DNA from: Lacibacter sp. H407
GTDB lineage: Bacteria; Bacteroidota; Bacteroidia; Chitinophagales; Chitinophagaceae
NCBI RefSeq assembly: GCF_037892605.1
Contig: NZ_JBBKTU010000001.1
Location: forward strand, 310,001 to 374,000
Length of the DNA stretch: 64,000 bases
Direction: 5' to 3'
Part shown: in pieces, positions 1-64,000 of the stretch
Position numbering within the stretch: position 1 is the stretch's first letter
Layout of the letters: the number at the start of each line of letters is the position of its first letter
Notes under the pieces: generated by a model
Database searches by the model: none
Told to the model about the DNA's origin: nothing
The model's input: the letters and a program-made list of their open reading frames with translations, nothing else
Translations under genes and position numbers: made by a program

Positions 1-3000
1 TCGCACTGGAACCTAACGGAGTTGATTTTGATTTTTGTCCACCGGTATTGCTGTACACTTCGGTATCCAATACCATGATGTTTACATTTTCACCTGTACT
101 CAGTACATGATCCAATCCACCATAACCAATATCATAAGCCCAACCATCACCACCAATGATCCAGATCGATTTCTCTGCAAGAAAATCTGCAAGATGGTAC
201 AGGTTCAACGCAGCCATGGATCGTTCATGCTTCAAACGGTTTTTCAGTTCAAGTACCAATTCATGTTTTTCATGAATGCCTGCTTCTGTTGTTTCATTGG
301 TATTGATAATTTTATCAACCAGCTCTTCACCAATCATCGGCCGTAATTCATCCATCAATTGCAACGCCATTTCTTTCTTCTTTTCACTCGCCATACGGAT
401 ACCCAAACCAAACTCTGCATTATCTTCAAATAAACTGTTGGCCCATGCCGGTCCAACACCTGCTTTATTCGTTGTCCATGGTGTGGTGGGAAGATTACCG
501 CCAAAGATGGAAGAACAACCTGTTGCATTGGCAACGATCATACGTTCACCAAACAATTGAGTGAGTAATTTCAAGTAAGGTGTTTCACCGCAACCGGCGC
601 ATGCACCGCTAAACTCAAACAACGGTTGAAAAAACTGTGAACCTTTCACAGTATTCTTATTCACTCTTGTACGGTCTACTTCAGGAATGCTCAGGAAGAA
701 ATCCCAATTCTCTTTTTCTTTTTCCTGAATCGGTGTTTTATCCATCATGTTGATGGCTTTATGACCGGGATCGGTTTTACTGGTAATGGGACAGAACTCC
801 ACACACAATGTACAACCGGTGCAATCTTCTGTTGATACCTGCAACGTGTATGCTTCTATTTCTTTGTTCCATTCTTTACCAATCGGATCTACATGTTGAA
901 AACCTGCAGGTGCATTTTCCAATAATGATTTGTCGTACACTTTCGGACGAATGGCTGCATGCGGACAAATGATAAAACATTTACCACATTGTGTACACAA
1001 CGATGTATCCCAAACCGGCACGGCATCAGCGATGTTGCGTTTCTCCCATTTGGTTGTACCACTTGGGAATGTACCATCAATCGGGAACGCACTCACCGGT
1101 AATTCATCACCTTCGCCTGCAATAATTTTACCCAATACTTCTTTTACAAAGTCCGGTGCAGAATCAGGAACAGCATCACCAATTGGTCTGTTGCCGATTA
1201 AATATTTTGAATAATCAACTTCATATAAATTCGCCAGTGTTTGATCTACTGCTTCATAGTTCTTCTGCACCACTGCTTCACCTTTCTTCCAATACGTATC
1301 ATAAATCGCTTCTTTAATTTTTGCAATGGCTTCTTCTCTCGGCAATACATTACTGATGGCGAAGAAACAGGTTTGCAGAATGGTATTGATACGGTTGCCC
1401 ATACCGGCTTCTTTTGCTACAGTGTATGCGTTAATGCCATAGAATTTTAATTTCTTATGAACGATCTCTTCCTGAATTTTCTTCGGCAACATAGTCCACA
1501 ATTCATCCTGATCATATGGCGCATTCAATAAAAACACTGCACCTTCTTCTGCATCTTTCAAAATATCATACTTCGTGAGATAATTGAAGTGATGACAAGC
1601 AACAAAATTTGCAGATTGCACTAAGTAAGTTGAATGAATCGGGTTTTCACCAAAACGTAAATGCGATACCGTTAACGATCCTGATTTTTTTGAATCGTAC
1701 ACAAAGTATCCCTGCACATGATCGTTGGTTTTATCACCAATAATTTTGATGGAGTTTTTATTTGCACTCACTGTTCCATCGGCACCTAATCCAAAAAACA
1801 AACCACGGAACTTATGTTGTGTTTCCAGGTTAAATGTTTTGTCGTACTCTAAACTTGTATGCGTAACATCATCATCAATACCAATAGTAAAGTGATTTTT
1901 TGGTTTGTCTTTTTTCAATTCACGGAACACTGCTTTCACCATCGCCGGTGTAAATTCTTTGCTTGATAAACCATAACGTCCGCCAATCACATGTGCATGA
2001 TGATTTTCCTGTGCTTCATTCAATGCATTCACCACGTTCATGTAAAGTGCTTCACCAATTCCGTTTGGCTCTTTGCTTCTGTCGAGTACAGCAATGCTTA
2101 CCACACTTTTCGGAATGGTATTGATAAACGCCTGCACATCCAACGGACGGAACAAACGTACTACGATCATCCCTACATGCGATCCCCGTTCATTCAAATA
2201 ATCAACAGTTTCTTTTACTGCACCTGACCCTGAGCCCATGATCACAATTACACGATCAGGATGTGCATGTCCGTAATATTCATATAAACTGTATTGACGT
2301 CCGGTGAGTTTTGCAAACTCATCCATGGTTGATTGTACAATAGAAGGAACATTTGCATGATAAGTATTGGCCGCTTCCCTGTTCTGGAAAAACACATCAG
2401 GGTTTTGTGCCGTACCACGTATCGAAGGATTGTTCGGATTCAATGCACGGTTACGATGTGCATGAATGGCTTCCATATCCATCATTTGTTCAATGATTTC
2501 ATCAGGGATTACTTCAACCTCATTGAGTTCATGCGAAGTACGGAAGCCATCAAAAATATTCAGAAACGGAACTCTTGCTTTTAACGTAGCTGATTGAGCG
2601 ATCAACGCCATGTCCATCACTTCCTGCGGATTGTTACCAAACAACATCGCAAAACCTGTTGGACGAACCGCCATTACATCACTATGATCACCAAAAATAG
2701 AAAGCGCATGCGTAGCCAAACTACGTGCGGCAATATGAAATACAGTAGGTGTTAATTCACCTGCAATTTTATACATGTTGGGAATCATCAGCAACAATCC
2801 CTGCGATGCGGTGAATGTAGAAGCCAATGCACCGCCCTGCAATGCACCGTGTATAGCACCTGCAGCACCCGCTTCACTTTGCATTTCCATAATACGGGGA
2901 ACAGTACCAAAAATATTCTTCATGCCTTTGGCACTCCATTCATCGGCCCACTCGCCCATTGTGCTCGAAGGAGTAATAGGATAAATGGCGCATACTTCAT

Positions 3001-3094
3001 TGCATTTATAAGCAATATATGCAGCGGCCTCATTGCCATCCATTACTTCATACAATGCTTTGTCTTGTGTTACGGGGTTGGTTGTTGCTTCCAT
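1..3094 (-). CDS. nifJ: Pyruvate:ferredoxin (flavodoxin) oxidoreductase, C-terminus cut by window edge
   Basis: About 1031 codons are present from the ATG at 3092-3094 and the frame runs open to base 1; the family is usually near 1170-1200 residues, so roughly the last 150 lie outside the window. The enzyme oxidatively decarboxylates pyruvate to acetyl-CoA and passes electrons to ferredoxin or flavodoxin. The N-terminus shows the transketolase-like pyrimidine-binding domain (AIYPITPSSTMGEWADEW). Near 780-1010 two ferredoxin-type cysteine clusters are visible (CTGCTLCVEFCP and CGKCFIICPHAAI). Bases 30-200 encode the TPP-binding domain (GGDGWAYDIGYGGLDHVL, then DTEVYSNTGGQ). All domains sit on one chain, as in the single-chain homodimer type. 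A cytoplasmic role beside the pyruvate dehydrogenase complex (E2 at 17265) is inferred. Confidence 0.95.
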   Translation of the reverse strand, partial: MEATTNPVTQDKALYEVMDGNEAAAYIAYKCNEVCAIYPITPSSTMGEWADEWSAKGMKNIFGTVPRIMEMQSEAGAAGAIHGALQGGALASTFTASQGLLLMIPNMYKIAGELTPTVFHIAARSLATHALSIFGDHSDVMAVRPTGFAMLFGNNPQEVMDMALIAQSATLKARVPFLNIFDGFRTSHELNEVEVIPDEIIEQMMDMEAIHAHRNRALNPNNPSIRGTAQNPDVFFQNREAANTYHANVPSIVQSTMDEFAKLTGRQYSLYEYYGHAHPDRVIVIMGSGSGAVKETVDYLNERGSHVGMIVVRLFRPLDVQAFINTIPKSVVSIAVLDRSKEPNGIGEALYMNVVNALNEAQENHHAHVIGGRYGLSSKEFTPAMVKAVFRELKKDKPKNHFTIGIDDDVTHTSLEYDKTFNLETQHKFRGLFFGLGADGTVSANKNSIKIIGDKTNDHVQGYFVYDSKKSGSLTVSHLRFGENPIHSTYLVQSANFVACHHFNYLTKYDILKDAEEGAVFLLNAPYDQDELWTMLPKKIQEEIVHKKLKFYGINAYTVAKEAGMGNRINTILQTCFFAISNVLPREEAIAKIKEAIYDTYWKKGEAVVQKNYEAVDQTLANLYEVDYSKYLIGNRPIGDAVPDSAPDFVKEVLGKIIAGEGDELPVSAFPIDGTFPSGTTKWEKRNIADAVPVWDTSLCTQCGKCFIICPHAAIRPKVYDKSLLENAPAGFQHVDPIGKEWNKEIEAYTLQVSTEDCTGCTLCVEFCPITSKTDPGHKAINMMDKTPIQEKEKENWDFFLSIPEVDRTRVNKNTVKGSQFFQPLFEFSGACAGCGETPYLKLLTQLFGERMIVANATGCSSIFGGNLPTTPWTTNKAGVGPAWANSLFEDNAEFGLGIRMASEKKKEMALQLMDELRPMIGEELVDKIINTNETTEAGIHEKHELVLELKNRLKHERSMAALNLYHLADFLAEKSIWIIGGDGWAYDIGYGGLDHVLSTGENVNIMVLDTEVYSNTGGQKSKSTPLGSSA

Positions 3095-3441
3095 GTAATT
3101 GATTTGAAGCAACGAAATTACCCGACCCTGCATGGGTGGTGAATGACGCTTATCAGTAAAAAAACTAATTGCGGTGAGGAAAACAGGGAAAGCATGGGTG
3201 TTGGTCAGCAGTTGCATTATATGGCGTCAACTGTTGCGTCGCACTCGTCGGGGTTCTGTTTTCATTGCGGCATTAAGCCCGTCGATTGTGCAAATGATGA
3301 TCATGGTTGTTCCGTTGTTGTGTCGCCTAATCAACAACTTGCATTAAAGATGAATTTTCTGCAAAACGATTGATGTGCTATTCTTCAACCAGCACAAAAT
3401 TAATTTGCCAGCTCCCTTATCGATCGTAATATTGCGATTGA
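3095..3441. other. Divergent intergenic region between nifJ and arsR
   Basis: These 347 bases separate the divergent nifJ and arsR genes and should hold both promoters. A short open frame (3143-3373, plus) has no recognisable family and looks accidental. The only clear element is the ArsR-type palindrome at the right end. I see no RNA gene or terminator here. Confidence 0.5.
3423..3438. promoter_or_regulatory. Probable ArsR operator
   Basis: ATCGTAATATTGCGAT is an imperfect 16-bp palindrome with one mismatched pair (T/G at the fourth positions). It ends 3 bases before the arsR ATG at 3442. AT-centred inverted repeats of this kind are typical binding sites for ArsR/SmtB repressors, so autoregulation of the ars operon is inferred. 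Confidence 0.6.
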
Positions 3442-3777
3442 ATGGGTACAACTAAAACAGAAATTTTTACAGCAAAGCAAAACAAGCTGGCAGCTACTCT
3501 TAAAGCTTTGGCGCACCCGGCTCGCATTGCCATTCTGCAACATTTACTGGAAGCAGAGCATTGCATCTGCGGCAGCCTGGTGGAAGAACTGGGTTTAGCA
3601 CAGGCCACGATTTCGCAGCATTTAAAAGAATTAAAACAGATCGGCATCATCAAAGGCTGCACCGAAGGCACAAGTGTAAGCTATTGCATTAATGAAAAGG
3701 AATGGAAAAAAGTAGAAACACTGGTTACAGGTTTCTTTCATAGTCTTCCTGCGGCAAAAGAAAACGGATGCTGTTAA
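3442..3777 (+). CDS. arsR: ArsR/SmtB-family arsenic-responsive repressor
   Basis: A 111-residue winged-helix protein. The N-terminal helix KALAHPARIAILQHLL is typical of the family. Cys41 and Cys43 in the segment EHCICGSLVEEL match the alpha-3 metalloid-binding site of classic ArsR (ELCVCDL). The recognition helix is AQATISQHLKELKQIGII at about 54-71. More cysteines at 73 and 82 and a C-terminal CC pair may help bind As(III). It is the first gene of arsR, arsC-like, acr3 and sits directly behind a palindrome fitting an ArsR operator. Arsenite would release it from DNA and induce the operon. Substrate assignment comes from the cysteines and the neighbours. Confidence 0.93.
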   Translation: MGTTKTEIFTAKQNKLAATLKALAHPARIAILQHLLEAEHCICGSLVEELGLAQATISQHLKELKQIGIIKGCTEGTSVSYCINEKEWKKVETLVTGFFHSLPAAKENGCC

Positions 3778-3823
3778 ACATATTCTTCGATTAAAAATTA
3801 TTTCAATTTACAATACATCATAC

Positions 3824-4441
3824 ATGTACCAACCAATCAAGGAACGTTGCGAAGCACTGGTAAAGAACTTTAAAGAAATTCCGGCAGAGCGTAAAGAACT
3901 ACTGGAAAAAATTGCGGCTTACATCAGCGGAAAAGCAGCAATAAACGAAGCCATCAATCTCGTTTATGTATGTACGCACAATTCCCGTCGCAGTCATTTA
4001 GGACAGGTATGGGCAGCAGTAGCAGCAGCATATTATAACATTGATAATGTGTACACATTTTCCGGTGGAACAGAAGCAACAGCGTTCAACCCAAATGCGA
4101 TCAAGGCAATTACAACAGCAGGTTTCAAAGTAAAAAAAACAACAGAAACAACGAACCCTGTGTATGAAGTGTACTTTGCTGAAGATAAATTCACCACTTG
4201 TTTTTCGAAAGTATATAACCACGAAATAAATCCTGCGCAAAACTTTGCGGCCATCATGACATGTTCTGATGCAGAAGATAATTGTCCGTTCATTCCCGGT
4301 TGCGATCTGCGTATCGGTACTACTTACAACGATCCGAAAGCATTTGACAACACTATTCTGCAGGATGAAAAATATACCGAACGCAGCAACCAGATTGCCA
4401 TGGAATGCCTGTATGTGTTTTCAAAAGTTGTAAACAACTAA
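3824..4441 (+). CDS. arsC: Arsenate reductase-like low-molecular-weight phosphatase
   Basis: 205 residues. The phosphatase P-loop CX5R is seen as CTHNSRR (Cys50 to Arg56) after a hydrophobic strand, and the general-acid loop Asp-Pro is at 170-171 (YNDPKAFD). Further cysteines at 126, 147, 154 and 160 could form the redox relay used by thioredoxin-coupled arsenate reductases, but which ones act is unclear. The family reduces As(V) to As(III), the form exported by Acr3. The gene lies 46 bp after arsR and 6 bp before acr3. It is longer (about 205 against 130-140 residues) than Staphylococcus-type ArsC, with an N-terminal extension of about 40 residues; this longer form is commonly annotated as a protein-tyrosine-phosphatase in Bacteroidota. 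Confidence 0.85.
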   Translation: MYQPIKERCEALVKNFKEIPAERKELLEKIAAYISGKAAINEAINLVYVCTHNSRRSHLGQVWAAVAAAYYNIDNVYTFSGGTEATAFNPNAIKAITTAGFKVKKTTETTNPVYEVYFAEDKFTTCFSKVYNHEINPAQNFAAIMTCSDAEDNCPFIPGCDLRIGTTYNDPKAFDNTILQDEKYTERSNQIAMECLYVFSKVVNN

Positions 4442-4447
4442 CATACT

Positions 4448-5524
4448 ATGAGTACAAACAACTGTGCCCCTGCACACGAGCGAAAGAAATTAAGTTTTTT
4501 AGACAGGTATTTGACCTTGTGGATCTTCTTAGCAATGGCCATTGGTGTTAGCATTGGCTATTGCTTTCCTTCTTCAGCTACTTTCATCAATTCATTTTCA
4601 TCGGGCACTACCAATATTCTATTAGCCATTGGTTTGATCCTGATGATGTATCCGCCGTTTACGAAAGTGAAATACGACAAACTGAAAGAAGTATTTAAGA
4701 ATACAAAAGTGTTGAGTGTTTCATTGCTGCTCAACTGGATCATTGGCCCCATCCTCATGTTTGCACTGGCAATTATTTTTCTGCACGACTATCCGGAATA
4801 CATGGTTGGCCTGATTCTGATTGGCCTTGCACGTTGTATTGCCATGGTGATTGTTTGGAACGAACTGGCAGAAGGCAGTCGTGAATATGCAGCCGGACTT
4901 GTTGCGTTGAATAGCATTTTCCAGGTGTTGATGTTCAGCATCTATGCTTATGTGTTCATTACTGTATTGCCGCCGCTATTTGGTTTCAGCGGATCAGTTG
5001 TGAATATAACAATCGGAGAAATTGCAGAGACGGTTGCTATTTATTTAGGCATTCCGTTTTTAGCCGGCTTTCTTACACGCTATTTTTTATTAAAGCTGAA
5101 AGGTGAAGAATGGTATCAAACGAAATTCATTCCGTTTGTTTCACCCATCACGCTAATTGCATTGTTGTTTACCATTATCGTGATGTTCAGTTTAAAAGGT
5201 GAATTGATCGTACAGATTCCATTGGATGTAGTACGCATTGCAATTCCGTTGGTGATCTATTTTGCTATTATGTTCTTGGTGAGTTTCTTCATCGGTAAAA
5301 AAATGGGCGCTGATTATTCTACCAATGCATCCATTGCATTCACCGCGGCAGGTAACAATTTTGAATTAGCGATCGCTGTGGCCATTGGTGTATTTGGTAT
5401 CAACAGCGGACAAGCCTTTGCCGGTGTAATTGGTCCGTTGGTAGAAGTGCCGGCATTGATCGCCTTGGTGAATGTTGCGTTTTGGTTACGCAATAAATAT
5501 TATGTTCAAAAACAAGCTGCCTGA
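4448..5524 (+). CDS. acr3: Arsenite efflux transporter, ACR3 family
   Basis: 358 residues with about ten membrane segments. Family marks are the opening [20 protein letters not shown], the YPP motif near 68-70, the conserved cysteine Cys130 in [16 protein letters not shown], and the late motif [17 protein letters not shown], whose glutamate is needed in characterised members. It exports As(OH)3 or arsenite across the inner membrane using the proton gradient. It is the last gene of the ars operon, 6 bp after arsC. Its TGA stop (5522-5524) directly abuts the stop of the convergent glpF. Confidence 0.95.
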
Positions 5525-6235
5525 TCAGCCTTGCAGCAAGGTCCAAACTCTAACAGCAATCAATGCGCCAATGATTGGACCAACAATCGGCACCCAGCTA
5601 TAACTCCAATCACTGTTGCGTTTATTTTTTATCGGCAGAATAAAATGCATGATCCGTGGACCAAGATCACGTGCAGGATTAATTGCATAACCTGTTGGTC
5701 CGCCCAAACTCAAACCAATACCTAACACCAGTAACGCAACAGGCAATGCATCCAATGCTCCTAAACTATTTTGTGGTGCTACAATAAATAACACACCTAA
5801 CATCAGTACAAATGTGCCAATGATTTCTGTTGTAAGGTTAGCAGCGGTATTTCGTATGGCTGGTGCTGTACAAAAGATCGCCATCATTGCATCAGCATCA
5901 TTCACTTCATCAAAATGTTTTCGGTAAGCGAGCCACATTAAAAAAGAACCTGTCATTGCACCCAATACCTGTGCAAGAATATAGTACGGAACAGAAGTCC
6001 ATTCAAATTTTCCGATCGCTGCCAACGCAATACTGATGGCCGGGTTGAGATGTGCACCACTCACTGTTGCACTGCTGTACACTCCTACAAATACAGCAAT
6101 GGCCCATCCAAATGTGATGACGATCCATCCCCCGTTTTGTCCTTTTGATTTTGCCAACAATACATTGGCCACAACACCATTACCTAGTAAGATGATAAAC
6201 ATGGTACCGATGAATTCTGCAAGGAAGGGTGACAT
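5525..6235 (-). CDS. glpF: MIP-family channel, glycerol facilitator type
   Basis: 236 residues with six membrane segments and two half-helices carrying the NPA motifs SGAHLNPAISIAL and GYAINPARDLGPRI. An Asp after the second NPAR (NPARD) is typical of aquaglyceroporins rather than strict water channels. Glycerol uptake is supported by glpD and glpK upstream on the same strand. Aquaglyceroporins also pass arsenite in other bacteria, which makes the tail-to-tail contact with acr3 notable, although no functional link is proven. A 148-bp gap with no hairpin I would trust separates it from glpD, so it may be co-transcribed or have its own promoter. Confidence 0.92.
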   Translation of the reverse strand: MSPFLAEFIGTMFIILLGNGVVANVLLAKSKGQNGGWIVITFGWAIAVFVGVYSSATVSGAHLNPAISIALAAIGKFEWTSVPYYILAQVLGAMTGSFLMWLAYRKHFDEVNDADAMMAIFCTAPAIRNTAANLTTEIIGTFVLMLGVLFIVAPQNSLGALDALPVALLVLGIGLSLGGPTGYAINPARDLGPRIMHFILPIKNKRNSDWSYSWVPIVGPIIGALIAVRVWTLLQG

Positions 6236-6345
6236 ATGGCAGTCGTTTGGTTTTAGTTGTTCGTGGTGGATGATTCATCGTTCATAGCAAAAGAAATCTG
6301 TACCGCTTGCCTGTCGTCAGGTATGGTTAGAATGTGACAACGCTT

Positions 6346-6401
6346 TCTTACCTCCTGCTTCTTACTTCTTTTACCTCGTACTTCTAACTTCGTACTTCTC
6401 C
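6346..6401. repeat. Iterated word block (CTTCTTAC / TACTTC type)
   Basis: The glpD-glpF gap ends in several near-copies of the words ACTTCTT, CGTACTTCT and AACTTCGTACTTC. The block stops where glpD ends. Similar TACTTC/GAAGTA blocks occur at 51582-51612 and 55588-55626. No gene or fold is apparent. Confidence 0.5.
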
Positions 6402-7946
6402 CAACACATAGCCCTTCGCCACTTCATTAAATGCTTCGATCTGTTTTTGTTTCCACACTTCATCTTTATTCAATTCCTTCATCATAATATCAGCAACAAG
6501 CGGTGCTGCTTCTATTGCAGCTTTTGCATCAAGGATCAACGCTCTTGTTCTTCTTGCCAATACATCTTCCACCGTCATGGCCATTTCATGTCCTACAGCC
6601 CACACTACTTCCGCAATGGTATATTGTAAGTTCGGATGAATCAATTGCGAAAAACCCTGATGTTGCAGGTAACGGATCGCAGCAGCATCGCTTCCGTAAT
6701 AATACAACGGATCGTCGAAATCCACTTTCTTCATCCAGCCATGCAACTTCATGGTTTCTGTCTGACAACGTGTGTATGCAAGTCCACCTTCATAGTGTGC
6801 TTTCAAAATTACTTCCTGTGCCATCTTGCGATACGTGGTCCATTTACCACCACTGATATTGATCATACCGCCTTTTGATACCCAAATGGTATGATCACGG
6901 GGAAGCACAGCTGTTTTCTTTTGTCCGGGCACTTTCACCAACGGACGCAAACCGGCGAACACACTCTTTACATCGCTGCGTTTTAAACCTGTATGCACAT
7001 AACGGTTGAAATGATTGATCACAAACTCCACTTCATCTTCCAATGGTAATGGTTCAATCACCGCTGTATCAACACTGGTATCAGTTGTACCGATAATTAC
7101 TTTATCATGAAACGGAACAGCAAACAAAACACGACCATCATCAGTACGTGGAATAAACAAGGCCTGATCGCCGGGGAAAAATGTTTTCTCTACAACAATA
7201 TGTATTCCCTGCGAAGGTGAAACTGTTTTTGTCAAGCCATCATCATCCATCTTCAACACATCATCCACAAACACACCGGTTGCGTTGATCACCACAGTGC
7301 CTCTTGCTTCGTATGTTTCCTCAGTCAAACAATCATGAATGTTTACGCCTGCTACTTTTCCTTGTTCATGAATGAGATTTGTAACCTTACAATAATTCAA
7401 CACTGTTGCACTTACATCGGCAGCTGTTAACGCCAACGACACACATAAACGTGCATCATCAAATTGCCCGTCGTAATACGCCACGCCACCGCTTAATTTT
7501 TTTCCATCAAGACCTTTAATGTATTCCTGTGTTTTCTTGATCGATAAAATTTCACTCGGGCCCAGACTTAATTTCGCTGAAAGAAAATTGTATACTTTCA
7601 AACCAAGTCCGTAATATAATTTCTCCCACCATCGATAAGCAGGTAATACCAATTTCAAACGATGAGCAATATGTGGTGCATTCTTCAGCAACAATCCACG
7701 TTCACGAAGTGCATCACGCACCAAACGAAAATTCCCTTGTTGCAGATAACGCACCCCGCCATGTATGAGTTTGGTAGAGCGGCTGGATGTTCCTTTGCCA
7801 AAATCGTGTTGTTCCAGTAAAAGTGTTTTGTAACCACGTGCTGCTGCATCAACTGCTGCACCTAATCCGGTTGCGCCACCACCAATGATGATGATATCCC
7901 AATGGTTAGTGGTTTTTAATTGTTGTATTTGTTGTGAACGATTCAA
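6384..7946 (-). CDS. glpD: Glycerol-3-phosphate dehydrogenase, FAD-dependent
   Basis: 520 residues. The FAD-binding Rossmann start is at about 18-40 (WDIIIIGGGATGLGAAVDAA), followed by the GlpD signature GTSSRSTKLIHGGVRYLQQG. The C-terminal helical domain typical of GlpD is present. It oxidises sn-glycerol 3-phosphate to dihydroxyacetone phosphate at the inner membrane and passes electrons to quinone. It lies 97 bp after glpK on the same strand, with a hairpin in the gap. Together glpK, glpD and glpF form a complete route from external glycerol to the triose phosphates. Confidence 0.95.
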   Translation of the reverse strand: MNRSQQIQQLKTTNHWDIIIIGGGATGLGAAVDAAARGYKTLLLEQHDFGKGTSSRSTKLIHGGVRYLQQGNFRLVRDALRERGLLLKNAPHIAHRLKLVLPAYRWWEKLYYGLGLKVYNFLSAKLSLGPSEILSIKKTQEYIKGLDGKKLSGGVAYYDGQFDDARLCVSLALTAADVSATVLNYCKVTNLIHEQGKVAGVNIHDCLTEETYEARGTVVINATGVFVDDVLKMDDDGLTKTVSPSQGIHIVVEKTFFPGDQALFIPRTDDGRVLFAVPFHDKVIIGTTDTSVDTAVIEPLPLEDEVEFVINHFNRYVHTGLKRSDVKSVFAGLRPLVKVPGQKKTAVLPRDHTIWVSKGGMINISGGKWTTYRKMAQEVILKAHYEGGLAYTRCQTETMKLHGWMKKVDFDDPLYYYGSDAAAIRYLQHQGFSQLIHPNLQYTIAEVVWAVGHEMAMTVEDVLARRTRALILDAKAAIEAAPLVADIMMKELNKDEVWKQKQIEAFNEVAKGYVLGEVRS

Positions 7947-7948
7947 CT

Positions 7949-7987
7949 AAAATGAAAAATTGAAAATGGAAAATCGAAAATTAAACG
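7949..7987. repeat. Iterated word block (GAAAATTGAAAATGG type)
   Basis: The bases just upstream of glpD are made of near-copies of GAAAAT(T/G/C)GAAAA. A similar block lies at 55118-55145 in front of the MBL-hydrolase gene. It has no coding potential. Confidence 0.5.
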
Positions 7988-8001
7988 CCTAAAGTTAAGG
8001 G

Positions 8002-8034
8002 ATAGATATTTGTTGGCTAACAGCTAATATCTAT
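8002..8034 (-). other. Hairpin between glpK and glpD
   Basis: ATAGATATT and AATATCTAT form a perfect 9-bp stem around a 15-base loop, right after the glpK stop. No T run follows on the transcribed strand, so it is not a standard terminator. It could be an mRNA-stabilising or processing structure that sets the ratio of glpK to glpD. Function is inferred only. Confidence 0.4.
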
Positions 8035-8043
8035 TGGCTTTCT

Positions 8044-9528
8044 TTAATAGCTCTGTGCCGCCTTCACCGCTTTCTTCCAGCCATTCATCAGGCTTTCCCG
8101 TTTGTCTTCGTCCATGCTGCTCTCAAATTTTCGATCGACCTGCCATTGCTCCTGTATTTCATCAATACTGTTCCAGTAACCTGTGGCGAGTCCGGCAAGA
8201 TATGCAGCGCCCAATGCAGTTGTTTCTGTAATACGGGGACGAACAACCGCCGTATTCAACAGATCACTTTGAAACTGCATCAGCAGATTATTAACAGTAG
8301 CACCACCGTCTACCCTTAATTCTTTGATCTCAATGCCCGAATCGGCTTCCATGGCTTTCAACACATCAACTGTTTGATAAGCGATACTATCCAATGCTGC
8401 TTTTGCAAAATGTGCCGCAGTTGTTCCTCTTGTAATACCAACAATGGTTCCTCTTGCATGTTGGTTCCAGTAAGGCGCACCTAAACCTGTAAATGCCGGC
8501 ACCATATATACACCGTCGCTATCGGTTACTTTCGCTGCAAGTTTTTCAATATCGGTTGAAGAGCGGATAATGCCCAGTCCATCACGCAGCCATTGCACCA
8601 CCGCACCGGCAATAAACACACTTCCTTCCAATGCATATTCTGTCTTACCATTGATCTTCCATGCAACAGTGGTTAAGAGATTGTTTTTGGAGATAACGGC
8701 TTTCTCACCGGTATTCATCAGCATAAAACAACCTGTACCGTAAGTATTCTTTACCATGCCGGGGTGTGTACACAACTGACCAAACAATGCACTCTGCTGA
8801 TCGCCTGCAATGCCTGCAATAGGGATATTGGTGGCCGTTAGTATGTTTTGTGTGGTGCCGAATACTTCACTGCTGCTGCGTATTTGCGGCAACATATTGC
8901 CGGGTATATTGAAAATCTTTTCTAACTCACCATCCCATTGCAGTGTTTGTAAATTCATGAGCATGGTGCGGCTTGCATTCGTTACATCTGTTGCATGTAC
9001 CTGTCCTTTTGTAAGATTCCACAACAACCAGGTATCAACAGTCCCAAAACAGAGTTCACCTTTTTCTGCTCTTGCTCTTGCGCCTTCCACATTATCTAAG
9101 ATCCATTTCACTTTTGATGCACTGAAGTATGCATCAACTACCAACCCTGTTCGTTGTTGAATCAATATGTGCAGATTTTTTCGTTTCAATTCATCGCAGA
9201 AATCGGCTGTGCGTCGATCCTGCCACACAATTGCATTGTAGACCGGCTTGCCGGTATTACGATCCCACACCACCGTTGTCTCACGTTGATTGGTGATACC
9301 AATAGCATGGATATTTTCTGTGCTCAATCCTGCTTTCGTGATCGCTTCTGCAGCTACGCCCAATTGTGTACTCCAGATTTCTTCAGGATCATGTTCAACC
9401 CAACCGGGCTGTGGAAATATCTGTTTGAATTCTTTTTGTGCAACCGATACAATGCTTCCATCATGCCCGAACACAATGGCACGACTGCTGGTTGTTCCCT
9501 GGTCTAAGGCAAGAATGTATTTCGTCAT
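8044..9528 (-). CDS. glpK: Glycerol kinase
   Basis: 494 residues, the normal length for the family. FGGY-kinase marks are the N-terminal [19 protein letters not shown], the glycerol-binding segment with IWSTQ and the [10 protein letters not shown] stretch, the phosphate loop [10 protein letters not shown] and the C-terminal [13 protein letters not shown] region. It phosphorylates cytoplasmic glycerol to sn-glycerol 3-phosphate with ATP, trapping the glycerol that enters by GlpF and supplying GlpD. It starts at an ATG (9526-9528) 37 bp after the end of an unrelated outer-membrane-like gene, so it may have its own promoter there or read on from that gene. Confidence 0.96.
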
Positions 9529-9564
9529 GAAAACAAGTTACACAAAAACCTGTTGCAACAATCA

Positions 9565-10971
9565 TTAGAAAATGACATGGGAAAAACCGAAATTGAAATT
9601 GCCTGTTACAATATTTTTATTATAAACAGGCATCGAGAGTATATTATCCCTGAACTCTGTGTAGTAGTAATTAATATCTGCATTAAGGAATAGTCTTGTA
9701 CGGAAATTAATAAAGTAGTCAGCCGAGAATCGCAAACCCGGAACAAGCGAAAAATATGAATGTCGGCCTATTGCGATATTTTGTTGCCTATAAACAGCAT
9801 CAAAGCTCAGGCCTCCATTTACAATCGTCCGGTTTGTTGGGAAATAGCCAACCCCATAAAAAGAGTTGAACGATAACTGCGGGTATGTTTCAAATTGTTC
9901 AAACTCCAATGGACCGGAAATCGATTCACTTTTTCTAGTATCTCTCTTAAAAGTTTGTCTGAAACGAATTGACGCAGAAGCAACCCGCTGCCACTGCAGT
10001 GTTATTGGCTTTTGGTGCTCAATTCCTATTTCCGGTTCATAAAAATATTCGATCTGCTTCGTATCATCCTTATAAGGAAATGAAGTTGAGTCTGTCAGTC
10101 TCACTCCGGCAATAATGAAACTAATCCCGGGCTTTAGTTGTGCATAGATTCTTGTACCACTTAACCGTCCGGGATTGAATGCAAGCAACCAGTTATCATT
10201 CACTGTTGTAAAGTAGGCAATCGATGGGGTCTTTACCAACTGTTTACTTTGTAAAAAAGAATCGATACGTGTCAATTCATAGATTAGTCGTTTGCGATCA
10301 TCAAACACACGACGGTTGTTAATGTCAGTGATCAACACAGCTAGTTCATATTCCGTTGCAGCATCCGGCAGACGATCAAGCAGCCCCATTTTCTGCAGGT
10401 CGTTTATAATGAACTTTGCCATCTGAGCATCCTGCACATTTTCCAAACGTCCTTTTCCAACACCAAGTATCAGCATATTGGAAACCGTATTATTTTTTGA
10501 TTTATAATCCACGAATTGTGAACTACTCTTTTGATTTGCGCTTGAAGCCCCCAGCTCATTTCCCACCTCAAAAAACAAATTTCTGCTGTTAAAAAAACGA
10601 TCCATCCTGCGCCAGTCAGCATCAATTCTAAGTTGCCGGTTACGTTCTGTCACCACACCACCATTGTCGTTTTTAACAAAATTGAATACCGGGTTAAAAC
10701 TAATTGTGGAAATGTGTTGACGCTTATCGGTACTGATTATCCGGTAATAATTGATGACGGAATTGGAGTTAAATTGGTTTCCCTTAACATCCGTTCGAGT
10801 ACCCCCTTTCCCATCATATAAACTTCCGGATGCGTTGAAATTTAGCAGTAATGCTTTAAACCCAGGTGTGCGGTATTTGTAATCCTTCAATTGAAAACTA
10901 CTGTCTTGACTTTTAGAAACAAAAGGGAGTATAAATAGGAAAATTGTAACGAGAAGTATAAGTTGCTTCAT
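9565..10971 (-). CDS. Secreted or outer-membrane beta-rich protein of unknown function
   Basis: 468 residues from the ATG at 10971. An in-frame codon 21 triplets earlier would only add a stretch before the evident signal peptide MKQLILLVTIFLFILPFVSKSQ, so the later start is preferred. After the signal peptide the chain is rich in alternating hydrophobic and aromatic residues and ends in an amphipathic strand (FNFGFSHVIF), as in outer-membrane beta barrels. A helical segment near 170-250 interrupts it. I do not recognise the family. It precedes glpK on the same strand by 36 bp, but nothing in it suggests a glycerol role. Confidence 0.7.
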   Translation of the reverse strand: MKQLILLVTIFLFILPFVSKSQDSSFQLKDYKYRTPGFKALLLNFNASGSLYDGKGGTRTDVKGNQFNSNSVINYYRIISTDKRQHISTISFNPVFNFVKNDNGGVVTERNRQLRIDADWRRMDRFFNSRNLFFEVGNELGASSANQKSSSQFVDYKSKNNTVSNMLILGVGKGRLENVQDAQMAKFIINDLQKMGLLDRLPDAATEYELAVLITDINNRRVFDDRKRLIYELTRIDSFLQSKQLVKTPSIAYFTTVNDNWLLAFNPGRLSGTRIYAQLKPGISFIIAGVRLTDSTSFPYKDDTKQIEYFYEPEIGIEHQKPITLQWQRVASASIRFRQTFKRDTRKSESISGPLEFEQFETYPQLSFNSFYGVGYFPTNRTIVNGGLSFDAVYRQQNIAIGRHSYFSLVPGLRFSADYFINFRTRLFLNADINYYYTEFRDNILSMPVYNKNIVTGNFNFGFSHVIF

Positions 10972-11087
10972 AAGTAGTAGGTTTAGTAGTTCAAAAATAA
11001 ACGTAGCCGCTTCTTTCACCAGCAAATAAATCATAAATAAAACAAAATATCCTGTTAAGAAAGTTCAGCTAAATTTGATACTCCATT

Positions 11088-12248
11088 ATGCAAACAATTG
11101 AAGTTATTGACAGGCGATCGGCAAAAGAATTTTTACAGGTTGCTATAGAAATATATAAACATGATGCCAACTGGATCCGTCCGTTGGATAAGGATATTGA
11201 ACAGGTATTTGATGAAAAGAAAAACAAAGCTTATCGCCATGGTGAAGTGATCCGTTGGGTATTAAAAAATGCTGATGGCAAATTAATTGGACGCATTGCT
11301 GCATTCGTCAACAAGAAATACAAATCGAAAGGTGACGATGTACCCGTTGGCGGTATTGGTTTTTTCGAATGCATCAACGATCAAAACGCAGCGAACTTAT
11401 TATTCGATACAGCTAAGAACTGGTTGCAAAGCAAAGGAATGGAAGCCATGGATGGCCCTATCAACTTTGGTGAGCGTGACCGCTGGTGGGGTTTGCAGGT
11501 AGAGGGTTTTCAGCAGCCACTGTATTGCATGAATTATAATCTTCCTTACTATCAACAGTTATTTGAGAACTACGGGTTTCAATTATTCTTCAATCAATAT
11601 TGCTATTCGCTGAAAGTAAAGGATAAACTGGATCAAAAATTTTATGAACGTCATGATCGCCTGGCAAAAGATCCCAACTACAAAGCCGTTCACATTAAAG
11701 TGAATCAACTCGAAAAATTTGCAAAAGATTTTTGTACGGTTTATAACAAAGCATGGGCTGGTCATGCAGGGCTTAAGCAGATGGAAGAAAAAACAGCCAT
11801 GGCCATGTTCAATGCGATGAAACCGGTGATGGATGAACGCATTTGCTGGTTTACCTATTATAACAATGAACCGGTTGCTGTGTGGTTGAACTTACCCGAC
11901 CTCAATCAATGGTTCATGGAATTAAACGGGCGTTTCGATCTTTGGAGTAAACTCAAATTTCTTTGGGTAAAAGCAACCAAGCGGAATAAAAAATTCACGG
12001 GCATCATCTTCGGTATTGTGCCCGAGCATCAGCACAAAGGTGTGGATGCGTTCATGATCATTGAAGCGGCGAAAGTGATACAAGCCCCCATGTTATATGA
12101 TGATTATGAAATGCAATGGATCGGCGATTTTAATCCACGTATGATGAATGTGGCTGCCAGCCTGGGCACACATATCAGCCGTCGGTTAATTACCTATCGC
12201 TTTTTGTTTGACAGGAAGAAAGAATTTAAACGGCATCCGGTGTTGTAA
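11088..12248 (+). CDS. GNAT-like acyltransferase fold protein, function unknown
   Basis: 386 residues with no signal peptide. It resembles a large GNAT-related family common in Bacteroidota: an N-terminal half with ANWIRPLDKDI and the segment GFFECINDQNAANLLFDTA, the motif DGPINFGERDRWWGLQVEGF at about 120-139, and a C-terminal half ending in a GNAT-like fold with HKGVDAFMIIEAAKVI. No classic acetyl-CoA loop (Q/RxxGxG/A) is clear, so catalysis is uncertain. It begins divergently from the preceding gene and is followed after 21 bp by the membrane protein pair. Confidence 0.65.
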   Translation: MQTIEVIDRRSAKEFLQVAIEIYKHDANWIRPLDKDIEQVFDEKKNKAYRHGEVIRWVLKNADGKLIGRIAAFVNKKYKSKGDDVPVGGIGFFECINDQNAANLLFDTAKNWLQSKGMEAMDGPINFGERDRWWGLQVEGFQQPLYCMNYNLPYYQQLFENYGFQLFFNQYCYSLKVKDKLDQKFYERHDRLAKDPNYKAVHIKVNQLEKFAKDFCTVYNKAWAGHAGLKQMEEKTAMAMFNAMKPVMDERICWFTYYNNEPVAVWLNLPDLNQWFMELNGRFDLWSKLKFLWVKATKRNKKFTGIIFGIVPEHQHKGVDAFMIIEAAKVIQAPMLYDDYEMQWIGDFNPRMMNVAASLGTHISRRLITYRFLFDRKKEFKRHPVL

Positions 12249-12269
12249 AAAATTCTTATCATTACTGTC

Positions 12270-13250
12270 ATGAATACCCGGCTATTCGAACAAATCCACA
12301 CGGAAGGTCTTCTTTCTGACAGCTCGTTTGAACAAATAAAGAACGCTTCAAACAATAAAACGATTTCCCTGCATTGGGATATCCGCACGCTTCTATACTT
12401 GGGTGTATTGCTTTTAAGTGGCGGACTTGGTATCCTCATTTATAAAAATATTGATACCATTGGTCATCAAGCCATTTTAGTTTTCATTGCATTAATCTGT
12501 GCATCTGCCTTTTTTTATTGTTTTAAAACAAAACTCCCTTTTGCGTTATCTAAAGTAGAATCGCCCAATGTTTATTTTGATTATGTTTTGCTCCTTGCCT
12601 GTTTAACCTTTTTGAGTTTTATTGCTTACCTGCAATTTCAATACAATGTTTTTGGAACAAAATATGGACTGGCTACTTTTTTACCAATGCTCGTCTTATT
12701 CTTCTCTGCCTATTTTTTTGATCACCTTGGTATACTCAGTTTGGCTATTACCAACTTAGCCGCATGGATCGGAATAACCGTTACACCGTCACAATTACTA
12801 AAGACAAATGATTTTAACAGCAGCACCATTATTTACACAAGTTTGTTTCTTGGAGCTTTTCTTGTTGCGTTAGCTTTTATTTCAAAAATGAAAGCATTTA
12901 AACCGCATTTTGAATTTATCTATGCCAACTTTGGCACCCACCTTCTTTTTATTTCCTGCCTTGCAGCAATGTTCCGTTTCGATAATGTGTACCTGCTCTG
13001 GTTTCTGCTACTGATCGCATTGGCTTTCTTTTTCTATACAAGATCAATACAAAACAAATCATTCTATTTTTTAGTAGCTACTACCTTATATACTTATATT
13101 GGTATGGGCTACGTAGTTATTCAACTGATCGATTCGGTTGGGAGATTTGGACTGAGCTCCATCTATATTGGATTACTTTATTTTATTTCGTCAGGAATTG
13201 GTCTTGTTTTATTCCTGATCCGATCGAACCGTAAAATAAAAGCAGCATGA
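12270..13250 (+). CDS. DUF2157-type multi-pass membrane protein
   Basis: 326 residues. A cytoplasmic N-terminal segment of about 35 residues leads into about ten hydrophobic segments, beginning LHWDIRTLLYLGVLLLSGG, which resembles DUF2157 proteins. Its role is unknown. Its last four bases ATGA (13247-13250) are shared with the start of the next gene, so the two are probably translationally coupled and act together. Confidence 0.65.
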   Translation: MNTRLFEQIHTEGLLSDSSFEQIKNASNNKTISLHWDIRTLLYLGVLLLSGGLGILIYKNIDTIGHQAILVFIALICASAFFYCFKTKLPFALSKVESPNVYFDYVLLLACLTFLSFIAYLQFQYNVFGTKYGLATFLPMLVLFFSAYFFDHLGILSLAITNLAAWIGITVTPSQLLKTNDFNSSTIIYTSLFLGAFLVALAFISKMKAFKPHFEFIYANFGTHLLFISCLAAMFRFDNVYLLWFLLLIALAFFFYTRSIQNKSFYFLVATTLYTYIGMGYVVIQLIDSVGRFGLSSIYIGLLYFISSGIGLVLFLIRSNRKIKAA

Positions 13251-14401
13251 TCGCTTATAACAAAACATCGCTGCACAATAACGATGTGCGCAAGCAAGCA
13301 ACGGCTGCCTTCGAAAACAATCTGCTCAGCGCTGAGGAATTGCAGCAGATCAAAGAAAAATACCCGGTACAATTTTATACACCGAACTTTTTTATCCGCA
13401 TCGGGCTGTTCATCTTAACCGGCATCATTGTTTCGTTTTCCTTCAGTCTTTTTTCGTTAGTCTTCATGAGTTCGGGTGAAAATGTATGGAAAGGGTTGTT
13501 GTTGTTCTTTTCACTACTTACCTATGCAGCATTGGAATTCATGATTGATAAAAACAATCATTATAAATCCGGAGTAGATGATGCATTGATGTGGAATTCT
13601 GCAGGTATGCTGTTGGGCAGCCTTATCCTCATCATTGATTCGGGTGCATTGACGAATTGTATTCTTACGTTCTTCATTTCGTTTTATTGTTCGGTCCGGT
13701 TTGCAGACAGGATCATGAGTGCAGTTGCGTATCTCAGCTTTCTGGCCATGCTCTTTTTTCTCTTTACAGATCATCTCGGAATTTCAAAAGCCGTCATCCC
13801 ATTTGTGCTCATGGCTGCTTCCGCAACCGTTTATTTTTTAATGAACCGACTAGAAAAAAAAGAAACCCTGAAAAACTATGAGCATTGCTTTACCGTCATC
13901 ATCATTTGTAGTTTGCTAAGCTTTTATGCAGCCGGAAATTATTATGTGGTGAGAGAAGTGAACAATGCCATGTTTCATTTAACCAGTGATGGTTCGTTGC
14001 CTTTCGGATGGTTGTTCTGGATATTGACGGTTCTCATCCCGCTCGTTTATATTGTCATCGGCATCCAAAAGAAAGATGTTATTTTTTTACGAATAGGAAT
14101 TCTGTTGATTGCCGCCATGATCTTTACGATCCGTTATTATCATTCTGTTGTTCCATTAGAAGTAGCAATGACAATCGCAGGAGCAGTTCTGCTTATTCTT
14201 TCCTATGCATTGATCAATTATTTAAAGCAACCAAAGTTTGGTTTTACTTATGCTGAGTTGAAGAGCAAACACAAAGATGAAAAATCGCTGATCGAATCAC
14301 TGGTAGTTGTTGAAACATTGGGGCAACAGGCAAAGCCGGCAGATACGACCAAATTTGGCGGCGGGAGTTTTGGCGGCGGAGGAGCTGGGGGAGAGTTTTG
14401 A
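13247..14401 (+). CDS. Multi-pass membrane protein with Gly-rich tail, partner of the preceding gene
   Basis: 384 residues. It has a soluble N-terminus with an EELQQIKEKYPVQFY segment like that of its neighbour, about nine to ten membrane segments, and a cytoplasmic C-terminal part of about 60 residues ending in the low-complexity tail FGGGSFGGGGAGGEF. Such glycine-rich tails occur on several unrelated bacterial membrane proteins, for example TPM-domain proteins, and may mediate assembly. The paired, overlapping arrangement and similar architecture suggest an ancient duplication or a two-subunit complex. Function unknown. Confidence 0.6.
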   Translation: MIAYNKTSLHNNDVRKQATAAFENNLLSAEELQQIKEKYPVQFYTPNFFIRIGLFILTGIIVSFSFSLFSLVFMSSGENVWKGLLLFFSLLTYAALEFMIDKNNHYKSGVDDALMWNSAGMLLGSLILIIDSGALTNCILTFFISFYCSVRFADRIMSAVAYLSFLAMLFFLFTDHLGISKAVIPFVLMAASATVYFLMNRLEKKETLKNYEHCFTVIIICSLLSFYAAGNYYVVREVNNAMFHLTSDGSLPFGWLFWILTVLIPLVYIVIGIQKKDVIFLRIGILLIAAMIFTIRYYHSVVPLEVAMTIAGAVLLILSYALINYLKQPKFGFTYAELKSKHKDEKSLIESLVVVETLGQQAKPADTTKFGGGSFGGGGAGGEF

Positions 14402-14405
14402 ATTT

Positions 14406-14675
14406 CTAAAAATTTCTTATAAAACGAACAAAAGTCCTGGTTGTCTGGCAATCTCCACCACCGATCACTTTTGTATTGCCGGGTCTGGCATCTTTTAAGG
14501 CATCGCCACAAAAAACAAGTTGATAAGTTCTCTTGCCCGCACAACTCCAATCAATACCGCTTCCCAAATAGTTTTTTTCATCAGTCACTTCCCATACCTC
14601 ACATTTTGGAGTATTTACTTTTACACAAGTAGCAAAAAAAAATGAAAGTCCGATTAATAATAAAGCCCTTTTCAT
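14406..14675 (-). CDS. Small putative lipoprotein
   Basis: 89 residues from the ATG at 14675; an upstream in-frame start would add 25 residues before the signal peptide and is less likely. MKRALLLIGLSFFFATC looks like a lipoprotein signal with the lipidated cysteine at 17, though FATC is a loose lipobox. The mature part has three more cysteines (in KCEVW, WSCAG and VFCGDA) and a fourth in GGDCQT, so two disulfides are possible in the periplasm. Family not recognised. It ends 4 bp from the convergent membrane protein gene. Its signal region contains a T9 run, a possible slippage or phase-variation site. Confidence 0.55.
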   Translation of the reverse strand: MKRALLLIGLSFFFATCVKVNTPKCEVWEVTDEKNYLGSGIDWSCAGKRTYQLVFCGDALKDARPGNTKVIGGGDCQTTRTFVRFIRNF

Positions 14676-14826
14676 ATAAGAAATTTTTAATCCATATGGC
14701 GGGATCAAAATGGCTCTATTAAAGTTAGTTAATGATGCCTGTAAATGCAAGTTCTTTACAATCCAGGGAAATGGACAGGGAACAAAAATGTATCCTCTGC
14801 TTTTTCCCTAAATTGCACCCGCAGTT

Positions 14827-16611
14827 ATGGATAAATTCATTGTTTCAGCACGGAAATACAGACCCCAAACCTTTAATACAGTTGTGGGGCAAACGCATAT
14901 CACCACCACACTCAAAAACGCCATCAGCCACAACCAGTTGGCACATGCCTTTTTGTTTTGCGGTCCGAGAGGTGTGGGCAAAACCACCTGTGCCCGTATT
15001 CTGGCAAAGACCATCAACTGCGAAAGCATTCAACCCAACGGTGAAGCATGTGATACATGTGTGAGTTGCCGCACGTTCAACGAAGGCACATCGCTCAACA
15101 TTCATGAACTCGATGCTGCCAGTAACAACTCGGTGGATGATATCCGTTCATTGATTGAGCAGGTTCGTTTTGCACCGCAGATGGGAAAATACAAAGTGTA
15201 CATCATCGATGAGGTACACATGCTTAGTTCCAGTGCCTTCAATGCATTTTTGAAAACATTGGAAGAGCCGCCCTCCTATGCCATTTTTATTTTAGCAACT
15301 ACGGAGAAACATAAAATTCTGCCCACCATTTTAAGCCGTTGCCAGATCTTCGATTTCAAACGCATCACCACCAACGATACCGTTGATCATTTGCAGGAGA
15401 TCGTTGACAAAGAAGAGATCAAAGCTGAGAAACCGGCCCTGCAGGTAATTGCTCAAAAAAGTGAAGGTTGTATGCGTGATGCACTCAGCATCATGGATAA
15501 GATCGTAAGTTTTACCAATGGCGAATTAACGTATCAGAATACATTGGAGCATCTGAATATTTTGGATGCAGATTATTTTTTCAAGTTGTTGGAAGCTATG
15601 CAGCAACAGCAATTAGCGGATGCGATGTTGTTGTTTGATGATATTAACCGCAAAGGTTTTGAAGGTGATATGGTGTTAAATGCCATGGCTGAATTCTTCC
15701 GCAACTTATTGGTGTGTAAAGATGAAAAGGTAGCCAACTTGCTGGAAGTGGTGGAAAGCTTTAAAGACAAATACACTTCTGCTTCTAAAAAAACGTCTGC
15801 TTCTTATATCATCAGTGCATTGAATGTATTGAACGAAGCAGAGATCAATTACAAACAGGCCCGTAACAAGCGCCTGCATGTTGAGTTGGCATTGATCAAA
15901 CTCACCTACCTGCAACAGGCACTCGATCTCACTGATAAAAAAAAAGTAGTTGATAAAGCAAAGGCTGTTCAGTTCCGTGCACTCAAGCCAATGGAAGTGA
16001 AGGAGCAGGCTGTAAGTACAGGGAACAAAGTTCAAGAATCAGGTACAGCGAAGTTGATCATCGAAGAACCCAAACCGAGCTACAGGGTTGAACAGCCGGC
16101 AACCTATACACAACAACCAACTACAGCAACAGCTGTTCCTAAACAAACGTCCACTACAGGTGTAAAAGGCGGATTGTCCAAACTCAGGGAAAAAATTGCA
16201 GCCGAGAGCAGCAAGACAGCCGACCAGCAAAAAGAAATGGATGCGGAGCAACTCAAAATTGCCTGGCAGGAATACATTCTCAAACTTCGCACGGCCAGCA
16301 AACATTCAGTGGTTTCCAATTTCGAAATGATGGAATGTCGCTTAAGATCGCCCCTTGATTTTGAAATTGTTTGCAACGGGAATATTCAGCTCGGTTTTCT
16401 GAAACAGGAAAAAACCGCTTTGCTCGAGCATATCCAGCATTTTTTCCATAACCCCGGCCTCAATATGCATGTTGATCTTATTGAAGCACCGGAAGATACA
16501 AATCCCGTCGAACGGCCTTTATCTACCAAAGAACAATTCATGAAAATGACGGAGAAATATCCGTTGGTAAAGGAATTGAAAGACCGCTTAGGGTTGGAAC
16601 TGGATTATTGA
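14827..16611 (+). CDS. dnaX: DNA polymerase III subunit gamma/tau
   Basis: 594 residues. Clamp-loader AAA+ marks: Walker A GPRGVGKT (46-53), zinc cysteines 65, 75, 78 and 81, Walker B IIDEVH (126-131), and the SRC sensor at 170-172. Domains I-III reach about residue 370. A lysine- and proline-rich linker follows, then a C-terminal domain (about 460-594) that in tau binds polymerase. Codons 371-373 are AAA AAA AAA, a run of nine A (15937-15945). Losing one A gives TAG at once; gaining one A, or a -1 ribosomal shift, gives TGA two codons later. A short gamma-like form of 373-375 residues is therefore predicted beside full-length tau. Confidence 0.96.
   Translation: MDKFIVSARKYRPQTFNTVVGQTHITTTLKNAISHNQLAHAFLFCGPRGVGKTTCARILAKTINCESIQPNGEACDTCVSCRTFNEGTSLNIHELDAASNNSVDDIRSLIEQVRFAPQMGKYKVYIIDEVHMLSSSAFNAFLKTLEEPPSYAIFILATTEKHKILPTILSRCQIFDFKRITTNDTVDHLQEIVDKEEIKAEKPALQVIAQKSEGCMRDALSIMDKIVSFTNGELTYQNTLEHLNILDADYFFKLLEAMQQQQLADAMLLFDDINRKGFEGDMVLNAMAEFFRNLLVCKDEKVANLLEVVESFKDKYTSASKKTSASYIISALNVLNEAEINYKQARNKRLHVELALIKLTYLQQALDLTDKKKVVDKAKAVQFRALKPMEVKEQAVSTGNKVQESGTAKLIIEEPKPSYRVEQPATYTQQPTTATAVPKQTSTTGVKGGLSKLREKIAAESSKTADQQKEMDAEQLKIAWQEYILKLRTASKHSVVSNFEMMECRLRSPLDFEIVCNGNIQLGFLKQEKTALLEHIQHFFHNPGLNMHVDLIEAPEDTNPVERPLSTKEQFMKMTEKYPLVKELKDRLGLELDY
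15937..15945 (+). promoter_or_regulatory. A9 slippage site in dnaX
   Basis: Nine consecutive A form three in-frame Lys codons at the predicted domain III/IV junction. The next bases, GTAGTTGA, put a stop just after the run in both other frames. Thermus thermophilus dnaX makes gamma by transcriptional slippage on a comparable A run, and E. coli uses ribosomal frameshifting on A-rich DNA. Use of this site here is inferred. Confidence 0.6.
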
Positions 16612-16615
16612 TTAC

Positions 16616-17077
16616 TCACAACTTCACAAATGTTATATCATAACGGAGGGGGCTGACAATGACCATCATGTTCCCGTTGATTGTGTACGTAGAAGGAGCA
16701 CACGGCGAAATTGATTGAAGATGACAGGCTCCCAATACAGTAAAAAATGCTGTACCTAATTGATCTTCTGCCACTTTTGTCATCATCCCCAATGAACCAA
16801 AAAGTATGCGGCCGGTAGCCGGCACCGTGTAAGTTCCACCTTCAAATAAATTCACTCTTGTTTTGCCACCGAACGACCCATCTTCCCGTAACGTAATTTG
16901 AATGCGCTCCTGTGTTCCTGCCGGATAGCTGATAGTTGATCCGGTACTTTTATCTTTTACCTCCGTTAACATCCAGGTACCTGTAAGGTCTGTTCTTTGT
17001 CCATTGTTTCCGCTTGATTCTCTTTTGCACGACACAATAAACACGACCAATATTGCTGATAGTAAAAAATAACGCAT
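16616..17077 (-). CDS. Putative lipoprotein, lipocalin-like
   Basis: 153 residues. The lipoprotein signal MRYFLLSAILVVFIVSC has its lipid cysteine at 17 (lipobox IVSC). The mature part begins with LTGTWMLTEVKDKSTG, a pattern shared by lipocalin-like and META-like lipoproteins of Bacteroidota, and then runs as short beta strands with one later Cys pair. The ligand and role are unknown. It ends 4 bp from the convergent dnaX stop, and lies alone in its orientation. Confidence 0.65.
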   Translation of the reverse strand: MRYFLLSAILVVFIVSCKRESSGNNGQRTDLTGTWMLTEVKDKSTGSTISYPAGTQERIQITLREDGSFGGKTRVNLFEGGTYTVPATGRILFGSLGMMTKVAEDQLGTAFFTVLGACHLQSISPCAPSTYTINGNMMVIVSPLRYDITFVKL

Positions 17078-17264
17078 ACCTGTTTTTTAAATCCTGACAT
17101 TAAAACTACCAAACCCGTTGCCTTTCTAAAAATTATTTTTTTATACTATTTCGGGTTGTTTCATGTCCTCCTAAAAACTAACAGTTATTGACCAGAAACC
17201 ACAGGTCGATATTTGCTCAAATTGCCTTAATTTCACGCCCTCATTACGACTAAAAATTGATCTT

Positions 17265-18920
17265 ATGGCTGAAGTGATTCGTATGCCCCTGTTAAGTGAT
17301 ACCATGACCGAGGGAAAAATAGTGAAATGGAACAAGCAGGTGGGCGATAAAGTTAAAAGCGACGATGTGCTTGCTGATGTGGAAACAGATAAAGCAACCA
17401 TGGAAGTGGTAGGCTATGCCGACGGTACATTACTCTATATTGGCGTGCCTGAAGGAAAGGCTGCACAAATCAATGAAATCATTGCAATTGTAGGAAAGGA
17501 AGGCGAAGATTATAAAAGCCTGATAACAGGTGGAACTGCTGCACCGGCACCTGCCGCTGCGGCAACTGAAACTACAGCCCCCGCTCCCGCAACTACTCCA
17601 TCTGCTCCTGCAGCTGCCGGTGTTGATGCTGATGCACTTGCTTCACAATTGGGTGTAACGGTTATCCGCATGCCACTGCTCAGCGATACCATGACGGAAG
17701 GGAAAATTGTTGCCTGGAATAAAAAGGTTGGCGATACGGTAAAAGCAGATGAAAGTCTTGCTGATGTTGAAACCGATAAAGCCACCATGGAAGTAGTTCC
17801 TTATGTTGACGGCACTGTTTTATACACAGGCGTTGAGGCAGGTTCGGCTGCCAAAATAAACGAAGTGATTGCCGTAATTGGAAAAGCAGGTACTGATGTG
17901 GCCGCTTTGGTAAATGCGTTTAAGAATCCGGGTGCGCCGGCTCAACCTCAAGCTGCAGGTACTGCTGCTCCGGCTGCCGCTCCTGCAACAGCTACATCAA
18001 TTGCTCCGGCTACATCTTCAAGCGAAAATGGTCGTGTAAAAGCTTCACCATTAGCAAAGAAAATTGCTGCTGATAAAGGCATTGATCTCCACGCTGTACA
18101 AGGCAGTGGCGATGGTGGCCGTATCATTAAAGCAGATATTGATAATTATAAACCGGCTGCCGCTATTGCAAGTGCTCCCGCAGCCAAAGCAGCAACTCCT
18201 TCTGCTCCTGTTATTGCCTTTACACCGGGTGCTGGCGAAGGATTTGTTGATACGCCAAATGGCAGCATGCGTAAAACCATTGCACGTCGCTTGGGCGAAA
18301 GCATGTTCACAGCTCCTCACTTCTATTTGAAAATGGAGTTGAACATGGATAACGCCATGGCAGCACGTGCACAAATGAATGCCATCAGCCCGGTGAAGAT
18401 CAGCTTCCAGGATATGATGATCAAAGCATGTGCAATGGCACTTCGCAAACATCCTGCAGTGAACTCTTCATGGATGGGCGAATTCATCCGCACTTACAAT
18501 CATATTCATATTGGCAGTGCTGTTGCAGTTGATCAGGGATTGATTGTTCCTGTATTCAAATTTGCAGATCAAAAAAGTTTAAGCCAGATCGCTGCTGAAG
18601 CAAATGGCTTATACGATAAAGCAAGAACAGGTAAACTGCAACCGCAGGAATTTACAGGCAACACATTTACGATCTCGAATTTAGGAATGATGGATATTGA
18701 AGATTTCACTGCCATCATCAATCCTCCCGACAGTTGTATTCTTGCTGTTGGCCGAATTAAAGAGATCGTTATTAAGAAAGCGGATGGCAGCTTCGGTACA
18801 ACCAATGTGATGAAAGTAACCTTGAGTTGCGATCACCGCAGTGTGGATGGTGCCGTGGGTGCAAGCTTCTTACAAACACTCAAAAAGTATATTGAGAATC
18901 CTGTTACCATGTTGGTATAA
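17265..18920 (+). CDS. pdhC: Pyruvate dehydrogenase E2, dihydrolipoamide acetyltransferase
   Basis: 551 residues. There are two lipoyl domains, at 1-80 and 132-212, with lipoyl lysines Lys43 and Lys172 in DVETDKATMEVV. Ala/Pro/Thr-rich linkers follow each. The E3/E1-binding domain is near 254-292 (ASPLAKKIAADKGIDLHAVQ). The catalytic acetyltransferase domain fills the rest, with the active-site motif DHRSVDGAVG. It transfers the acetyl group from E1 to CoA. No E1 or E3 genes are adjacent; Bacteroidota often keep them elsewhere. The two lipoyl domains are very similar to each other, which points to internal duplication. A terminator follows at 18948. Confidence 0.94.
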   Translation: MAEVIRMPLLSDTMTEGKIVKWNKQVGDKVKSDDVLADVETDKATMEVVGYADGTLLYIGVPEGKAAQINEIIAIVGKEGEDYKSLITGGTAAPAPAAAATETTAPAPATTPSAPAAAGVDADALASQLGVTVIRMPLLSDTMTEGKIVAWNKKVGDTVKADESLADVETDKATMEVVPYVDGTVLYTGVEAGSAAKINEVIAVIGKAGTDVAALVNAFKNPGAPAQPQAAGTAAPAAAPATATSIAPATSSSENGRVKASPLAKKIAADKGIDLHAVQGSGDGGRIIKADIDNYKPAAAIASAPAAKAATPSAPVIAFTPGAGEGFVDTPNGSMRKTIARRLGESMFTAPHFYLKMELNMDNAMAARAQMNAISPVKISFQDMMIKACAMALRKHPAVNSSWMGEFIRTYNHIHIGSAVAVDQGLIVPVFKFADQKSLSQIAAEANGLYDKARTGKLQPQEFTGNTFTISNLGMMDIEDFTAIINPPDSCILAVGRIKEIVIKKADGSFGTTNVMKVTLSCDHRSVDGAVGASFLQTLKKYIENPVTMLV

Positions 18921-18947
18921 GTAACAAGTTCTTTTATTGAAAAATTT

Positions 18948-18976
18948 ATCCCGCTTTAATGGCGGGATTTTTTTTG
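18948..18976 (+). terminator. Intrinsic terminator after pdhC
   Basis: ATCCCGC and GCGGGAT form a 7-bp stem around a 7-base loop, followed by a T tract. It lies 28 bp after the pdhC stop. Confidence 0.85.
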
Positions 18977-18983
18977 TTGATGC

Positions 18984-19108
18984 CAGCTGTCATTCCGAGG
19001 TACGAGGAATCTGCTGAAAAATGCAGAAAAAATATTTTTGTACTTAGCTGATGTACCAGTCGCATCGTTCCTTGCGTCGCACACTTCAGGGGCTGGTAAT
19101 TCTATTGT
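18984..19108. repeat. Fragment of a dispersed Bacteroidota repeat
   Basis: The sequence GTCATTCCGAGGTACGAGGA, then ATCTGCTGAAAAATGCAG, matches from memory the arm of an intergenic repeat widespread in Bacteroidota. Further right TACCAG and CTGGTA enclose a region with GCATCGTTCCTTGCGTCGC. No open frame belongs to it. The outer limits are approximate. Confidence 0.4.
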
Positions 19109-19168
19109 ACTTTTTATGTAAGTATAAACACAACACTGATTTATCTTTACCACCTAAACAGCAAGTAA

Positions 19169-19927
19169 ATGTCCATCACCAACAATGCAGAACTCGAAGG
19201 TATGCAAGCGATCAGCTTTGCTGTGGCCTCCACATTGAAAGCCATGCGTGACTATGCAAAGCCCGGCATCAGCACAAAAGAACTGGATGAGTTTGGCGGA
19301 AAGCTTTTAGCAGACATGGGCGCTAAATCCGCACCTTATCTTACCTATAACTTTCCCGGTTTCACCTGCATCAGTGTAAACAAATCATTTGCCCACGGTA
19401 TTCCATCAACTGATATTGTTTTACAGGAAGGAGACCTGGTGAACATTGATGTATCTGCTGAGTTGAATGGCTATTGGTCGGATAATGGCGGTTCTTTTGT
19501 TGTAGGTGAAGATCTGTATCAACATCAACCATTGGTTGATTTGTCGAAACGTATTTTATACAATGCACTTGACCAGATCAAAGGTGGCGTACGTATAGCA
19601 GAGATCGGAAAGCTCATCGAAACACAAGCGAAGAAAGCAAACTGCAAGGTGATCCAGAATTTAACCGGTCATGGTGTTGGTAAAAGTTTGCACGAAGATC
19701 CGCTTGAAATACCCAACTACTTCGATCGCTTCAATACAAACCGTTTTCGCAAAAATTCAGTGGTTGCCATTGAAACATTCATTGCCACACATTCCACACA
19801 GGCAGTGGAGCTGGAAGATGGCTGGACTTTTGTTGGCAACAAAGGTGGTTATGTAGTGCAACACGAACATACCATCATGATCACTGATGGCAAGCCGGTT
19901 ATTCTTACAGCAGCTAATGAGATTTAG
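19169..19927 (+). CDS. map: Methionine aminopeptidase, type I
   Basis: 252 residues, the usual length for type I enzymes without extensions. The five metal ligands are visible: Asp94 (NIDVS), Asp105 (WSDNGG), His168 (GHGVG), Glu202 (AIETF) and Glu233 (QHEHT), with the substrate-binding His76 in AHGIP. It removes the initiator Met from new proteins in the cytoplasm. It stands alone between terminators, not in the ribosomal-protein operon where many bacteria keep map, so it may be a second copy; that cannot be judged from this window. Confidence 0.95.
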   Translation: MSITNNAELEGMQAISFAVASTLKAMRDYAKPGISTKELDEFGGKLLADMGAKSAPYLTYNFPGFTCISVNKSFAHGIPSTDIVLQEGDLVNIDVSAELNGYWSDNGGSFVVGEDLYQHQPLVDLSKRILYNALDQIKGGVRIAEIGKLIETQAKKANCKVIQNLTGHGVGKSLHEDPLEIPNYFDRFNTNRFRKNSVVAIETFIATHSTQAVELEDGWTFVGNKGGYVVQHEHTIMITDGKPVILTAANEI

Positions 19928-19959
19928 CGAACATAATTACTCTTGCATTATACTTCTTC

Positions 19960-19993
19960 ATACCAACCAGCACTATGCGGTTGGTATTTTAGT
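19960..19993 (+). terminator. Intrinsic terminator after map
   Basis: ATACCAACC and GGTTGGTAT form a perfect 9-bp stem with a 10-base loop, followed by TTTTAGTTTTA. It lies 32 bp after the map stop. Confidence 0.8.
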
Positions 19994-20123
19994 TTTATAC
20001 CCCTTCATTCATTTAAAACATTTTCTTGAAGGGTTTGTTGTACTAACTTCAAACAGCAAATGACAGCCAGGCGATAATTCGCCCAATAAACATAGCTTAC
20101 ATTTACAATCAGCAGCGTCAACT

Positions 20124-20987
20124 ATGATCAAGAAAAGTACAATACAACTCCTGCGTTTTCATTTTTCCTTTTTTTTGATGCCGGTATACTGGTTTGCTTT
20201 AACACAACGTGTAAACATCAACTGGGTAAACGCAGCACTGATGTTTTTTATTCTTCATGTGCTTGTGTATCCATCGAGCAATGGCTATAACAGTTACATG
20301 GATAGAGATACTTCTCCTATTGGAGGCTTGGCTAATCCGTTGCAACCAACAAAGCAATTATACTATACGTCCATAATAATGGATGTTTCAGCTGTTGCAT
20401 TGAGTTTATTCATCAGTTTATGGTTTGCATTGGGAATTCTTGTTTACATCCTTGGCTCAAGGTTATACAGTTATCGTGGCGTAAGGCTTAAACAATATCC
20501 AATCGTCGGCTATCTCACCGTTATAACGTTGCAGGGTGGCTTGGTTTTCTGGATGGTGTACCATGGAAGTTCAGAACTGTTAAAAACGGGCATGCCGATT
20601 GCAGGTATGATTGCAGCAAGCTTATTGATCGGTGGATTTTATCCGCTCACACAAATTTATCAGCACAAACAGGATAAAGAAGATGGGGTTATAACTATCA
20701 GTTACCTGCTGGGCTATCGCAAAACATTTGTATTCTGCGCTGTCGTTTACTCCGTTGCTATGTTATTTGTTGGATACACCTTCTTTTCATCACTCATGAT
20801 CAAAGAATTTTTTATCCTCAGCATCTTTTTTCTTCCAATACTCGTTTATTTCTTATGGTGGGCAGTGAAAGTATGGAAGTCAGAAAGTTTTGCAGATTTT
20901 AAACATACGATGCAAATGAACGTTTTGGCAAGTTTATGCACCAACGCAGCATTTATTACGATTTTAATCATGAATCAATTTGAGTAA
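20124..20987 (+). CDS. UbiA-like membrane prenyltransferase
   Basis: 287 residues with about eight or nine membrane segments. The first Asp-rich site appears as NGYNSYMDRD (53-62), a variant of NDxxDxxxD. The second is HKQDKEDG (180-187) in a cytoplasmic loop. Both bind the prenyl diphosphate through Mg2+ in the UbiA superfamily, which prenylates aromatic acceptors at the inner membrane. It is the first gene of a four-gene operon; the type III polyketide synthase that follows could make its aromatic acceptor. The TAA stop overlaps the next start by 8 bases. The substrate is not known; chlorophyll-synthase-like or digeranylgeranyl-type roles cannot be excluded. Confidence 0.75.
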   Translation: MIKKSTIQLLRFHFSFFLMPVYWFALTQRVNINWVNAALMFFILHVLVYPSSNGYNSYMDRDTSPIGGLANPLQPTKQLYYTSIIMDVSAVALSLFISLWFALGILVYILGSRLYSYRGVRLKQYPIVGYLTVITLQGGLVFWMVYHGSSELLKTGMPIAGMIAASLLIGGFYPLTQIYQHKQDKEDGVITISYLLGYRKTFVFCAVVYSVAMLFVGYTFFSSLMIKEFFILSIFFLPILVYFLWWAVKVWKSESFADFKHTMQMNVLASLCTNAAFITILIMNQFE

Positions 20988-22068
20988 ACTCATTTCCATT
21001 GGCACAGCCGTTCCGGCATTTAAACATGCGCAGAAAGATATTCTGCAGTTCATGCAGGAAGTGTATGCACTGGACACAGTTGAAAACAGAAAGTTGAGAT
21101 TTCTCTATAGCCAAAGCGGCATTGATACACGCTATTCAGCCATTCCCGATTACAGTCATCAATTACCTGAATGGAAATTTTATCCGCACAGCGAAAATCT
21201 TGAACCCTTTCCAGATCTTGAACATCGCATGCGTTGGTACAACCGTTATGCGGCACCGTTATCTGTTGACGCCATCAGGCAATGTATTGCGGGAAAGATC
21301 AACAGTCAGCAGATCACACATCTCATCACCGTTAGTTGCACAGGCATGAGTGCGCCGGGTCTTGACCTGATGGTGATGGAGTTAATGGATCTTCCAAAAA
21401 ATATCTTTCGTACGTCCATCAACTTTATGGGTTGTTATGCAGCTATTCACGGTTTAAAAATGGCGGATATGATTTGCAAAACTGATCGTGCTGCCAAAGT
21501 GATGATCGTTTGTACTGAGTTGTGCACATTACATTTTCAAAAAGATGCGAGTCCGGACAGTATTGCTTCTACTCTTTTGTTTGGCGATGGAAGTGCAGCA
21601 GCATTGGTAATGCATGATGATGCGACTCCAAAAGGATTACACCTGAAAAGTTTTTACAGCGAAGTTGTTCCGAAAGGAAAACGGGATATGGCATGGGAGC
21701 TTTCGTCCACAGGTTTTTTAATGACGCTGAGTGGATATATTCCTGATCTGATCAAAGAAGATTTTGCGCCGCTGGTTGAACGTGCATTGCAGCATGCAGG
21801 TTTGCAGCAGCAAGAGATCAGCAACTGGTGTATTCATCCAGGCGGCAAACGTATTGTAGATACCATTCACAAATCGCTGCAATTACCGGAAGGTAAACTG
21901 CAGGCTTGTTATGATGTGTTGCGTGATTATGGCAACATGTCCTCTCCTACTATTTTATTTGTGTTAAAAGAACTGATGCAACGCAGCAGTTCTGATGAAT
22001 CCATTTTTGGTGCCGCCTTTGGACCCGGTTTAACAATGGAAACTTTTGTAGCTTCAACACATGCCTGA
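20980..22068 (+). CDS. Type III polyketide synthase (chalcone/stilbene synthase family)
   Basis: 362 residues. The thiolase-fold triad is clear: Cys152 in NFMGCYAAIHGL, His286 in WCIHPGGKRI and Asn319 in YGNMSSPT. The family glycine loop near the C-terminus is FGAAFGPGLTMET. Type III synthases extend an acyl-CoA starter with malonyl-CoA and cyclise it to resorcinol, pyrone or phloroglucinol rings without an acyl carrier protein. The start codon is TTG (20980), inside the end of the UbiA gene; the overlap TTGAGTAA includes the upstream TAA. Methyltransferase and flavoprotein genes follow, as in the Streptomyces srs operon for methylated alkylresorcinols and alkylquinones. Confidence 0.93.
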   Translation: MSKLISIGTAVPAFKHAQKDILQFMQEVYALDTVENRKLRFLYSQSGIDTRYSAIPDYSHQLPEWKFYPHSENLEPFPDLEHRMRWYNRYAAPLSVDAIRQCIAGKINSQQITHLITVSCTGMSAPGLDLMVMELMDLPKNIFRTSINFMGCYAAIHGLKMADMICKTDRAAKVMIVCTELCTLHFQKDASPDSIASTLLFGDGSAAALVMHDDATPKGLHLKSFYSEVVPKGKRDMAWELSSTGFLMTLSGYIPDLIKEDFAPLVERALQHAGLQQQEISNWCIHPGGKRIVDTIHKSLQLPEGKLQACYDVLRDYGNMSSPTILFVLKELMQRSSSDESIFGAAFGPGLTMETFVASTHA

Positions 22069-22765
22069 TCTTTCCAAACGATCATACCAAAAAGAACTAC
22101 TCGACCGTGATGATATTCCGTTTGAAGACATCAAACAGAATATGCAGGAACTTGATGTGATCAATACATGGTTGGGTGGGCATCAAATTTCGATTAAGGG
22201 ATTGCAGCAATTAATGAATAAGGCGAGTCACACGAAAACACTGCACATCTGTGAAATTGGTTGTGGTGGAGGCGATAATCTAAGAGCAATTCAACACTAC
22301 TGCAAAGAGAAAAGTATTAATGTTAACCTGATTGGCGTTGATATCAACCCGCATTGCATTGCTTATGCCAGATCAAGAAAAGAGAATGACGGAATTGAAT
22401 TTATCTGTTCCGATTATGCATCGGTAGCGTTCGCACAAAAACCAGGTATTATTTTCTCTTCCTTGTTCTGCCATCACTTTACTAAAGAAGAATTACAACA
22501 GCAATTTGTGTGGATGAAAAATCATTCCACGCTTGGTTTTTTTGTAAACGACTTGCACCGTCATTTGCTTGCTTATCATTCCATCAAATTGTTAACGACT
22601 CTCTTTTCAAAATCATATCTTGTAAAAAACGATGCACCTTTAAGTGTTGCACGTGGTTTTAAAAAAGATGAGCTAATCGAAATACTACAACAATCATCCA
22701 TCATCCATTATCAATTAAAGTGGATGTGGGCTTTTCGTTGGTTATTGATTTATAAACATGACTGA
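22061..22765 (+). CDS. SAM-dependent class I methyltransferase
   Basis: 234 residues. The SAM-binding motif I is HICEIGCGGGDNL (62-74), motif II ends in LIGVDINPHCIAYAR, and a later segment FICSDYASVAF completes the Rossmann-like core. The C-terminal region is basic and aromatic. By position it probably methylates the ring or a hydroxyl of the polyketide product, but the acceptor is not visible from sequence. Its ATG overlaps the preceding stop by 8 bases (ATGCCTGA) and its own stop overlaps the next start by 8 (ATGACTGA). Confidence 0.85.
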   Translation: MPDLSKRSYQKELLDRDDIPFEDIKQNMQELDVINTWLGGHQISIKGLQQLMNKASHTKTLHICEIGCGGGDNLRAIQHYCKEKSINVNLIGVDINPHCIAYARSRKENDGIEFICSDYASVAFAQKPGIIFSSLFCHHFTKEELQQQFVWMKNHSTLGFFVNDLHRHLLAYHSIKLLTTLFSKSYLVKNDAPLSVARGFKKDELIEILQQSSIIHYQLKWMWAFRWLLIYKHD

Positions 22766-23894
22766 CCGACAGTACGATATTGCAATTATTGGTGGCGGGT
22801 TGGCAGGATTGGCATTAGCCATTCAATCCGCAAAGCAAGGTTATGCTGTTGTGTTATTTGAAAAAGAAAAATATCCTTACCATAAAGTTTGTGGCGAATA
22901 CATCAGTTTGGAAAGCTGGAACTTTATCGAATCGTTAGGCATTCCTTTATCGAAACTAAACTTGCCTATCATCAAACAGCTGGAACTATCGTCACCGAAT
23001 GGAAATATTTTTAAACACGAACTGCCACTTGGCGGCTTTGGTATCAGTCGTTACAAATTGGATGAAATGCTGGCAAACATTGCCCGGCAACACAATGTGT
23101 TATTACTGGAAGAAACAAAAGTGAATGATGTGATTTTTCAGAACGATGTTTTTAGTATTCATTCAACTGCAGGTGGGTTCATCGTAACAGTTGCCGCAGG
23201 TTGTTTTGGCAAACGAAGTAATCTCGATGTAAAATGGAATCGAAATTTTGTACAGCAAAAGCCCAATAAGCTCAACAACTATATCGGTGTTAAATATCAT
23301 ATCAATATCAACCGTCCGGCTGATGTAATTGCCTTGCACAATTTTGAAAATGGATACTGTGGCATTTCGCAAATAGAAGAAGGAAAAATTTGTCTTTGTT
23401 ATTTGACCACTGCTGTTAATCTGCAAAAAAGTAATAACAGTATTGAGCAGATGGAGAAAACTATTCTCTGTAAAAATCCACAGCTTAAAAAAATATTTGA
23501 CGAAGCTGAATTTCTGTACGATTCGCCTGTTACCATTTCACAGATCAGCTTCAATAAAAAACAACAGGTGGAAAATCATATGTTGATGATCGGCGATGCA
23601 GGCGGTATGATCACTCCTCTTTGTGGTAACGGTATGAGCATGGCCATGCATGGAAGCAAACTTGCGTTTGAACAAGTGCATGCGTTTCTGCAACAGCAAA
23701 TCACCCGGCAGCAAATGGAAGAATTCTACAGCCGCAACTGGCAACAACAGTTTGCCAAACGTTTAAAAACCGGCCGACTGATTCAAGGGCTGTTTGGCAA
23801 GTCAAGCGTCACCAATCTCTTCATCAATTCAGTCAAAACGCTACCCTTCCTGGCCAAACCGTTGATACGGCTTACACACGGTCGATCTTATTAA
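22758..23894 (+). CDS. FAD-dependent oxidoreductase, geranylgeranyl-reductase/hydroxylase type
   Basis: 378 residues. The FAD dinucleotide motif is YDIAIIGGGLAGLALAIQSA, followed by the KVCGEYIS segment typical of geranylgeranyl-reductase-like and halogenase-like flavoproteins. The second FAD motif is LMIGDAGGMITPLCGNGMSM. Members hydroxylate aromatic rings or reduce isoprenoid double bonds; both are plausible next to a prenyltransferase and a polyketide synthase. It is the last gene of the operon. The 24-bp palindrome in front of the regulator gene follows 6 bp after the stop. Confidence 0.85.
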   Translation: MTDRQYDIAIIGGGLAGLALAIQSAKQGYAVVLFEKEKYPYHKVCGEYISLESWNFIESLGIPLSKLNLPIIKQLELSSPNGNIFKHELPLGGFGISRYKLDEMLANIARQHNVLLLEETKVNDVIFQNDVFSIHSTAGGFIVTVAAGCFGKRSNLDVKWNRNFVQQKPNKLNNYIGVKYHININRPADVIALHNFENGYCGISQIEEGKICLCYLTTAVNLQKSNNSIEQMEKTILCKNPQLKKIFDEAEFLYDSPVTISQISFNKKQQVENHMLMIGDAGGMITPLCGNGMSMAMHGSKLAFEQVHAFLQQQITRQQMEEFYSRNWQQQFAKRLKTGRLIQGLFGKSSVTNLFINSVKTLPFLAKPLIRLTHGRSY

Positions 23895-23900
23895 AAAATT

Positions 23901-23924
23901 AATTTTCAGTAATTACTGAAAATT
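23901..23924. promoter_or_regulatory. Perfect 24-bp palindrome, probable operator
   Basis: The bases AATTTTCAGTAA followed by TTACTGAAAATT are a perfect dyad of 24 bp with no spacer, 25 bp before the ATG of the GbsR/MarR-type regulator. The motif is right for a dimeric winged-helix repressor. It may also act as a weak terminator for the upstream operon, but no T run follows. Confidence 0.7.
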
Positions 23925-23949
23925 CGGAATTGTTTGCTAACTTAGGGCC

Positions 23950-24456
23950 ATGAAACTATCGGAAGCCAAACAACAGTTCATCAGCACCTGGGGCGCTATG
24001 GGTACACATTGGGGTATTAACCGCACCATGGCACAGGTTCATGCATTGCTGATGATCAGTCCTGATCCATTGACGCAGGACGATGTGATGGCCCAGTTGA
24101 ATATCAGCCGGGGTAATGTGAACATGAACATACGTGACCTGATTGATTGGGGTTTGGTGGATCGTGTACTTATTCAGGGTGAACGCAAAGAATATTTCAC
24201 TGCGGAAAAGGATATCTGGAAAGTTGCCCGCCAGATCATTAAAGAACGTAAGAAGCGTGAATTAGACCCCATGATGAAACTGATGGATCAGTTAAGTAAA
24301 GTGGATGGCGACAAAAAAGATAAGGAAGTAAAAACCTTTCTTGACACGATTGCAGGTATCAAAAAGTTTGGTGCGCATGCCGATAATATGCTGGATGTTG
24401 TAGTGAAAAGTGATGAGAACTGGTTCATCAGTACTGCGTTGAAGCTCTTTAAATAA
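23950..24456 (+). CDS. GbsR/MarR-type transcriptional regulator
   Basis: 168 residues. The N-terminal helix holds WGAMGTHWGINRTMAQVHALL, characteristic of the GbsR subgroup of MarR-like regulators. The winged helix-turn-helix is near 45-95 (LTQDDVMAQLNISRGNVNMN, then IRDLIDWGLVDRV), with a C-terminal dimerisation helix. It lies 55 bp after the polyketide operon, in the same orientation, behind a perfect palindrome; autoregulation and control of that operon are likely but inferred. In other bacteria GbsR proteins sense choline or regulate osmoprotectant genes; no such genes are next to it here. A terminator follows at 24474. Confidence 0.85.
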   Translation: MKLSEAKQQFISTWGAMGTHWGINRTMAQVHALLMISPDPLTQDDVMAQLNISRGNVNMNIRDLIDWGLVDRVLIQGERKEYFTAEKDIWKVARQIIKERKKRELDPMMKLMDQLSKVDGDKKDKEVKTFLDTIAGIKKFGAHADNMLDVVVKSDENWFISTALKLFK

Positions 24457-24473
24457 TTGATTACGATCAATAC

Positions 24474-24497
24474 AAGCCGATTCGTTTCGGCTTTTTT
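24474..24497 (+). terminator. Intrinsic terminator after the GbsR-type regulator
   Basis: AAGCCGA and TCGGCTT form a 7-bp stem with a 6-base loop, running into TTTT, 18 bp after the stop. Confidence 0.85.
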
Positions 24498-24544
24498 AAA
24501 ACACAATACTTTCATTTTTTTCTGAAATATTAAAATATTTGAAA

Positions 24545-24898
24545 ATGAAACAGCTCAAACAAATTGAACTCTATCTTAACCTTCTGCTCATTGCCGGATT
24601 TATAATCAGCTACATCCTTACCAGCGATAACAATCTCTTGTTTATTGCTTACTATACGGTTGGTGCTGTGCAATTGATCAGCATGATCGCACATGCCATT
24701 AAACAGGAGCTGACTGGCAGCCGAAGCTGGCGTATTTATTATCATTGGCTCACCGCTATCCTTTTGTTGCTTACGCCTCTTGGTATTGGCTTGTTTATTT
24801 TACTGTATGCTGCACCTTTTATGGCCATCATGTATACTTATATCTGCTGGCGTGAATTGCAATTCCTGAAACTGAGAGAGTTTGTGCATTTGAAATAA
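24545..24898 (+). CDS. Small four-helix membrane protein
   Basis: 117 residues from the ATG at 24545; a TTG two codons earlier is a weaker start. It has four hydrophobic segments with short loops and basic ends (MKQLKQIELYLNLLLIAGF at the start, CWRELQFLKLREFVHLK at the end). No catalytic motif is visible and I do not recognise the family. It is followed after 21 bp by another small membrane protein, so the two are probably co-transcribed, downstream of a terminator and thus separate from the regulator. Confidence 0.55.
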   Translation: MKQLKQIELYLNLLLIAGFIISYILTSDNNLLFIAYYTVGAVQLISMIAHAIKQELTGSRSWRIYYHWLTAILLLLTPLGIGLFILLYAAPFMAIMYTYICWRELQFLKLREFVHLK

Positions 24899-24919
24899 GT
24901 GATCAATAAATAAATTGTT

Positions 24920-25357
24920 ATGAACTACACAATCCCCAACTGGCTTATTTATGTTGGTGCTGCCGGACAAATTTTTACCGCCTTGGTTTATCCTTACGTT
25001 CGTCATAAAGTTTTCGATTGGTACAACGATATCAAGAAACTAAAACCACTTAACCAGGAAATCGCAAAAACATATGGCCGTTACATACAAGGTTTAAATT
25101 TTTCGTTTGGCTTGATCTCATTCTTACTTGCAGATGAATTAAAGAATGGCAGTCAACTTGCCATTGCAATAACCGGTTTGATCGCTGCCTACTGGACAGG
25201 GAAAGTCATTACACAATTTGCTTATTACCCGATGTATGAAATTCCCAACAAGCTCATCTTTAAAATTGGCGAAGTACTGATGAATACGTTGTTCATCACG
25301 TTTGCTGTAGTCTTTATCTGGTTATTTATTTCGAATATGATGATTTATTTGAGATAG
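24920..25357 (+). CDS. Small multi-pass membrane protein
   Basis: 145 residues with four hydrophobic segments: near 8-25, 55-70, 76-95 and 120-143. The first loop is charged (HKVFDWYNDIKKLKPLNQEI). No motif identifies a function. It probably forms a transcription unit with the preceding membrane protein. Confidence that it is a real gene is good because of its length, codon use and position; its role is unknown. Confidence 0.55.
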   Translation: MNYTIPNWLIYVGAAGQIFTALVYPYVRHKVFDWYNDIKKLKPLNQEIAKTYGRYIQGLNFSFGLISFLLADELKNGSQLAIAITGLIAAYWTGKVITQFAYYPMYEIPNKLIFKIGEVLMNTLFITFAVVFIWLFISNMMIYLR

Positions 25358-25401
25358 AATCACACTCGAAAAAGCATTGAATACAATCGTAACTTTGCAA
25401 C

Positions 25402-25764
25402 ATGAAAAAGAAAACACTTGTACTCGGTGCATCCGACAAACCACATCGCTACAGCTACCTTGCAATGAAAAGTTTGTTGGCAAAAGGTCATGAAGTAGTT
25501 GGAATCGGAAAGCACAAAGGAACGGTAGCTACTGTAGAAATTGAAACAGAAAAATTACCACTTTCAGATATTGATACCGTTACACTTTATCTGAACCCTG
25601 CACACCAAAAAGAATACTACGATTATATTCTCGGCTTGCATCCTAAACGCATCATCTTCAACCCCGGTGCAGAAAATGAAGAACTGCAACAACTCGCAGT
25701 GAAAAATAACATCGAACCAATGGAAGCATGTACGCTTGTAATGTTGAGTACAGGGCAGTATTAA
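25402..25764 (+). CDS. CoA-binding-domain protein (YccU-like)
   Basis: 120 residues that make up one Rossmann-type CoA-binding domain. The N-terminus KKTLVLGASDKPHRYSYLAM contains the binding loop, and the conserved NPGAENEEL stretch is at about 92-100, as in YccU/YbgI-type small CoA-binding proteins. The physiological ligand and partner are not established for the family. A TAACTTTG -7-like motif (25390-25397) ends 4 bases before the ATG, which hints at a leaderless or very short-leader mRNA. It stands alone. Confidence 0.85.
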   Translation: MKKKTLVLGASDKPHRYSYLAMKSLLAKGHEVVGIGKHKGTVATVEIETEKLPLSDIDTVTLYLNPAHQKEYYDYILGLHPKRIIFNPGAENEELQQLAVKNNIEPMEACTLVMLSTGQY

Positions 25765-25854
25765 ACAGCCCCTCTTGATTTCCCCAAAGGGGAGAAATCA
25801 ATACACAGCCCTCACTTTTACAGAATGAATAATCAACACAAAGCTTCTGCTATT

Positions 25855-25885
25855 GACTGTGGTCTGTGGTCTGTGGTCTATCGTC
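25855..25885. repeat. Short tandem GGTCTGT word block
   Basis: CTGTGGTCTGTGGTCTGTGG and CTATCG are near-perfect tandem copies of a 7-base word. They are intergenic, next to another duplicated C-rich word (CCCCTCTTGATTTCCCCAAA) at about 25770. Confidence 0.45.
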
Positions 25886-25977
25886 TTCTTCGTTTATCCC
25901 CAACTGTTAATAAACACATAACTCCACAAACTTGCAGCAGCCGGAAATAGTTTCGTAAATTAGGGAAACCCCATTTT

Positions 25978-26451
25978 ATGAACTGGAGAAAATTTAACGG
26001 CGAACACATCAAACTCCCGATCAAAGAGGAAGTGCGTACAGCTATTCTCAGGGAAACGGGAAGAGGTTTTCGCTTGAAAGTATGTATTGGTACCGACAGC
26101 CAGGTAAAAGGAAGCGAAACAGAATTTGCAACGGTGATTGTATTCCTGCGGGAAGGTCATGGTGGCTTTATGTTCATCCACAACGAGAAAACCAAACAGA
26201 AGTATTCCATCAAAGAACGGATGTTGGTTGAAGTGGCCAAGAGCATTGAAATTGCCTATGAGTTATGCGAGCTCTTTACAGAGTATGATGTTGACATGGA
26301 AGTACATGCCGACATTAACACCAATCCGCACTTCAAAAGCAACGAAGCCTTACGTGAAGCAATGGGCTATATTCTTGGAATGGGCTTTGCCTTTAAAGCC
26401 AAACCGGAAGCTTTTGCCAGTAGCAGCTGTGCTAACAAAATTGTGAACTGA
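25978..26451 (+). CDS. Ribonuclease H-like YkuK-family protein
   Basis: 157 residues. It matches the YkuK/DUF458 family, which has an RNase H-like fold: the first acidic strand is VCIGTDSQVKGSETEFATVI, a second acidic site lies in MEVHADINTNPHFKSN, and the C-terminus has AMGYILGMGFAFKAKPEAFA with conserved ASSSCANKI. Catalytic activity has not been shown for the family as far as I know. It is monocistronic by position. Start at ATG 25978 immediately after an A/T-rich leader. Confidence 0.82.
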   Translation: MNWRKFNGEHIKLPIKEEVRTAILRETGRGFRLKVCIGTDSQVKGSETEFATVIVFLREGHGGFMFIHNEKTKQKYSIKERMLVEVAKSIEIAYELCELFTEYDVDMEVHADINTNPHFKSNEALREAMGYILGMGFAFKAKPEAFASSSCANKIVN

Positions 26452-26855
26452 TCTACTCATTCAGGTTCCGCTTTCAACTGTGCGAACCACGGTGAGGTTC
26501 TTCGTCTCCCCTAACCTCGGCTCCAACATAATTTTTTTACTGAATTATTTGAATTGTATAGCAGCCTGTGCAATGCTGTCTACTTGTTCAATGCTGCTGG
26601 CGTGGCCATCCATGTATCAGCATAGTCAGGAACTTCGTTGAAAAATTGTTTTGTAAGAGAAGTAACAAAGAGATACGCTAAAAAGAAAATAGAAAGAATA
26701 ATACATACAATACCGCCAACAGATAAAATATCCCGTTTCATATTCTCATGTTTTAGAAATGAAAGAAAAATTTTGCGGCAGAGATAAATAGAACCAATTG
26801 TAAGGTCGGCCTATTAAATTTAAAAAACAATATTTCAGTTTTGCATTTTCTGCTA
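26452..26855. other. 404-bp stretch between ykuK-like gene and rsmE
   Basis: It holds one short minus-strand gene candidate (26580-26741). At 26484-26515 GAGGTT and AACCTC pair across a 17-base loop beside CGAACCACGG, which resembles degenerate palindromic Bacteroidota repeats. I see no RNA gene. Confidence 0.4.
26580..26741 (-). CDS. Small single-span membrane protein, possibly frameshifted
   Basis: 53 codons from the ATG at 26741. The product opens MKRDILSVGGIVCIILSIFF and has one membrane span up to about residue 30, then a short acidic tail. If the frame changes near residue 43 (around 26612), the following bases encode a sensible tail (DGHASSIEQVDSIAQAAIQF) up to a TAA. Either the 53-residue form is correct or the gene carries a single-base error or mutation. 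No family recognised. Confidence 0.4.
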   Translation of the reverse strand: MKRDILSVGGIVCIILSIFFLAYLFVTSLTKQFFNEVPDYADTWMATPAALNK

Positions 26856-27575
26856 TTAGGCAATGCACAATAATGTAGCAGCAACTATTCCTGCTGTTTC
26901 GGTACGTAGTCTTGTTTCACCCAACGCAACAGGTTGATAATTTTGTTGAAGTGCAAATTCAATTTCAGCAGTGGTAAAATCACCTTCGGGACCGATGAGG
27001 ATAATGCAATTTGACCCTTCGACTTCGCTCAGGACTTTATTCAATGAATTCTTCTCTGTTTCTTCGCAATGGGCAACAAGTTTAAGTATTCCGTTAGACG
27101 GGGAAGTCTGACGTAAAGCATTTTCAAATTTTACCGGCTCGTGTAAAACAGGCAACCATGTCTGTTGGCTTTGTAACATGGCGCTTACAAGAATTCCTTT
27201 CATCCGATCGAAACGGAAATGCTGCCGTTCTGTGCGTTCGCAGAGCAAAGGAATAATTTCAGCAACACCTATCTCTGTAGCTTTCTCCAAAAACCACTCA
27301 AAGCGATTCGCATTTTTCACCAACGAAATGGCGATGGTTATTTTGCGTGCAGCTTGGGGTTTATAACTTGTAGATTGAACTTGAACCGTACAATGTTTCT
27401 TGTGTGCATCCGTGATCTTCGCCAACAACAAACTACCTTTTCCATCAGTAAGCTGTAACAATTCACCCTCTTTCATGCGCAACACCTGCACAACATGTTT
27501 TGATGTTTCTTCATTCAACGTAATGAGTTGCTGCGATGCATCAAACGATTCAAGGTAAAAAAAAGGTAAAGCCAT
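26856..27575 (-). CDS. rsmE: 16S rRNA m3U1498 methyltransferase
   Basis: 239 residues. An N-terminal PUA-like domain (HVVQVLRMKEGELLQLTDG) is followed by a SPOUT methyltransferase domain with the trefoil-knot motifs LIGPEGDFTTAEIEFA and LGETRLRTETAGIVA. It methylates U1498 of 16S rRNA in the assembled 30S subunit. Residues near 186-193 read KVLSEVEGSN; the DNA there (27013-27035) is the repeat word CCTGAGCGAAGTCGAAGGGT, which inserted in frame in a surface loop just before the knot. A terminator-like hairpin in front of the gene ends directly at the ATG (27573-27575). Confidence 0.94.
   Translation of the reverse strand: MALPFFYLESFDASQQLITLNEETSKHVVQVLRMKEGELLQLTDGKGSLLLAKITDAHKKHCTVQVQSTSYKPQAARKITIAISLVKNANRFEWFLEKATEIGVAEIIPLLCERTERQHFRFDRMKGILVSAMLQSQQTWLPVLHEPVKFENALRQTSPSNGILKLVAHCEETEKNSLNKVLSEVEGSNCIILIGPEGDFTTAEIEFALQQNYQPVALGETRLRTETAGIVAATLLCIA
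27013..27035. repeat. Dispersed repeat word inside rsmE
   Basis: On the minus strand the word is GTCCTGAGCGAAGTCGAAGG followed by GTC. I recognise CTGAGCGAAGTCGAAGG as a repeat found very often across Bacteroidota and some other genomes. Here it is read in frame as LSEVEGS. Confidence 0.6.
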
Positions 27576-27607
27576 AAAAAATGTCCTGCCAATAATTTAG
27601 CAGGACA
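27576..27607 (-). terminator. Intrinsic terminator between dnaB and rsmE
   Basis: On the minus strand TGTCCTGC and GCAGGACA form a perfect 8-bp stem with a 10-base loop, followed by TTTTTT. The T tract ends at the base before the rsmE ATG, so the leader of rsmE and the terminator of dnaB are the same DNA. Confidence 0.8.
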
Positions 27608-27640
27608 CAAATCTAAAATCGTAAATCGGCAATCCGAAAT

Positions 27641-29239
27641 CTAGAACGGCGTTTCCTCATCAAAATTCATGTCATTCATCTTACTGCCTTTCTGTACAAA
27701 TACTTTCGGGCCTTCATCAGTAGGAACCGGCTTCCAGTTACCACCACCCGGCATCATACCCGGTCCACCAGGCATTGGCCCTTGTGGTCCGCCGAATCCA
27801 CCACTGCCCATATTGTCACCAAAATCATCTTCCACAAATTTCTGGATATGTAATAACGCCCGCAGCTTAATTGTTTCAAGCGAACCATTTCTGTGCTTGG
27901 CAATACGTATATGTGTTTCACCACGATTGCTTTCGCCAAATTCGTTCGACGTAATATCATAGTATTCGGGGCGATACAGGAACATCACCATATCCGCATC
28001 CTGCTCAATGGCACCTGATTCACGGAGATCACTCAACTGTGGCATCTTGTTACCATCCTTCCGTTTCTCAACCTCACGACTCAACTGCGACAATGCGATA
28101 ATGGGAATACTTAATTCCTTTGCCAATTGTTTTAAACCACGTGAAATGGTACTGATCTCCTGTTCACGGTTGGTATTCTTGTTACCGGCGCTTCCACTCA
28201 TCAACTGTAAATAGTCGATGATGATCAATCCCACACCATGCTTGTTTACCAATCGACGGGCCTTTGCACGCAATTCAAAAATGTTCAACGCCGCACTGTC
28301 ATCAATAAAGATGGGCGCTTTTGCCAAACGTTCAATTCCTTTTTTATACAACTGCTGCACTTCATGATCTTCCAGTTTACCACGGGAAATTTTCTCCAGC
28401 ATAATTTCACTTTCGGCCGAAAGAATACGCTGCACCAACTGTGCAGCACCCATTTCAAGCGAGAAGAAGGCAACAGGTGTTGGCTTCGACGGACTCAACG
28501 CTGCATTCCGCAACAGGTTCAACGCAAATGCAGTTTTACCCACGGCAGGACGTGCAGCAAGAATTACCAGATCCGAAGGTTGCCATCCGTAGATCACCCG
28601 ATCCATTGACGGGAAGCCGCTTGGCACACCGGTAATATCTTCCTGTTTGTTCCGCATGTCTTCAATACGCTGAATGGTTTTGATCAACACATTATCAAAC
28701 GAATCAAAGTTTTTGCGGAGATAGTTATTGGTTATTTCAAACAGTTTACTTTCTGCATCATCAAGCAGATCGAATACATCGGTGCTTTCTTCATACGCAT
28801 CACCAATGGTCTCGCCACTGATGCGGATCAATTCACGTTGTAAAAATTTTTGCAGAATAATACGTGCATGCGCTTCAATGTTCGCAGTTGAAACAACTGT
28901 ATTGGTCAAACGGGTTACATAGTAAGCACCGCCTACCATCTCCAGTTCTTCTTTCAACTTCAGCTCTTCCACAACCGTTAACAAGTCGATCGGCAAACTC
29001 TTGGCCGTTAAACTTTGCATGGTTCTGAAAATACGCTGATGTGAGTCTACGTAAAAACATTCCGGGCGCAGAATTTCACTGATCGCATCAAACGCACTCT
29101 TCTCCAACATCACGGCACCTAGTACTGCTTCCTCCAGTTCTTTGGCCTGTGGCGGCACCTTCCCATACACCATTGTGGAAAGGTCAAGAGCAGGTTTTCT
29201 CTTTGTTTTACGGTCTTTGTTTAAGTTAGTAAGATCCAT
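27641..29239 (-). CDS. dnaB: Replicative DNA helicase DnaB
   Basis: 532 residues. The N-terminal DnaB domain begins PPQAKELEEAVLGAVMLEKS. The RecA-like domain has Walker A ARPAVGKTAFALNLL, Walker B LIIIDYLQLM and the C-terminal motif SQLSREVEKR with DLRESGAIEQDADMV. It unwinds DNA at the replication fork in a hexamer and recruits primase. The C-terminus carries an extra Gly/Pro/Met-rich tail of about 35 residues (GGFGGPQGPMPGGPGMMPGG), which the E. coli protein lacks and which should be disordered. No intein is present. It is divergent from pheT. Confidence 0.96.
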   Translation of the reverse strand: MDLTNLNKDRKTKRKPALDLSTMVYGKVPPQAKELEEAVLGAVMLEKSAFDAISEILRPECFYVDSHQRIFRTMQSLTAKSLPIDLLTVVEELKLKEELEMVGGAYYVTRLTNTVVSTANIEAHARIILQKFLQRELIRISGETIGDAYEESTDVFDLLDDAESKLFEITNNYLRKNFDSFDNVLIKTIQRIEDMRNKQEDITGVPSGFPSMDRVIYGWQPSDLVILAARPAVGKTAFALNLLRNAALSPSKPTPVAFFSLEMGAAQLVQRILSAESEIMLEKISRGKLEDHEVQQLYKKGIERLAKAPIFIDDSAALNIFELRAKARRLVNKHGVGLIIIDYLQLMSGSAGNKNTNREQEISTISRGLKQLAKELSIPIIALSQLSREVEKRKDGNKMPQLSDLRESGAIEQDADMVMFLYRPEYYDITSNEFGESNRGETHIRIAKHRNGSLETIKLRALLHIQKFVEDDFGDNMGSGGFGGPQGPMPGGPGMMPGGGNWKPVPTDEGPKVFVQKGSKMNDMNFDEETPF

Positions 29240-29789
29240 GTTTCGCTGTAAAATGCAAGTTTGTGATTTTGGGTTCCTTTTCCTGCAATCGCTTCGGCAA
29301 TTCTGATGTTAAGCAATTGTTACGGAACAAGGGCGACGAATGTAAATGCAAAAGACCTGACTGCAAAAACATTTCTTTTGTAAAATTTATGCAAGCTCTA
29401 TTCACATTCATTCAACGGTTATCCACCCAAATATTGTCTCCATTCACATTTTTAACTACTGTTATCCTCAATTTAATTTATTTCTTCGCCCTTTCCAGAA
29501 CTATTTGCACACCGGCTGTGCAGAAAGATTTTGAACCGTTTTTTTGGTCATCTGCTGCAAACTACAATATGAACTTTCGCCTCTTTTTCAGCAAAAAAAT
29601 CTTGTAAAAATCAACCACAGCAAGGGTTTCAGCCGTTCGTTTCCGATTATTACCAGCACTTTCGTTTACCGCTTACTGTTAGACGATTTTAATCGATTTT
29701 TCATAAGCAAAAACCCTTAAAAGTGATTGCGTGAGCAAGGCTTCAAAGAATTATCTTTGCAGCTTTCTGAATAAAAGTGTTGTAAACGA
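29240..29789. other. 550-bp divergent region between dnaB and pheT
   Basis: This long gap contains the promoters of both genes. The plus-strand frame 29263-29607 is rich in Cys, Phe and Asn without a family and is probably not a gene. One DnaA-box-like word TTATCCACC is at 29417, but it is single and there is no cluster or AT-rich iteron set, so I do not call an origin. No RNA gene recognised. Confidence 0.4.
29728..29759 (+). promoter_or_regulatory. Promoter of pheT (Bacteroidota type)
   Basis: A -7 element TATCTTTG (29752-29759) fits the Bacteroidota consensus TAnnTTTG. TTG at 29728-29730 is 21 bp upstream, right for the -33 element. The ATG of pheT follows at 29790. Confidence 0.6.
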
Positions 29790-32213
29790 ATGACGATCAG
29801 TTATAAATGGCTGCAGGAATATTTACCTGTGCAAGTGGAACCGGAGCGTTTGAGCCGCATCCTCACATCAATTGGCCTGGAAGTAGAAAGCATGGAAGCA
29901 TACGAAGAGATCAAAGGCGGATTGAGAGGCCTGGTGATCGGCGAAGTATTGACCTGCGAAAAACATCCGGATGCAGATAAATTATCGCTTACTACTGTAA
30001 ATGTTGGTGCTGCCGAACCATTGCAGATCGTTTGTGGAGCACCCAATGTGGCGGTTGGTCAAAAAGTAATCGTAGCAACTGTTGGCACAACCATCTATCC
30101 ATCTTCAGGCGAACCAATGACCATGAAGAAAGCAAAGATCCGTGGTGTTGAAAGCCATGGAATGATCTGTGCTGAAGATGAAATCGGCATGGGCAGCAGC
30201 CATGCAGGCATTATGATCCTGAAAAATGATGTGCGTGTTGGAAGTGAGGCCGCCGATTATTTCAAACCTTATACCGACTGGATCATTGAAATTGGATTAA
30301 CACCTAATCACATGGATGCCATGAGCCATATTGGTGTGGCACGTGATGTAATTGCTTATTTGAATTTTCACGATAAGAAAAACTATACCGTTAAATCGCC
30401 TTTTGTAAACGGCTTCAAAGCTGATAATAAATCGTTACCCATTCGTGTGGTGATAGAAAATAAAGAAGCATGTCAGCGATATGCAGGTGTAAGCATCAGC
30501 AATGTAACAGTAAAGGAAAGTCCCGATTGGCTAAAGCAACGTTTGAAAGCAATTGGCGTACGACCAATCAATAATATTGTAGACATTACCAACTATGTAT
30601 TGCACGAAACCGGTCAGCCATTGCATGCATTCGATGCAGATGCCATTACCGGCGGCGAAGTAATTGTAAAGAATTTACCCGAAGGTTCTGTATTTACAAC
30701 GCTTGATGAAAAAGAACGCAAGCTGAGCAGCGAAGATCTGATGATCTGCAATAAAGAAGAAGCGATGTGTATTGCAGGTGTATTTGGCGGCATGAAAAGT
30801 GGTGTAAAAGAAGCAACGAAAAATATCTTTTTAGAAAGTGCATGGTTTAATCCCATCACTACACGTAAAACATCCTTCCGTCATAACCTGCGTACCGATG
30901 CAGCCACCCGTTTTGAGAAAGGAGTGGATATCAGCAATACTGTGAACGTGTTGAAACGTGCTGCTTTACTAATTAAAGAATTAGGTGGTGGTGAAATTGC
31001 AAGTGATGTAGTGGATGTGTATCCAACACCAAAACAGAAAACACAGATCGCCATCAAATATCATTATCTGAAAAAGATCAGTGGTAAAAATTATCATCCC
31101 GATACAGTAAAGAAAATATTTGAGTCGCTGGGATTTGAGATCATCAAAGATTCAATTGATGAACTGTGGGTAGCTGCACCTTTCAGTAAACCGGATATGG
31201 AAATTCCTGCCGATTTAGCGGAAGAAGTAATGCGGATCGATGGATTAGATAATGTGGAGATTCCAACCAGCATTACCATCTCTCCTTCCACCGAATCAGA
31301 TCAAACAAGCTTTGCATATAAAGAAAAGATCAGCAATGTACTCGTTGGTCAGGGCTTTCACGAAATTTTCACCAACTCTATTGCTAACAGTGCATGGTAC
31401 AGTGAAGAAGTATTAGCCACTACTGTAAAAATGCTCAACAACCTGAGTGCAGAATTGAATGTGATGCGTCCTTCGATGTTGGAAACAGGATTGCAATGCG
31501 TTTCTTTTAATCTCAACCGCAGAAATAACAATCTGCGCTTGTTTGAGTTTGGCAAAACCTACACTACTTCTGAAACAGGCAAGTATTTTGAAACCGACCA
31601 TATTGCGATTTATACATCCGGCAACACAGAAGCGTCCTGGAAACAGAAAGCATCTGCAACAGATGTGTACTATCTCAAAGCAGTGGTGAATAGTATTTTG
31701 CAACAGGCAGGTTTAAAAGCTGAAACACAACTGATGCAGGCAACAGCTGGATTCAGTGGAGGTGTAGAATACAAGATCAAAAAACAGGTTGTGGCAACCG
31801 TTGCAATTGTGGATACAAATCGTTTGAAACAATTCGACATTAAACAACCGGTTTACTTTGCTGATATTAACTGGAATATTTTAACGCAGTTGGCAGCTAA
31901 AGCAAAACTGGAATACAAAGAAATTGCACGTTTCCCTGCGGTTGAAAGAGATCTGGCCATAGTGATTCCGCAGGCAACAACCTTTGCAGAAGTGGAACAA
32001 ACTATTGCACTGGCAAAAGTGAGCCGCTTACAATCTGTTTCGTTGTTTGATGTATTTGAAAGCGAAAAAATTGGTGCAGGTAAAAAATCAATGGCACTCA
32101 ATTTTGTGTTTCAGGACGATGAAAAAACACTCACCGATAATGAAACAGAGAAGATGATGAATACATTGGTACAATCATTGGAAAAACAACTGGCAGCAGA
32201 AATCAGAAAGTAA
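29790..32213 (+). CDS. pheT: Phenylalanine--tRNA ligase beta subunit
   Basis: 807 residues, the normal length. Order of domains: N-terminal part TISYKWLQEYLPV, an EMAP/tRNA-binding OB domain near 42-150 (LVIGEVLTCEKHPDADKL, VCGAPNV), B3/B4 editing domain, B5, the catalytic-like core (SFRHNLRTDAATRFEKGVDI), and the C-terminal ferredoxin-fold anticodon-binding domain (FPAVERDLAIVIP to FQDDEKTLTD). With PheS it charges tRNA-Phe and edits Tyr. pheS is not adjacent, as is common in Bacteroidota. A small coiled-coil gene and zapA follow. Confidence 0.96.
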   Translation: MTISYKWLQEYLPVQVEPERLSRILTSIGLEVESMEAYEEIKGGLRGLVIGEVLTCEKHPDADKLSLTTVNVGAAEPLQIVCGAPNVAVGQKVIVATVGTTIYPSSGEPMTMKKAKIRGVESHGMICAEDEIGMGSSHAGIMILKNDVRVGSEAADYFKPYTDWIIEIGLTPNHMDAMSHIGVARDVIAYLNFHDKKNYTVKSPFVNGFKADNKSLPIRVVIENKEACQRYAGVSISNVTVKESPDWLKQRLKAIGVRPINNIVDITNYVLHETGQPLHAFDADAITGGEVIVKNLPEGSVFTTLDEKERKLSSEDLMICNKEEAMCIAGVFGGMKSGVKEATKNIFLESAWFNPITTRKTSFRHNLRTDAATRFEKGVDISNTVNVLKRAALLIKELGGGEIASDVVDVYPTPKQKTQIAIKYHYLKKISGKNYHPDTVKKIFESLGFEIIKDSIDELWVAAPFSKPDMEIPADLAEEVMRIDGLDNVEIPTSITISPSTESDQTSFAYKEKISNVLVGQGFHEIFTNSIANSAWYSEEVLATTVKMLNNLSAELNVMRPSMLETGLQCVSFNLNRRNNNLRLFEFGKTYTTSETGKYFETDHIAIYTSGNTEASWKQKASATDVYYLKAVVNSILQQAGLKAETQLMQATAGFSGGVEYKIKKQVVATVAIVDTNRLKQFDIKQPVYFADINWNILTQLAAKAKLEYKEIARFPAVERDLAIVIPQATTFAEVEQTIALAKVSRLQSVSLFDVFESEKIGAGKKSMALNFVFQDDEKTLTDNETEKMMNTLVQSLEKQLAAEIRK

Positions 32214-32240
32214 TACCGTTCAACTAAACAGAGCAGCTTT

Positions 32241-32528
32241 GTGACCACACTCGATCAACATATCCAATCGCTTCAGCAAAAAATGCAGTTGCTGGTAAAA
32301 AAATACCAGCAGCTGGAAAAAGAAAATGCGAAGCTGAAAAATGAGTTGATGCGTTTGAAAGAAACCCAATCAGAGAAAAAACAGGAAGTGGAAGTACTTG
32401 AAATGCAGAATGCCATGTTGAAAGCATCGCAACAGCATTTGGATGATAAGGAAAAAAAGGAGTTGGAAAAAAAGTTGTCGCTTTACATCAAAGAGATCGA
32501 TCGTTGTATAGCATTGCTTATTGAATAA
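32241..32528 (+). CDS. Coiled-coil protein, possible cell-division accessory
   Basis: 95 residues starting at GTG 32241. Almost the whole chain is a heptad-rich coiled coil (QQLEKENAKLKNELMRLKE), ending in a short helix YIKEIDRCIALLIE. The composition is like that of ZapB or septum-site coiled-coil proteins. It sits between pheT and zapA, with only an opposite-strand small gene in between, so a role with ZapA at the Z-ring is a reasonable guess but not shown. Its TAA stop directly abuts the stop of the convergent gene. Confidence 0.65.
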   Translation: MTTLDQHIQSLQQKMQLLVKKYQQLEKENAKLKNELMRLKETQSEKKQEVEVLEMQNAMLKASQQHLDDKEKKELEKKLSLYIKEIDRCIALLIE

Positions 32529-32780
32529 TTACACCCGTTTGATGATACGCATCTTCATCTCATCTTCTCCTTGTTGCAGCTCAAGTGTGTAAATGCCGTA
32601 GGGCAGATCATTCAAACCATTCCAAGTAACTGAGCGATGTGTGGTAGTAGCAGCTTCCATTCGTCGGCATACAATACCCGATTCATCCCGCAGCAAAGCT
32701 TTGATCCCGGTTTTCTCCGGTGTGGAAAGTTCAAGCGTAAGTGTATCAATAAACACTTGTGGTTTAACTTTTGCAAACAT
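32529..32780 (-). CDS. Orphan type IX secretion CTD-like domain
   Basis: 83 residues and no signal peptide. The whole protein looks like a type A C-terminal sorting domain: TLTLELSTPEKTGIKALL, then a turn, WNGLNDLPYGIYTLELQQGE and a terminal MRIIKRV, the pattern DLP.GIY.L.....G....KIIK known from T9SS cargo proteins. There is normally a large secreted domain in front; here the ATG starts at the domain itself. It may be a degraded cargo gene or a free-standing beta-sandwich protein. Convergent with the coiled-coil gene with no bases between the stops. Confidence 0.5.
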   Translation of the reverse strand: MFAKVKPQVFIDTLTLELSTPEKTGIKALLRDESGIVCRRMEAATTTHRSVTWNGLNDLPYGIYTLELQQGEDEMKMRIIKRV

Positions 32781-32903
32781 GTCCTGAGGTTGGTTTAGAG
32801 ATAAGTAAAGCGGTGCGGTTTCATGAAAGTTGGCAACGGATGATAGAGAAGGTATTTTTTTACGAGTATCTAATATATAGCTTCCTTTTCATATTTTGGT
32901 ATT

Positions 32904-33206
32904 ATGGATTCATTAATTCCCATCAATATTGTTATCGGCGATCGTAGCTACCGGATCAAAGTAAGTCCGGAGCACGAAGAGCATGTACGTAAAACGGTTA
33001 AGATCATCAACGATAAAGTGCTCGAATATCGTACCAGTTTTGCAGGCAAGGATATGCAGGACTATATTTCGATGGTGCTCATCTGGTATGCAACCGATGT
33101 AACGTCAGGCAACAAAACCGGTACCGAAGCAACCGATCAAGCCAGCAGTGAAGCTGCTTTGCAAAAACTCGAACAACAGATCGATCAGTTATTGCAACAA
33201 GGATAG
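32904..33206 (+). CDS. zapA: Cell division protein ZapA
   Basis: 100 residues. The N-terminal ZapA globular part is seen in IPINIVIGDRSYRIKVSPEH and VRKTVKIINDKVLEYR, and the C-terminal part is a coiled coil (AALQKLEQQIDQLLQQ). ZapA binds FtsZ in the cytoplasm and bundles protofilaments at the Z-ring. It is followed by a hairpin-rich gap and then rny. The order pheT, coiled coil, zapA, rny appears conserved in Bacteroidota as far as I recall. Confidence 0.85.
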   Translation: MDSLIPINIVIGDRSYRIKVSPEHEEHVRKTVKIINDKVLEYRTSFAGKDMQDYISMVLIWYATDVTSGNKTGTEATDQASSEAALQKLEQQIDQLLQQG

Positions 33207-33239
33207 TTTTTCATCCCACTACTCAAACCATCTGCATTT

Positions 33240-33318
33240 TTTTAACAGAACAAATTGCGCTTCAATGCGAAAGCGGCGATCTTTGACCGTTGCTTTCGCC
33301 GTTTTCTACCTGTTTTTT
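33240..33318 (+). ncRNA. Candidate structured RNA or leader downstream of zapA (6S-like?)
   Basis: AACAG (33244-33248) can pair with CTGTT (33310-33314), then come two unpaired sides, then the strong stem GCGAAAGC / GCTTTCGC (33267-33274 and 33292-33299) lengthened by CG and G-U pairs. A T tract follows (33312-33318). A closing stem, an internal bubble and a terminal hairpin are the architecture of 6S RNA, and many bacteria keep ssrS beside zapA. It could instead simply be the zapA terminator. No covariation can be checked here. Confidence 0.25.
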
Positions 33319-33413
33319 CTGTACTTTCGCTCACTATTGTCCCACTATGAACTTAGTTAACGCCATAGAACGGAACGATTTGCCGATAACAAACAACAAA
33401 CCAGTCAACAAAA

Positions 33414-34979
33414 ATGGAACCAGTAATTTTATACATTATTATAGGAGCTGTTGCACTCATTATAGGAGTGGTAACGGGGAAGATCATCTTCGCAAAAAAT
33501 ACAAGGAAACAACTTGAAGACGCCGATCTGCAGGCACAATCCATCATTAAAGAAGCAGGACTGCGGGCCGAAACCATCCGTAAGGAAAAGGAACTGGAAG
33601 CAAAAGAAAAATTCGTTCAACTGAAATCGGATTATGATCGTGAAGTGATGGAGCGAAACCGCAAGATCAACGAAAGCGAGAATCGTGCCCGTCAGAAAGA
33701 ACAATCCATCAATCAAAAAGAGGCCAACCTCGACAAACAGATCAAGGAAAACGAAGCCATCAAAGAAAATCTCAATCGCCAGATCGAGGTGGTAAACCTC
33801 AAGCGTACGGAACTGGAAAAACACCAGGAAGAGCATATCCGTCGTCTCGAAAAAATTGCCGGTTTAAGTGCAGAAGAAGCCAAGAATCAATTGGTAGAAA
33901 GCCTGAAACAGGAAGCGCACACAAGAGCGTTGGTGTTGCAACAGGAAATTATTGAAGATGCCAAGCTGAAAGCAAATAAAGAAGCCCGTAAGATCGTGAT
34001 CCAGTCGATCCAGCGTACAGCAGCTGAACAAACCATTGAAAATACCGTAACTGTATTCAACCTTGAAAGCGATGAAATAAAGGGCCAGATCATTGGGCGT
34101 GAAGGTCGTAACATCCGTGCCATTGAAGCTGCAACAGGTGTTGATCTGATCGTTGATGATACGCCTGAGGCGATCCTCCTTTCTTCATTCGATCCGCTTC
34201 GTCGTGAAGTAGCACGTTTAAGTTTACAACGTTTGGTGGCCGATGGACGTATCCATCCGGCACGTGTAGAAGAAGTAGTGGAAAAAACCCGTCGTCAGTT
34301 AGAAGAACAGGTAATGGAAATCGGCGAACGTACCGTTATTGAACTGGGTATTCATGGTATGCACAAAGAGTTGATCCGGATGGTGGGACGTATGCGTTTC
34401 CGTTCATCGTATGGTCAAAACCTGTTGATGCATAGCCGTGAAACAGCCAATCTTTGTTCGATCATGGCTGCTGAATTAGGTATGAATCCGAAGCTGGCAA
34501 AACGTGCCGGCTTGTTACACGATATTGGTAAAGTACCCGAAGAAGAAACGGAATTAAGCCACGCATTGTTAGGTGCGAAACTGGCTGAAAAATATGGTGA
34601 AAATCCGGCGGTTGTAAATGCTATCGGTGCTCACCACGATGAGATGGAAATGCAGTATGTGATCTCCCCGATCGTTCAAGCTTGTGACGCCATCAGTGGC
34701 GCACGCCCTGGTGCACGTCGTGAGATCATGCAGCAGTACCTGCAACGTATCAAAGACCTCGAAACACTTGCAATGGCTTATCCCGGTGTTGAAAAAGCAT
34801 ACGCCATCCAGGCAGGTCGTGAGTTGAGAGTAATTGTAGAAGCTGAAAAAGTAACCGATGCCGAATCAGATAAATTAAGTTTTGAAATGGCGCAGAAGAT
34901 ACAGACAGAAATGGTGTATCCGGGTCAGATCAAAGTAACTGTGATCAGAGAAAAAAGAGCGGTAAACGTAGCGAGATAA
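33414..34979 (+). CDS. rny: Ribonuclease Y
   Basis: 521 residues. An N-terminal membrane anchor ([20 protein letters not shown]) leads into a long coiled coil to about residue 180, a KH domain ([20 protein letters not shown]) and an HD domain with [14 protein letters not shown] and GAHHDE. It is the membrane-bound endonuclease that starts mRNA decay in many bacteria without RNase E. A TACTTTCG motif at 33322-33329 may be its promoter, giving an 85-base leader. The ATG at 33414 is consistent with the anchor position. Confidence 0.95.
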
Positions 34980-34984
34980 TAGAA

Positions 34985-35068
34985 AAGGAATCGGTAATTG
35001 GGGATTTGGAATCAGGGGTTCAACTTTTTTTCCAAATTCCTACCAACAAATTACCAATTCCTGCAAAA
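34985..35068. repeat. Iterated and inverted AATT-word block before rplS
   Basis: GGAATCGGTAATTG (34987-35000) and AAATTACCAATTCC (35048-35061) are near-perfect inverted copies, with further AATTCC and TTGGAAT words between. It ends just in front of the rplS promoter. Confidence 0.45.
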
Positions 35069-35074
35069 ACCCCC

Positions 35075-35082
35075 TACCTTTG
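35075..35082 (+). promoter_or_regulatory. -7 promoter element of rplS
   Basis: TACCTTTG matches the Bacteroidota -7 consensus TAnnTTTG and lies 21 bp before the rplS ATG. The same word with similar flanks (CCCCTACCTTTGC) precedes tRNA-Leu at 46975. Confidence 0.65.
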
Positions 35083-35103
35083 CCGTCCTAAAAATTAAGA
35101 GAT

Positions 35104-35457
35104 ATGAACGCCGCTGTTGCATTTATACATGAACAATTAACTGTTGGGAAAGAACATCCCAAGTTTAAAGCAGGTGATAACGTTACTGTGAACTACAAGA
35201 TCGTTGAGGGTGGTAAAGAGCGTATCCAGGGCTTCCGTGGCGACGTGATTAAACGTCAAGGCCAAGGCGCAACTGCTACATTTACAGTGCGTAAGATCTC
35301 TGATGGTGTTGGTGTTGAGCGTACTTTCCCGGTAAACTCTCCCAATGTGGATTCTATTTTGCTGAACAAAGTAGGTAAAGTAAGCCGTGCAAAACTGTTT
35401 TACCTCCGTGAAAGAAGTGGTAAAAGTGCCCGTATTAAGGAAAAGCGCATGAGATAA
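35104..35457 (+). CDS. rplS: 50S ribosomal protein L19
   Basis: 117 residues, the usual size. Family signatures: [40 protein letters not shown] and [13 protein letters not shown], with the basic end [10 protein letters not shown] type (here [11 protein letters not shown]). L19 lies at the interface of the 30S and 50S subunits. It stands alone here without rpsP, rimM and trmD, which form its operon in many other phyla. A strong terminator follows. Confidence 0.97.
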
Positions 35458-35477
35458 TCATCGTTTCAAGCATATTT

Positions 35478-35513
35478 GTATAAAGGGGGAAAGAAAACTT
35501 TCCCCCTTTATAC
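35478..35513 (+). terminator. Strong hairpin terminator after rplS
   Basis: A perfect 16-bp stem from GTATAAAGGGGGAAAG to CTTTCCCCCTTTATAC around the loop AAAA. The stem is self-complementary, so it could serve as a terminator in both directions. It lies 20 bp after the rplS stop. Confidence 0.85.
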
Positions 35514-35631
35514 TTTTAATAATCAGATTTCGTTCTTATATTTACGAGCTCGGAATCTAAACCATTCCTTATAATCCCATACCTTTTGAAATTTCGTTAC
35601 TCTATTTTTAAACTAAAATCAGGTTACGATC

Positions 35632-35757
35632 ATGAAAAAGGTATTAGTAGCACTTACTGTCATTACACTGTTTTTAATGTCCTGTAACAGGGGTATTTCG
35701 CCATACCAGGCGGCTAACGGCAAAGCAGGTAAATGTGGTAAGAATTTTATCCGCTAA
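35632..35757 (+). CDS. Very small lipoprotein (41 residues)
   Basis: The ATG at 35632 starts MKKVLVALTVITLFLMSC, a textbook lipoprotein signal with lipobox LMSC and the lipid cysteine at 18. The mature part is only 24 residues: basic and glycine-rich, with GKAGKCGK near the end and a second cysteine. Small lipoproteins with a basic Gly/Lys/Cys end are common in Bacteroidota; the function is unknown. It is flanked by the rplS terminator and its own terminator, so it is an independent unit with a leader of about 100 bp. Confidence 0.7.
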   Translation: MKKVLVALTVITLFLMSCNRGISPYQAANGKAGKCGKNFIR

Positions 35758-35781
35758 ACTCATTTGAAACAAAACGCATTG

Positions 35782-35810
35782 AAACCTTCCCTAACAGGAA
35801 GGTTTTTTTT
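35782..35810 (+). terminator. Intrinsic terminator after the small lipoprotein
   Basis: AAACCTTCC and GGAAGGTTT form a 9-bp stem with a 6-base loop followed by a run of T. Confidence 0.88.
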
Positions 35811-35845
35811 ATGGTTTCTTTCGAAGCCTGCGTTATAAATAACTG

Positions 35846-35853
35846 TAACTTTG
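35846..35853 (+). promoter_or_regulatory. -7 promoter element of tatA
   Basis: TAACTTTG fits the Bacteroidota -7 consensus and lies 21 bp before the tatA ATG at 35875. No clear -33 TTG is seen at the right distance. Confidence 0.5.
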
Positions 35854-35874
35854 TGTTCCTCTAAAATTTATATC

Positions 35875-36090
35875 ATGAATTTTCAACCCATACTCTTAGG
35901 CGTACTCGGCACACAGGAAATCATCATCATTGCCATTATCATTCTGTTGTTATTCGGTGGTCGTAAGATCCCTGAACTGATGAAAGGTTTGGGTAAAGGT
36001 ATCCGTGAGTTTAACGATGCCAAGAACACTGTGCGTAAGGAAATTGAGGAAAGCTCAACTACCGACACACCTCCGCAGAACAAACAGTAA
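35875..36090 (+). CDS. tatA: Sec-independent translocase component TatA/E
   Basis: 71 residues from the ATG at 35875; an earlier in-frame codon would put extra residues before the short periplasmic end and is not favoured because the promoter lies there. One membrane helix ([20 protein letters not shown]) with the FGGRKIPEL hinge is followed by the amphipathic helix [16 protein letters not shown] and an acidic tail. TatA multimers form the pore through which folded twin-arginine substrates cross the inner membrane. tatC is not in the window. Confidence 0.92.
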
Positions 36091-36129
36091 GTTCATTCGT
36101 CTGTTGTTTTATTTTTCATTTCAATTGTA

Positions 36130-37593
36130 TTGAAGCGATCGTCTTCATTGTATCCATTTGCAACCATAAAGGAATACCAGCAGCATTTGTTTGACGGAAC
36201 TACTTCCTGCAAACAAGCCGTTGATTTTTACTTGTCTCAAATCAAACAATTTGAGCATCTCAATGCATTGGTACATGTGTTTGCAGAGGAAGCAATGAAA
36301 CGAGCAACTGAGTTGGACGAGGCACGTAATGCAGGTAAAACACCTGGCAAACTGCATGGTGTAGTAGTTACTATTAAAGATGTAATTGCATGGCAGCAAC
36401 ACCCCCTCTCCGCTGCCTCCAACATACTCAATGGATTTCATTCCATTTACAATTCAACTGCGGTACAAAAATTATTAGCTGAAGATGCCATCATCATCGG
36501 TACGAATAATTGTGATGAATTCGCCATGGGCAGCAGCAATGAGAATTCAGCGTACGGTCCGGTAAAAAACAAACTGGATGAAACAAGAGTACCTGGCGGT
36601 TCTTCGGGTGGCTCTGCAGTGGCTGTACAAGCTGATCTGTGCATGGTGAGTTTGGGAAGTGATACCGGCGGATCCGTTCGGCAACCCGCCGATTTTTGTG
36701 GAATTGTTGGAATGAAACCAAGCTATGGAAGAGTGAGCCGACATGGACTCATTGCTTATGGCTCCAGCTTTGATCAGATCGGTGTATTAGCCAATTCTGT
36801 TGAAGATGCAGCATTGGTACTTTCAGTAATTGCAGGTGCTGATGAGTTCGACAGTACTGTTTCCTCATTACCTGTTCCTGATTATGCAGCTGCAATCAGT
36901 CAACCATCTTCTACCAAACCTGTGTTGGGTTATTTCAAACAAACCCTGGAACACGAAGGGTTGGATGAAGAGATAAGAACAACACATAAAAATTTCATCA
37001 ACCGGTTGAAGGAAGATGGATATGAAGTGAAAGAACTCGACTTTGACTTGATCGATTATATCGTACCAACTTATTATGTATTGACTACTGCCGAAGCCAG
37101 CAGTAACCTCTCCCGTTACGAAGGGGTACGTTACGGGCACCAGTCGGTACCGTTGAAAGAAGAATTAACAGAATTTTACTCGGCTAACCGTTCCGAAGGT
37201 TTTGGCAAAGAAGTGCAACGCCGTATTATGCTGGGCACCTTTGTATTAAGTGCCGGTTATTACGATGCGTATTATACAAAAGCACAACAGGTGCGACGCA
37301 AATTATACGAGCAAACAAAGCTGGTATTCAGCGATATAGATGTTTTGCTGATGCCCGTTTCACCTTCCACCGCTTTTAAGATCGGCGAAAAAAACAGCAA
37401 CCCCATTGAAATGTATCTGGCCGATATCTATACCGTGTTTGCCAACCTTGTGGGTGTCCCCGGCATCTCCATTCCCCTGTTTCAACATAGCAATGGTTTA
37501 CCTTTCGGACTTCAACTCATGACAAAGCATTTCGATGAAGTATCTTTGCTCCGCCTTGCCGATGGGTTACTAAAAACCTCCAAGGCATCGTAA
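36130..37593 (+). CDS. gatA: Aspartyl/glutamyl-tRNA(Asn/Gln) amidotransferase subunit A
   Basis: 487 residues. Amidase-signature catalysis: the Lys in VVTIKDVI near 80, GGSSGGSAVAVQADL with the cis-Ser, and the nucleophile Ser in GSDTGGSVRQPADFCG. With GatB and GatC it converts Glu-tRNA-Gln or Asp-tRNA-Asn into the amide form. The only start in frame is TTG at 36130, since no ATG or GTG lies in a sensible place upstream. It is 39 bp after tatA and 9 bp before the lytic transglycosylase, so the three are probably one operon. Confidence 0.93.
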   Translation: MKRSSSLYPFATIKEYQQHLFDGTTSCKQAVDFYLSQIKQFEHLNALVHVFAEEAMKRATELDEARNAGKTPGKLHGVVVTIKDVIAWQQHPLSAASNILNGFHSIYNSTAVQKLLAEDAIIIGTNNCDEFAMGSSNENSAYGPVKNKLDETRVPGGSSGGSAVAVQADLCMVSLGSDTGGSVRQPADFCGIVGMKPSYGRVSRHGLIAYGSSFDQIGVLANSVEDAALVLSVIAGADEFDSTVSSLPVPDYAAAISQPSSTKPVLGYFKQTLEHEGLDEEIRTTHKNFINRLKEDGYEVKELDFDLIDYIVPTYYVLTTAEASSNLSRYEGVRYGHQSVPLKEELTEFYSANRSEGFGKEVQRRIMLGTFVLSAGYYDAYYTKAQQVRRKLYEQTKLVFSDIDVLLMPVSPSTAFKIGEKNSNPIEMYLADIYTVFANLVGVPGISIPLFQHSNGLPFGLQLMTKHFDEVSLLRLADGLLKTSKAS

Positions 37594-37602
37594 GAATTAC
37601 TG

Positions 37603-38682
37603 ATGTATAAAATTTTTCTCATCCTCGTTTTTATCAGTTGTGTGCATGGATCGTTTGCACAAACAGATTCTGCTGCCAATGGCATAGCCGCTGATACAAC
37701 AAAACAAGGCAATGTAGAGAAGTATGGGTTCCAGGCTTTGTTCGTGAACAAGGAGTTCAACTCTTCCACTTCGTATGATGCCCAAATTCATCCACAAGCA
37801 TGGGGCTTTATCCAGGATTATCTTGACCGCTATGGTAAGAATCTGGAGAAAATGAAAAGCTGGGGCATCCCGTATTTTACATTGATCGATAATGTACTGA
37901 TGCAATACGGATTGCCGAATGAATTGAAATACCTCGCCGTAATTGAAAGCGGACTCAGCACCAATGCTACCAGTTGGGTGGGTGCACGTGGACCGTGGCA
38001 GTTTATGCCGTACACCGCCAAAGAATATGGATTGAATGTGAATGGCTGGATCGATGAACGTACCGATTATTTCCGCAGCACACATGCCGCCGCAAAATAT
38101 CTTACCTACTTGTATAACGATCTCAACGATTGGTTATTAGTGATAGCAGCTTACAATGGCGGACCCGGCCGTGTGTACAGTGCAATTAAAAAAAGTGGCA
38201 GTCGTGACTTCTGGAAGTTGCAATATTATTTACCAACCGAAAGCCGGAACCATGTAAAAAAGTTTATCGCTACGCACTACATCATGGAAGGCAAAGGTGG
38301 TATTACCACGATGGTGAACGATGGCAAAAAACCAACAGCTCCTGTGTTTGCACCGGAGAAAACAGATCCCAACATCAGCGTACAAACCATTGTAGGAAAA
38401 TTCAGTTCGGTGGTAATGGCGAAAAATTTAGTGATCGATCTGCTGCGCTTCAATCAACTCAATCCCAATTTTGATGGAGTGCTCGCAGGCAATCAACCCT
38501 TTGATCTGCGTTTGCCCAACGATAAAATGCAGCAGTTTAATGCCAACCGTTATAATATTCTCAATGAGAGCGTGCAACTGTTGATGCGCTTTTACGGCGA
38601 TGATGGCATGAAAGATATTTATCCCAAAGTATCGGAATTACCTGAGGTGAAGAAGAAACCTGTGCCGAAGAAAAGGGGTTGA
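37603..38682 (+). CDS. Lytic murein transglycosylase, MltD/SLT type
   Basis: 359 residues with a signal peptide (MYKIFLILVFISCVHGSFAQ). The SLT domain spans about 90-230: LKYLAVIESGLSTNATSW with the catalytic Glu, ARGPWQFMPYTAKEYGL, and AAYNGGPGRVYSAIKKSG. These enzymes cleave the MurNAc-GlcNAc bond of peptidoglycan and form 1,6-anhydro-MurNAc. MltD of E. coli has LysM repeats; none is evident here, only a C-terminal segment of about 100 residues ending in a basic PVPKKRG tail. It is probably periplasmic or loosely outer-membrane bound. Confidence 0.9.
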   Translation: MYKIFLILVFISCVHGSFAQTDSAANGIAADTTKQGNVEKYGFQALFVNKEFNSSTSYDAQIHPQAWGFIQDYLDRYGKNLEKMKSWGIPYFTLIDNVLMQYGLPNELKYLAVIESGLSTNATSWVGARGPWQFMPYTAKEYGLNVNGWIDERTDYFRSTHAAAKYLTYLYNDLNDWLLVIAAYNGGPGRVYSAIKKSGSRDFWKLQYYLPTESRNHVKKFIATHYIMEGKGGITTMVNDGKKPTAPVFAPEKTDPNISVQTIVGKFSSVVMAKNLVIDLLRFNQLNPNFDGVLAGNQPFDLRLPNDKMQQFNANRYNILNESVQLLMRFYGDDGMKDIYPKVSELPEVKKKPVPKKRG

Positions 38683-38875
38683 CCTTTTTCCTACTATCAA
38701 AATGCTTTTCTCAAACTCTCTTGCTTTATTGCCAATTAAAGCTCTACACGGTGAGTAAAATGTAAAGTTCATTGCATGAACTATACTTCCAAATAAACCA
38801 TATCTTCAAACAGATATTTTTCCATTCCTTCTGAAACAACCCAAGCCATATTGTTAACGATTATCTGTCAGTTTC

Positions 38876-40654
38876 ATGAGTCAACTACTCAGCCTTAAAT
38901 CGCTTTGCCGCCAGCCGCTGGAACGTTTATTTGGAAAAATGAATGAAGAGCAGCTGGAGAATATTCTACAGCTCACCAACATTCTTGAATTTGAAGCAGG
39001 GCAATACCTGTTTCAGCAAGGCGAGAAAGGCCATTCGTTTTATATTGTTTTATCGGGCCGTTTCAGAGCCATGCAGCATAATGAAAATGATATTTTTATT
39101 TTAGGCGATATTTCTACCGGCGAACCCATTGGTGAATTTTCCCTCTTTACACAGGAGCCGCATAGTGCATCGGTAGTAGCGTTGCGGAAGTCAACGATTC
39201 TGCAACTGGAGGACGATGATTATAAAACATTGGTACAGCAATTCCCTTCCTTCGCTAATACTATTACAAAATTTATTATTGAACGGATGCGCCGCAACAA
39301 CCATCAAACAAAAATGGATGCGGCACCAAAAAATATCGCTGTTGTCAATCTGCAACCGGCCAACGATGTAAGTGCATACACCGGTGCTATCCAGCAAGAG
39401 TTACAAAAGATGGGTTTCGGCATCAGTATTTATGATTCTGCATCGCATACAGGTGAACAGGATCACAGCACATTTGATGCAATGGAAAAACAGCCCGGTC
39501 TCAATTTCCTTGTATGTGATATGGAAAATCCGGAATGGGCCCGGCAATGTATTGCTTATTGTGATATTGTGATCGTAGCAACCGATTTTCATGCACAAAG
39601 TGAGCTGTATGAGATCGAACAGGTATTGCATTTGTATTCAGACAATGTGATGAATAAAAAGATCTACCTGCTATTGTTACACGAAGAAAGTGCAGCCTTG
39701 CCTTCCAATACAAGACGCTGGTTTCATGACCGCAAAGTTGATCTGCATTTACACATGCGAAAAAATAATGCGGCTGATACACGTCGATTTTGCCGCATTG
39801 TTACACACCAGGCAATCGGATTGGTATTGGGCGGTGGTGGTGCCAGGGGTTTTGCTCATGTAGGTGTCACAAAAGCGTTATTGGAACAGGGTGTTGAATT
39901 TGATTTTATCGGCGGTACCAGTGCAGGTGCCGTGTATGGTGCAGGATTATCTTTTCTTGATTTTGATTTTGAAAAGTCGGCGGCGATGTGCAAGTTGGCG
40001 GCCGATAGTAAATTAACATCAAACGATTTAACGCTACCCATTGTATCGTTGATGTCGGGTAAAAAGATCCGGAAATTTTTAGACTCGATGTTTGGTGATT
40101 CACACCTCGAAGATCTATGGGTGAATACCTATTGTGTGTCGGCTAATTTCTCCAGCGCTTCCTTGAAAATTCATGAACGTGGTTTAACACAATTACAGGT
40201 AGCAGCCAGCATGGCCATACCCGGTGTATTTCCTCCGGTGATCATCAACAAACATTTACACATTGATGGCGGTGTAATTGATAATCTTCCGGTAGAAGCA
40301 ATGTATAAAAAACCGGTACGACATATTATCGCTGTTTCATTATCAGCTGAAGCAACAACCATGGTTGACCTGCATGAGATTCCTTCTTCCTGGCACTTAT
40401 TCTGGAGCAGGATCACCAATACAACCACCTATCAGCTGCCGGGCATTTCTTCAATTCTGGTAAACAGTATTACCATTAACAGCCGCCATCGGCAGGAAAG
40501 CAGTAAGCCCAACGTATCACTATTTCTCGAACTTGATTTGAAAGAGTTTAAATTTTTAGACTGGACTAATTGGAAACAGCTCATTGAGAAAGGATATCAA
40601 CAAACCAAGCAGAAGCTTACTGATACAAAGGAGGAAATGCAGTTCTGGAAGTAA
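38876..40654 (+). CDS. Cyclic-nucleotide-binding patatin-like phospholipase
   Basis: 592 residues. An N-terminal cyclic-nucleotide-binding domain (about 20-135: LEFEAGQYLFQQGEKGHSFY, FILGDISTGEPIGEFSLF) is followed by a Rossmann-like middle region (150-310) and a patatin domain. The patatin part has the oxyanion loop LGGGGARGF (318-326), nucleophile Ser349 in GGTSAGAV, and catalytic Asp464 in HIDGGVIDN. This is the layout of bacterial relatives of neuropathy target esterase, which hydrolyse lysophospholipids. Ligand control by cAMP, c-di-GMP or another nucleotide is unproven. It ends in a repeat-like hairpin at 40678. Confidence 0.9.
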   Translation: MSQLLSLKSLCRQPLERLFGKMNEEQLENILQLTNILEFEAGQYLFQQGEKGHSFYIVLSGRFRAMQHNENDIFILGDISTGEPIGEFSLFTQEPHSASVVALRKSTILQLEDDDYKTLVQQFPSFANTITKFIIERMRRNNHQTKMDAAPKNIAVVNLQPANDVSAYTGAIQQELQKMGFGISIYDSASHTGEQDHSTFDAMEKQPGLNFLVCDMENPEWARQCIAYCDIVIVATDFHAQSELYEIEQVLHLYSDNVMNKKIYLLLLHEESAALPSNTRRWFHDRKVDLHLHMRKNNAADTRRFCRIVTHQAIGLVLGGGGARGFAHVGVTKALLEQGVEFDFIGGTSAGAVYGAGLSFLDFDFEKSAAMCKLAADSKLTSNDLTLPIVSLMSGKKIRKFLDSMFGDSHLEDLWVNTYCVSANFSSASLKIHERGLTQLQVAASMAIPGVFPPVIINKHLHIDGGVIDNLPVEAMYKKPVRHIIAVSLSAEATTMVDLHEIPSSWHLFWSRITNTTTYQLPGISSILVNSITINSRHRQESSKPNVSLFLELDLKEFKFLDWTNWKQLIEKGYQQTKQKLTDTKEEMQFWK

Positions 40655-40677
40655 AGGGAAATTAGTACTTGTTTGAA

Positions 40678-40718
40678 GTGGTTGGTCGGGAGACGCAACC
40701 ACGGCGTGTTTTTTTCGA
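40678..40718 (+). terminator. Hairpin with T run, resembling a dispersed palindromic repeat
   Basis: GTGGTTG (40678-40684) pairs with CAACCAC (40696-40702) around GTCGGGAGACG, followed by GGCGTGTTTTTTTT. It can end transcription of the patatin gene. The word GGTCGGGAGACG resembles palindromic repeats dispersed in Bacteroidota genomes; a degenerate trace GTCGGGAGGCAA is at 41060. Confidence 0.55.
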
Positions 40719-40754
40719 TACTGCCAGCAAGGGCAAGAGCCTTTTGTAATTTAA

Positions 40755-41030
40755 TTAGCTATTGTAATACCATGCTATCAATACATAAATTATGAACAAC
40801 TCCAGTATCGTTATAGCAATATTGGTTGCATTTAAAATTTTCCGCTTTCGCAAAATCAGAATACTGCCAATGAGGTGGGTGGAGATAAACACAACATACA
40901 GCCTATTCGTAGCACTGGCATAAGAACTATTAGAACCATACCCCATCAAAAAAGCGGTAAGGAAAAACGCAATAACAACAATTATGGATATCAAAACATT
41001 TAGCAAAAGTGTTTTATAGATTGGTTTCAT
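40755..41030 (-). CDS. Small three-helix membrane protein
   Basis: 91 residues with three hydrophobic segments: LLNVLISIIVVIAFFLTAFL near the N-terminus, YVVFISTHLIGSILIL in the middle and IAITILELFIIYVLIAWYY at the end. The loop between the first two is rich in Ser, Asn and Tyr. No motif identifies a function. It shares orientation with the lipoprotein gene at 41079 but is separated by 48 bp. Confidence 0.5.
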   Translation of the reverse strand: MKPIYKTLLLNVLISIIVVIAFFLTAFLMGYGSNSSYASATNRLYVVFISTHLIGSILILRKRKILNATNIAITILELFIIYVLIAWYYNS

Positions 41031-41078
41031 TGTTGACAGCAGTTACGTTTATGTGATTAGTCGGGAGGCAAGCTGCAC

Positions 41079-41501
41079 TCATTTCACTTTCTTATAAAAT
41101 ATCTTCCGATCATAGTCTACAACTATATTACTCCCTTCAAAAGGAAGGCTACTAAAAATCACTGAGTTGGTTATTGCTTCTGGCGAAAATGATTTCGAAT
41201 CAGTTCGATTATCCCAATCAACATATAGGTTTGACAATTCAATTCGACCATCACTCCCAATCCTCCAATCCTGCAAATTTCTAAACAACAAGACCCCACT
41301 GAGTTTGTTATAAAAACGTTGCTCATAAATATAAGTCAAGCCTTTCCCACTATTTTTCGTGCTGTCAGCATACAAAAAAAGGCTATCAACTGTATAAAAA
41401 GATGGTTCTTTAACATATATCCCCACAACATCCTTTTCTGTCTTCATGCATGAACACAAACCCAAAAAAAACAGAAAAATAAAGTTCAATTTTCTACTCA
41501 T
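41079..41501 (-). CDS. Putative lipoprotein of unknown function
   Basis: 140 residues. The signal MSRKLNFIFLFFLGLCSC ends in a lipobox-like LCSC with the lipid cysteine at 18. The mature part is short strands with many Tyr, Ser and Asp residues (GIYVKEPSFYTVDSLFLYAD), similar in feel to small lipocalin-like lipoproteins, but no family is recognised. It follows pabB by 23 bp on the same strand and may be co-transcribed with it by chance. Confidence 0.55.
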   Translation of the reverse strand: MSRKLNFIFLFFLGLCSCMKTEKDVVGIYVKEPSFYTVDSLFLYADSTKNSGKGLTYIYEQRFYNKLSGVLLFRNLQDWRIGSDGRIELSNLYVDWDNRTDSKSFSPEAITNSVIFSSLPFEGSNIVVDYDRKIFYKKVK

Positions 41502-41524
41502 TCTTTGAGATTTTTTTCAGCATT

Positions 41525-42808
41525 CTATGACAACACACTCCGTATCGCATCTGCCTTCAACAAACACTCTTCATATTCATTTTCTGCATCACTGTAAAAC
41601 GTAATACCACTGCCAACCATGTAAGAAAGATAATTACTGGCCTCGTTGTAAAGAATGCTTCGTATCACCACATTGAAATCAAAATCTCCATCGGGAGCAA
41701 TATAACCGACCGCTCCGGAAAAAATTCCTCTTCTGCTTTGTTCGTATTGCCCGATCAACTCCATTACTTTTCGTTTGGGTGCACCCGTCATACTTCCCAT
41801 GGGAAATGTGGCACGGATAATATCTGTAAAATTCAATTCTTCTTTTACTTCACCAACAATAGAAGAAATCATTTGATGTACCTGCGGAAATGAATACACT
41901 TCAAACAGTTCATCAACATTCACCGTTCCTTCTTTGCATACACGGCTCAAATCGTTCCGCACCAGATCAACTACCATTACATTTTCACTACGATCCTTTT
42001 TACTACTGTGGAGTTGTTCCTTTAACACAGCATCTGCAACGGCATCATCCACATTTCGTTTCACGGTTCCTTTGATCGGTTGCGAAAGCAACTGCGTTCC
42101 CTGTTTGCGTAAAAAACGTTCAGGACTTGCACAGAGCAAATAACTGCTGTCAACTTTGTAAAATGCAGAAAACGGGTTGGGAGATATAGCTGTTAACGAT
42201 TGATACACACGCAACGGATCAATCATTGATTGTTCTGCAAAAAATTCCATGCAGTAATTTAACTCGTAACAATCGCCACGAAGAATGTGTTCTTTAATAC
42301 GATTAATACTGTTGATGTAGTCTGCCTTTGAAACACGTTCCTGAAAAACAATGGCTGCTTCTTTTTCTGCCATTTCCATTTTTTCATTGCAGATAGCATC
42401 ATAAATAGCTACATGATCATCCTGCAACGTACCGATCCGCAATGTTGTTTCACTCAACTGAAATACATACTGCGGTACAAAAAAATACAGATCGGCAAAT
42501 CCGATTTTATTTTCGTGTGCAGAGGTTAATTGTTCAGTTTCATTTTTCAGATCGTAACCGAAGTGCCCGAAACACCAATCGTTCTGTCGATCCAAAAATG
42601 TTTGCAGAGATTCAAATGCATTGCCTGCATTTGCTTTTACAGAAGTAATAACACCGCAGCCCGCCAGGCATTCATAACTATGGCCGGGTAATTGGTAATG
42701 ATGGTTGTCCAAAAAAGAACAAATGTTGAACCGGTTACACCAGCTCAACATTTGACGTTTGGTTACAGAAAAATCTGTTATGGAAAAAGATTGGAAACTT
42801 CGTATCAC
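41525..42808 (-). CDS. pabB: Aminodeoxychorismate synthase component I
   Basis: 427 residues. The chorismate-binding domain covers about 165-427: YINSINRIKEHILRGDCYELNY, SQPIKGTVKR with the catalytic Lys of the PIKGT motif (characteristic of PabB rather than TrpE), ENVMVVDLVRNDLSRVC, and FPMGSMTGAPKRKVMELI. It converts chorismate to 4-amino-4-deoxychorismate for folate synthesis with ammonia or a PabA partner. It lacks a fused glutaminase or aminotransferase-IV domain. It is 8 bp after the acidic-protein gene on the same strand. Confidence 0.9.
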   Translation of the reverse strand: MIRSFQSFSITDFSVTKRQMLSWCNRFNICSFLDNHHYQLPGHSYECLAGCGVITSVKANAGNAFESLQTFLDRQNDWCFGHFGYDLKNETEQLTSAHENKIGFADLYFFVPQYVFQLSETTLRIGTLQDDHVAIYDAICNEKMEMAEKEAAIVFQERVSKADYINSINRIKEHILRGDCYELNYCMEFFAEQSMIDPLRVYQSLTAISPNPFSAFYKVDSSYLLCASPERFLRKQGTQLLSQPIKGTVKRNVDDAVADAVLKEQLHSSKKDRSENVMVVDLVRNDLSRVCKEGTVNVDELFEVYSFPQVHQMISSIVGEVKEELNFTDIIRATFPMGSMTGAPKRKVMELIGQYEQSRRGIFSGAVGYIAPDGDFDFNVVIRSILYNEASNYLSYMVGSGITFYSDAENEYEECLLKADAIRSVLS

Positions 42809-42816
42809 TTCATTGA

Positions 42817-43242
42817 TTAAAAATCATCATCATCGTCGTCAAAATCATCACCACCGGCCATCATATCAAATTCTTTGAAGTCCTCATCAATTTTGAAATC
42901 ATCTTCTTCGTCTGCTTTTTTCTTTCCGGCAGCTTTCCCTTTTGATTTCGGAATGTCAAACTCTTCAAAGTCGGGATCGTAATCATCATCCTCTTCATCG
43001 CCTTTGTTCCAGTCATCATCTTCTACGTCTGCTTCATCATCATCGTCTTCATCATCTTTCGATTTTGATTTAGCGGCACCTTTACCGGCTTTCTTCACGA
43101 CAGGTTCATCATCTTCTAATTCGAGATCATCATCTTCGTCCTCATCATCTTCGTGATTCTTTTTTGGCTTGGTATCAGCCTTCTTAGTGTTCTCCGGATG
43201 AGGAGTAGATGTGTCGCCGGTTTTCTTAATTGACTTTGCCAT
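42817..43242 (-). CDS. Highly acidic low-complexity protein
   Basis: 141 residues from the ATG at 43242 (an in-frame TTG three codons earlier is less likely). More than a third of the residues are Asp or Glu, in long runs such as DDDLELEDDEP and DDDEADVEDDDW, alternating with Lys-rich patches (KSIKKTG, AKSKSKDD, KGKAAGKKKA) and ending FDDDDDDF. It must be largely disordered. It could bind basic proteins or nucleic-acid-binding partners like a histone-chaperone-style buffer, but no function is known. It lies between purA and pabB. Confidence 0.7.
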   Translation of the reverse strand: MAKSIKKTGDTSTPHPENTKKADTKPKKNHEDDEDEDDDLELEDDEPVVKKAGKGAAKSKSKDDEDDDDEADVEDDDWNKGDEEDDDYDPDFEEFDIPKSKGKAAGKKKADEEDDFKIDEDFKEFDMMAGGDDFDDDDDDF

Positions 43243-43330
43243 TTGTAACAACGATTATGCTGTAAAATTTCAACGGGTTTTTGAATTAGCCAAACTTTTC
43301 TTTATAATTTTTTTTGTAAGGCAGTTTGTC

Positions 43331-44593
43331 TTATATGGTTACAATCTGATCACGACCCGGACCGTTGGAAACATATTTTACTTCTACACCAAGATACTCA
43401 TTTATATAAGCAAGATAGGTATTCATTTGTTCGGGGAAATCGGCGGCTGTTTTGCAATCGGCCGTTGGATGACTCCAACCGTTGAACGCTTTGTACACCG
43501 GATCAATTTTTACCTTGCTGATCTCGAATGGAATTTCCTGTGTTTCTTTTCCGCCAACATTATATGCTGTGCAAACCTGCAGATCAGCAAAGCTGTCCAG
43601 CACATCTGCTTTCGTCATCACAATTTGTGTAATGCCGTTGATCATGCAGGCGAACTTCAGTGCTACCAGATCGATCCAGCCGCAACGGCGTGGCCTGCCG
43701 GTTGTTGCACCGAACTCACTTCCTACTTTCCGCAGCTCATCGCCTGTTGCATCAAACAACTCAGTTGGGAACGGACCACTACCTACTCTTGTGCAATATG
43801 CTTTGGTGATACCGATCACTTCCCTGATCTTATTTGGTGCTACGCCTAAGCCTGTGCTTACACCGGCTGAAATAGTGTTAGATGATGTAACAAACGGGAA
43901 TGTTCCAAAATCAACATCAAGCATACTGCCTTGTGCACCTTCAGCCAATACTTTTTTGCCTTCGGCGATTTTTGCATTGATGAAATATTCACCGTTCACA
44001 ATGTTCAATGTTTTCAAAAATTCTACTGCTTCAAAAAACTCTGCTTCCCATGCACTGATATCATCTGTGAAGTTGTAATTACCGAGTAATTGCTGATGTT
44101 TTGCTTTCAGCTTATTGTATAATTGATTGAACTCCGGATCGAGCAGATCGCCAACACGTAACGCATTGCGGCCTGTTTTATCCATATAAGCCGGACCGAT
44201 TCCTTTTAAGGTTGAACCGATCTTTTCATCACCCTTCGCCAATTCAGCTGCTTTATCCAAAGCCCTGTGTGTGGGAATGATGATGTTGGTACGCTGTGCA
44301 ATAAAAAGATTCTCTTTTACATTTACACCCATCGACGCAACTTTTTCGCACTCACGTTTTAATGTAACAGGATCGAGTACCACACCGTTTCCGATGAGGT
44401 TTACAATGCCTTTATGAAAAATACCGCTGGGTATTTGATGCAGTACCACTTTTTCGCCATTTACATACAAAGTATGTCCGGCATTGGGGCCACCCTGGAA
44501 ACGGGCAATCACATCATAATTGGGTGCAAAAAAATCAACGATCTTTCCTTTCCCTTCGTCGCCCCACTGGAGGCCCAGAATTACATCAACCAT
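43331..44593 (-). CDS. purA: Adenylosuccinate synthetase
   Basis: 420 residues. The GTP-binding loop is LGLQWGDEGKGKIVDFFA at the N-terminus, the IMP and catalytic segment NAGHTLYVNGEKVVLHQIPS follows, then GIGPAYMDKTGRNALRVGDL, the EGAQGSMLDVDFGTFPFVTS signature and TRVGSGPFPTEL. It makes adenylosuccinate from IMP, Asp and GTP, the first committed step to AMP. It begins 84 bp from the end of the RSH gene on the same strand; (p)ppGpp inhibits PurA in other bacteria, but linkage here may be incidental. Confidence 0.97.
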   Translation of the reverse strand: MVDVILGLQWGDEGKGKIVDFFAPNYDVIARFQGGPNAGHTLYVNGEKVVLHQIPSGIFHKGIVNLIGNGVVLDPVTLKRECEKVASMGVNVKENLFIAQRTNIIIPTHRALDKAAELAKGDEKIGSTLKGIGPAYMDKTGRNALRVGDLLDPEFNQLYNKLKAKHQQLLGNYNFTDDISAWEAEFFEAVEFLKTLNIVNGEYFINAKIAEGKKVLAEGAQGSMLDVDFGTFPFVTSSNTISAGVSTGLGVAPNKIREVIGITKAYCTRVGSGPFPTELFDATGDELRKVGSEFGATTGRPRRCGWIDLVALKFACMINGITQIVMTKADVLDSFADLQVCTAYNVGGKETQEIPFEISKVKIDPVYKAFNGWSHPTADCKTAADFPEQMNTYLAYINEYLGVEVKYVSNGPGRDQIVTI

Positions 44594-44676
44594 AAAATAA
44601 TTTGAGTAAATAATTTGAGCGGCAAAAATAAGTGAATCACAAGCTGAAGAAGAAATAAAAATACAGTTGGGGAAAA

Positions 44677-46836
44677 TTACTGCTCGGTGTCGTAACGTTC
44701 TACGTTCTGAATGCCCGTTAGTTTGTAAAGACGGGACACTAATTCGTCGAGTTCATCTTTATCATGCACAAAAATCTTAATGTTTCCTTCAAACACACCC
44801 TCTTTCGCTTCAATGGTAATGGCGCTGATGTTGAGACGCATTTCGCCACTGATGAGATTTGTGATCTTACTTACCACACCTACATCATCCACACCAATGA
44901 TCTTTATACCGGTGAGGAAGGAAATCTCTTTGTTCTTCGCCCATTTGGTTTTCACCACACGATGACCAAAGTTGGCCAGGAGCCTTGATGCATTGGGACA
45001 AGTAGTTCGATGAATGATCAATCCCTTGCCCGTTGATACAAAGCCAAACACATCATCTCCGGGAATAGGTTTGCAGCAATTCGCCAATGTATACACAATA
45101 CGGTCGCTGCTTTCTCCAAAAATGATGAGCTCCGAATCCTTGGCCGAACCTGTGCGGTTGGGATCGTATTCCGGTTTAGGCTCCATTACAGGTTTTACCG
45201 GCTTTGGTAATTCCAGTTTATCGCCATGCATCTGAAGTTCTTTCAGCTCTTTCAGATCAATTGATTTTGTGGCGATCTTATAAAACAGTTCTAACTGCGA
45301 TGGCAATTTATAAAACAGCGTTAGTGTTTCTACATTGTGAACATCGAAACTTGCGCCCATCTGCTCCAGCTTGCGTTGAAGCACATACTTCCCTTCGTCT
45401 GCTACTTTTCGTTTTTCTTCTTTCAGCGCATCTTTGATCTTGCTCTTTGATTTTGCGGTGATCACAAAATTCAACCAATCTTCACTTGGCTTTTGTTTGC
45501 TGCTGGTAATGATCTCGATCTGATCACCACTGCGCAACTTGTGTGCAATAGGTACCAACTTGTGATTCACTTTTGCACCAATACAACGGCTGCCAACATC
45601 ACTATGCACACTAAATGCAAAATCCAATGCAGTGGCACCCACCGGCAACATTTTTACATCGCCTTTTGGTGTGTACACATAAATTTCTTCGGTAAGGAAA
45701 GAGCTTTTGAAATCCTGTAAAAAGTCGAGAGAACTGCTGTCCTGATTACTCAATGCCTCACGAATATTATGAAACCATTTATCGAAACGGTCTTCATCGC
45801 CACTACCCTCTTTGTATTTCCAGTGTGCAGCCAACCCTTTCTCTGCAATTTCATTCATCCGTTTGGTGCGGATTTGCACTTCCACCCATTTACCTTGCGG
45901 CCCCATCACCGTTGTATGCAACGCTTCATAGCCATTACTCTTGGGGTTACTCAACCAGTCACGCAAACGTTCAGGACTGGGCGTGTACATATCTGTAACA
46001 ATGGAATAAGCTTTCCAGCAATCTTCTTTTTCCCGATCGGCCGGCGAATCAATAATGATGCGGATGGCAAACAGGTCATATACTTCCTCAAAGCTTACGC
46101 CTTTCTTCTTGATCTTATTTGAAATGGAATGGATCGATTTCGGACGGCCATATAATTCATAGTTTGTAAAGCCTGTCCGCTCCAGTTTTTCTTTGATCGG
46201 TTTTACAAACTCATTGATATAGCGGCTACGTTCCCGTTTTGTTTCTGATAATTTTCGTGCAATTTCTTTGTACGTATCGGGTTCCAGGTATTTCATGGAC
46301 AGATCTTCCATTTCGGTTTTGATATTGTACAAACCAAGACGATGTGCCAGTGGAGCATATACATATACCGTTTCGCTGGAGATCTTTAACTGCTTCTCCC
46401 GTTTCATACTGTCGAGCGTACGCATGTTGTGCAAACGATCAGCAAGTTTGATGAGGATCACACGGGGATCATCTGTAAGCGTTAATAATATCTTCTTGAA
46501 ATTTTCCGCCTGCTGCGTGGAGTTTGCGTCCACCACCGTTGAGATTTTCGTTAACCCGTCAATGATCCGTGCAATTTCATTTCCAAACTCACGGGCCACG
46601 TCTTCCAGCGTTACATCGGTATCTTCTACCGTATCGTGCAACAATGCACAAATGGTAGAACGTACACCAAGGCCAATTTCTTCCACACAAATCTGCGCTA
46701 CTGCCAGCGGATGTAGAATATAAGGTTCGCCGCTTTTCCTGCGCATGGTTTGGTGAGCTTCGGCTGCCATTTCAAAGGCAGTACGCACCAATTCCTTATC
46801 GCCTTTTTTGAGTTTTGTTTTGAGCGAGCGCAACAA
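44677..46836 (-). CDS. rsh: RelA/SpoT-family (p)ppGpp synthetase/hydrolase
   Basis: At least 719 residues. HD hydrolase: ICALLHDTVEDTDVTLED and IKLADRLHNMRTL. Synthetase: RPKSIHSISNKIKKKG, FAIRIIID, and YEALHTTVMGPQGKWVEVQIRT. TGS: IYVYTPKGDVKMLPVGAT. C-terminal ACT: GIKIIGVDDVGVVSKITNL. Both activities look intact, so it is a bifunctional stringent-response enzyme. The 46836 start is a TTG inside what looks like a conserved N-terminal helix. The same frame stays open upstream with good coding sense (ITTIPAYTLTPEQEKKEILR) but offers no ATG, GTG or TTG; CTG at 46915-46917 is one candidate. The true N-terminus is unsettled. Confidence 0.93.
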   Translation of the reverse strand: MLRSLKTKLKKGDKELVRTAFEMAAEAHQTMRRKSGEPYILHPLAVAQICVEEIGLGVRSTICALLHDTVEDTDVTLEDVAREFGNEIARIIDGLTKISTVVDANSTQQAENFKKILLTLTDDPRVILIKLADRLHNMRTLDSMKREKQLKISSETVYVYAPLAHRLGLYNIKTEMEDLSMKYLEPDTYKEIARKLSETKRERSRYINEFVKPIKEKLERTGFTNYELYGRPKSIHSISNKIKKKGVSFEEVYDLFAIRIIIDSPADREKEDCWKAYSIVTDMYTPSPERLRDWLSNPKSNGYEALHTTVMGPQGKWVEVQIRTKRMNEIAEKGLAAHWKYKEGSGDEDRFDKWFHNIREALSNQDSSSLDFLQDFKSSFLTEEIYVYTPKGDVKMLPVGATALDFAFSVHSDVGSRCIGAKVNHKLVPIAHKLRSGDQIEIITSSKQKPSEDWLNFVITAKSKSKIKDALKEEKRKVADEGKYVLQRKLEQMGASFDVHNVETLTLFYKLPSQLELFYKIATKSIDLKELKELQMHGDKLELPKPVKPVMEPKPEYDPNRTGSAKDSELIIFGESSDRIVYTLANCCKPIPGDDVFGFVSTGKGLIIHRTTCPNASRLLANFGHRVVKTKWAKNKEISFLTGIKIIGVDDVGVVSKITNLISGEMRLNISAITIEAKEGVFEGNIKIFVHDKDELDELVSRLYKLTGIQNVERYDTEQ

Positions 46837-46974
46837 ACTGCGGTAATGACGAAGGATTTCCTTTTTCTCCTGTTCGGGGGTTAGGGTATAGGCCGGTATG
46901 GTGGTAATCGTTTCCAGTAACGGCGAATTTACGAAAAAGCTCAGTTCCGAAACGAATAGAATAACTGAAACCCC

Positions 46975-46982
46975 TACCTTTG
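46975..46982 (+). promoter_or_regulatory. -7 promoter element of tRNA-Leu
   Basis: TACCTTTG matches the Bacteroidota -7 consensus and lies 25 bp before the tRNA 5' end. It faces away from the RSH gene and overlaps the region where the RSH mRNA should begin. Confidence 0.6.
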
Positions 46983-47007
46983 CAGCCCGTTTTTAAACAA
47001 AGTTCTT

Positions 47008-47089
47008 CCGGATGTGGTGAAATTGGTAGACACGTCAGACTTAGGATCTGATGCCGTGAGGTGTGGGGGTTCGAGTCCCTCCATCCGGA
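47008..47089 (+). tRNA. tRNA-Leu, anticodon UAG
   Basis: 82 nt, a class II tRNA. Acceptor CCGGATG pairs with CATCCGG and the discriminator is A. The D-stem is GTG/CAC with AAATTGGTAGA in the loop. The anticodon stem-loop TCAGA CTTAGGA TCTGA gives anticodon TAG, which reads CUA and CUN leucine codons. A long variable arm (GCC GTGA GGT) and the T arm GGGGG TTCGAGT CCCTC follow. CCA is not encoded. Confidence 0.95.
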
Positions 47090-47101
47090 CAACCGCTTCA
47101 A

Positions 47102-47131
47102 CCTCTCCGCCTCTGGCGGAGGGGCTTTTTT
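47102..47131 (+). terminator. Intrinsic terminator after tRNA-Leu
   Basis: CTCCGCC and GGCGGAG form a 7-bp GC-rich stem with loop TCT, lengthened by further C-G and G-U pairs, followed by CTTTTTT. Confidence 0.88.
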
Positions 47132-47132
47132 A

Positions 47133-47172
47133 AACAGCTTGAAGCTCGCAGCTAAAAGCTAAAAGCTAAAAA
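47133..47172. repeat. Iterated AGCTAAA word block before tig
   Basis: AGCTTGAAGCTCGCAGC is followed by AGCTAAA repeated three times (GCAGCTAAAAGCTAAAAGCT and AAAA). The block fills the leader of the trigger factor gene. Confidence 0.55.
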
Positions 47173-47173
47173 T

Positions 47174-48547
47174 ATGGCAACAGTTACAAGAGAAAACATT
47201 GGTTTGTTAACAGACAAACTCACTGTAAAAATTACAAAAGAGGAATACTTCCCGGCATTTGAAAAAACATTGAAAACATACAGCAAGCAAGCCAATATTC
47301 CCGGTTTCCGCAAGGGTATGGTGCCTGCAGGTATGGTGAAGAAAATGTACGGTCCCGGCATCTTTACAGAAGAGGTGATCCGCAACATTGAAAAAGGATT
47401 GAACGATTACCTCGCCACTGAAAAGCTGGACATTTTTGCACAGCCTCTCCCACTTGCCAATACTGAATTCAAGCCCAGCATGGATACCCCTGTTGATTAC
47501 AGCTTTGATTTTGAAATTGGTTTGAAACCTGCTTTTGAAATTGATCTCAGTAAAAAGAAAGCCCCTTACTTCCGTGTTAAAGCAACGGCGGAGATGGTGA
47601 ACGAAGAAATTGAGCGTTTGCAAAACCGTTTCGGCAAAATGACAGAGCCTGAAACAGTGAACAGCGACGATAGCGTGCTCAACCTCACATTTGAAGAAAG
47701 CGATGCAGACGGAAATGTGGTTGAAGGCGGTGTTAAAAAAGATAATTCTTTACTGGTTAAATATTTCACTGAAGGATACCGTGCAAAATTGCAGGGCGCT
47801 AAAACCGGCGATACACTTGTAATTACATTACAGGATGCGTTTGAAGAAAAAGAACGCAACTGGGTAATTGGTGATCTTGGTTTTAAAGATGCAGCAGAAG
47901 TAGAAGGAAAACATTTCAAACTCACCATCACAAAAGTTGGTTTGATTGAAAAACGTGAAATGAACGAAGAGTTTTTTAAAGAAGCTCTTCCCGGTAAAAC
48001 CATTGCAACAGAAGCCGAATTCCGAGCAGCCATTGAAGCAGATATTCAGGCGTATTGGGATAAACAAAGCAGCAACCAACTCCAGCATCACCTGTATCAT
48101 GTGTTACTGGAAGAAACAACCATGGAACTGCCCGAAAGCTTTTTGAAAAAATGGTTGGCTACTTCCGGCGAAAAGCCAAAAACACCTGAGCAGGTGGAAG
48201 AAGAGTATCCAACATTCAACAATCAGTTACGTTGGACATTGATCACCGATAAAATTGTTACTGAAAATAGTTTAGATGTAACACAGGAAGAAATAAAAGA
48301 CAGTATGCGTCAACAGGTGATGAGCTATTTCGGCAGCATGAACCTTGGTGATGGCAATCTGGAGTGGTTAGATCAATACGTTGATGGTTTGTTGAAAGAT
48401 GAACAACAGGTTGATCAAACTTACCGCCGCCTCGTTACAGAAAAAGTATTTAACTGGGCCGAGCAGCAGGTGAATAAAGATGAGAAAGAAGTAGGCGCAG
48501 AAGAGTTTATTAAAATGAACGAAGAGCACCAACATCAACACCATTAA
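47174..48547 (+). CDS. tig: Trigger factor-like ribosome-associated chaperone
   Basis: 457 residues. The N-terminal ribosome-binding domain has the family signature IPGFRKGMVPAGMVKKMYG near 38-56. A PPIase-like middle region is present in weakened form, as in many Bacteroidota trigger factors, with long helical C-terminal arms. The tail EEHQHQHH is unusually rich in His. It binds ribosomes at L23 and shields nascent chains. Two clpP genes and clpX follow, a classic arrangement linking folding with proteolysis, though a terminator separates them here. Confidence 0.9.
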   Translation: MATVTRENIGLLTDKLTVKITKEEYFPAFEKTLKTYSKQANIPGFRKGMVPAGMVKKMYGPGIFTEEVIRNIEKGLNDYLATEKLDIFAQPLPLANTEFKPSMDTPVDYSFDFEIGLKPAFEIDLSKKKAPYFRVKATAEMVNEEIERLQNRFGKMTEPETVNSDDSVLNLTFEESDADGNVVEGGVKKDNSLLVKYFTEGYRAKLQGAKTGDTLVITLQDAFEEKERNWVIGDLGFKDAAEVEGKHFKLTITKVGLIEKREMNEEFFKEALPGKTIATEAEFRAAIEADIQAYWDKQSSNQLQHHLYHVLLEETTMELPESFLKKWLATSGEKPKTPEQVEEEYPTFNNQLRWTLITDKIVTENSLDVTQEEIKDSMRQQVMSYFGSMNLGDGNLEWLDQYVDGLLKDEQQVDQTYRRLVTEKVFNWAEQQVNKDEKEVGAEEFIKMNEEHQHQHH

Positions 48548-48750
48548 GATTTTAGATTTAAGAATGTAGATTTCAGATTGATATAAACCCCGCTATCTAG
48601 AAAATAGCGGGGTTTTAGTTACACTTAGTCTTGTTCGATTTCGCAAATCTGCAATCGCCAATCTAAAATCTGCATTCCTCCACAAAGCCAGCCATTATAA
48701 CCGACCTTAAACAACTTTCCACTTCCCACTTTCCACTTTCGACTTACGTT
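48546..48750. repeat. Iterated word blocks between tig and clpP
   Basis: The gap between tig and clpP (48548-48845) contains AGATTTTAGATTTAAGAATG and related AGATTT words, then the tig terminator, then inverted copies of the same words (CAATCGCCAATCTAAAATCT), then CTTCCACTTCCCACTTTCCA and ACTTTCG. No gene is seen. It is the densest word-block region in the window. Confidence 0.5.
48585..48615 (+). terminator. Intrinsic terminator after tig
   Basis: AAACCCCGCTAT and ATAGCGGGGTTT form a perfect 12-bp stem with a 7-base loop, then TT. It lies 38 bp after the tig stop. Confidence 0.85.
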
Positions 48751-48845
48751 CTGCCTTAATGTCCTGATTTTCTGCCTCGCATGGTATTTGAAAATAGTTT
48801 ATTCCAAACGATTTCCCTTAACTTCAAACCGGAAAAAAAACGATT

Positions 48846-49544
48846 ATGGATTTGAATAAAGAATTTGAAAAATACGCCGTGAAACATCGTGGTATCTCCG
48901 GCGCCACATTGCATAATTATCAATCAGCTTTCAGTAACCCAACCAATCTTACGCCTTACATTATTGAAGAGCGTCCGTTGAACGTAGCCAGTATGGATGT
49001 GTTCTCACGACTCATGATGGATCGTATTATTTTTCTGGGTGAACCGATCAATGATTATGTAGCCAACATTGTAACTGCACAAATGTTGTTTTTAGAAAGT
49101 ACCGATCGCACTCGTGATATACAGATGTACATCAACAGTCCCGGTGGAAGTATTTATGCAGGGCTTGGTATTTATGATACCATGCAATACATTACTCCCG
49201 ACGTAAGCACGATCACCATTGGTATTGCTGCAAGTATGGGCGCTGTGTTAATGTGTGCCGGTACAAAAGGAAAACGTACTGCCTTAAAACATTCACGCAT
49301 CATGTTACACCAACCGTATGGCGGTGCAGGTGGACAGGCTACCGACATTCAGATCATGGTGAATGAAGTAAAGAAACTCAAAGACGAACTCTATGAGATC
49401 ATTGCTTACCACAGCGGTCAAACAATTGAAAAAGTAAAAGAAGACAGCGACCGTGATTTCTGGATGAAAGCCATCGAAGCAAAAGAATATGGATTGGTGG
49501 ATGAAGTATTGGTAATGAATCCCCGCAAGACAAAAGAAAGCTAA
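48846..49544 (+). CDS. clpP: ATP-dependent Clp protease proteolytic subunit (first copy)
   Basis: 232 residues, about 35 longer than E. coli ClpP at the N-terminus. Catalytic Ser130 (GIAASMGAVLM), His155 (IMLHQPYGG) and an Asp in the DSDRDFWM region near 204 are in place. ClpP forms the double-heptamer chamber that degrades proteins unfolded by ClpX. The neighbouring second copy (20 bp downstream) suggests a hetero-tetradecamer or separate homomers. The start ATG 48846 fits; the first 30 residues could be a propeptide removed by self-cleavage. Confidence 0.95.
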   Translation: MDLNKEFEKYAVKHRGISGATLHNYQSAFSNPTNLTPYIIEERPLNVASMDVFSRLMMDRIIFLGEPINDYVANIVTAQMLFLESTDRTRDIQMYINSPGGSIYAGLGIYDTMQYITPDVSTITIGIAASMGAVLMCAGTKGKRTALKHSRIMLHQPYGGAGGQATDIQIMVNEVKKLKDELYEIIAYHSGQTIEKVKEDSDRDFWMKAIEAKEYGLVDEVLVMNPRKTKES

Positions 49545-49564
49545 ACCTCAAAATCAAGTAAACT

Positions 49565-50197
49565 ATGTATCAGCATAATTTAAAATTTCCGGTTCGTTTT
49601 GAAGACGAAGAAGAGGATGAACCAAAAGAAAATCCGTTAGAGAATTTTACTGCAGCAGCATTTGGTCCTTACAATAAAAAATTCTTAGAGCAACGCAAGA
49701 TCTTTTTCTGGGGCGTTGTACACGATAACTCTGCGAAAGAGATCGTCAACAAATTATTGTATCTCGATGCTGTAAAGCCCGGTGAAGAAATTAAACTCTA
49801 CATCAACAGCCCCGGTGGTGTCGTAACAAGTGGTATGGTTATTTATGATACCATGAAGTTGATCAGTTCACCTGTAAGCACCATTTGTATGGGTATGGCT
49901 GCATCAATGGGTTCTATCCTGTTAAGCGGCGGTACAAAAGGCAAGCGTTACATTTTCCCAAGTGGTGAAGTAATGATCCACCAGCCAAGTATTGGTGGTG
50001 CACAGGGTACCAGCGCTGACCTGGAGATCATCGCCAATCAAATTGCAAAAACAAAGGAGATGGGAGCAAAGATTTTAGCAGAAAACTGTGGCAAAACCAT
50101 TGAGCAAGTGTTGAAAGATTTTGACCGTGATTACTGGATGGATGCCAAAGAAGCCGTTGATTATGGCATCGTTGATGGCATTCTCGATAAACTCTAA
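49565..50197 (+). CDS. clpP: ATP-dependent Clp protease proteolytic subunit (second copy)
   Basis: 210 residues. Catalytic Ser114 (MGMAASMGSILL), His139 (VMIHQPSIGG) and an Asp in FDRDYWMDA are intact, so it is not a dead paralogue. It differs clearly from the first copy: the first 45 residues are acidic (RFEDEEEDEPKENPLENF) and the rest is only moderately alike, so the duplication is old. The two genes are 20 bp apart, with a shared transcript ending in a strong terminator before clpX. Confidence 0.95.
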   Translation: MYQHNLKFPVRFEDEEEDEPKENPLENFTAAAFGPYNKKFLEQRKIFFWGVVHDNSAKEIVNKLLYLDAVKPGEEIKLYINSPGGVVTSGMVIYDTMKLISSPVSTICMGMAASMGSILLSGGTKGKRYIFPSGEVMIHQPSIGGAQGTSADLEIIANQIAKTKEMGAKILAENCGKTIEQVLKDFDRDYWMDAKEAVDYGIVDGILDKL

Positions 50198-50215
50198 CTC
50201 ATCCGATCTAATCGC

Positions 50216-50251
50216 AAAAGGGATGGAATCTTGTAGTATTCCATCCCTTTT
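50216..50251 (+). terminator. Strong intrinsic terminator between clpP and clpX
   Basis: AAAAGGGATGGAAT pairs with ATTCCATCCCTTTT across an 8-base loop, a perfect 14-bp stem, followed by T. It separates clpX transcription from the clpP pair. Confidence 0.88.
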
Positions 50252-50285
50252 TCATCATAATACTACCTTAATTAAAAAGCATTGT

Positions 50286-50319
50286 TATCTTTGAGTTGGT
50301 TTTGTATTATCAAACCAAC
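50286..50319 (+). promoter_or_regulatory. clpX promoter with inverted repeat in the leader
   Basis: The -7 element TATCTTTG (50286-50293) is followed at once by GTTGGTTT (50295-50302) and its inverted copy AAACCAAC (50312-50319) around a 9-base spacer. The repeat covers the expected transcription start and early leader, so it may be an operator or a 5' hairpin in the clpX mRNA. Confidence 0.5.
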
Positions 50320-50337
50320 CTGAAAAATCCATTTCAA

Positions 50338-51570
50338 ATGGCGAAAAACAACATGTTGCACTGTTCCTTTTGTGGCCGTAGCAGGGACGAAGTGAAGATC
50401 TTAATTGCGGGACAGGAAGGACATATCTGTGAAAACTGCGTAGAGCATGCACAGGAAATCATTGCTCAGGAATTATTACTGCGCAATGAAGCAACCACTT
50501 CCAACTTTAAACTGAATGTAAAAAAACCAGTGGAGATCAAACGCTTCCTGGATGAATATATCATTGGCCAGGATGAAGCTAAGAAAGTATTGGCCGTTGC
50601 TGTTTATAATCACTACAAACGTTTAAAGCAAAAAACAGAAAGCGAAATAGAAATTGAAAAGAGCAACATTGTAATGGTGGGTGAAACCGGTACCGGTAAA
50701 ACATTACTCGCCAAAACAATTGCACGCTTACTCAATGTTCCGTTTGCCATTGTTGATGCAACCGTATTTACAGAAGCCGGTTATGTAGGTGAAGATGTGG
50801 AAAGCATTCTCACACGTTTGTTACAGGTTTGTAACTACGATGTAGCAGCAGCAGAAAAAGGAATTGTTTATATAGATGAGATCGATAAGATTGCACGTAA
50901 AGGCGATAACCCATCCATCACCCGTGATGTAAGTGGTGAAGGTGTGCAGCAAGGTATGTTGAAGTTGCTCGAAGGAACAGAAGTATTGGTTCCACCACAG
51001 GGCGGACGTAAACATCCGGAACAAAAACTCATCAAGATCAACACACAAAATATTCTCTTTATTTGCGGTGGTGCATTTGATGGTATTGACAGAGTGATTG
51101 CACGTCGTGTAAATACCAATGCCATTGGTTTCAATGTAAATAAAGAAGAACAGGAACACATGAAGAAGAACCTCCTGCAATATGTAAATGCACAGGATCT
51201 GAAATCATTTGGTTTGATTCCTGAGTTGCTGGGACGTTTACCAATTGTTACCTATCTCAATCCATTGGATGCAGAAACGCTCCGTGAAATTCTGGTAACA
51301 CCAAAAAATGCACTCATCAAACAGTACCATAAATTATTCGACCTGGAAGGAATTGAATTACTGATCGATGAAGACGTATATGATTTCATGGTGGCGAAAG
51401 CAATGGAATACAAGCTCGGTGCAAGAGGACTACGCAGCATCTGTGAAAGTATTTTAACCGATGCCATGTTCGATCTGCCGGGCAGCGAGGAAAAACAATT
51501 CCATCTTACATTAGACTATGCTATGCATAAGTTTGATAAGAGTAAGCTGGGCTTGTTGAAAGTGGCATAA
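50338..51570 (+). CDS. clpX: ATP-dependent Clp protease ATP-binding subunit ClpX
   Basis: 410 residues from the ATG at 50338; an in-frame ATG or other start 14 codons earlier lies within the promoter region and is rejected. The zinc-binding N-terminus has the CxxC pairs LHCSFCGRS and HICENCVEH. The AAA+ core has Walker [14 protein letters not shown], Walker [11 protein letters not shown], the pore loop GYVGED and sensor 2 [10 protein letters not shown]. It unfolds tagged proteins and feeds them to ClpP. The IGF-type ClpP-binding loop appears as AIGFNVN in the small loop near 270. Confidence 0.96.
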
Positions 51571-51581
51571 GCCTAACTACG

Positions 51582-51612
51582 AGGTAAGAAATACGAAGTA
51601 CGAACGTGAACG
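51582..51612. repeat. Iterated TACGAAGTACGAA word block
   Basis: The DNA after clpX reads CTACGAGGTAAGAAATACGA then AGTACGAACGTGAACG, variants of one short word, just before the clpX terminator. Compare the reverse words at 6385 and 55595. Confidence 0.45.
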
Positions 51613-51619
51613 ATAGTTG

Positions 51620-51649
51620 AACCTGTTGAGTAAAGTCAACAGGTTTTTT
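51620..51649 (+). terminator. Intrinsic terminator after clpX
   Basis: AACCTGTTGA and TCAACAGGTT form a 10-bp stem with a 6-base loop, followed by TTTT. Confidence 0.88.
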
Positions 51650-51713
51650 ATTTGAAGAAAATGATAGAGTCGCCGCTAACTAATTAAAATCTGCGTCATC
51701 AGTGACTCCATCC

Positions 51714-51751
51714 AACTTTAAACTTTTAACTTTCCACTTTAAACTTTAAGA
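51714..51751. repeat. Iterated CTTTAAACTTT word block
   Basis: AACTTTAAACTTTTAACTTT and CCACTTTAAACTTTAAG repeat one word; the block directly precedes the small gene at 51753. The same TTCCACTTT word occurs at 48727. Confidence 0.5.
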
Positions 51752-51752
51752 A

Positions 51753-51926
51753 ATGCAGGAACTCATCAACCGTTTAATGGCAGAAGGATTAACCGAACAG
51801 CAGGCATACAAATCCATTGAAGTGATCAAGAATTTTGCGAAGGAAAAATTTCCGGTATTCGGTGGAGCGATCGATAAACTGTTTAACAAGTACAGTCCGA
51901 AAGATGAAGACGATTTCTTAGACTAA
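51753..51926 (+). CDS. Small helical protein (57 residues)
   Basis: The ATG at 51753 opens MQELINRLMAEGLTEQQAYK, then a second helix SIEVIKNFAKEKFPVF, a GGAIDKLF segment and an acidic end DEDDFLD. It lacks a signal peptide or membrane span. I recall short proteins with the same MQEL...L(T/S)xxQA...VKEKxP pattern as hypothetical proteins in this family of bacteria, so it is likely real. It lies between the clpX terminator and its own hairpin. Function unknown. Confidence 0.65.
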   Translation: MQELINRLMAEGLTEQQAYKSIEVIKNFAKEKFPVFGGAIDKLFNKYSPKDEDDFLD

Positions 51927-51927
51927 G

Positions 51928-51957
51928 AAAGCCGCTTCAGTAAACTGAAACGGCTTT
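51928..51957. terminator. Bidirectional hairpin between the small gene and acyl-CoA dehydrogenase
   Basis: AAAGCCG and CGGCTTT, extended by TTCAG/CTGAA after one mismatch, form a hairpin directly after the stop at 51926. A-rich and T-rich flanks let it serve both convergent genes. Confidence 0.7.
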
Positions 51958-51984
51958 GCTTTCTCATGTTGATTTACGATCGAC

Positions 51985-53124
51985 CTATTTTAATACTTCT
52001 CTGGCAATTACAATTTTTTGTATTTCACTGGTGCCTTCACCTATGGTGCAGAGTTTACTATCACGATAATATTTTTCTACCGGAAAATCTTTGGTGTAAC
52101 CATAGCCGCCAAAAATTTGTACCGCATCATTACTTACTCTCACTGCTACTTCGCTTGCATAATATTTTGCCATGGCTCCGGCTTCGGTTACTTTTTCTCC
52201 ACGGTTTTTCAAATCGGCTGCTTTCATGATCAACAACTCTGCCGCAGCAATTTCTGTTGCCATATCTGCCAACTTAAACGAAATACCTTGGAAGCTTGAA
52301 ATCGGCTGATCGAATTGATAGCGTTCCTGCGAATATTGTAAAGCAGCTTCAAATGCACCTTTTGCAATACCTAATGAAAGAGCTGCAATAGAAATTCGTC
52401 CACCATCCAGAATTTTCAATGCCTGGCGAAACCCATCACCTACTTCACCAATTCTGTTTGCATCAGGAATGCGGCAATTATCAAAGATCATTTCTGATGT
52501 TTCGCTTGCACGCATGCCCAACTTATTTTCTTTCTTACCGGCTTTGAAACCGGCAGTACCTCTTTCAACTAAAAAAGCGGTGGAGTTGCCACTTGTTCTT
52601 GGTTCACCGGTGCGTGCAATTACAACAGCCAGTTCTGCACTTATGCCATGTGTGATCCAACATTTGGTACCATTCAAAATCCACTCATCCCCTTCCTTTA
52701 CTGCGGTTGTTTGCATATTACCCGCATCACTACCGGTATTAGGTTCAGTTAAACCCCACGCACCGATCCACTCACCTGTTGCAAGTTTGGGTAAATATTT
52801 TTTCTTCTGTTCTCCGTTCGCACAATATAAAATATGACCGGTGCAAAGTGAATTATGAGCTGCAAGGCTTAAACCGATAGAACCACACACTTTTGCAGTT
52901 TCTACAATGGCCGCTACATACTCATTATAACTGAATCCACTCCCGCCATATTCTTCCGGAACAAAAATGCCCATCAAACCAAGCTTTCCCATTTCCTTCA
53001 TCACATCGATTGGAAAATGCTGCGTTTCGTCCCACTCCATTACATGTGGTTTGATATGTTTGTGAGCGAAATCCTTTGCTACCTGTGCTACCTGCTGTGT
53101 TACTTCGTCTTGTATAAAATTCAT
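51985..53124 (-). CDS. Acyl-CoA dehydrogenase
   Basis: 379 residues from the ATG at 53124; an upstream in-frame start (53202) would add a Cys/Arg/His-rich stretch unlike the family and is rejected. Signatures: AWGLTEPNTGSDAGNMQTTA (FAD and substrate contacts), RYQFDQPISSFQGISFKLAD, QIFGGYGYTKDFPVEKYYRD and IGEGTSEIQKIVIAREVL. The catalytic Glu of short-chain enzymes probably lies in YRDSKLCTIGEGTSE. It oxidises acyl-CoA thioesters in beta-oxidation or branched-chain amino acid breakdown; chain length is not predictable. A palindrome lies in its promoter. Confidence 0.93.
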   Translation of the reverse strand: MNFIQDEVTQQVAQVAKDFAHKHIKPHVMEWDETQHFPIDVMKEMGKLGLMGIFVPEEYGGSGFSYNEYVAAIVETAKVCGSIGLSLAAHNSLCTGHILYCANGEQKKKYLPKLATGEWIGAWGLTEPNTGSDAGNMQTTAVKEGDEWILNGTKCWITHGISAELAVVIARTGEPRTSGNSTAFLVERGTAGFKAGKKENKLGMRASETSEMIFDNCRIPDANRIGEVGDGFRQALKILDGGRISIAALSLGIAKGAFEAALQYSQERYQFDQPISSFQGISFKLADMATEIAAAELLIMKAADLKNRGEKVTEAGAMAKYYASEVAVRVSNDAVQIFGGYGYTKDFPVEKYYRDSKLCTIGEGTSEIQKIVIAREVLK

Positions 53125-53238
53125 TGTTCGTTTTAAGCTGTTCAAATAGGTTTTAAAATAAGTTGAGCCATGAACTGACCTACAACCAGTACCATGACTC
53201 AACTTTCTTACTTATAGCAATCAATCGAAACGGCAATG

Positions 53239-53269
53239 CAAATATAGGAATATTGCTAACATTTGTTAG
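53239..53269 (-). promoter_or_regulatory. Promoter and palindrome of the acyl-CoA dehydrogenase gene
   Basis: On the minus strand the -7 element TATATTTG (53246-53239) is preceded by the dyad CTAACA-AA-TGTTAG (53269-53256). The dyad covers the space of the -33 element, where a fatty-acid-sensing repressor of the TetR type could bind. The regulator is not in the window. Confidence 0.45.
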
Positions 53270-53296
53270 TGGCAGTGCAAAAAAATATTTTTCCTC

Positions 53297-54265
53297 CTAC
53301 CTGACCCTAAGATAGGGAGCAATTTTGTTGAATAACGGCGCATCAATGGCGCCTATTTTCCGGATATCATCTACGTCCGTAAAATCGCCATGTTCTTTTC
53401 GGTATTGAACGATGGCATTGGCAACAGCATAGGCAATATAAGGATGGGCTTTGAGTTCATCAATCGAAGCTTTGTTCAAATCAATTTGTTGTACAGATGA
53501 AGCATCAAAACGAAGCTGGGGTTTGATCTGTTGATAGACAGAATCGGGCAACCCAAATGTTTCCTTTACCTGTTCAACTGAAACAAAGCCGCCCAGCTTG
53601 GAACGGAAATTCACAATTCTGCGGGCATAACCGGAGCCAATGCCTTTGAGTCGTTTCCATTCGGCAGTATCGGCTGTGTTGATATCAACTGCAACAGCGG
53701 CATATTCCTTCCGTTCGATTTTAGGTTCTGTTGCAGCAGCAAAGCCCGATGTTTGTTCTTTTCGTTGCGATGCAATTTGAACATATGGTTTCAGCCGTTC
53801 ATAATCGCCAGATCGAAGACCATAAATACGTTGCAGATCTTCCGCTTTAAAAAATTTTCCTCCTTTCGAACGATAGTTGAGGATGGTTTGAATGGTTTTA
53901 TCACGAAGCCCCAATCGTTGCCATTCTGCTTCGCTTGCTGTATTGGGATCAAATGCAAACAGCACGGCATTTGATTGTTCGTTTCTGAATTTTTCGAATC
54001 GTGATTGTTTTGGTTGATAGAGATCGGCATCCGAATAAGAAGCAGTTCGTCTGTCTGATGACTCATTGACTACCTGCAATGCAGCAATTTCATTTTGCAG
54101 CGCTGTATCTACAACCAGTTCGATCTCATCTTTTACCAGGAAAGGAAACATGGTGGGTAATAAGGCAAACAATGCGGCAAGCGTACCAAGCAGCAATACT
54201 GCATTGCGTTCTTTTTTCGTGAAGGAAAAATATTCCTTCATCCATTTGGTTTGGGTAAACTGCAT
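53297..54265 (-). CDS. Helix-hairpin-helix (ComEA-like) protein
   Basis: 322 residues with one N-terminal membrane span (AVLLLGTLAALFALLPTMFPF) after a short basic cytoplasmic end. Three tandem ComEA-type helix-hairpin-helix units follow: FDPNTASEAEWQRLGLRD with ILNYRSKGGKF, DINTADTAEWKRLKGIGSGY with IVNFRSKLGGF, and DLNKASIDELKAHPYIAY with IVQYRKEHGDF. ComEA-like proteins bind incoming DNA in competent bacteria; a general DNA- or protein-binding role outside the membrane is equally possible here. It is single in its operon. Confidence 0.82.
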   Translation of the reverse strand: MQFTQTKWMKEYFSFTKKERNAVLLLGTLAALFALLPTMFPFLVKDEIELVVDTALQNEIAALQVVNESSDRRTASYSDADLYQPKQSRFEKFRNEQSNAVLFAFDPNTASEAEWQRLGLRDKTIQTILNYRSKGGKFFKAEDLQRIYGLRSGDYERLKPYVQIASQRKEQTSGFAAATEPKIERKEYAAVAVDINTADTAEWKRLKGIGSGYARRIVNFRSKLGGFVSVEQVKETFGLPDSVYQQIKPQLRFDASSVQQIDLNKASIDELKAHPYIAYAVANAIVQYRKEHGDFTDVDDIRKIGAIDAPLFNKIAPYLRVR

Positions 54266-54331
54266 ACCCTAAAAATAATCGTCCAAACAGAGAAATGAAA
54301 TACTACAAAGCGGGTATAGCAGCCTGATAAT

Positions 54332-55108
54332 TTACAAATTCAGTACTAATCCATCATAGCCTAAGTGTATACCTGAAGGTAATTCCTCATTAACAGATGC
54401 ATGCAGGCCCAACTGATGGCTGATATGTGTGAAGTATGCTTCCGGCACCTGCAATTCCTGCACCAATGCAACGGCTTCTTCGAGATTATAATGGGAGATA
54501 TGTTTTTCTTTTCGCAGCGCATTCAGCACCATTACTTTACTTCCTTTGATCTTTTCCTTTTCATCGGCCTCAATAAAATTGGCATCGGTAATGTAAGTGA
54601 ACGGTCCAAACCGAAAACCCAGCACCGGCATTTTTAAATGCCATACAAGAACAGGTTCAATTGTAAGTTCGTTGATCGTAAAAGGTGCTTCTGTAATCGT
54701 ATTGAGATTGATCTCGGGAACACCGGGATATTTGGTATCGGAAAATGCATAATAAAAATCACGACGTAAGGCTTCCTCCGTGAGATAATTACAGTACACT
54801 TCCATTGGCTTTTTGTTGATGTAATTAAAGGCACGTACATCATCCAAACCTGCCATGTGATCTTTATGTGGATGCGTGAAAATAATGGCGTCTACTTTCT
54901 TTACACCCAGTCGTAACATCTGGTAACGAAAATCGGGTGTGGTATCAACTACAATGGTGGTATCGGCTGTTTCAACCATGATACTGCTGCGCAGCCGGTT
55001 GTTTTTTGGATCGGAGGATGTACATACTTCACAATCGCATCCGATCATGGGCACTCCGCTACTGGTGCCTGTTCCGAGAAATGTTATTTTGATGGGAGGA
55101 TAGGTCAC
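54332..55108 (-). CDS. Metallo-beta-lactamase-fold hydrolase (PhnP-like)
   Basis: 258 residues starting at GTG 55108. The metal-binding motif is FTHPHKDHMAGLDDVRAF, with an N-terminal GTGTSSGVPMIGCDCEVC typical of the PhnP/phosphoribosyl-cyclic-phosphodiesterase subgroup, and a later FTHISHQLGLH. Members cleave cyclic phosphodiesters or act in lipoate or carbon-phosphorus metabolism. The Cys pair in CDCEVC may hold an extra zinc. It is probably cytoplasmic. No phn genes are nearby, so the substrate is open. Confidence 0.85.
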   Translation of the reverse strand: MTYPPIKITFLGTGTSSGVPMIGCDCEVCTSSDPKNNRLRSSIMVETADTTIVVDTTPDFRYQMLRLGVKKVDAIIFTHPHKDHMAGLDDVRAFNYINKKPMEVYCNYLTEEALRRDFYYAFSDTKYPGVPEINLNTITEAPFTINELTIEPVLVWHLKMPVLGFRFGPFTYITDANFIEADEKEKIKGSKVMVLNALRKEKHISHYNLEEAVALVQELQVPEAYFTHISHQLGLHASVNEELPSGIHLGYDGLVLNL

Positions 55109-55111
55109 GAA

Positions 55112-55204
55112 GTAAAATTAAAAATGAAAAATTGAAAATGAGCAATGAAAAAGTACTGGTTGTTGGGAGATAACTTCTTCATTTTTTAGTTCTCATTCAT
55201 CATT
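55112..55204. repeat. Word block with inverted arms (AAAATTGAAAATG / CATTTTT)
   Basis: AAATTAAAAATGAAAAATTG, then AAAATGAGCAATGAAAAAG, face the inverted words CATTTTTTAGTTCTCATTC and ATCATTTTTAATTA at the other end. The block fills the gap between the MBL hydrolase and the next minus-strand gene. Confidence 0.5.
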
Positions 55205-55209
55205 TTTAA

Positions 55210-55497
55210 TTATTCTTCTGTCGCTTTCGCCTTCGCTTCAGCAAGCGCCATTACTTCTTCATATAGCTTCTGGCTGTCGGCTGTTAATGCATCAAAGCTC
55301 ACGTTCACTTGAGGAATAAGTTCGAGCAAGGTGTTGATGCGACTTTCCTGCAGTAAAAATTTATTGAGCACCACTACTTTTTTCTGCTCCAGAATACAAT
55401 AGCCACTTTGAAATGTACCACGTTCGTAACGCACAACATAACCGCTCTGTTCAAGAACGTCTTCTAACTTATCTAATGTAGATTGATTGAACTTCAT
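55210..55497 (-). CDS. Conserved hypothetical protein
   Basis: 95 residues from the ATG at 55497; the in-frame codons before it are less family-like. The chain is MKFNQSTLDKLEDVLEQSGY, then short strands VRYERGTFQSGYCILEQKKV, then a helical end with LLELIPQVNVSFDAL and an Ala/Lys/Glu-rich tail. It has one Cys and no known motif. I recall similar sequences as uncharacterised proteins in Bacteroidota. It lies upstream of the MBL gene and downstream of porX on the same strand. Confidence 0.6.
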   Translation of the reverse strand: MKFNQSTLDKLEDVLEQSGYVVRYERGTFQSGYCILEQKKVVVLNKFLLQESRINTLLELIPQVNVSFDALTADSQKLYEEVMALAEAKAKATEE

Positions 55498-55587
55498 GCC
55501 ACAATCCCTAAAGGGGTATTTAATTCGTTGCAAATTTACCTCTACCTCTGCTCATAACCTGTTTCAGTACAGAGGACTTTTCCACAG

Positions 55588-55626
55588 TCGTACATTCGTA
55601 CTTCGTACTTCCTATTTCGTACATCC
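55588..55626. repeat. Iterated TTCGTACTTC word block
   Basis: CGTACATTCGTACTTCGTAC followed by TTCCTATTTCGTACATCC repeats the same word found near glpD and, inverted, near clpX. It sits right after the porX stop. Confidence 0.5.
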
Positions 55627-55628
55627 AG

Positions 55629-57185
55629 TTACTTGCTTGTCATCCTTACCACCGGTATGATCATTTCCTCCAGACTTACACCGCCGTGTTGAAACGTGTT
55701 ACGGTAATAATTAGCGTAATAATTATAATTATTGGGGTAACAGAGATACACATCTTCTCTTGCAAAAATATACGATGAGTTAACGTTGGGCATTGGTAAC
55801 CCTGCATCGGCAGGATCACGGAACGAAAGCACATCTTTTTGCTCGAAGTTGAGATTGCGTCCGTGTTTGTAACGGATGTTGGTCGTGGTTTCTTTATCGC
55901 CAATTACCTTGGCTGACTTTTGTACACGGATGCTGCCATGATCGGTTGCCATTACTATGTTGATCTTCTTGTCAGCAATTTTCCGCAACGCCTGGTAAAG
56001 CGGTGAATGTTCAAACCAGCTTACGGTGATGCTGCGATAACTTTTTTCATCGTTCGCCAGTTCCTTCAACACTTCCATTTCGGTACGTGCATGGCTGAGC
56101 ATATCTACAAAATTGTACACGATCACATTAATATCATTTTGCAGCAGATTATGAATATTATTCACCAACTCCTGCCCTGCCTGGTGGTTCAGTACTTTCG
56201 TAAATGATACTTTGAGATCGCCTTTGCCGAGGCGTTTTAGTTGCTCCCTGAAAAACTCTTCTTCATGCAGATTTTTACCGCCTTCATCATTGTCATTTTT
56301 CCATTGCTTGGGAAATTTCTTTTCAATATCAACCGGCAGTAAACCGCTGAAAATAGCGTTACGGCTATATTGCGTAGCAGTAGGTAAAATTGCATAGAAC
56401 GATTCTTCTTCAGCAATGCGAAAGCTTTCAGCAAATATGGGTTGTATTGCTTTCCACTGATCGAAGCGCAGATTATCGATCAGAATAAAAAACAACGGCA
56501 CTCCTTTTTCAGCATGTGGTAATACTTTGAACTGAAACAACGTATGACTCATAATGGGCGCCTCAGCCTTTTTCGATTTTACCCATTCAGAATAATGCCG
56601 TGAAATGTATTTAAAGAATTCGTTATTGGCTTCGCTCTTTTGCTGTTGCAGCACTTCGCTCATTTCGGGGCTGTCGGCTTTACTCATTTCCAGTTCCCAA
56701 TACACGAGTTTTTTGTAAATGTCCATCCACTCGTTAAAGTTGGGATTACTGTTGAGTGCCATGAAAAGGTTACGAAACTGCTGCTGGTAAGCCGAAGTTG
56801 TTTTTTCACTCACCAACCGTTTATTATCGATGATCTTTTTTAAGCTCAATAGTACCTGATTCGGATTTACGGGCTTTATGAGATAATCGCTGATCTGTGA
56901 ACCAATGGCATCATCCATCAGGTTCTCGGTTTCATTTTTGGTGATGAGTACTACGGGAATGGATTGATTCACTTCCTTGATCTTAGTAAGTGTTTCAAGT
57001 CCGGTAATACCCGGCATGCTTTCATCCATCAACACCACATCCACCGGGTTTTCTTTTACATAATCTATGGCATCAAACCCATTAGTTAATGTATGTACTT
57101 CGTAGCCCTTATTTTCAAGAAATAATTTTTGTGATTGCAGACTTTCAATTTCATCATCTACCCAAAGAATTTTTGCTAATGCCAT
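55629..57185 (-). CDS. porX: Response regulator PorX with PglZ domain
   Basis: 518 residues. The receiver domain has acidic pocket Asp10-Asp11, phosphorylation site Asp54 (VLMDESMPG) and Lys104 (YLIKPV). A linker leads to a PglZ domain of the alkaline-phosphatase fold near 230-515, with the nucleophile region LPTATQYSRN (Thr271) and the metal ligands VIYNFVDMLSHAR and ATDHGSIRV. PorX controls type IX secretion and gliding with the kinase PorY and, in some species, sigma factor SigP. This is a Bacteroidota hallmark. It lacks an output DNA-binding domain, as known for PorX. It is transcribed divergently from the HD gene. Confidence 0.95.
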   Translation of the reverse strand: MALAKILWVDDEIESLQSQKLFLENKGYEVHTLTNGFDAIDYVKENPVDVVLMDESMPGITGLETLTKIKEVNQSIPVVLITKNETENLMDDAIGSQISDYLIKPVNPNQVLLSLKKIIDNKRLVSEKTTSAYQQQFRNLFMALNSNPNFNEWMDIYKKLVYWELEMSKADSPEMSEVLQQQKSEANNEFFKYISRHYSEWVKSKKAEAPIMSHTLFQFKVLPHAEKGVPLFFILIDNLRFDQWKAIQPIFAESFRIAEEESFYAILPTATQYSRNAIFSGLLPVDIEKKFPKQWKNDNDEGGKNLHEEEFFREQLKRLGKGDLKVSFTKVLNHQAGQELVNNIHNLLQNDINVIVYNFVDMLSHARTEMEVLKELANDEKSYRSITVSWFEHSPLYQALRKIADKKINIVMATDHGSIRVQKSAKVIGDKETTTNIRYKHGRNLNFEQKDVLSFRDPADAGLPMPNVNSSYIFAREDVYLCYPNNYNYYANYYRNTFQHGGVSLEEMIIPVVRMTSK

Positions 57186-57389
57186 GCTTACAGTTTTAAA
57201 ACAAAAGTTAAGCCCTCAAGGTACAAGTTTCAAGGCACAAGCCATTACCTTTGCACACTTGCCGTTTGGATATTTAACAGTTTACAAATGAAATGAGCCA
57301 TAAAAATGAACGGGTAATTTACGCAATAGCGATGTTCGTTTTTATGGCGAATAACATGGGGGCAATAAAAAGCAACTATAAATAAGCAC

Positions 57390-58607
57390 ATGAAGTTCAG
57401 AAAAATAGTGAATGATCCGGTGCATGGTTTTATCACCTTCGATGATGTGCTGATCTACCGGGTTTTATCACATCCTTTTTACCAGCGTTTGCGCCGCATT
57501 CACCAAATGGCATTGGCACATCTTGTTTATCCGGGTGCTGTTCATTCCCGATTGCACCACAGCATGGGTGCATATCATTTAATGTGTCTTGCACTGACTG
57601 AGTTAAAAGGCAAAGGAGTTGAAATAACGGCCGAAGAAGAACAAGCAGCCAAATTAGCGATCCTGTTGCACGATGTGGGCCATGGTCCGTTCAGTCATGC
57701 ATTGGAACATGTGTTGATCGAAGATGTGCACCACGAAGAAATATCGCTGCTCATATTTGAACATCTGAATCAAGAATTCAAAGGCGCTTTGGACATGGCC
57801 ATCTCCATTTTCAAAGGAACTTACCCCAAACTGTTTTTGCATCAACTCATCAGCAGCCAGTTGGATGTTGACAGGATGGACTATTTAACACGTGACAGTT
57901 TTTATAGTGGCGTAAGTGAAGGAGTGATCGGGTACGATCGCATCATCAAAATGATGGTGGTGCACAACAATGAGTTGATGGTGGAAGAAAAGGCCGTGTA
58001 CAGTATTGAAAAATTTTTAGTGGCCCGTCGCCTCATGTACTGGCAGGCTTATCTGCATAAAACCGTGTTGAGTGCAGAAAATATGCTGGTAAAAATTCTG
58101 GACCGGGCAAGAGTACTGGCGAAGAAAGAACCGGGTGCTTTTTCATCGAACCCAATTCTGGATGAATTTTTGCGGACAACACAATCGGCAACCTTTATCA
58201 AAAACAACCTGGCTAAGTTTTGTGAACTGGACGATTACGATGTGCTGGCTTCCATCAAAAAATGGATGCATCATCCCGATAAAGTGTTGAGCACACTCAG
58301 CCAATGGTTGTTAAACCGCAATATGCTTAAAACAAAATTGCAGATGCAGCCGTTTGATAGCAAAGAAATTGAACTGGTGCAGCGGAAAGCGAAAGAACAG
58401 TTGTCATTAACAGACGAGGAAGTGCCTTATTTTGTATTTAACGGGATTGCTGAAAACAGAATGTATAACCCGGGCAATGAGCATATCAACATTTTGTACA
58501 AGGACGGAACTGTAAAAGATATATCGGAAGTAGAATATGGACTGATTCACAAAGCCATTCACAGCCCGGTTCGAAAATTTTACCTTTGCCGACCTCCGTT
58601 TGCATAA
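57390..58607 (+). CDS. HD-domain phosphohydrolase (dNTPase-like)
   Basis: 405 residues. The HD motif is ILLHDVGHGPFSHALEHVL at about 90-108, preceded by HSRLHHSMGAYHLMCLAL, and followed by SQLDVDRMDYLTRDSFYSG, the pattern of the SAMHD1-like/dGTPase-like YdhJ/YwfO group. These enzymes hydrolyse nucleotide triphosphates or related phosphates; the exact substrate is not predictable. An in-frame alternative start is not needed since MKFRKIVNDPVHGFI matches the family start. It is followed by lpxD after 76 bp. Confidence 0.9.
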   Translation: MKFRKIVNDPVHGFITFDDVLIYRVLSHPFYQRLRRIHQMALAHLVYPGAVHSRLHHSMGAYHLMCLALTELKGKGVEITAEEEQAAKLAILLHDVGHGPFSHALEHVLIEDVHHEEISLLIFEHLNQEFKGALDMAISIFKGTYPKLFLHQLISSQLDVDRMDYLTRDSFYSGVSEGVIGYDRIIKMMVVHNNELMVEEKAVYSIEKFLVARRLMYWQAYLHKTVLSAENMLVKILDRARVLAKKEPGAFSSNPILDEFLRTTQSATFIKNNLAKFCELDDYDVLASIKKWMHHPDKVLSTLSQWLLNRNMLKTKLQMQPFDSKEIELVQRKAKEQLSLTDEEVPYFVFNGIAENRMYNPGNEHINILYKDGTVKDISEVEYGLIHKAIHSPVRKFYLCRPPFA

Positions 58608-58683
58608 AAAGCGGAGAAATGCCAGCATAAAGATTGTTTTGGAACGTTTTTGAAAGTAACTTTAAAATATTAAGACAGGATAC

Positions 58684-59736
58684 ATGGAGTTTTCCGCTTC
58701 GCAAATTGCACTCATCATTAATGGTTCGATAGAAGGCAACCCCAACGCAACAGTTCGTTCTTTCAGTAAAATTGAAGAAGCGGTTGACGGTCAGCTCGCC
58801 TTTTTAGCCAATCCCAAATACGAAGATTATTTATACAGCACCGGTGCTTCCATCATCATCATCAACCAATCGTTGGAGTTGCGGGAACCGGTAAAAGCGG
58901 CACTCATCCGTGTACCGGATGCATACAGCGCATTTGCTACCTTACTACAGGCCTATGAAAAGATCATGGAGCAGAAAATGGTGGGCATTCAGGAACCATC
59001 GTTTGTTGCCAAATCGGCCATCATTGAAGAAAGCGTTTTTGTAGGTGCGTTCACTTACATCGGCGAAAATGTAAAGCTGGGTAAGAATGTAAAAGTGCAC
59101 CCCCATTGCTTCTTAGGCAATAATGTGGTGATTGGTGATAACAGCATTTTGCACGCCGGTGTAAAAATTTACCATGATTGTGTCGTTGGACAAAAAGTGA
59201 TCATCCATGCCGGAACTGTTTTAGGAGGCGATGGATTTGGCTTTGCTCCACAGGCAGACGGAACCTACAAAAAAGTACCGCAAATCGGAAACGTATTGGT
59301 GGAAGATGAAGTGGAGATCGGGGCCAACTGCACTATCGACCGTGCAACGATGGGCTCAACCATTATTCATAAAGGTGCTAAACTCGATAACCTCATACAG
59401 ATCGCTCATAATGTTGAAATAGGAACCTACACCGTTATTGCTGCTCAAACCGGCGTAAGCGGAAGTACCAAGATCGGCAACCGGGTAATGATCGGCGGAC
59501 AGGCCGGCATTGTTGGCCATATTACTATTGCTGATGGAAGCCGCATCAACGCCCAAAGCGGTGTAAGTAAATCCATGAAGCTTCCCAACAGTGTTGTAAC
59601 AGGCTCTCCCGCCTTCGATTATACCAGTACACTCCGGAGTCAGGCCATCTTCCGAAACCTCCCCGACCTGGAAAAACGGATCGCTGAACTGGAACTGTTG
59701 ATCAAACAATTAATGGCTGAAAAAGAAAGTATTTAA
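58684..59736 (+). CDS. lpxD: UDP-3-O-(3-hydroxyacyl)glucosamine N-acyltransferase
   Basis: 350 residues. The N-terminal uridine-binding domain is followed by the left-handed beta-helix of hexapeptide repeats, with VHPHCFLGNNVVIGDNSILH, IAHNVEIGTYTVIAAQTGVS and IGNRVMIGGQAGIVGHITIA, the last holding the catalytic His-type motif. A C-terminal helical coiled coil ends the chain. It adds the second acyl chain to UDP-GlcN in lipid A synthesis using acyl-ACP. It begins the lpxD, lpxC/fabZ, lpxA operon. Confidence 0.96.
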   Translation: MEFSASQIALIINGSIEGNPNATVRSFSKIEEAVDGQLAFLANPKYEDYLYSTGASIIIINQSLELREPVKAALIRVPDAYSAFATLLQAYEKIMEQKMVGIQEPSFVAKSAIIEESVFVGAFTYIGENVKLGKNVKVHPHCFLGNNVVIGDNSILHAGVKIYHDCVVGQKVIIHAGTVLGGDGFGFAPQADGTYKKVPQIGNVLVEDEVEIGANCTIDRATMGSTIIHKGAKLDNLIQIAHNVEIGTYTVIAAQTGVSGSTKIGNRVMIGGQAGIVGHITIADGSRINAQSGVSKSMKLPNSVVTGSPAFDYTSTLRSQAIFRNLPDLEKRIAELELLIKQLMAEKESI

Positions 59737-59784
59737 CTGGCCGTTACACGCTTACGAGCGTTTCACCTCTTTTTTATTACTTTC

Positions 59785-61221
59785 GTGCCCATGAATAACA
59801 GTAATGGCAGTAATGGCACCGAACATGCCAATCAACATACACTTGCTGAATCAATTACCATCTCTGGGGTAGGCATCCATACCGGCAAACCGGTTACGAT
59901 GATCCTTGAGCCGGGCGAACCAAATACAGGTATCGTTTTTCAACGAACCGATCTGCCCAATCAACCAACTGTAAAGGCCGATGTGGACTTTGTTGTAGAG
60001 ACCAACCGCAGCACGACATTGTCGCACAACGGTGCCGTTGTAAATACCGTTGAGCATTTGCTGGCAGCTTTTGTTGGCTGTGAGATCGATAATGCACTGG
60101 TAAAAATCGACGGACCTGAAATCCCCATCCTCGATGGAAGTTCACGCCCGTTTGTGGAAGCACTTGATAAAGCCGGCCGTAAAAAACAAGATGCCATCAA
60201 AACCTGGTTTACGATCGATCATAATATCTACTTCCTCGATGAAAATAAGAAAGTAGAAATGGTGGCAATGCCATCAACCGAATACCGCATCAACACATTA
60301 ATTGATTTTAACTCGCCGGTATTGGGCACGCAACATGCTCAATTGCGAAATGTAAGTGAATTCAATACTGAAGTAGCTCCCTGTAGAACTTTTTCGTTTT
60401 TTCACGAACTGGAATACCTGCTCAAAAATAATCTCATCAAAGGCGGCGATTTGAACAACGCTATTGTTGTAGTTGATAAACCCGTAAGCGATGAACAATT
60501 AGAAACACTTTCTAAAGCATTTGGTAAAGAGAAATTTGCAATTACCAGTGAAGGTTACTTAAATAATCTTGAATTACGTTTTCCCAACGAACCGGCACGA
60601 CACAAACTGCTGGATCTTGTTGGTGATCTGGCGTTGGTGGGCATGCCGTTCAAGGCACATATCATTGCCAACCGTCCCGGTCATGCGAGTAATGTAGAGT
60701 TTGCCCGGAAGATCAAAGAGCATATTAAAAAGAACCGTTTCAAAGTAAACGTACCTCCGTATTATCCGGAGAAACCACCGGTACATGATGTGGTGGAAAT
60801 TGAAAAGATATTGCCGCACCGCTATCCATTTTTATTGGTTGATAAGATCATTGACCTTACAGATACTTATATTGTGGGAGTAAAGAATGTAACCTACAAT
60901 GAACCCTTTTTCCAAGGGCATTTCCCCGGCAACTACGTGATGCCAGGTGTGTTACAGATCGAGGCATTGGCGCAATGCGGCGGTTTGCTGGCGATTCCAA
61001 AAAATACAGAAGATAAATACGATACTTACTTTTTGAAGGTAGATAATTGTAAATTCAAACAGAAAGTAGTACCCGGCGATACCTTAATTTTAAAAATGGA
61101 ATTAAAAAATCCGATCAGAAGAGGTATTGTTGAAATGCGGGGAACCATCTTTGTGGGCAGCAAAGTGGTGTGTGAAGGCGACCTTACTGCTCAAATTGTA
61201 AAAAGAACAAAGAATGATTAG
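59785..61221 (+). CDS. lpxC/fabZ: Fused LpxC deacetylase / FabZ dehydratase
   Basis: 478 residues and two enzymes. LpxC fills about 1-320: SGVGIHTGKP, the zinc ligands His in TVEHLLAAFVG, and His plus Asp in ARHKLLDLVGDLALVG. FabZ fills 330-478: KILPHRYPFLLVDKIIDL and FFQGHFPGNYVMPGVLQIEA with the catalytic His and Glu. LpxC commits UDP-3-O-acyl-GlcNAc to lipid A, and FabZ makes unsaturated acyl-ACP for fatty acids, both drawing on the 3-hydroxyacyl-ACP pool. The fusion is a known Bacteroidota trait. Its TAG stop overlaps the lpxA start by 8 bases (ATGATTAG). Confidence 0.97.
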   Translation: MPMNNSNGSNGTEHANQHTLAESITISGVGIHTGKPVTMILEPGEPNTGIVFQRTDLPNQPTVKADVDFVVETNRSTTLSHNGAVVNTVEHLLAAFVGCEIDNALVKIDGPEIPILDGSSRPFVEALDKAGRKKQDAIKTWFTIDHNIYFLDENKKVEMVAMPSTEYRINTLIDFNSPVLGTQHAQLRNVSEFNTEVAPCRTFSFFHELEYLLKNNLIKGGDLNNAIVVVDKPVSDEQLETLSKAFGKEKFAITSEGYLNNLELRFPNEPARHKLLDLVGDLALVGMPFKAHIIANRPGHASNVEFARKIKEHIKKNRFKVNVPPYYPEKPPVHDVVEIEKILPHRYPFLLVDKIIDLTDTYIVGVKNVTYNEPFFQGHFPGNYVMPGVLQIEALAQCGGLLAIPKNTEDKYDTYFLKVDNCKFKQKVVPGDTLILKMELKNPIRRGIVEMRGTIFVGSKVVCEGDLTAQIVKRTKND

Positions 61222-62020
61222 TAACCTTGCTCATATACACCCCAATGCTCAGATAGGCGCCAATGTAACCATTGATCCGTTTTCCGTTATTCACGACGAT
61301 GTGGTAATTGGAGATGGTACGCATGTAATGAGCAACGTCACTATTTTCTCTTCTTCACGTATTGGAAAGAACTGCAGTATTTTTCCCGGCGCTGTGATCG
61401 GTGCTGTTCCGCAGGACCTGAAATACCGTGGCGAATACACACTTACAGAAATTGGCGATAATACCAGCATTCGTGAATGCGTAACCATTCATCGTGGCAC
61501 AACCGATAAGAACACAACTAAAGTTGGCAGCAACTGTCTCATCATGGCCTATGCACATGTTGCACATGATTGTATGGTTGGCAACAATGTAATTCTTGCC
61601 AACTCAGTGCAGTTAGCAGGACATGTTACCATTGATGATTATGCTATTATTGGCGGTATGAGTGCAGCGCATCAATTTACACATATTGGAAAACACACGT
61701 ACATCGCCGGCATGAGTGCTATCCGTAAGGATGTGCCACCGTATGTAAAAGCAGCACGTGAGCCATTAAGCTATGTGGGCATCAACAATGTGGGGTTAAG
61801 TCGCAGAGGTTACAGTAAAGAAACCATTGAAGAGATCTTTAAGATCTATCATATTCTTTTTGTAGAAAAGCATATTGTATCAAAAGCCGTTGAGCTGATC
61901 GAGCAAATGTTGCCAATTACTGAAACAAGAGATGAAATTCTTGGATTTATTAAGAAATCCGAGATCGGCGTCATCAAACGTAAATCACAAATCAGTGGCG
62001 ATGAAGATATTGCTTTCTGA
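61214..62020 (+). CDS. lpxA: UDP-N-acetylglucosamine O-acyltransferase
   Basis: 268 residues. Hexapeptide repeats form the beta helix (IHPNAQIGANVTIDPFSVIH, MVGNNVILANSVQLAGHVTI), the catalytic His is in MAYAHVAHDCMVG, and the C-terminal helical part starts about 190 (GLSRRGYSKETIEEIFK). It carries out the first lipid A step, adding a 3-hydroxyacyl chain to UDP-GlcNAc. It is translationally coupled to lpxC/fabZ and overlaps the ABC ATPase gene by 20 bases. Confidence 0.96.
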   Translation: MISNLAHIHPNAQIGANVTIDPFSVIHDDVVIGDGTHVMSNVTIFSSSRIGKNCSIFPGAVIGAVPQDLKYRGEYTLTEIGDNTSIRECVTIHRGTTDKNTTKVGSNCLIMAYAHVAHDCMVGNNVILANSVQLAGHVTIDDYAIIGGMSAAHQFTHIGKHTYIAGMSAIRKDVPPYVKAAREPLSYVGINNVGLSRRGYSKETIEEIFKIYHILFVEKHIVSKAVELIEQMLPITETRDEILGFIKKSEIGVIKRKSQISGDEDIAF

Positions 62021-62621
62021 TGCCGGTAAGCGATACAACAGAGAATGGATCTTTCGTCACTTTACTTACGAATTCACAAACGCTAATGCATATGCGATTA
62101 CCGGGAACAATGGTTCGGGTAAATCAACATTGCTGCAGGTAATTGCCGGTGCCGTTCAACATTCAGAAGGCATAATTGATTTTTCCGATGCTGATAAAAA
62201 AATTGTACCCGAACATCACCATCAACATCTCGGCATTGCCGCTCCTTACCTGGAACTGCCGGAAGAAATGACCTTGCATGAATTTCTGTCGTTTCATCAT
62301 TCATTCAAACCTTTTTTATCATCGTTGTCTGTTGACAGTATTATTCACTTGCTGGGTTTAGAGAAAGCAAAAGAAAAGCAACTCCGCAATTTCAGTAGTG
62401 GTATGAAACAACGGGTAAAACTGGCACAGGCCATATTGAGTGATGTACCTGTGGTATTACTCGACGAACCCTGCACCAATTTAGATGCAGATGGCATTTC
62501 ATTATACCATCGATTGATCAACCAACATTGCAGCAACCGTTTGGTGATCGTAAGCAGTAATGATGAAGTGGAATACAACTTCTGCAATTACAAAGTCAGT
62601 ATCATGGATTATAAACAATAA
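62001..62621 (+). CDS. ABC transporter ATP-binding protein
   Basis: 206 residues from the ATG at 62001; earlier in-frame starts lie inside lpxA and add nothing typical. Walker A is ITGNNGSGKSTLLQV, signature FSSGMKQRVKLAQAIL (LSGGQ variant FSSGM), Walker B VPVVLLDEPCTNLD, and the H-loop position appears as SSNDEVEY rather than a His, so ATPase activity may differ from classic exporters. No permease gene is near. It might belong to a lipid A or haem-type exporter such as CcmA-like, which is similar in size, but no partner is visible to decide. Confidence 0.82.
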   Translation: MKILLSDAGKRYNREWIFRHFTYEFTNANAYAITGNNGSGKSTLLQVIAGAVQHSEGIIDFSDADKKIVPEHHHQHLGIAAPYLELPEEMTLHEFLSFHHSFKPFLSSLSVDSIIHLLGLEKAKEKQLRNFSSGMKQRVKLAQAILSDVPVVLLDEPCTNLDADGISLYHRLINQHCSNRLVIVSSNDEVEYNFCNYKVSIMDYKQ

Positions 62622-62625
62622 GCAC

Positions 62626-62946
62626 ATGTATTTCCATCATCTCAACTCCATTCCATCGAAAGAAATGTTCCCCGGTTATAACGGTAAGTTTGTGCACACC
62701 GGCACATCCACTGTTGCGTTTTGGGATATTACCGCCAACTCTCCTATCCCAGAGCATTCGCATGTTCATGAACAGATCATGCATGTAGTAGAAGGTGAAT
62801 TTGAATTAACGGTTGATGGAACAACAGAAGTATTAACGGCCGGTGCTGTTGTAACCATTCCCGGAAATGTAAAACATGGCGGTCGATCACTTACCAATTG
62901 CAAAGTGATTGATGTGTTTATGCCGGAGAGAGAAGAATATAAATAA
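62626..62946 (+). CDS. Cupin-domain protein
   Basis: 106 residues from the ATG at 62626; a longer frame starting inside the ABC gene is rejected. It is a single cupin: motif 1 PEHSHVHEQIMHVVEGEFEL with His, His and Glu metal ligands, and motif 2 GAVVTIPGNVKHGGRSL with the final His. The metal site is intact, so it may bind Fe, Mn or Zn. Small cupins serve as isomerases, dioxygenases or sugar-binding proteins, and none can be picked. It follows the ABC gene by 4 bp. Confidence 0.85.
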   Translation: MYFHHLNSIPSKEMFPGYNGKFVHTGTSTVAFWDITANSPIPEHSHVHEQIMHVVEGEFELTVDGTTEVLTAGAVVTIPGNVKHGGRSLTNCKVIDVFMPEREEYK

Positions 62947-62986
62947 TGCTTGGTTTTTACCTTACATTTTAAATTGCTGTTTTTTT

Positions 62987-63099
62987 ACTCCGTAGGAGTC
63001 ACCGGTTTATAGAATTCCCAATCACAAAGTGGCATAGCTCCGGAGGAGCTTCCTGTTTCTAAAAACATCTCTCACAATGGGTCCGGCTCCGTATGAGCC
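62987..63099 (+). repeat. REP-like hairpin array, left of the transposase
   Basis: Three imperfect copies of one unit: ACTCC-GTA-GGAGT (62987-62999), AGCTCC-GGA-GGAGCT (63036-63050) and GGCTC-CGTAT-GAGCC (63085-63099). Each is followed by a similar tail (ACCGGTTTATAGAA, TCCTGTTTCTAAAAA and TCCTGTTACATC). Same orientation, spacing about 50 bp. Confidence 0.7.
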
Positions 63100-63104
63100 T
63101 CCTG

Positions 63105-63569
63105 TTACATCTCCAAAAATTCAAACAGGTATTGCTCCTCAAACGGGATTTGAAATTTATCAAGAAATGCAAGGTATTCCTGCTGAAATGTTTTCTTTTG
63201 ATGATGTTGCTCCTGATTCATTACATATTTGGCAACTGTATCAATTTGCGAATGGCCATATGAAAATACACCGTATCCTTCCTGCCAATTAAACTTATGT
63301 TTCAGCCATGACTTGTCATTCAAAAAATCATTACTGGCAACTTTAATTTCTTTTACAAAGTCCGAGATCGACAACACCGGTTTAAACCCTACGAACAAAT
63401 GTGCATGATCCGGCATACAATGAACGGCGATCATTTTTGCTTTTCGGTTTTGCACCAGGCCCGTCATGTATTTGTGTAATTCTTCTTTGTGCTCTTTTGG
63501 GATAAGACTTTGTCTGTGTTTAACAGCAAATACAAACTGGAGATAAATTTGGGAATAGGTATTTGGCAT
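63105..63569 (-). CDS. IS200/RAYT-type Y1 transposase
   Basis: 154 residues from the ATG at 63569; another in-frame start at 63584 adds five residues and is also possible. The HUH motif is HCMPDHAHLFVGF, the catalytic Tyr is in SQIDTVAKYVMNQEQHHQ near 115, and the opening TYSQIYLQFVFAVKHRQSL is typical of Y1_Tnp. There is no accessory tnpB. The gene lies between REP-like hairpins of one type, as in REP-associated tyrosine transposases (RAYTs), which are usually single-copy and not self-moving. The reading frame is intact. Confidence 0.92.
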   Translation of the reverse strand: MPNTYSQIYLQFVFAVKHRQSLIPKEHKEELHKYMTGLVQNRKAKMIAVHCMPDHAHLFVGFKPVLSISDFVKEIKVASNDFLNDKSWLKHKFNWQEGYGVFSYGHSQIDTVAKYVMNQEQHHQKKTFQQEYLAFLDKFQIPFEEQYLFEFLEM

Positions 63570-63591
63570 ATAAATGTTTTTCAAATCAGGA

Positions 63592-63765
63592 GACTCCTAT
63601 GGAGTCGTCTCACCGATAATAAATGTTCTAGAAACAGAATGTTCCTACTGAACGAATTATCGAAAACACTATTATCACCGAAACTGTTCTATTCTAGTAG
63701 AGTCGCCCCGTCAGCAGTTTTCCGTTAAAGAATTCAACACAGAGAATGCATAGCTCAGTATAAGC
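63592..63765 (+). repeat. REP-like hairpins, right of the transposase
   Basis: GACTCC-TAT-GGAGTC (63592-63606) is a clear copy with the tail GTCTCACCGATAATAAATG and GTTCTAGAAA. More degenerate copies appear at about 63685-63710 (CTAGTAGAGTCGCC) and 63748-63765 (ATAGCTCAGTATAAGCCT). Together with the left array they flank the RAYT gene. Confidence 0.55.
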
Positions 63766-63776
63766 CTCTTGTTTCC

Positions 63777-64000
63777 CTACCCCCTGCTTGCAATCAACAA
63801 ATTCAAATCGGTGTACTTCAGATCAAAACGTTGACTGAGATAAAAATTGGTGAGTGATCCTTTGAAAAGATAAATGCCATTGCGGATATTCAGTTTGTGC
63901 CAGAGTAATTTTTCCAATCCACCTTCATCGGCTATTTCGAGTAACAACGGCATCAATACATTGCTGATAGCGGTTGAGGCTGTACGTGCAAAACCGCTGG
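63777..64000 (-). CDS. ald: Alanine dehydrogenase-like, C-terminus only
   Basis: 74 codons up to the TAG at 63777-63779, open at the right edge of the window. The sequence runs RTASTAISNVLMPLLLEIAD, then KLNIRNGIYLFKGSLTNFYL and DLNLLIASRG, which resembles the end of the alanine dehydrogenase/NAD transhydrogenase family as found in Bacteroidota (with ...DINLLMAAR at the end). The catalytic and NAD domains are outside the window. Ala dehydrogenase interconverts alanine and pyruvate. The assignment rests on the tail alone. Confidence 0.6.
   Translation of the reverse strand, partial: SGFARTASTAISNVLMPLLLEIADEGGLEKLLWHKLNIRNGIYLFKGSLTNFYLSQRFDLKYTDLNLLIASRG

Follow-up and report, generated by a model that had tools for sequence, protein, structure and literature searches.

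Does a run of nine A within dnaX allow one gene to code for two forms of a replication protein, and is it then the RNA polymerase or the ribosome that slips? Transcriptional slippage in dnaX of Thermus thermophilus was reportedly described by Larsen et al. in 2000. The accessible text of PMC5009743 treats the routes to gamma in Thermus, Escherichia coli and Caulobacter, and slippage in T. thermophilus dnaX is dealt with there as well as in the accessible text of PMC1088944. An earlier note on the DNA studied here had pointed to such a site in dnaX of the window, by which we mean the whole stretch of 64,000 nucleotides that was analysed, and the question is therefore taken up with this gene.

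The dnaX gene and its A9 run

The open reading frame at 14827-16611 of the plus strand, stop codon included, is dnaX and codes for DNA polymerase III gamma/tau with 594 amino acids. Its product matches NCBIfam NF011531 over residues 1-593 with 713.2 bits (cut-off 685) and is homologous to the solved gamma/tau chains of E. coli in the PDB. The clamp-loader core (14827-15927; PF13177, PF22608, and PF12169) extends to the end of domain III, which the PF12169 match places at residue 367, and codons 371-373 form an A9 run at 15937-15945, read as AAA AAA AAA GTA GTT GAT, exactly where the earlier note had located it. From 15946 to 16608 follow the tau-specific linker and the C-terminal domain, a part that is covered by NF011531, has no match to any Pfam family and would be missing in a short form.

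Loss of one A from the run gives AAA AAA AAG TAG, so that the TAG at 15947-15949, which is also in frame after a +1 shift, ends a product of 373 amino acids with a computed mass of 42.2 kDa. Gain of one A gives AAA AAA AAA AGT AGT TGA, and here the TGA at 15951-15953, likewise in frame after a -1 shift, ends a product of 375 amino acids and 42.4 kDa (computed), compared to 67.2 kDa computed for full-length tau. The two stops thus end 4 and 8 nt past the run. Both altered readings had been predicted before, together with an end of the protein at 373-375 residues just past domain III, and both can be read from the sequence; the mass of the short product, which had been expected near 41 kDa, has to be corrected to about 42 kDa. 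Since the gamma chain in the solved E. coli structure 1jr3 has 373 residues, the predicted short DnaX would match a known clamp-loader core in size.

The run compared with its genomic background

The genome to which the window belongs (4.87 Mb) contains 72 A or T runs of at least nine, 37 of them inside an open reading frame of at least 120 amino acids. An A run in some gene therefore means little alone, and the rarity of A9 in the genome, which was considered as an argument, turned out to be a weak one. The window itself holds one other run of nine, the T9 that had been mentioned for the open reading frame at 14406; it is found at 14634-14642 (A9 on the plus strand), within a small lipoprotein-like open reading frame of the minus strand (14406-14750), where it falls into the stretch that resembles a signal peptide. 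Elsewhere in the genome a single open reading frame of 543 amino acids, with a signal-peptide-like beginning, has an A10 and a T9 (L311:9905 and L311:9942) a short distance apart near its start.

Two further genes of this genome that carry an A9 with close stops were used as controls, and we take them to be a ribonucleotide reductase gene and an ABC-F gene. In the putative ribonucleotide reductase gene the run (L285:2010; G000:C1 482909-482917) lies before the C-terminal end, with shifted-frame stops 7 and 12 nt off, and in the gene of the ABC-F-like ATPase (L323:2010; G000:C1 4280009-4280017) it lies in the linker that precedes the C-terminal domain, with shifted-frame stops 10 and 18 nt off. 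An A9 is kept in just 4 of 30 family loci of the former and 3 of 30 of the latter, the own genome included in both cases, and slippage was rejected for both genes on these grounds.

Conservation in the Chitinophagaceae

Within the same family 117 genomes were searched, of which 116 matched and 110 loci were taken; the six matching genomes left out comprise five with weak matches only and one with a gene cut at residue 317. The family set used below also counts 110 loci, because L075, which ends before the linker, was removed and one locus from the wider search was added. A run of A9 or longer is present in dnaX of 101 of these 110 loci, whereas nine are without A9. In L002, from the one genome of the same genus that was sampled, the A9 is accompanied by a stop in each of the two shifted frames, at positions identical to those of the window gene. 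The comparison that the earlier note had suggested, namely whether close relatives keep the A run and its flanking stops, hence did not refute its proposal, which the data support.

Alternatively, the run could follow from a conserved lysine-rich linker motif as a by-product, with no second product being made. KKK or KK is indeed conserved as residues in the dnaX linker, and AAA makes up 70% of the lysine codons of the family genes on average. However, among 106 family genes with a single open reading frame, 98 have at least nine consecutive A in the 50-codon linker and none has them outside it, while synonymous-codon shuffles give such a linker run in 41.4 of 106 (sd 4.3, maximum 54). Linkers with KKK are written AAA AAA AAA in 72 of 86 cases, with 33.9 (sd 4.1) expected from the lysine codons of each gene. 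Thirteen of the 86 end in AAG, and in 12 of these the preceding codon ends in A (GTA 10, CTA 1, TTA 1), by which nine As are restored; this bias is significant against the 72 all-AAA linkers (Fisher p 5.8e-5), and one of the 13 has A8. Where the linker reads KKN or KKT, A9-A10 is built from other codons. These patterns indicate that codon choice in the linker holds the length of the run and not the residues, and that the run is kept as nucleotides. The presumed ABC-F gene, of which the linker is also lysine-rich, speaks against the by-product explanation as well, as its A9 is so seldom kept.

Stops in the shifted frames

In 97 of 98 family genes a -1-frame stop ends no more than 12 nt past the A run; the figure is 41% in synonymous shuffles and 28% elsewhere in the same genes. 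For the +1 frame, 86% of the 98 genes have a stop that ends no farther than 30 nt from the run (shuffles 66%, other positions 46%), but within 12 nt there is no enrichment in these genes (39.8% against 39.5% in shuffles). The -1-frame stops are therefore held much more tightly than those of the +1 frame. It is these statistics, besides the sequence itself, on which the assignment of the TGA and the TAG of the window gene as stops of a short form is based, and the enrichment in the -1 frame is a further point that a mere lysine-rich linker leaves unaccounted for. Taken with the place of the run, the close stops and above all the retention in relatives indicate more than chance for the A9 of dnaX, as the earlier note had argued from the closed frames on both sides.

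Split dnaX genes

The wider collection comprises 319 loci without duplicates (family, order, class, phylum, 80 named loci and 58 more). Left out as duplicates were L111, L112, L114, L115, L199, L201, L209 and ten of L429-L486. Loci from beyond the family are the best 30 of each search plus 40 picked by hand and do not form a random sample. In 57 of the 319 the zero frame closes soon past the run and a different frame stays open, at -1 in 48 and at +1 in nine, a share that is no frequency because many loci from beyond the family were chosen for a short open frame. With a profile built from 169 single-ORF tau C-termini, the tau C-terminal domain was found in the shifted frame in all 53 split genes of a 271-locus set, 45 at -1 and 8 at +1, although the match is weak in L178, L196, and L198 (E above 1e-4). 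The first ATG of the shifted frame lies more than 100 nt past the run in 47 of the 53; in L137 and L164 an ATG of this frame stands before the end of the run (only ATG starts were considered). To judge from these genes, a shift at the run is almost the only way in which the tau domain of the split relatives can be joined to the core. This is also difficult to reconcile with the A run as a by-product of lysine codons, an explanation that we regard as very improbable.

Split genes could in turn be due to errors of sequencing or assembly or to phase variation of the DNA, in which case the window gene would make tau only. Homopolymers are prone to both, and many of the loci come from draft or metagenome assemblies. 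However, five genomes of one genus (g157: L163 and L165-L168) are all split alike, every split gene tested has an intact tau domain in the other frame, and the conserved stops of the single-ORF genes would be left unexplained, so that such an origin can scarcely be credited.

A FastTree tree of 270 loci, from which L181 was left out, requires a minimum of 21 switches between the single and the split layout and of 17 between presence and absence of the run. It was also considered whether split genes need a run of at least ten A. A count over rows gave a Fisher p of 1.8e-11 (2.0e-5 outside the family), but pairs that are independent on the tree gave a median p of 0.22, and the idea was dropped.

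Distribution in the Bacteroidota

An A9-A13 run is present in dnaX of 262 of the 319 Bacteroidota loci of this non-random sample. In the 271-locus subset the unnamed loci carry it in 33 of 36 cases from the same order, 28 of 28 from the same class and 8 of 19 from the same phylum. Among the named loci of this subset it is found in all Chitinophagales (9/9), Sphingobacteriales (6/6), Cytophagales (5/5), Flavobacteriales (6/6), and Saprospirales (4/4), in 13 of 33 Bacteroidales, two truncated loci included, and in none of the 11 from Bacteroidaceae and Prevotellaceae. Pedobacter, Mucilaginibacter, Hymenobacter, Dyadobacter, Chitinophaga, and a metagenome assembly of Chryseobacterium are among the named carriers, and as these include culturable genera, the proposal is testable there. 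Among the 230 loci with at least seven A, the run reaches nine or more in 224 and stays at A7-A8 in six, and each of the three phases commonly has A9-A10.

Slippage in transcription or frameshifting in translation

It is likely from these comparisons that the A9 of dnaX is a selected, programmed slippage site and that the RNA polymerase slips there. Slippage on A9 would lead to mRNAs with one or a few As above or below nine. Those with a run that is unchanged or changed by a multiple of three would give tau, with 594 amino acids or a lysine more or less, and all other run lengths would lead into the stop 4 or 8 nt past the run and thereby to a gamma-like core of 373-375 amino acids, which may vary in size by one or two lysines and would lack the C-terminal part of tau. 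We infer that the slip occurs in transcription and not in translation, that tau and the short form both accumulate, and that the latter serves some function in the clamp loader.

If ribosomes underwent a programmed shift of -1 on the A run, as in E. coli, the short form would result as well. A run of nine A in phase 0 contains A_AAA_AAA, the -1-frame stops are the ones most tightly kept, and 45 of the 53 split genes require a shift of -1. Furthermore, the only lysine anticodon found in the own genome by ARAGORN is UUU (two genes, no CUU; 50 tRNA matches covered, of which a single partial one was not called), and hexamers resembling a Shine-Dalgarno (SD) sequence (5/6 match) are slightly in excess upstream of the run, with 6.7% of 224 loci against 2.8% of control windows, on a scale on which the E. 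coli site scored 4/6. However, the other 8 split genes require +1, and the length of the run does not depend on its phase, though a run of seven or eight A with a G after it would already contain the E. coli heptamer A_AAA_AAG. In the window gene this heptamer is absent in frame, its codons AAA AAA AAA GTA offering A_AAA_AAA instead. Bacteroidia ribosomes, moreover, do not recognise SD sequences according to the accessible text of PMC9976891.

A stimulating hairpin downstream of the run was rejected on the basis of the local-hairpin percentile, which averages 0.51 over 223 genes compared to 0.06 for E. coli dnaX; the window gene has -5.8 kcal/mol at percentile 0.51 of its own gene, and E. coli dnaX -19.1 kcal/mol at 0.06. 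Shuffle z-scores over 60-100 nt missed the E. coli control too and were therefore uninformative. Slippage of the polymerase is favoured because shifts go in both directions, run length is independent of phase, no hairpin follows the run and Bacteroidia ribosomes are blind to SD sequences, whereas the single lysine tRNA type lends it no support. Of the two types of slippage that the earlier note had named, the Thermus type hence fits the comparative data better than the E. coli type, and ribosomal frameshifting appears rather unlikely as the source of the short form.

Relation to known systems

As far as the accessible text of PMC1088944 and PMC5009743 goes, dnaX of T. thermophilus and that of the window share an A9 on the sense strand within a single tau open reading frame, close stops in both shifted frames and a short product without the C-terminal part of tau. 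They differ in that for Thermus heterogeneity of the mRNA and a 1:1 ratio are reported in these papers, while the window gene is known from sequence, and in that two lysine tRNAs, suggested in PMC5009743 as a reason for slippage in transcription, contrast with the one lysine anticodon found in the own genome. A further difference is that the run of the window gene would end the protein about 63% along. With dnaX of E. coli the window gene has in common that gamma would arise from the tau open reading frame by stopping past the core. It differs from the -1 shift described there, which according to the accessible text of PMC3711429 uses A_AAA_AAG, an upstream SD sequence and a hairpin, in its codons and in having no standout downstream hairpin.

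The GeneTack survey (PMC3711429) gives, in its accessible text, 17 two-ORF dnaX genes from 12 genera, nine of them with ten As, out of 1106 genomes that include 20 Bacteroidetes species, and it names Chlorobi species. Its two-ORF genes have A10 between core and tau part with predicted slippage, which is the layout of the split relatives of the window gene; the window gene, in contrast, is one open reading frame without a zero-frame stop directly past the run. Five split dnaX genes with A10 from outside the class but the same phylum (L188, L192, L196, L197, and L198) recall the Chlorobi cases of that survey, as far as its accessible text describes them.

In the parts of the literature found, slippage in transcription of dnaX is demonstrated for Thermus, and for a few genera it is predicted. 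The mechanism itself is thus already known, and its breadth in Bacteroidota seems little described: among the open-access matches listed, no title or abstract deals with a class-wide dnaX slippage pattern in Bacteroidia, which may yet be in print. The breadth of the run and the exchange of single and split layouts may therefore be new. If the proposal is true, many common Bacteroidota rely on slippage of their polymerase for two forms of a replication protein, and with a conserved run and scattered losses the role of gamma is open to comparison. It is conceivable, though we would lean towards doubt, that slippage is the ancestral gamma/tau route of the class Bacteroidia and persisted through the at least 21 exchanges of single and split genes, with the frame of the downstream DNA nearly neutral, and that a lost run was replaced by a GGGC-loop-GCCC hairpin in Bacteroidaceae, Prevotellaceae, and kin or, in three uncultured genomes, by an in-frame UAG with the tau domain in frame.

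Loci without the run

A GGGC-N3/4-GCCC hairpin stands in the dnaX linker of 17 of 54 loci without the run and in none of the 262 with it. It is found in L224, L235, L236, L251, L253, L254, L259, L262, L265, L266, L271, and L277 and also in L429, L430, L431, L433, and L434; the bases of its stem are conserved even though the amino acids that they encode differ. Three other loci (L248, L258, and L273) have an in-frame TAG directly past domain III in the context CA TAG ATT GCN AGG, 36-41 nt past aligned residue 355, and the tau domain follows in the same frame with E values of 1.7e-19, 1.3e-23, and 2.4e-13, respectively. The linker hairpin and the in-frame UAG, which are seen in some Bacteroidales that lack the run, may bring about by different means what the A run does, and read-through of the UAG in the three loci is possible in view of this layout. 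In L273 a downstream open reading frame ends in TAG, so that TAG seems to be a stop there.
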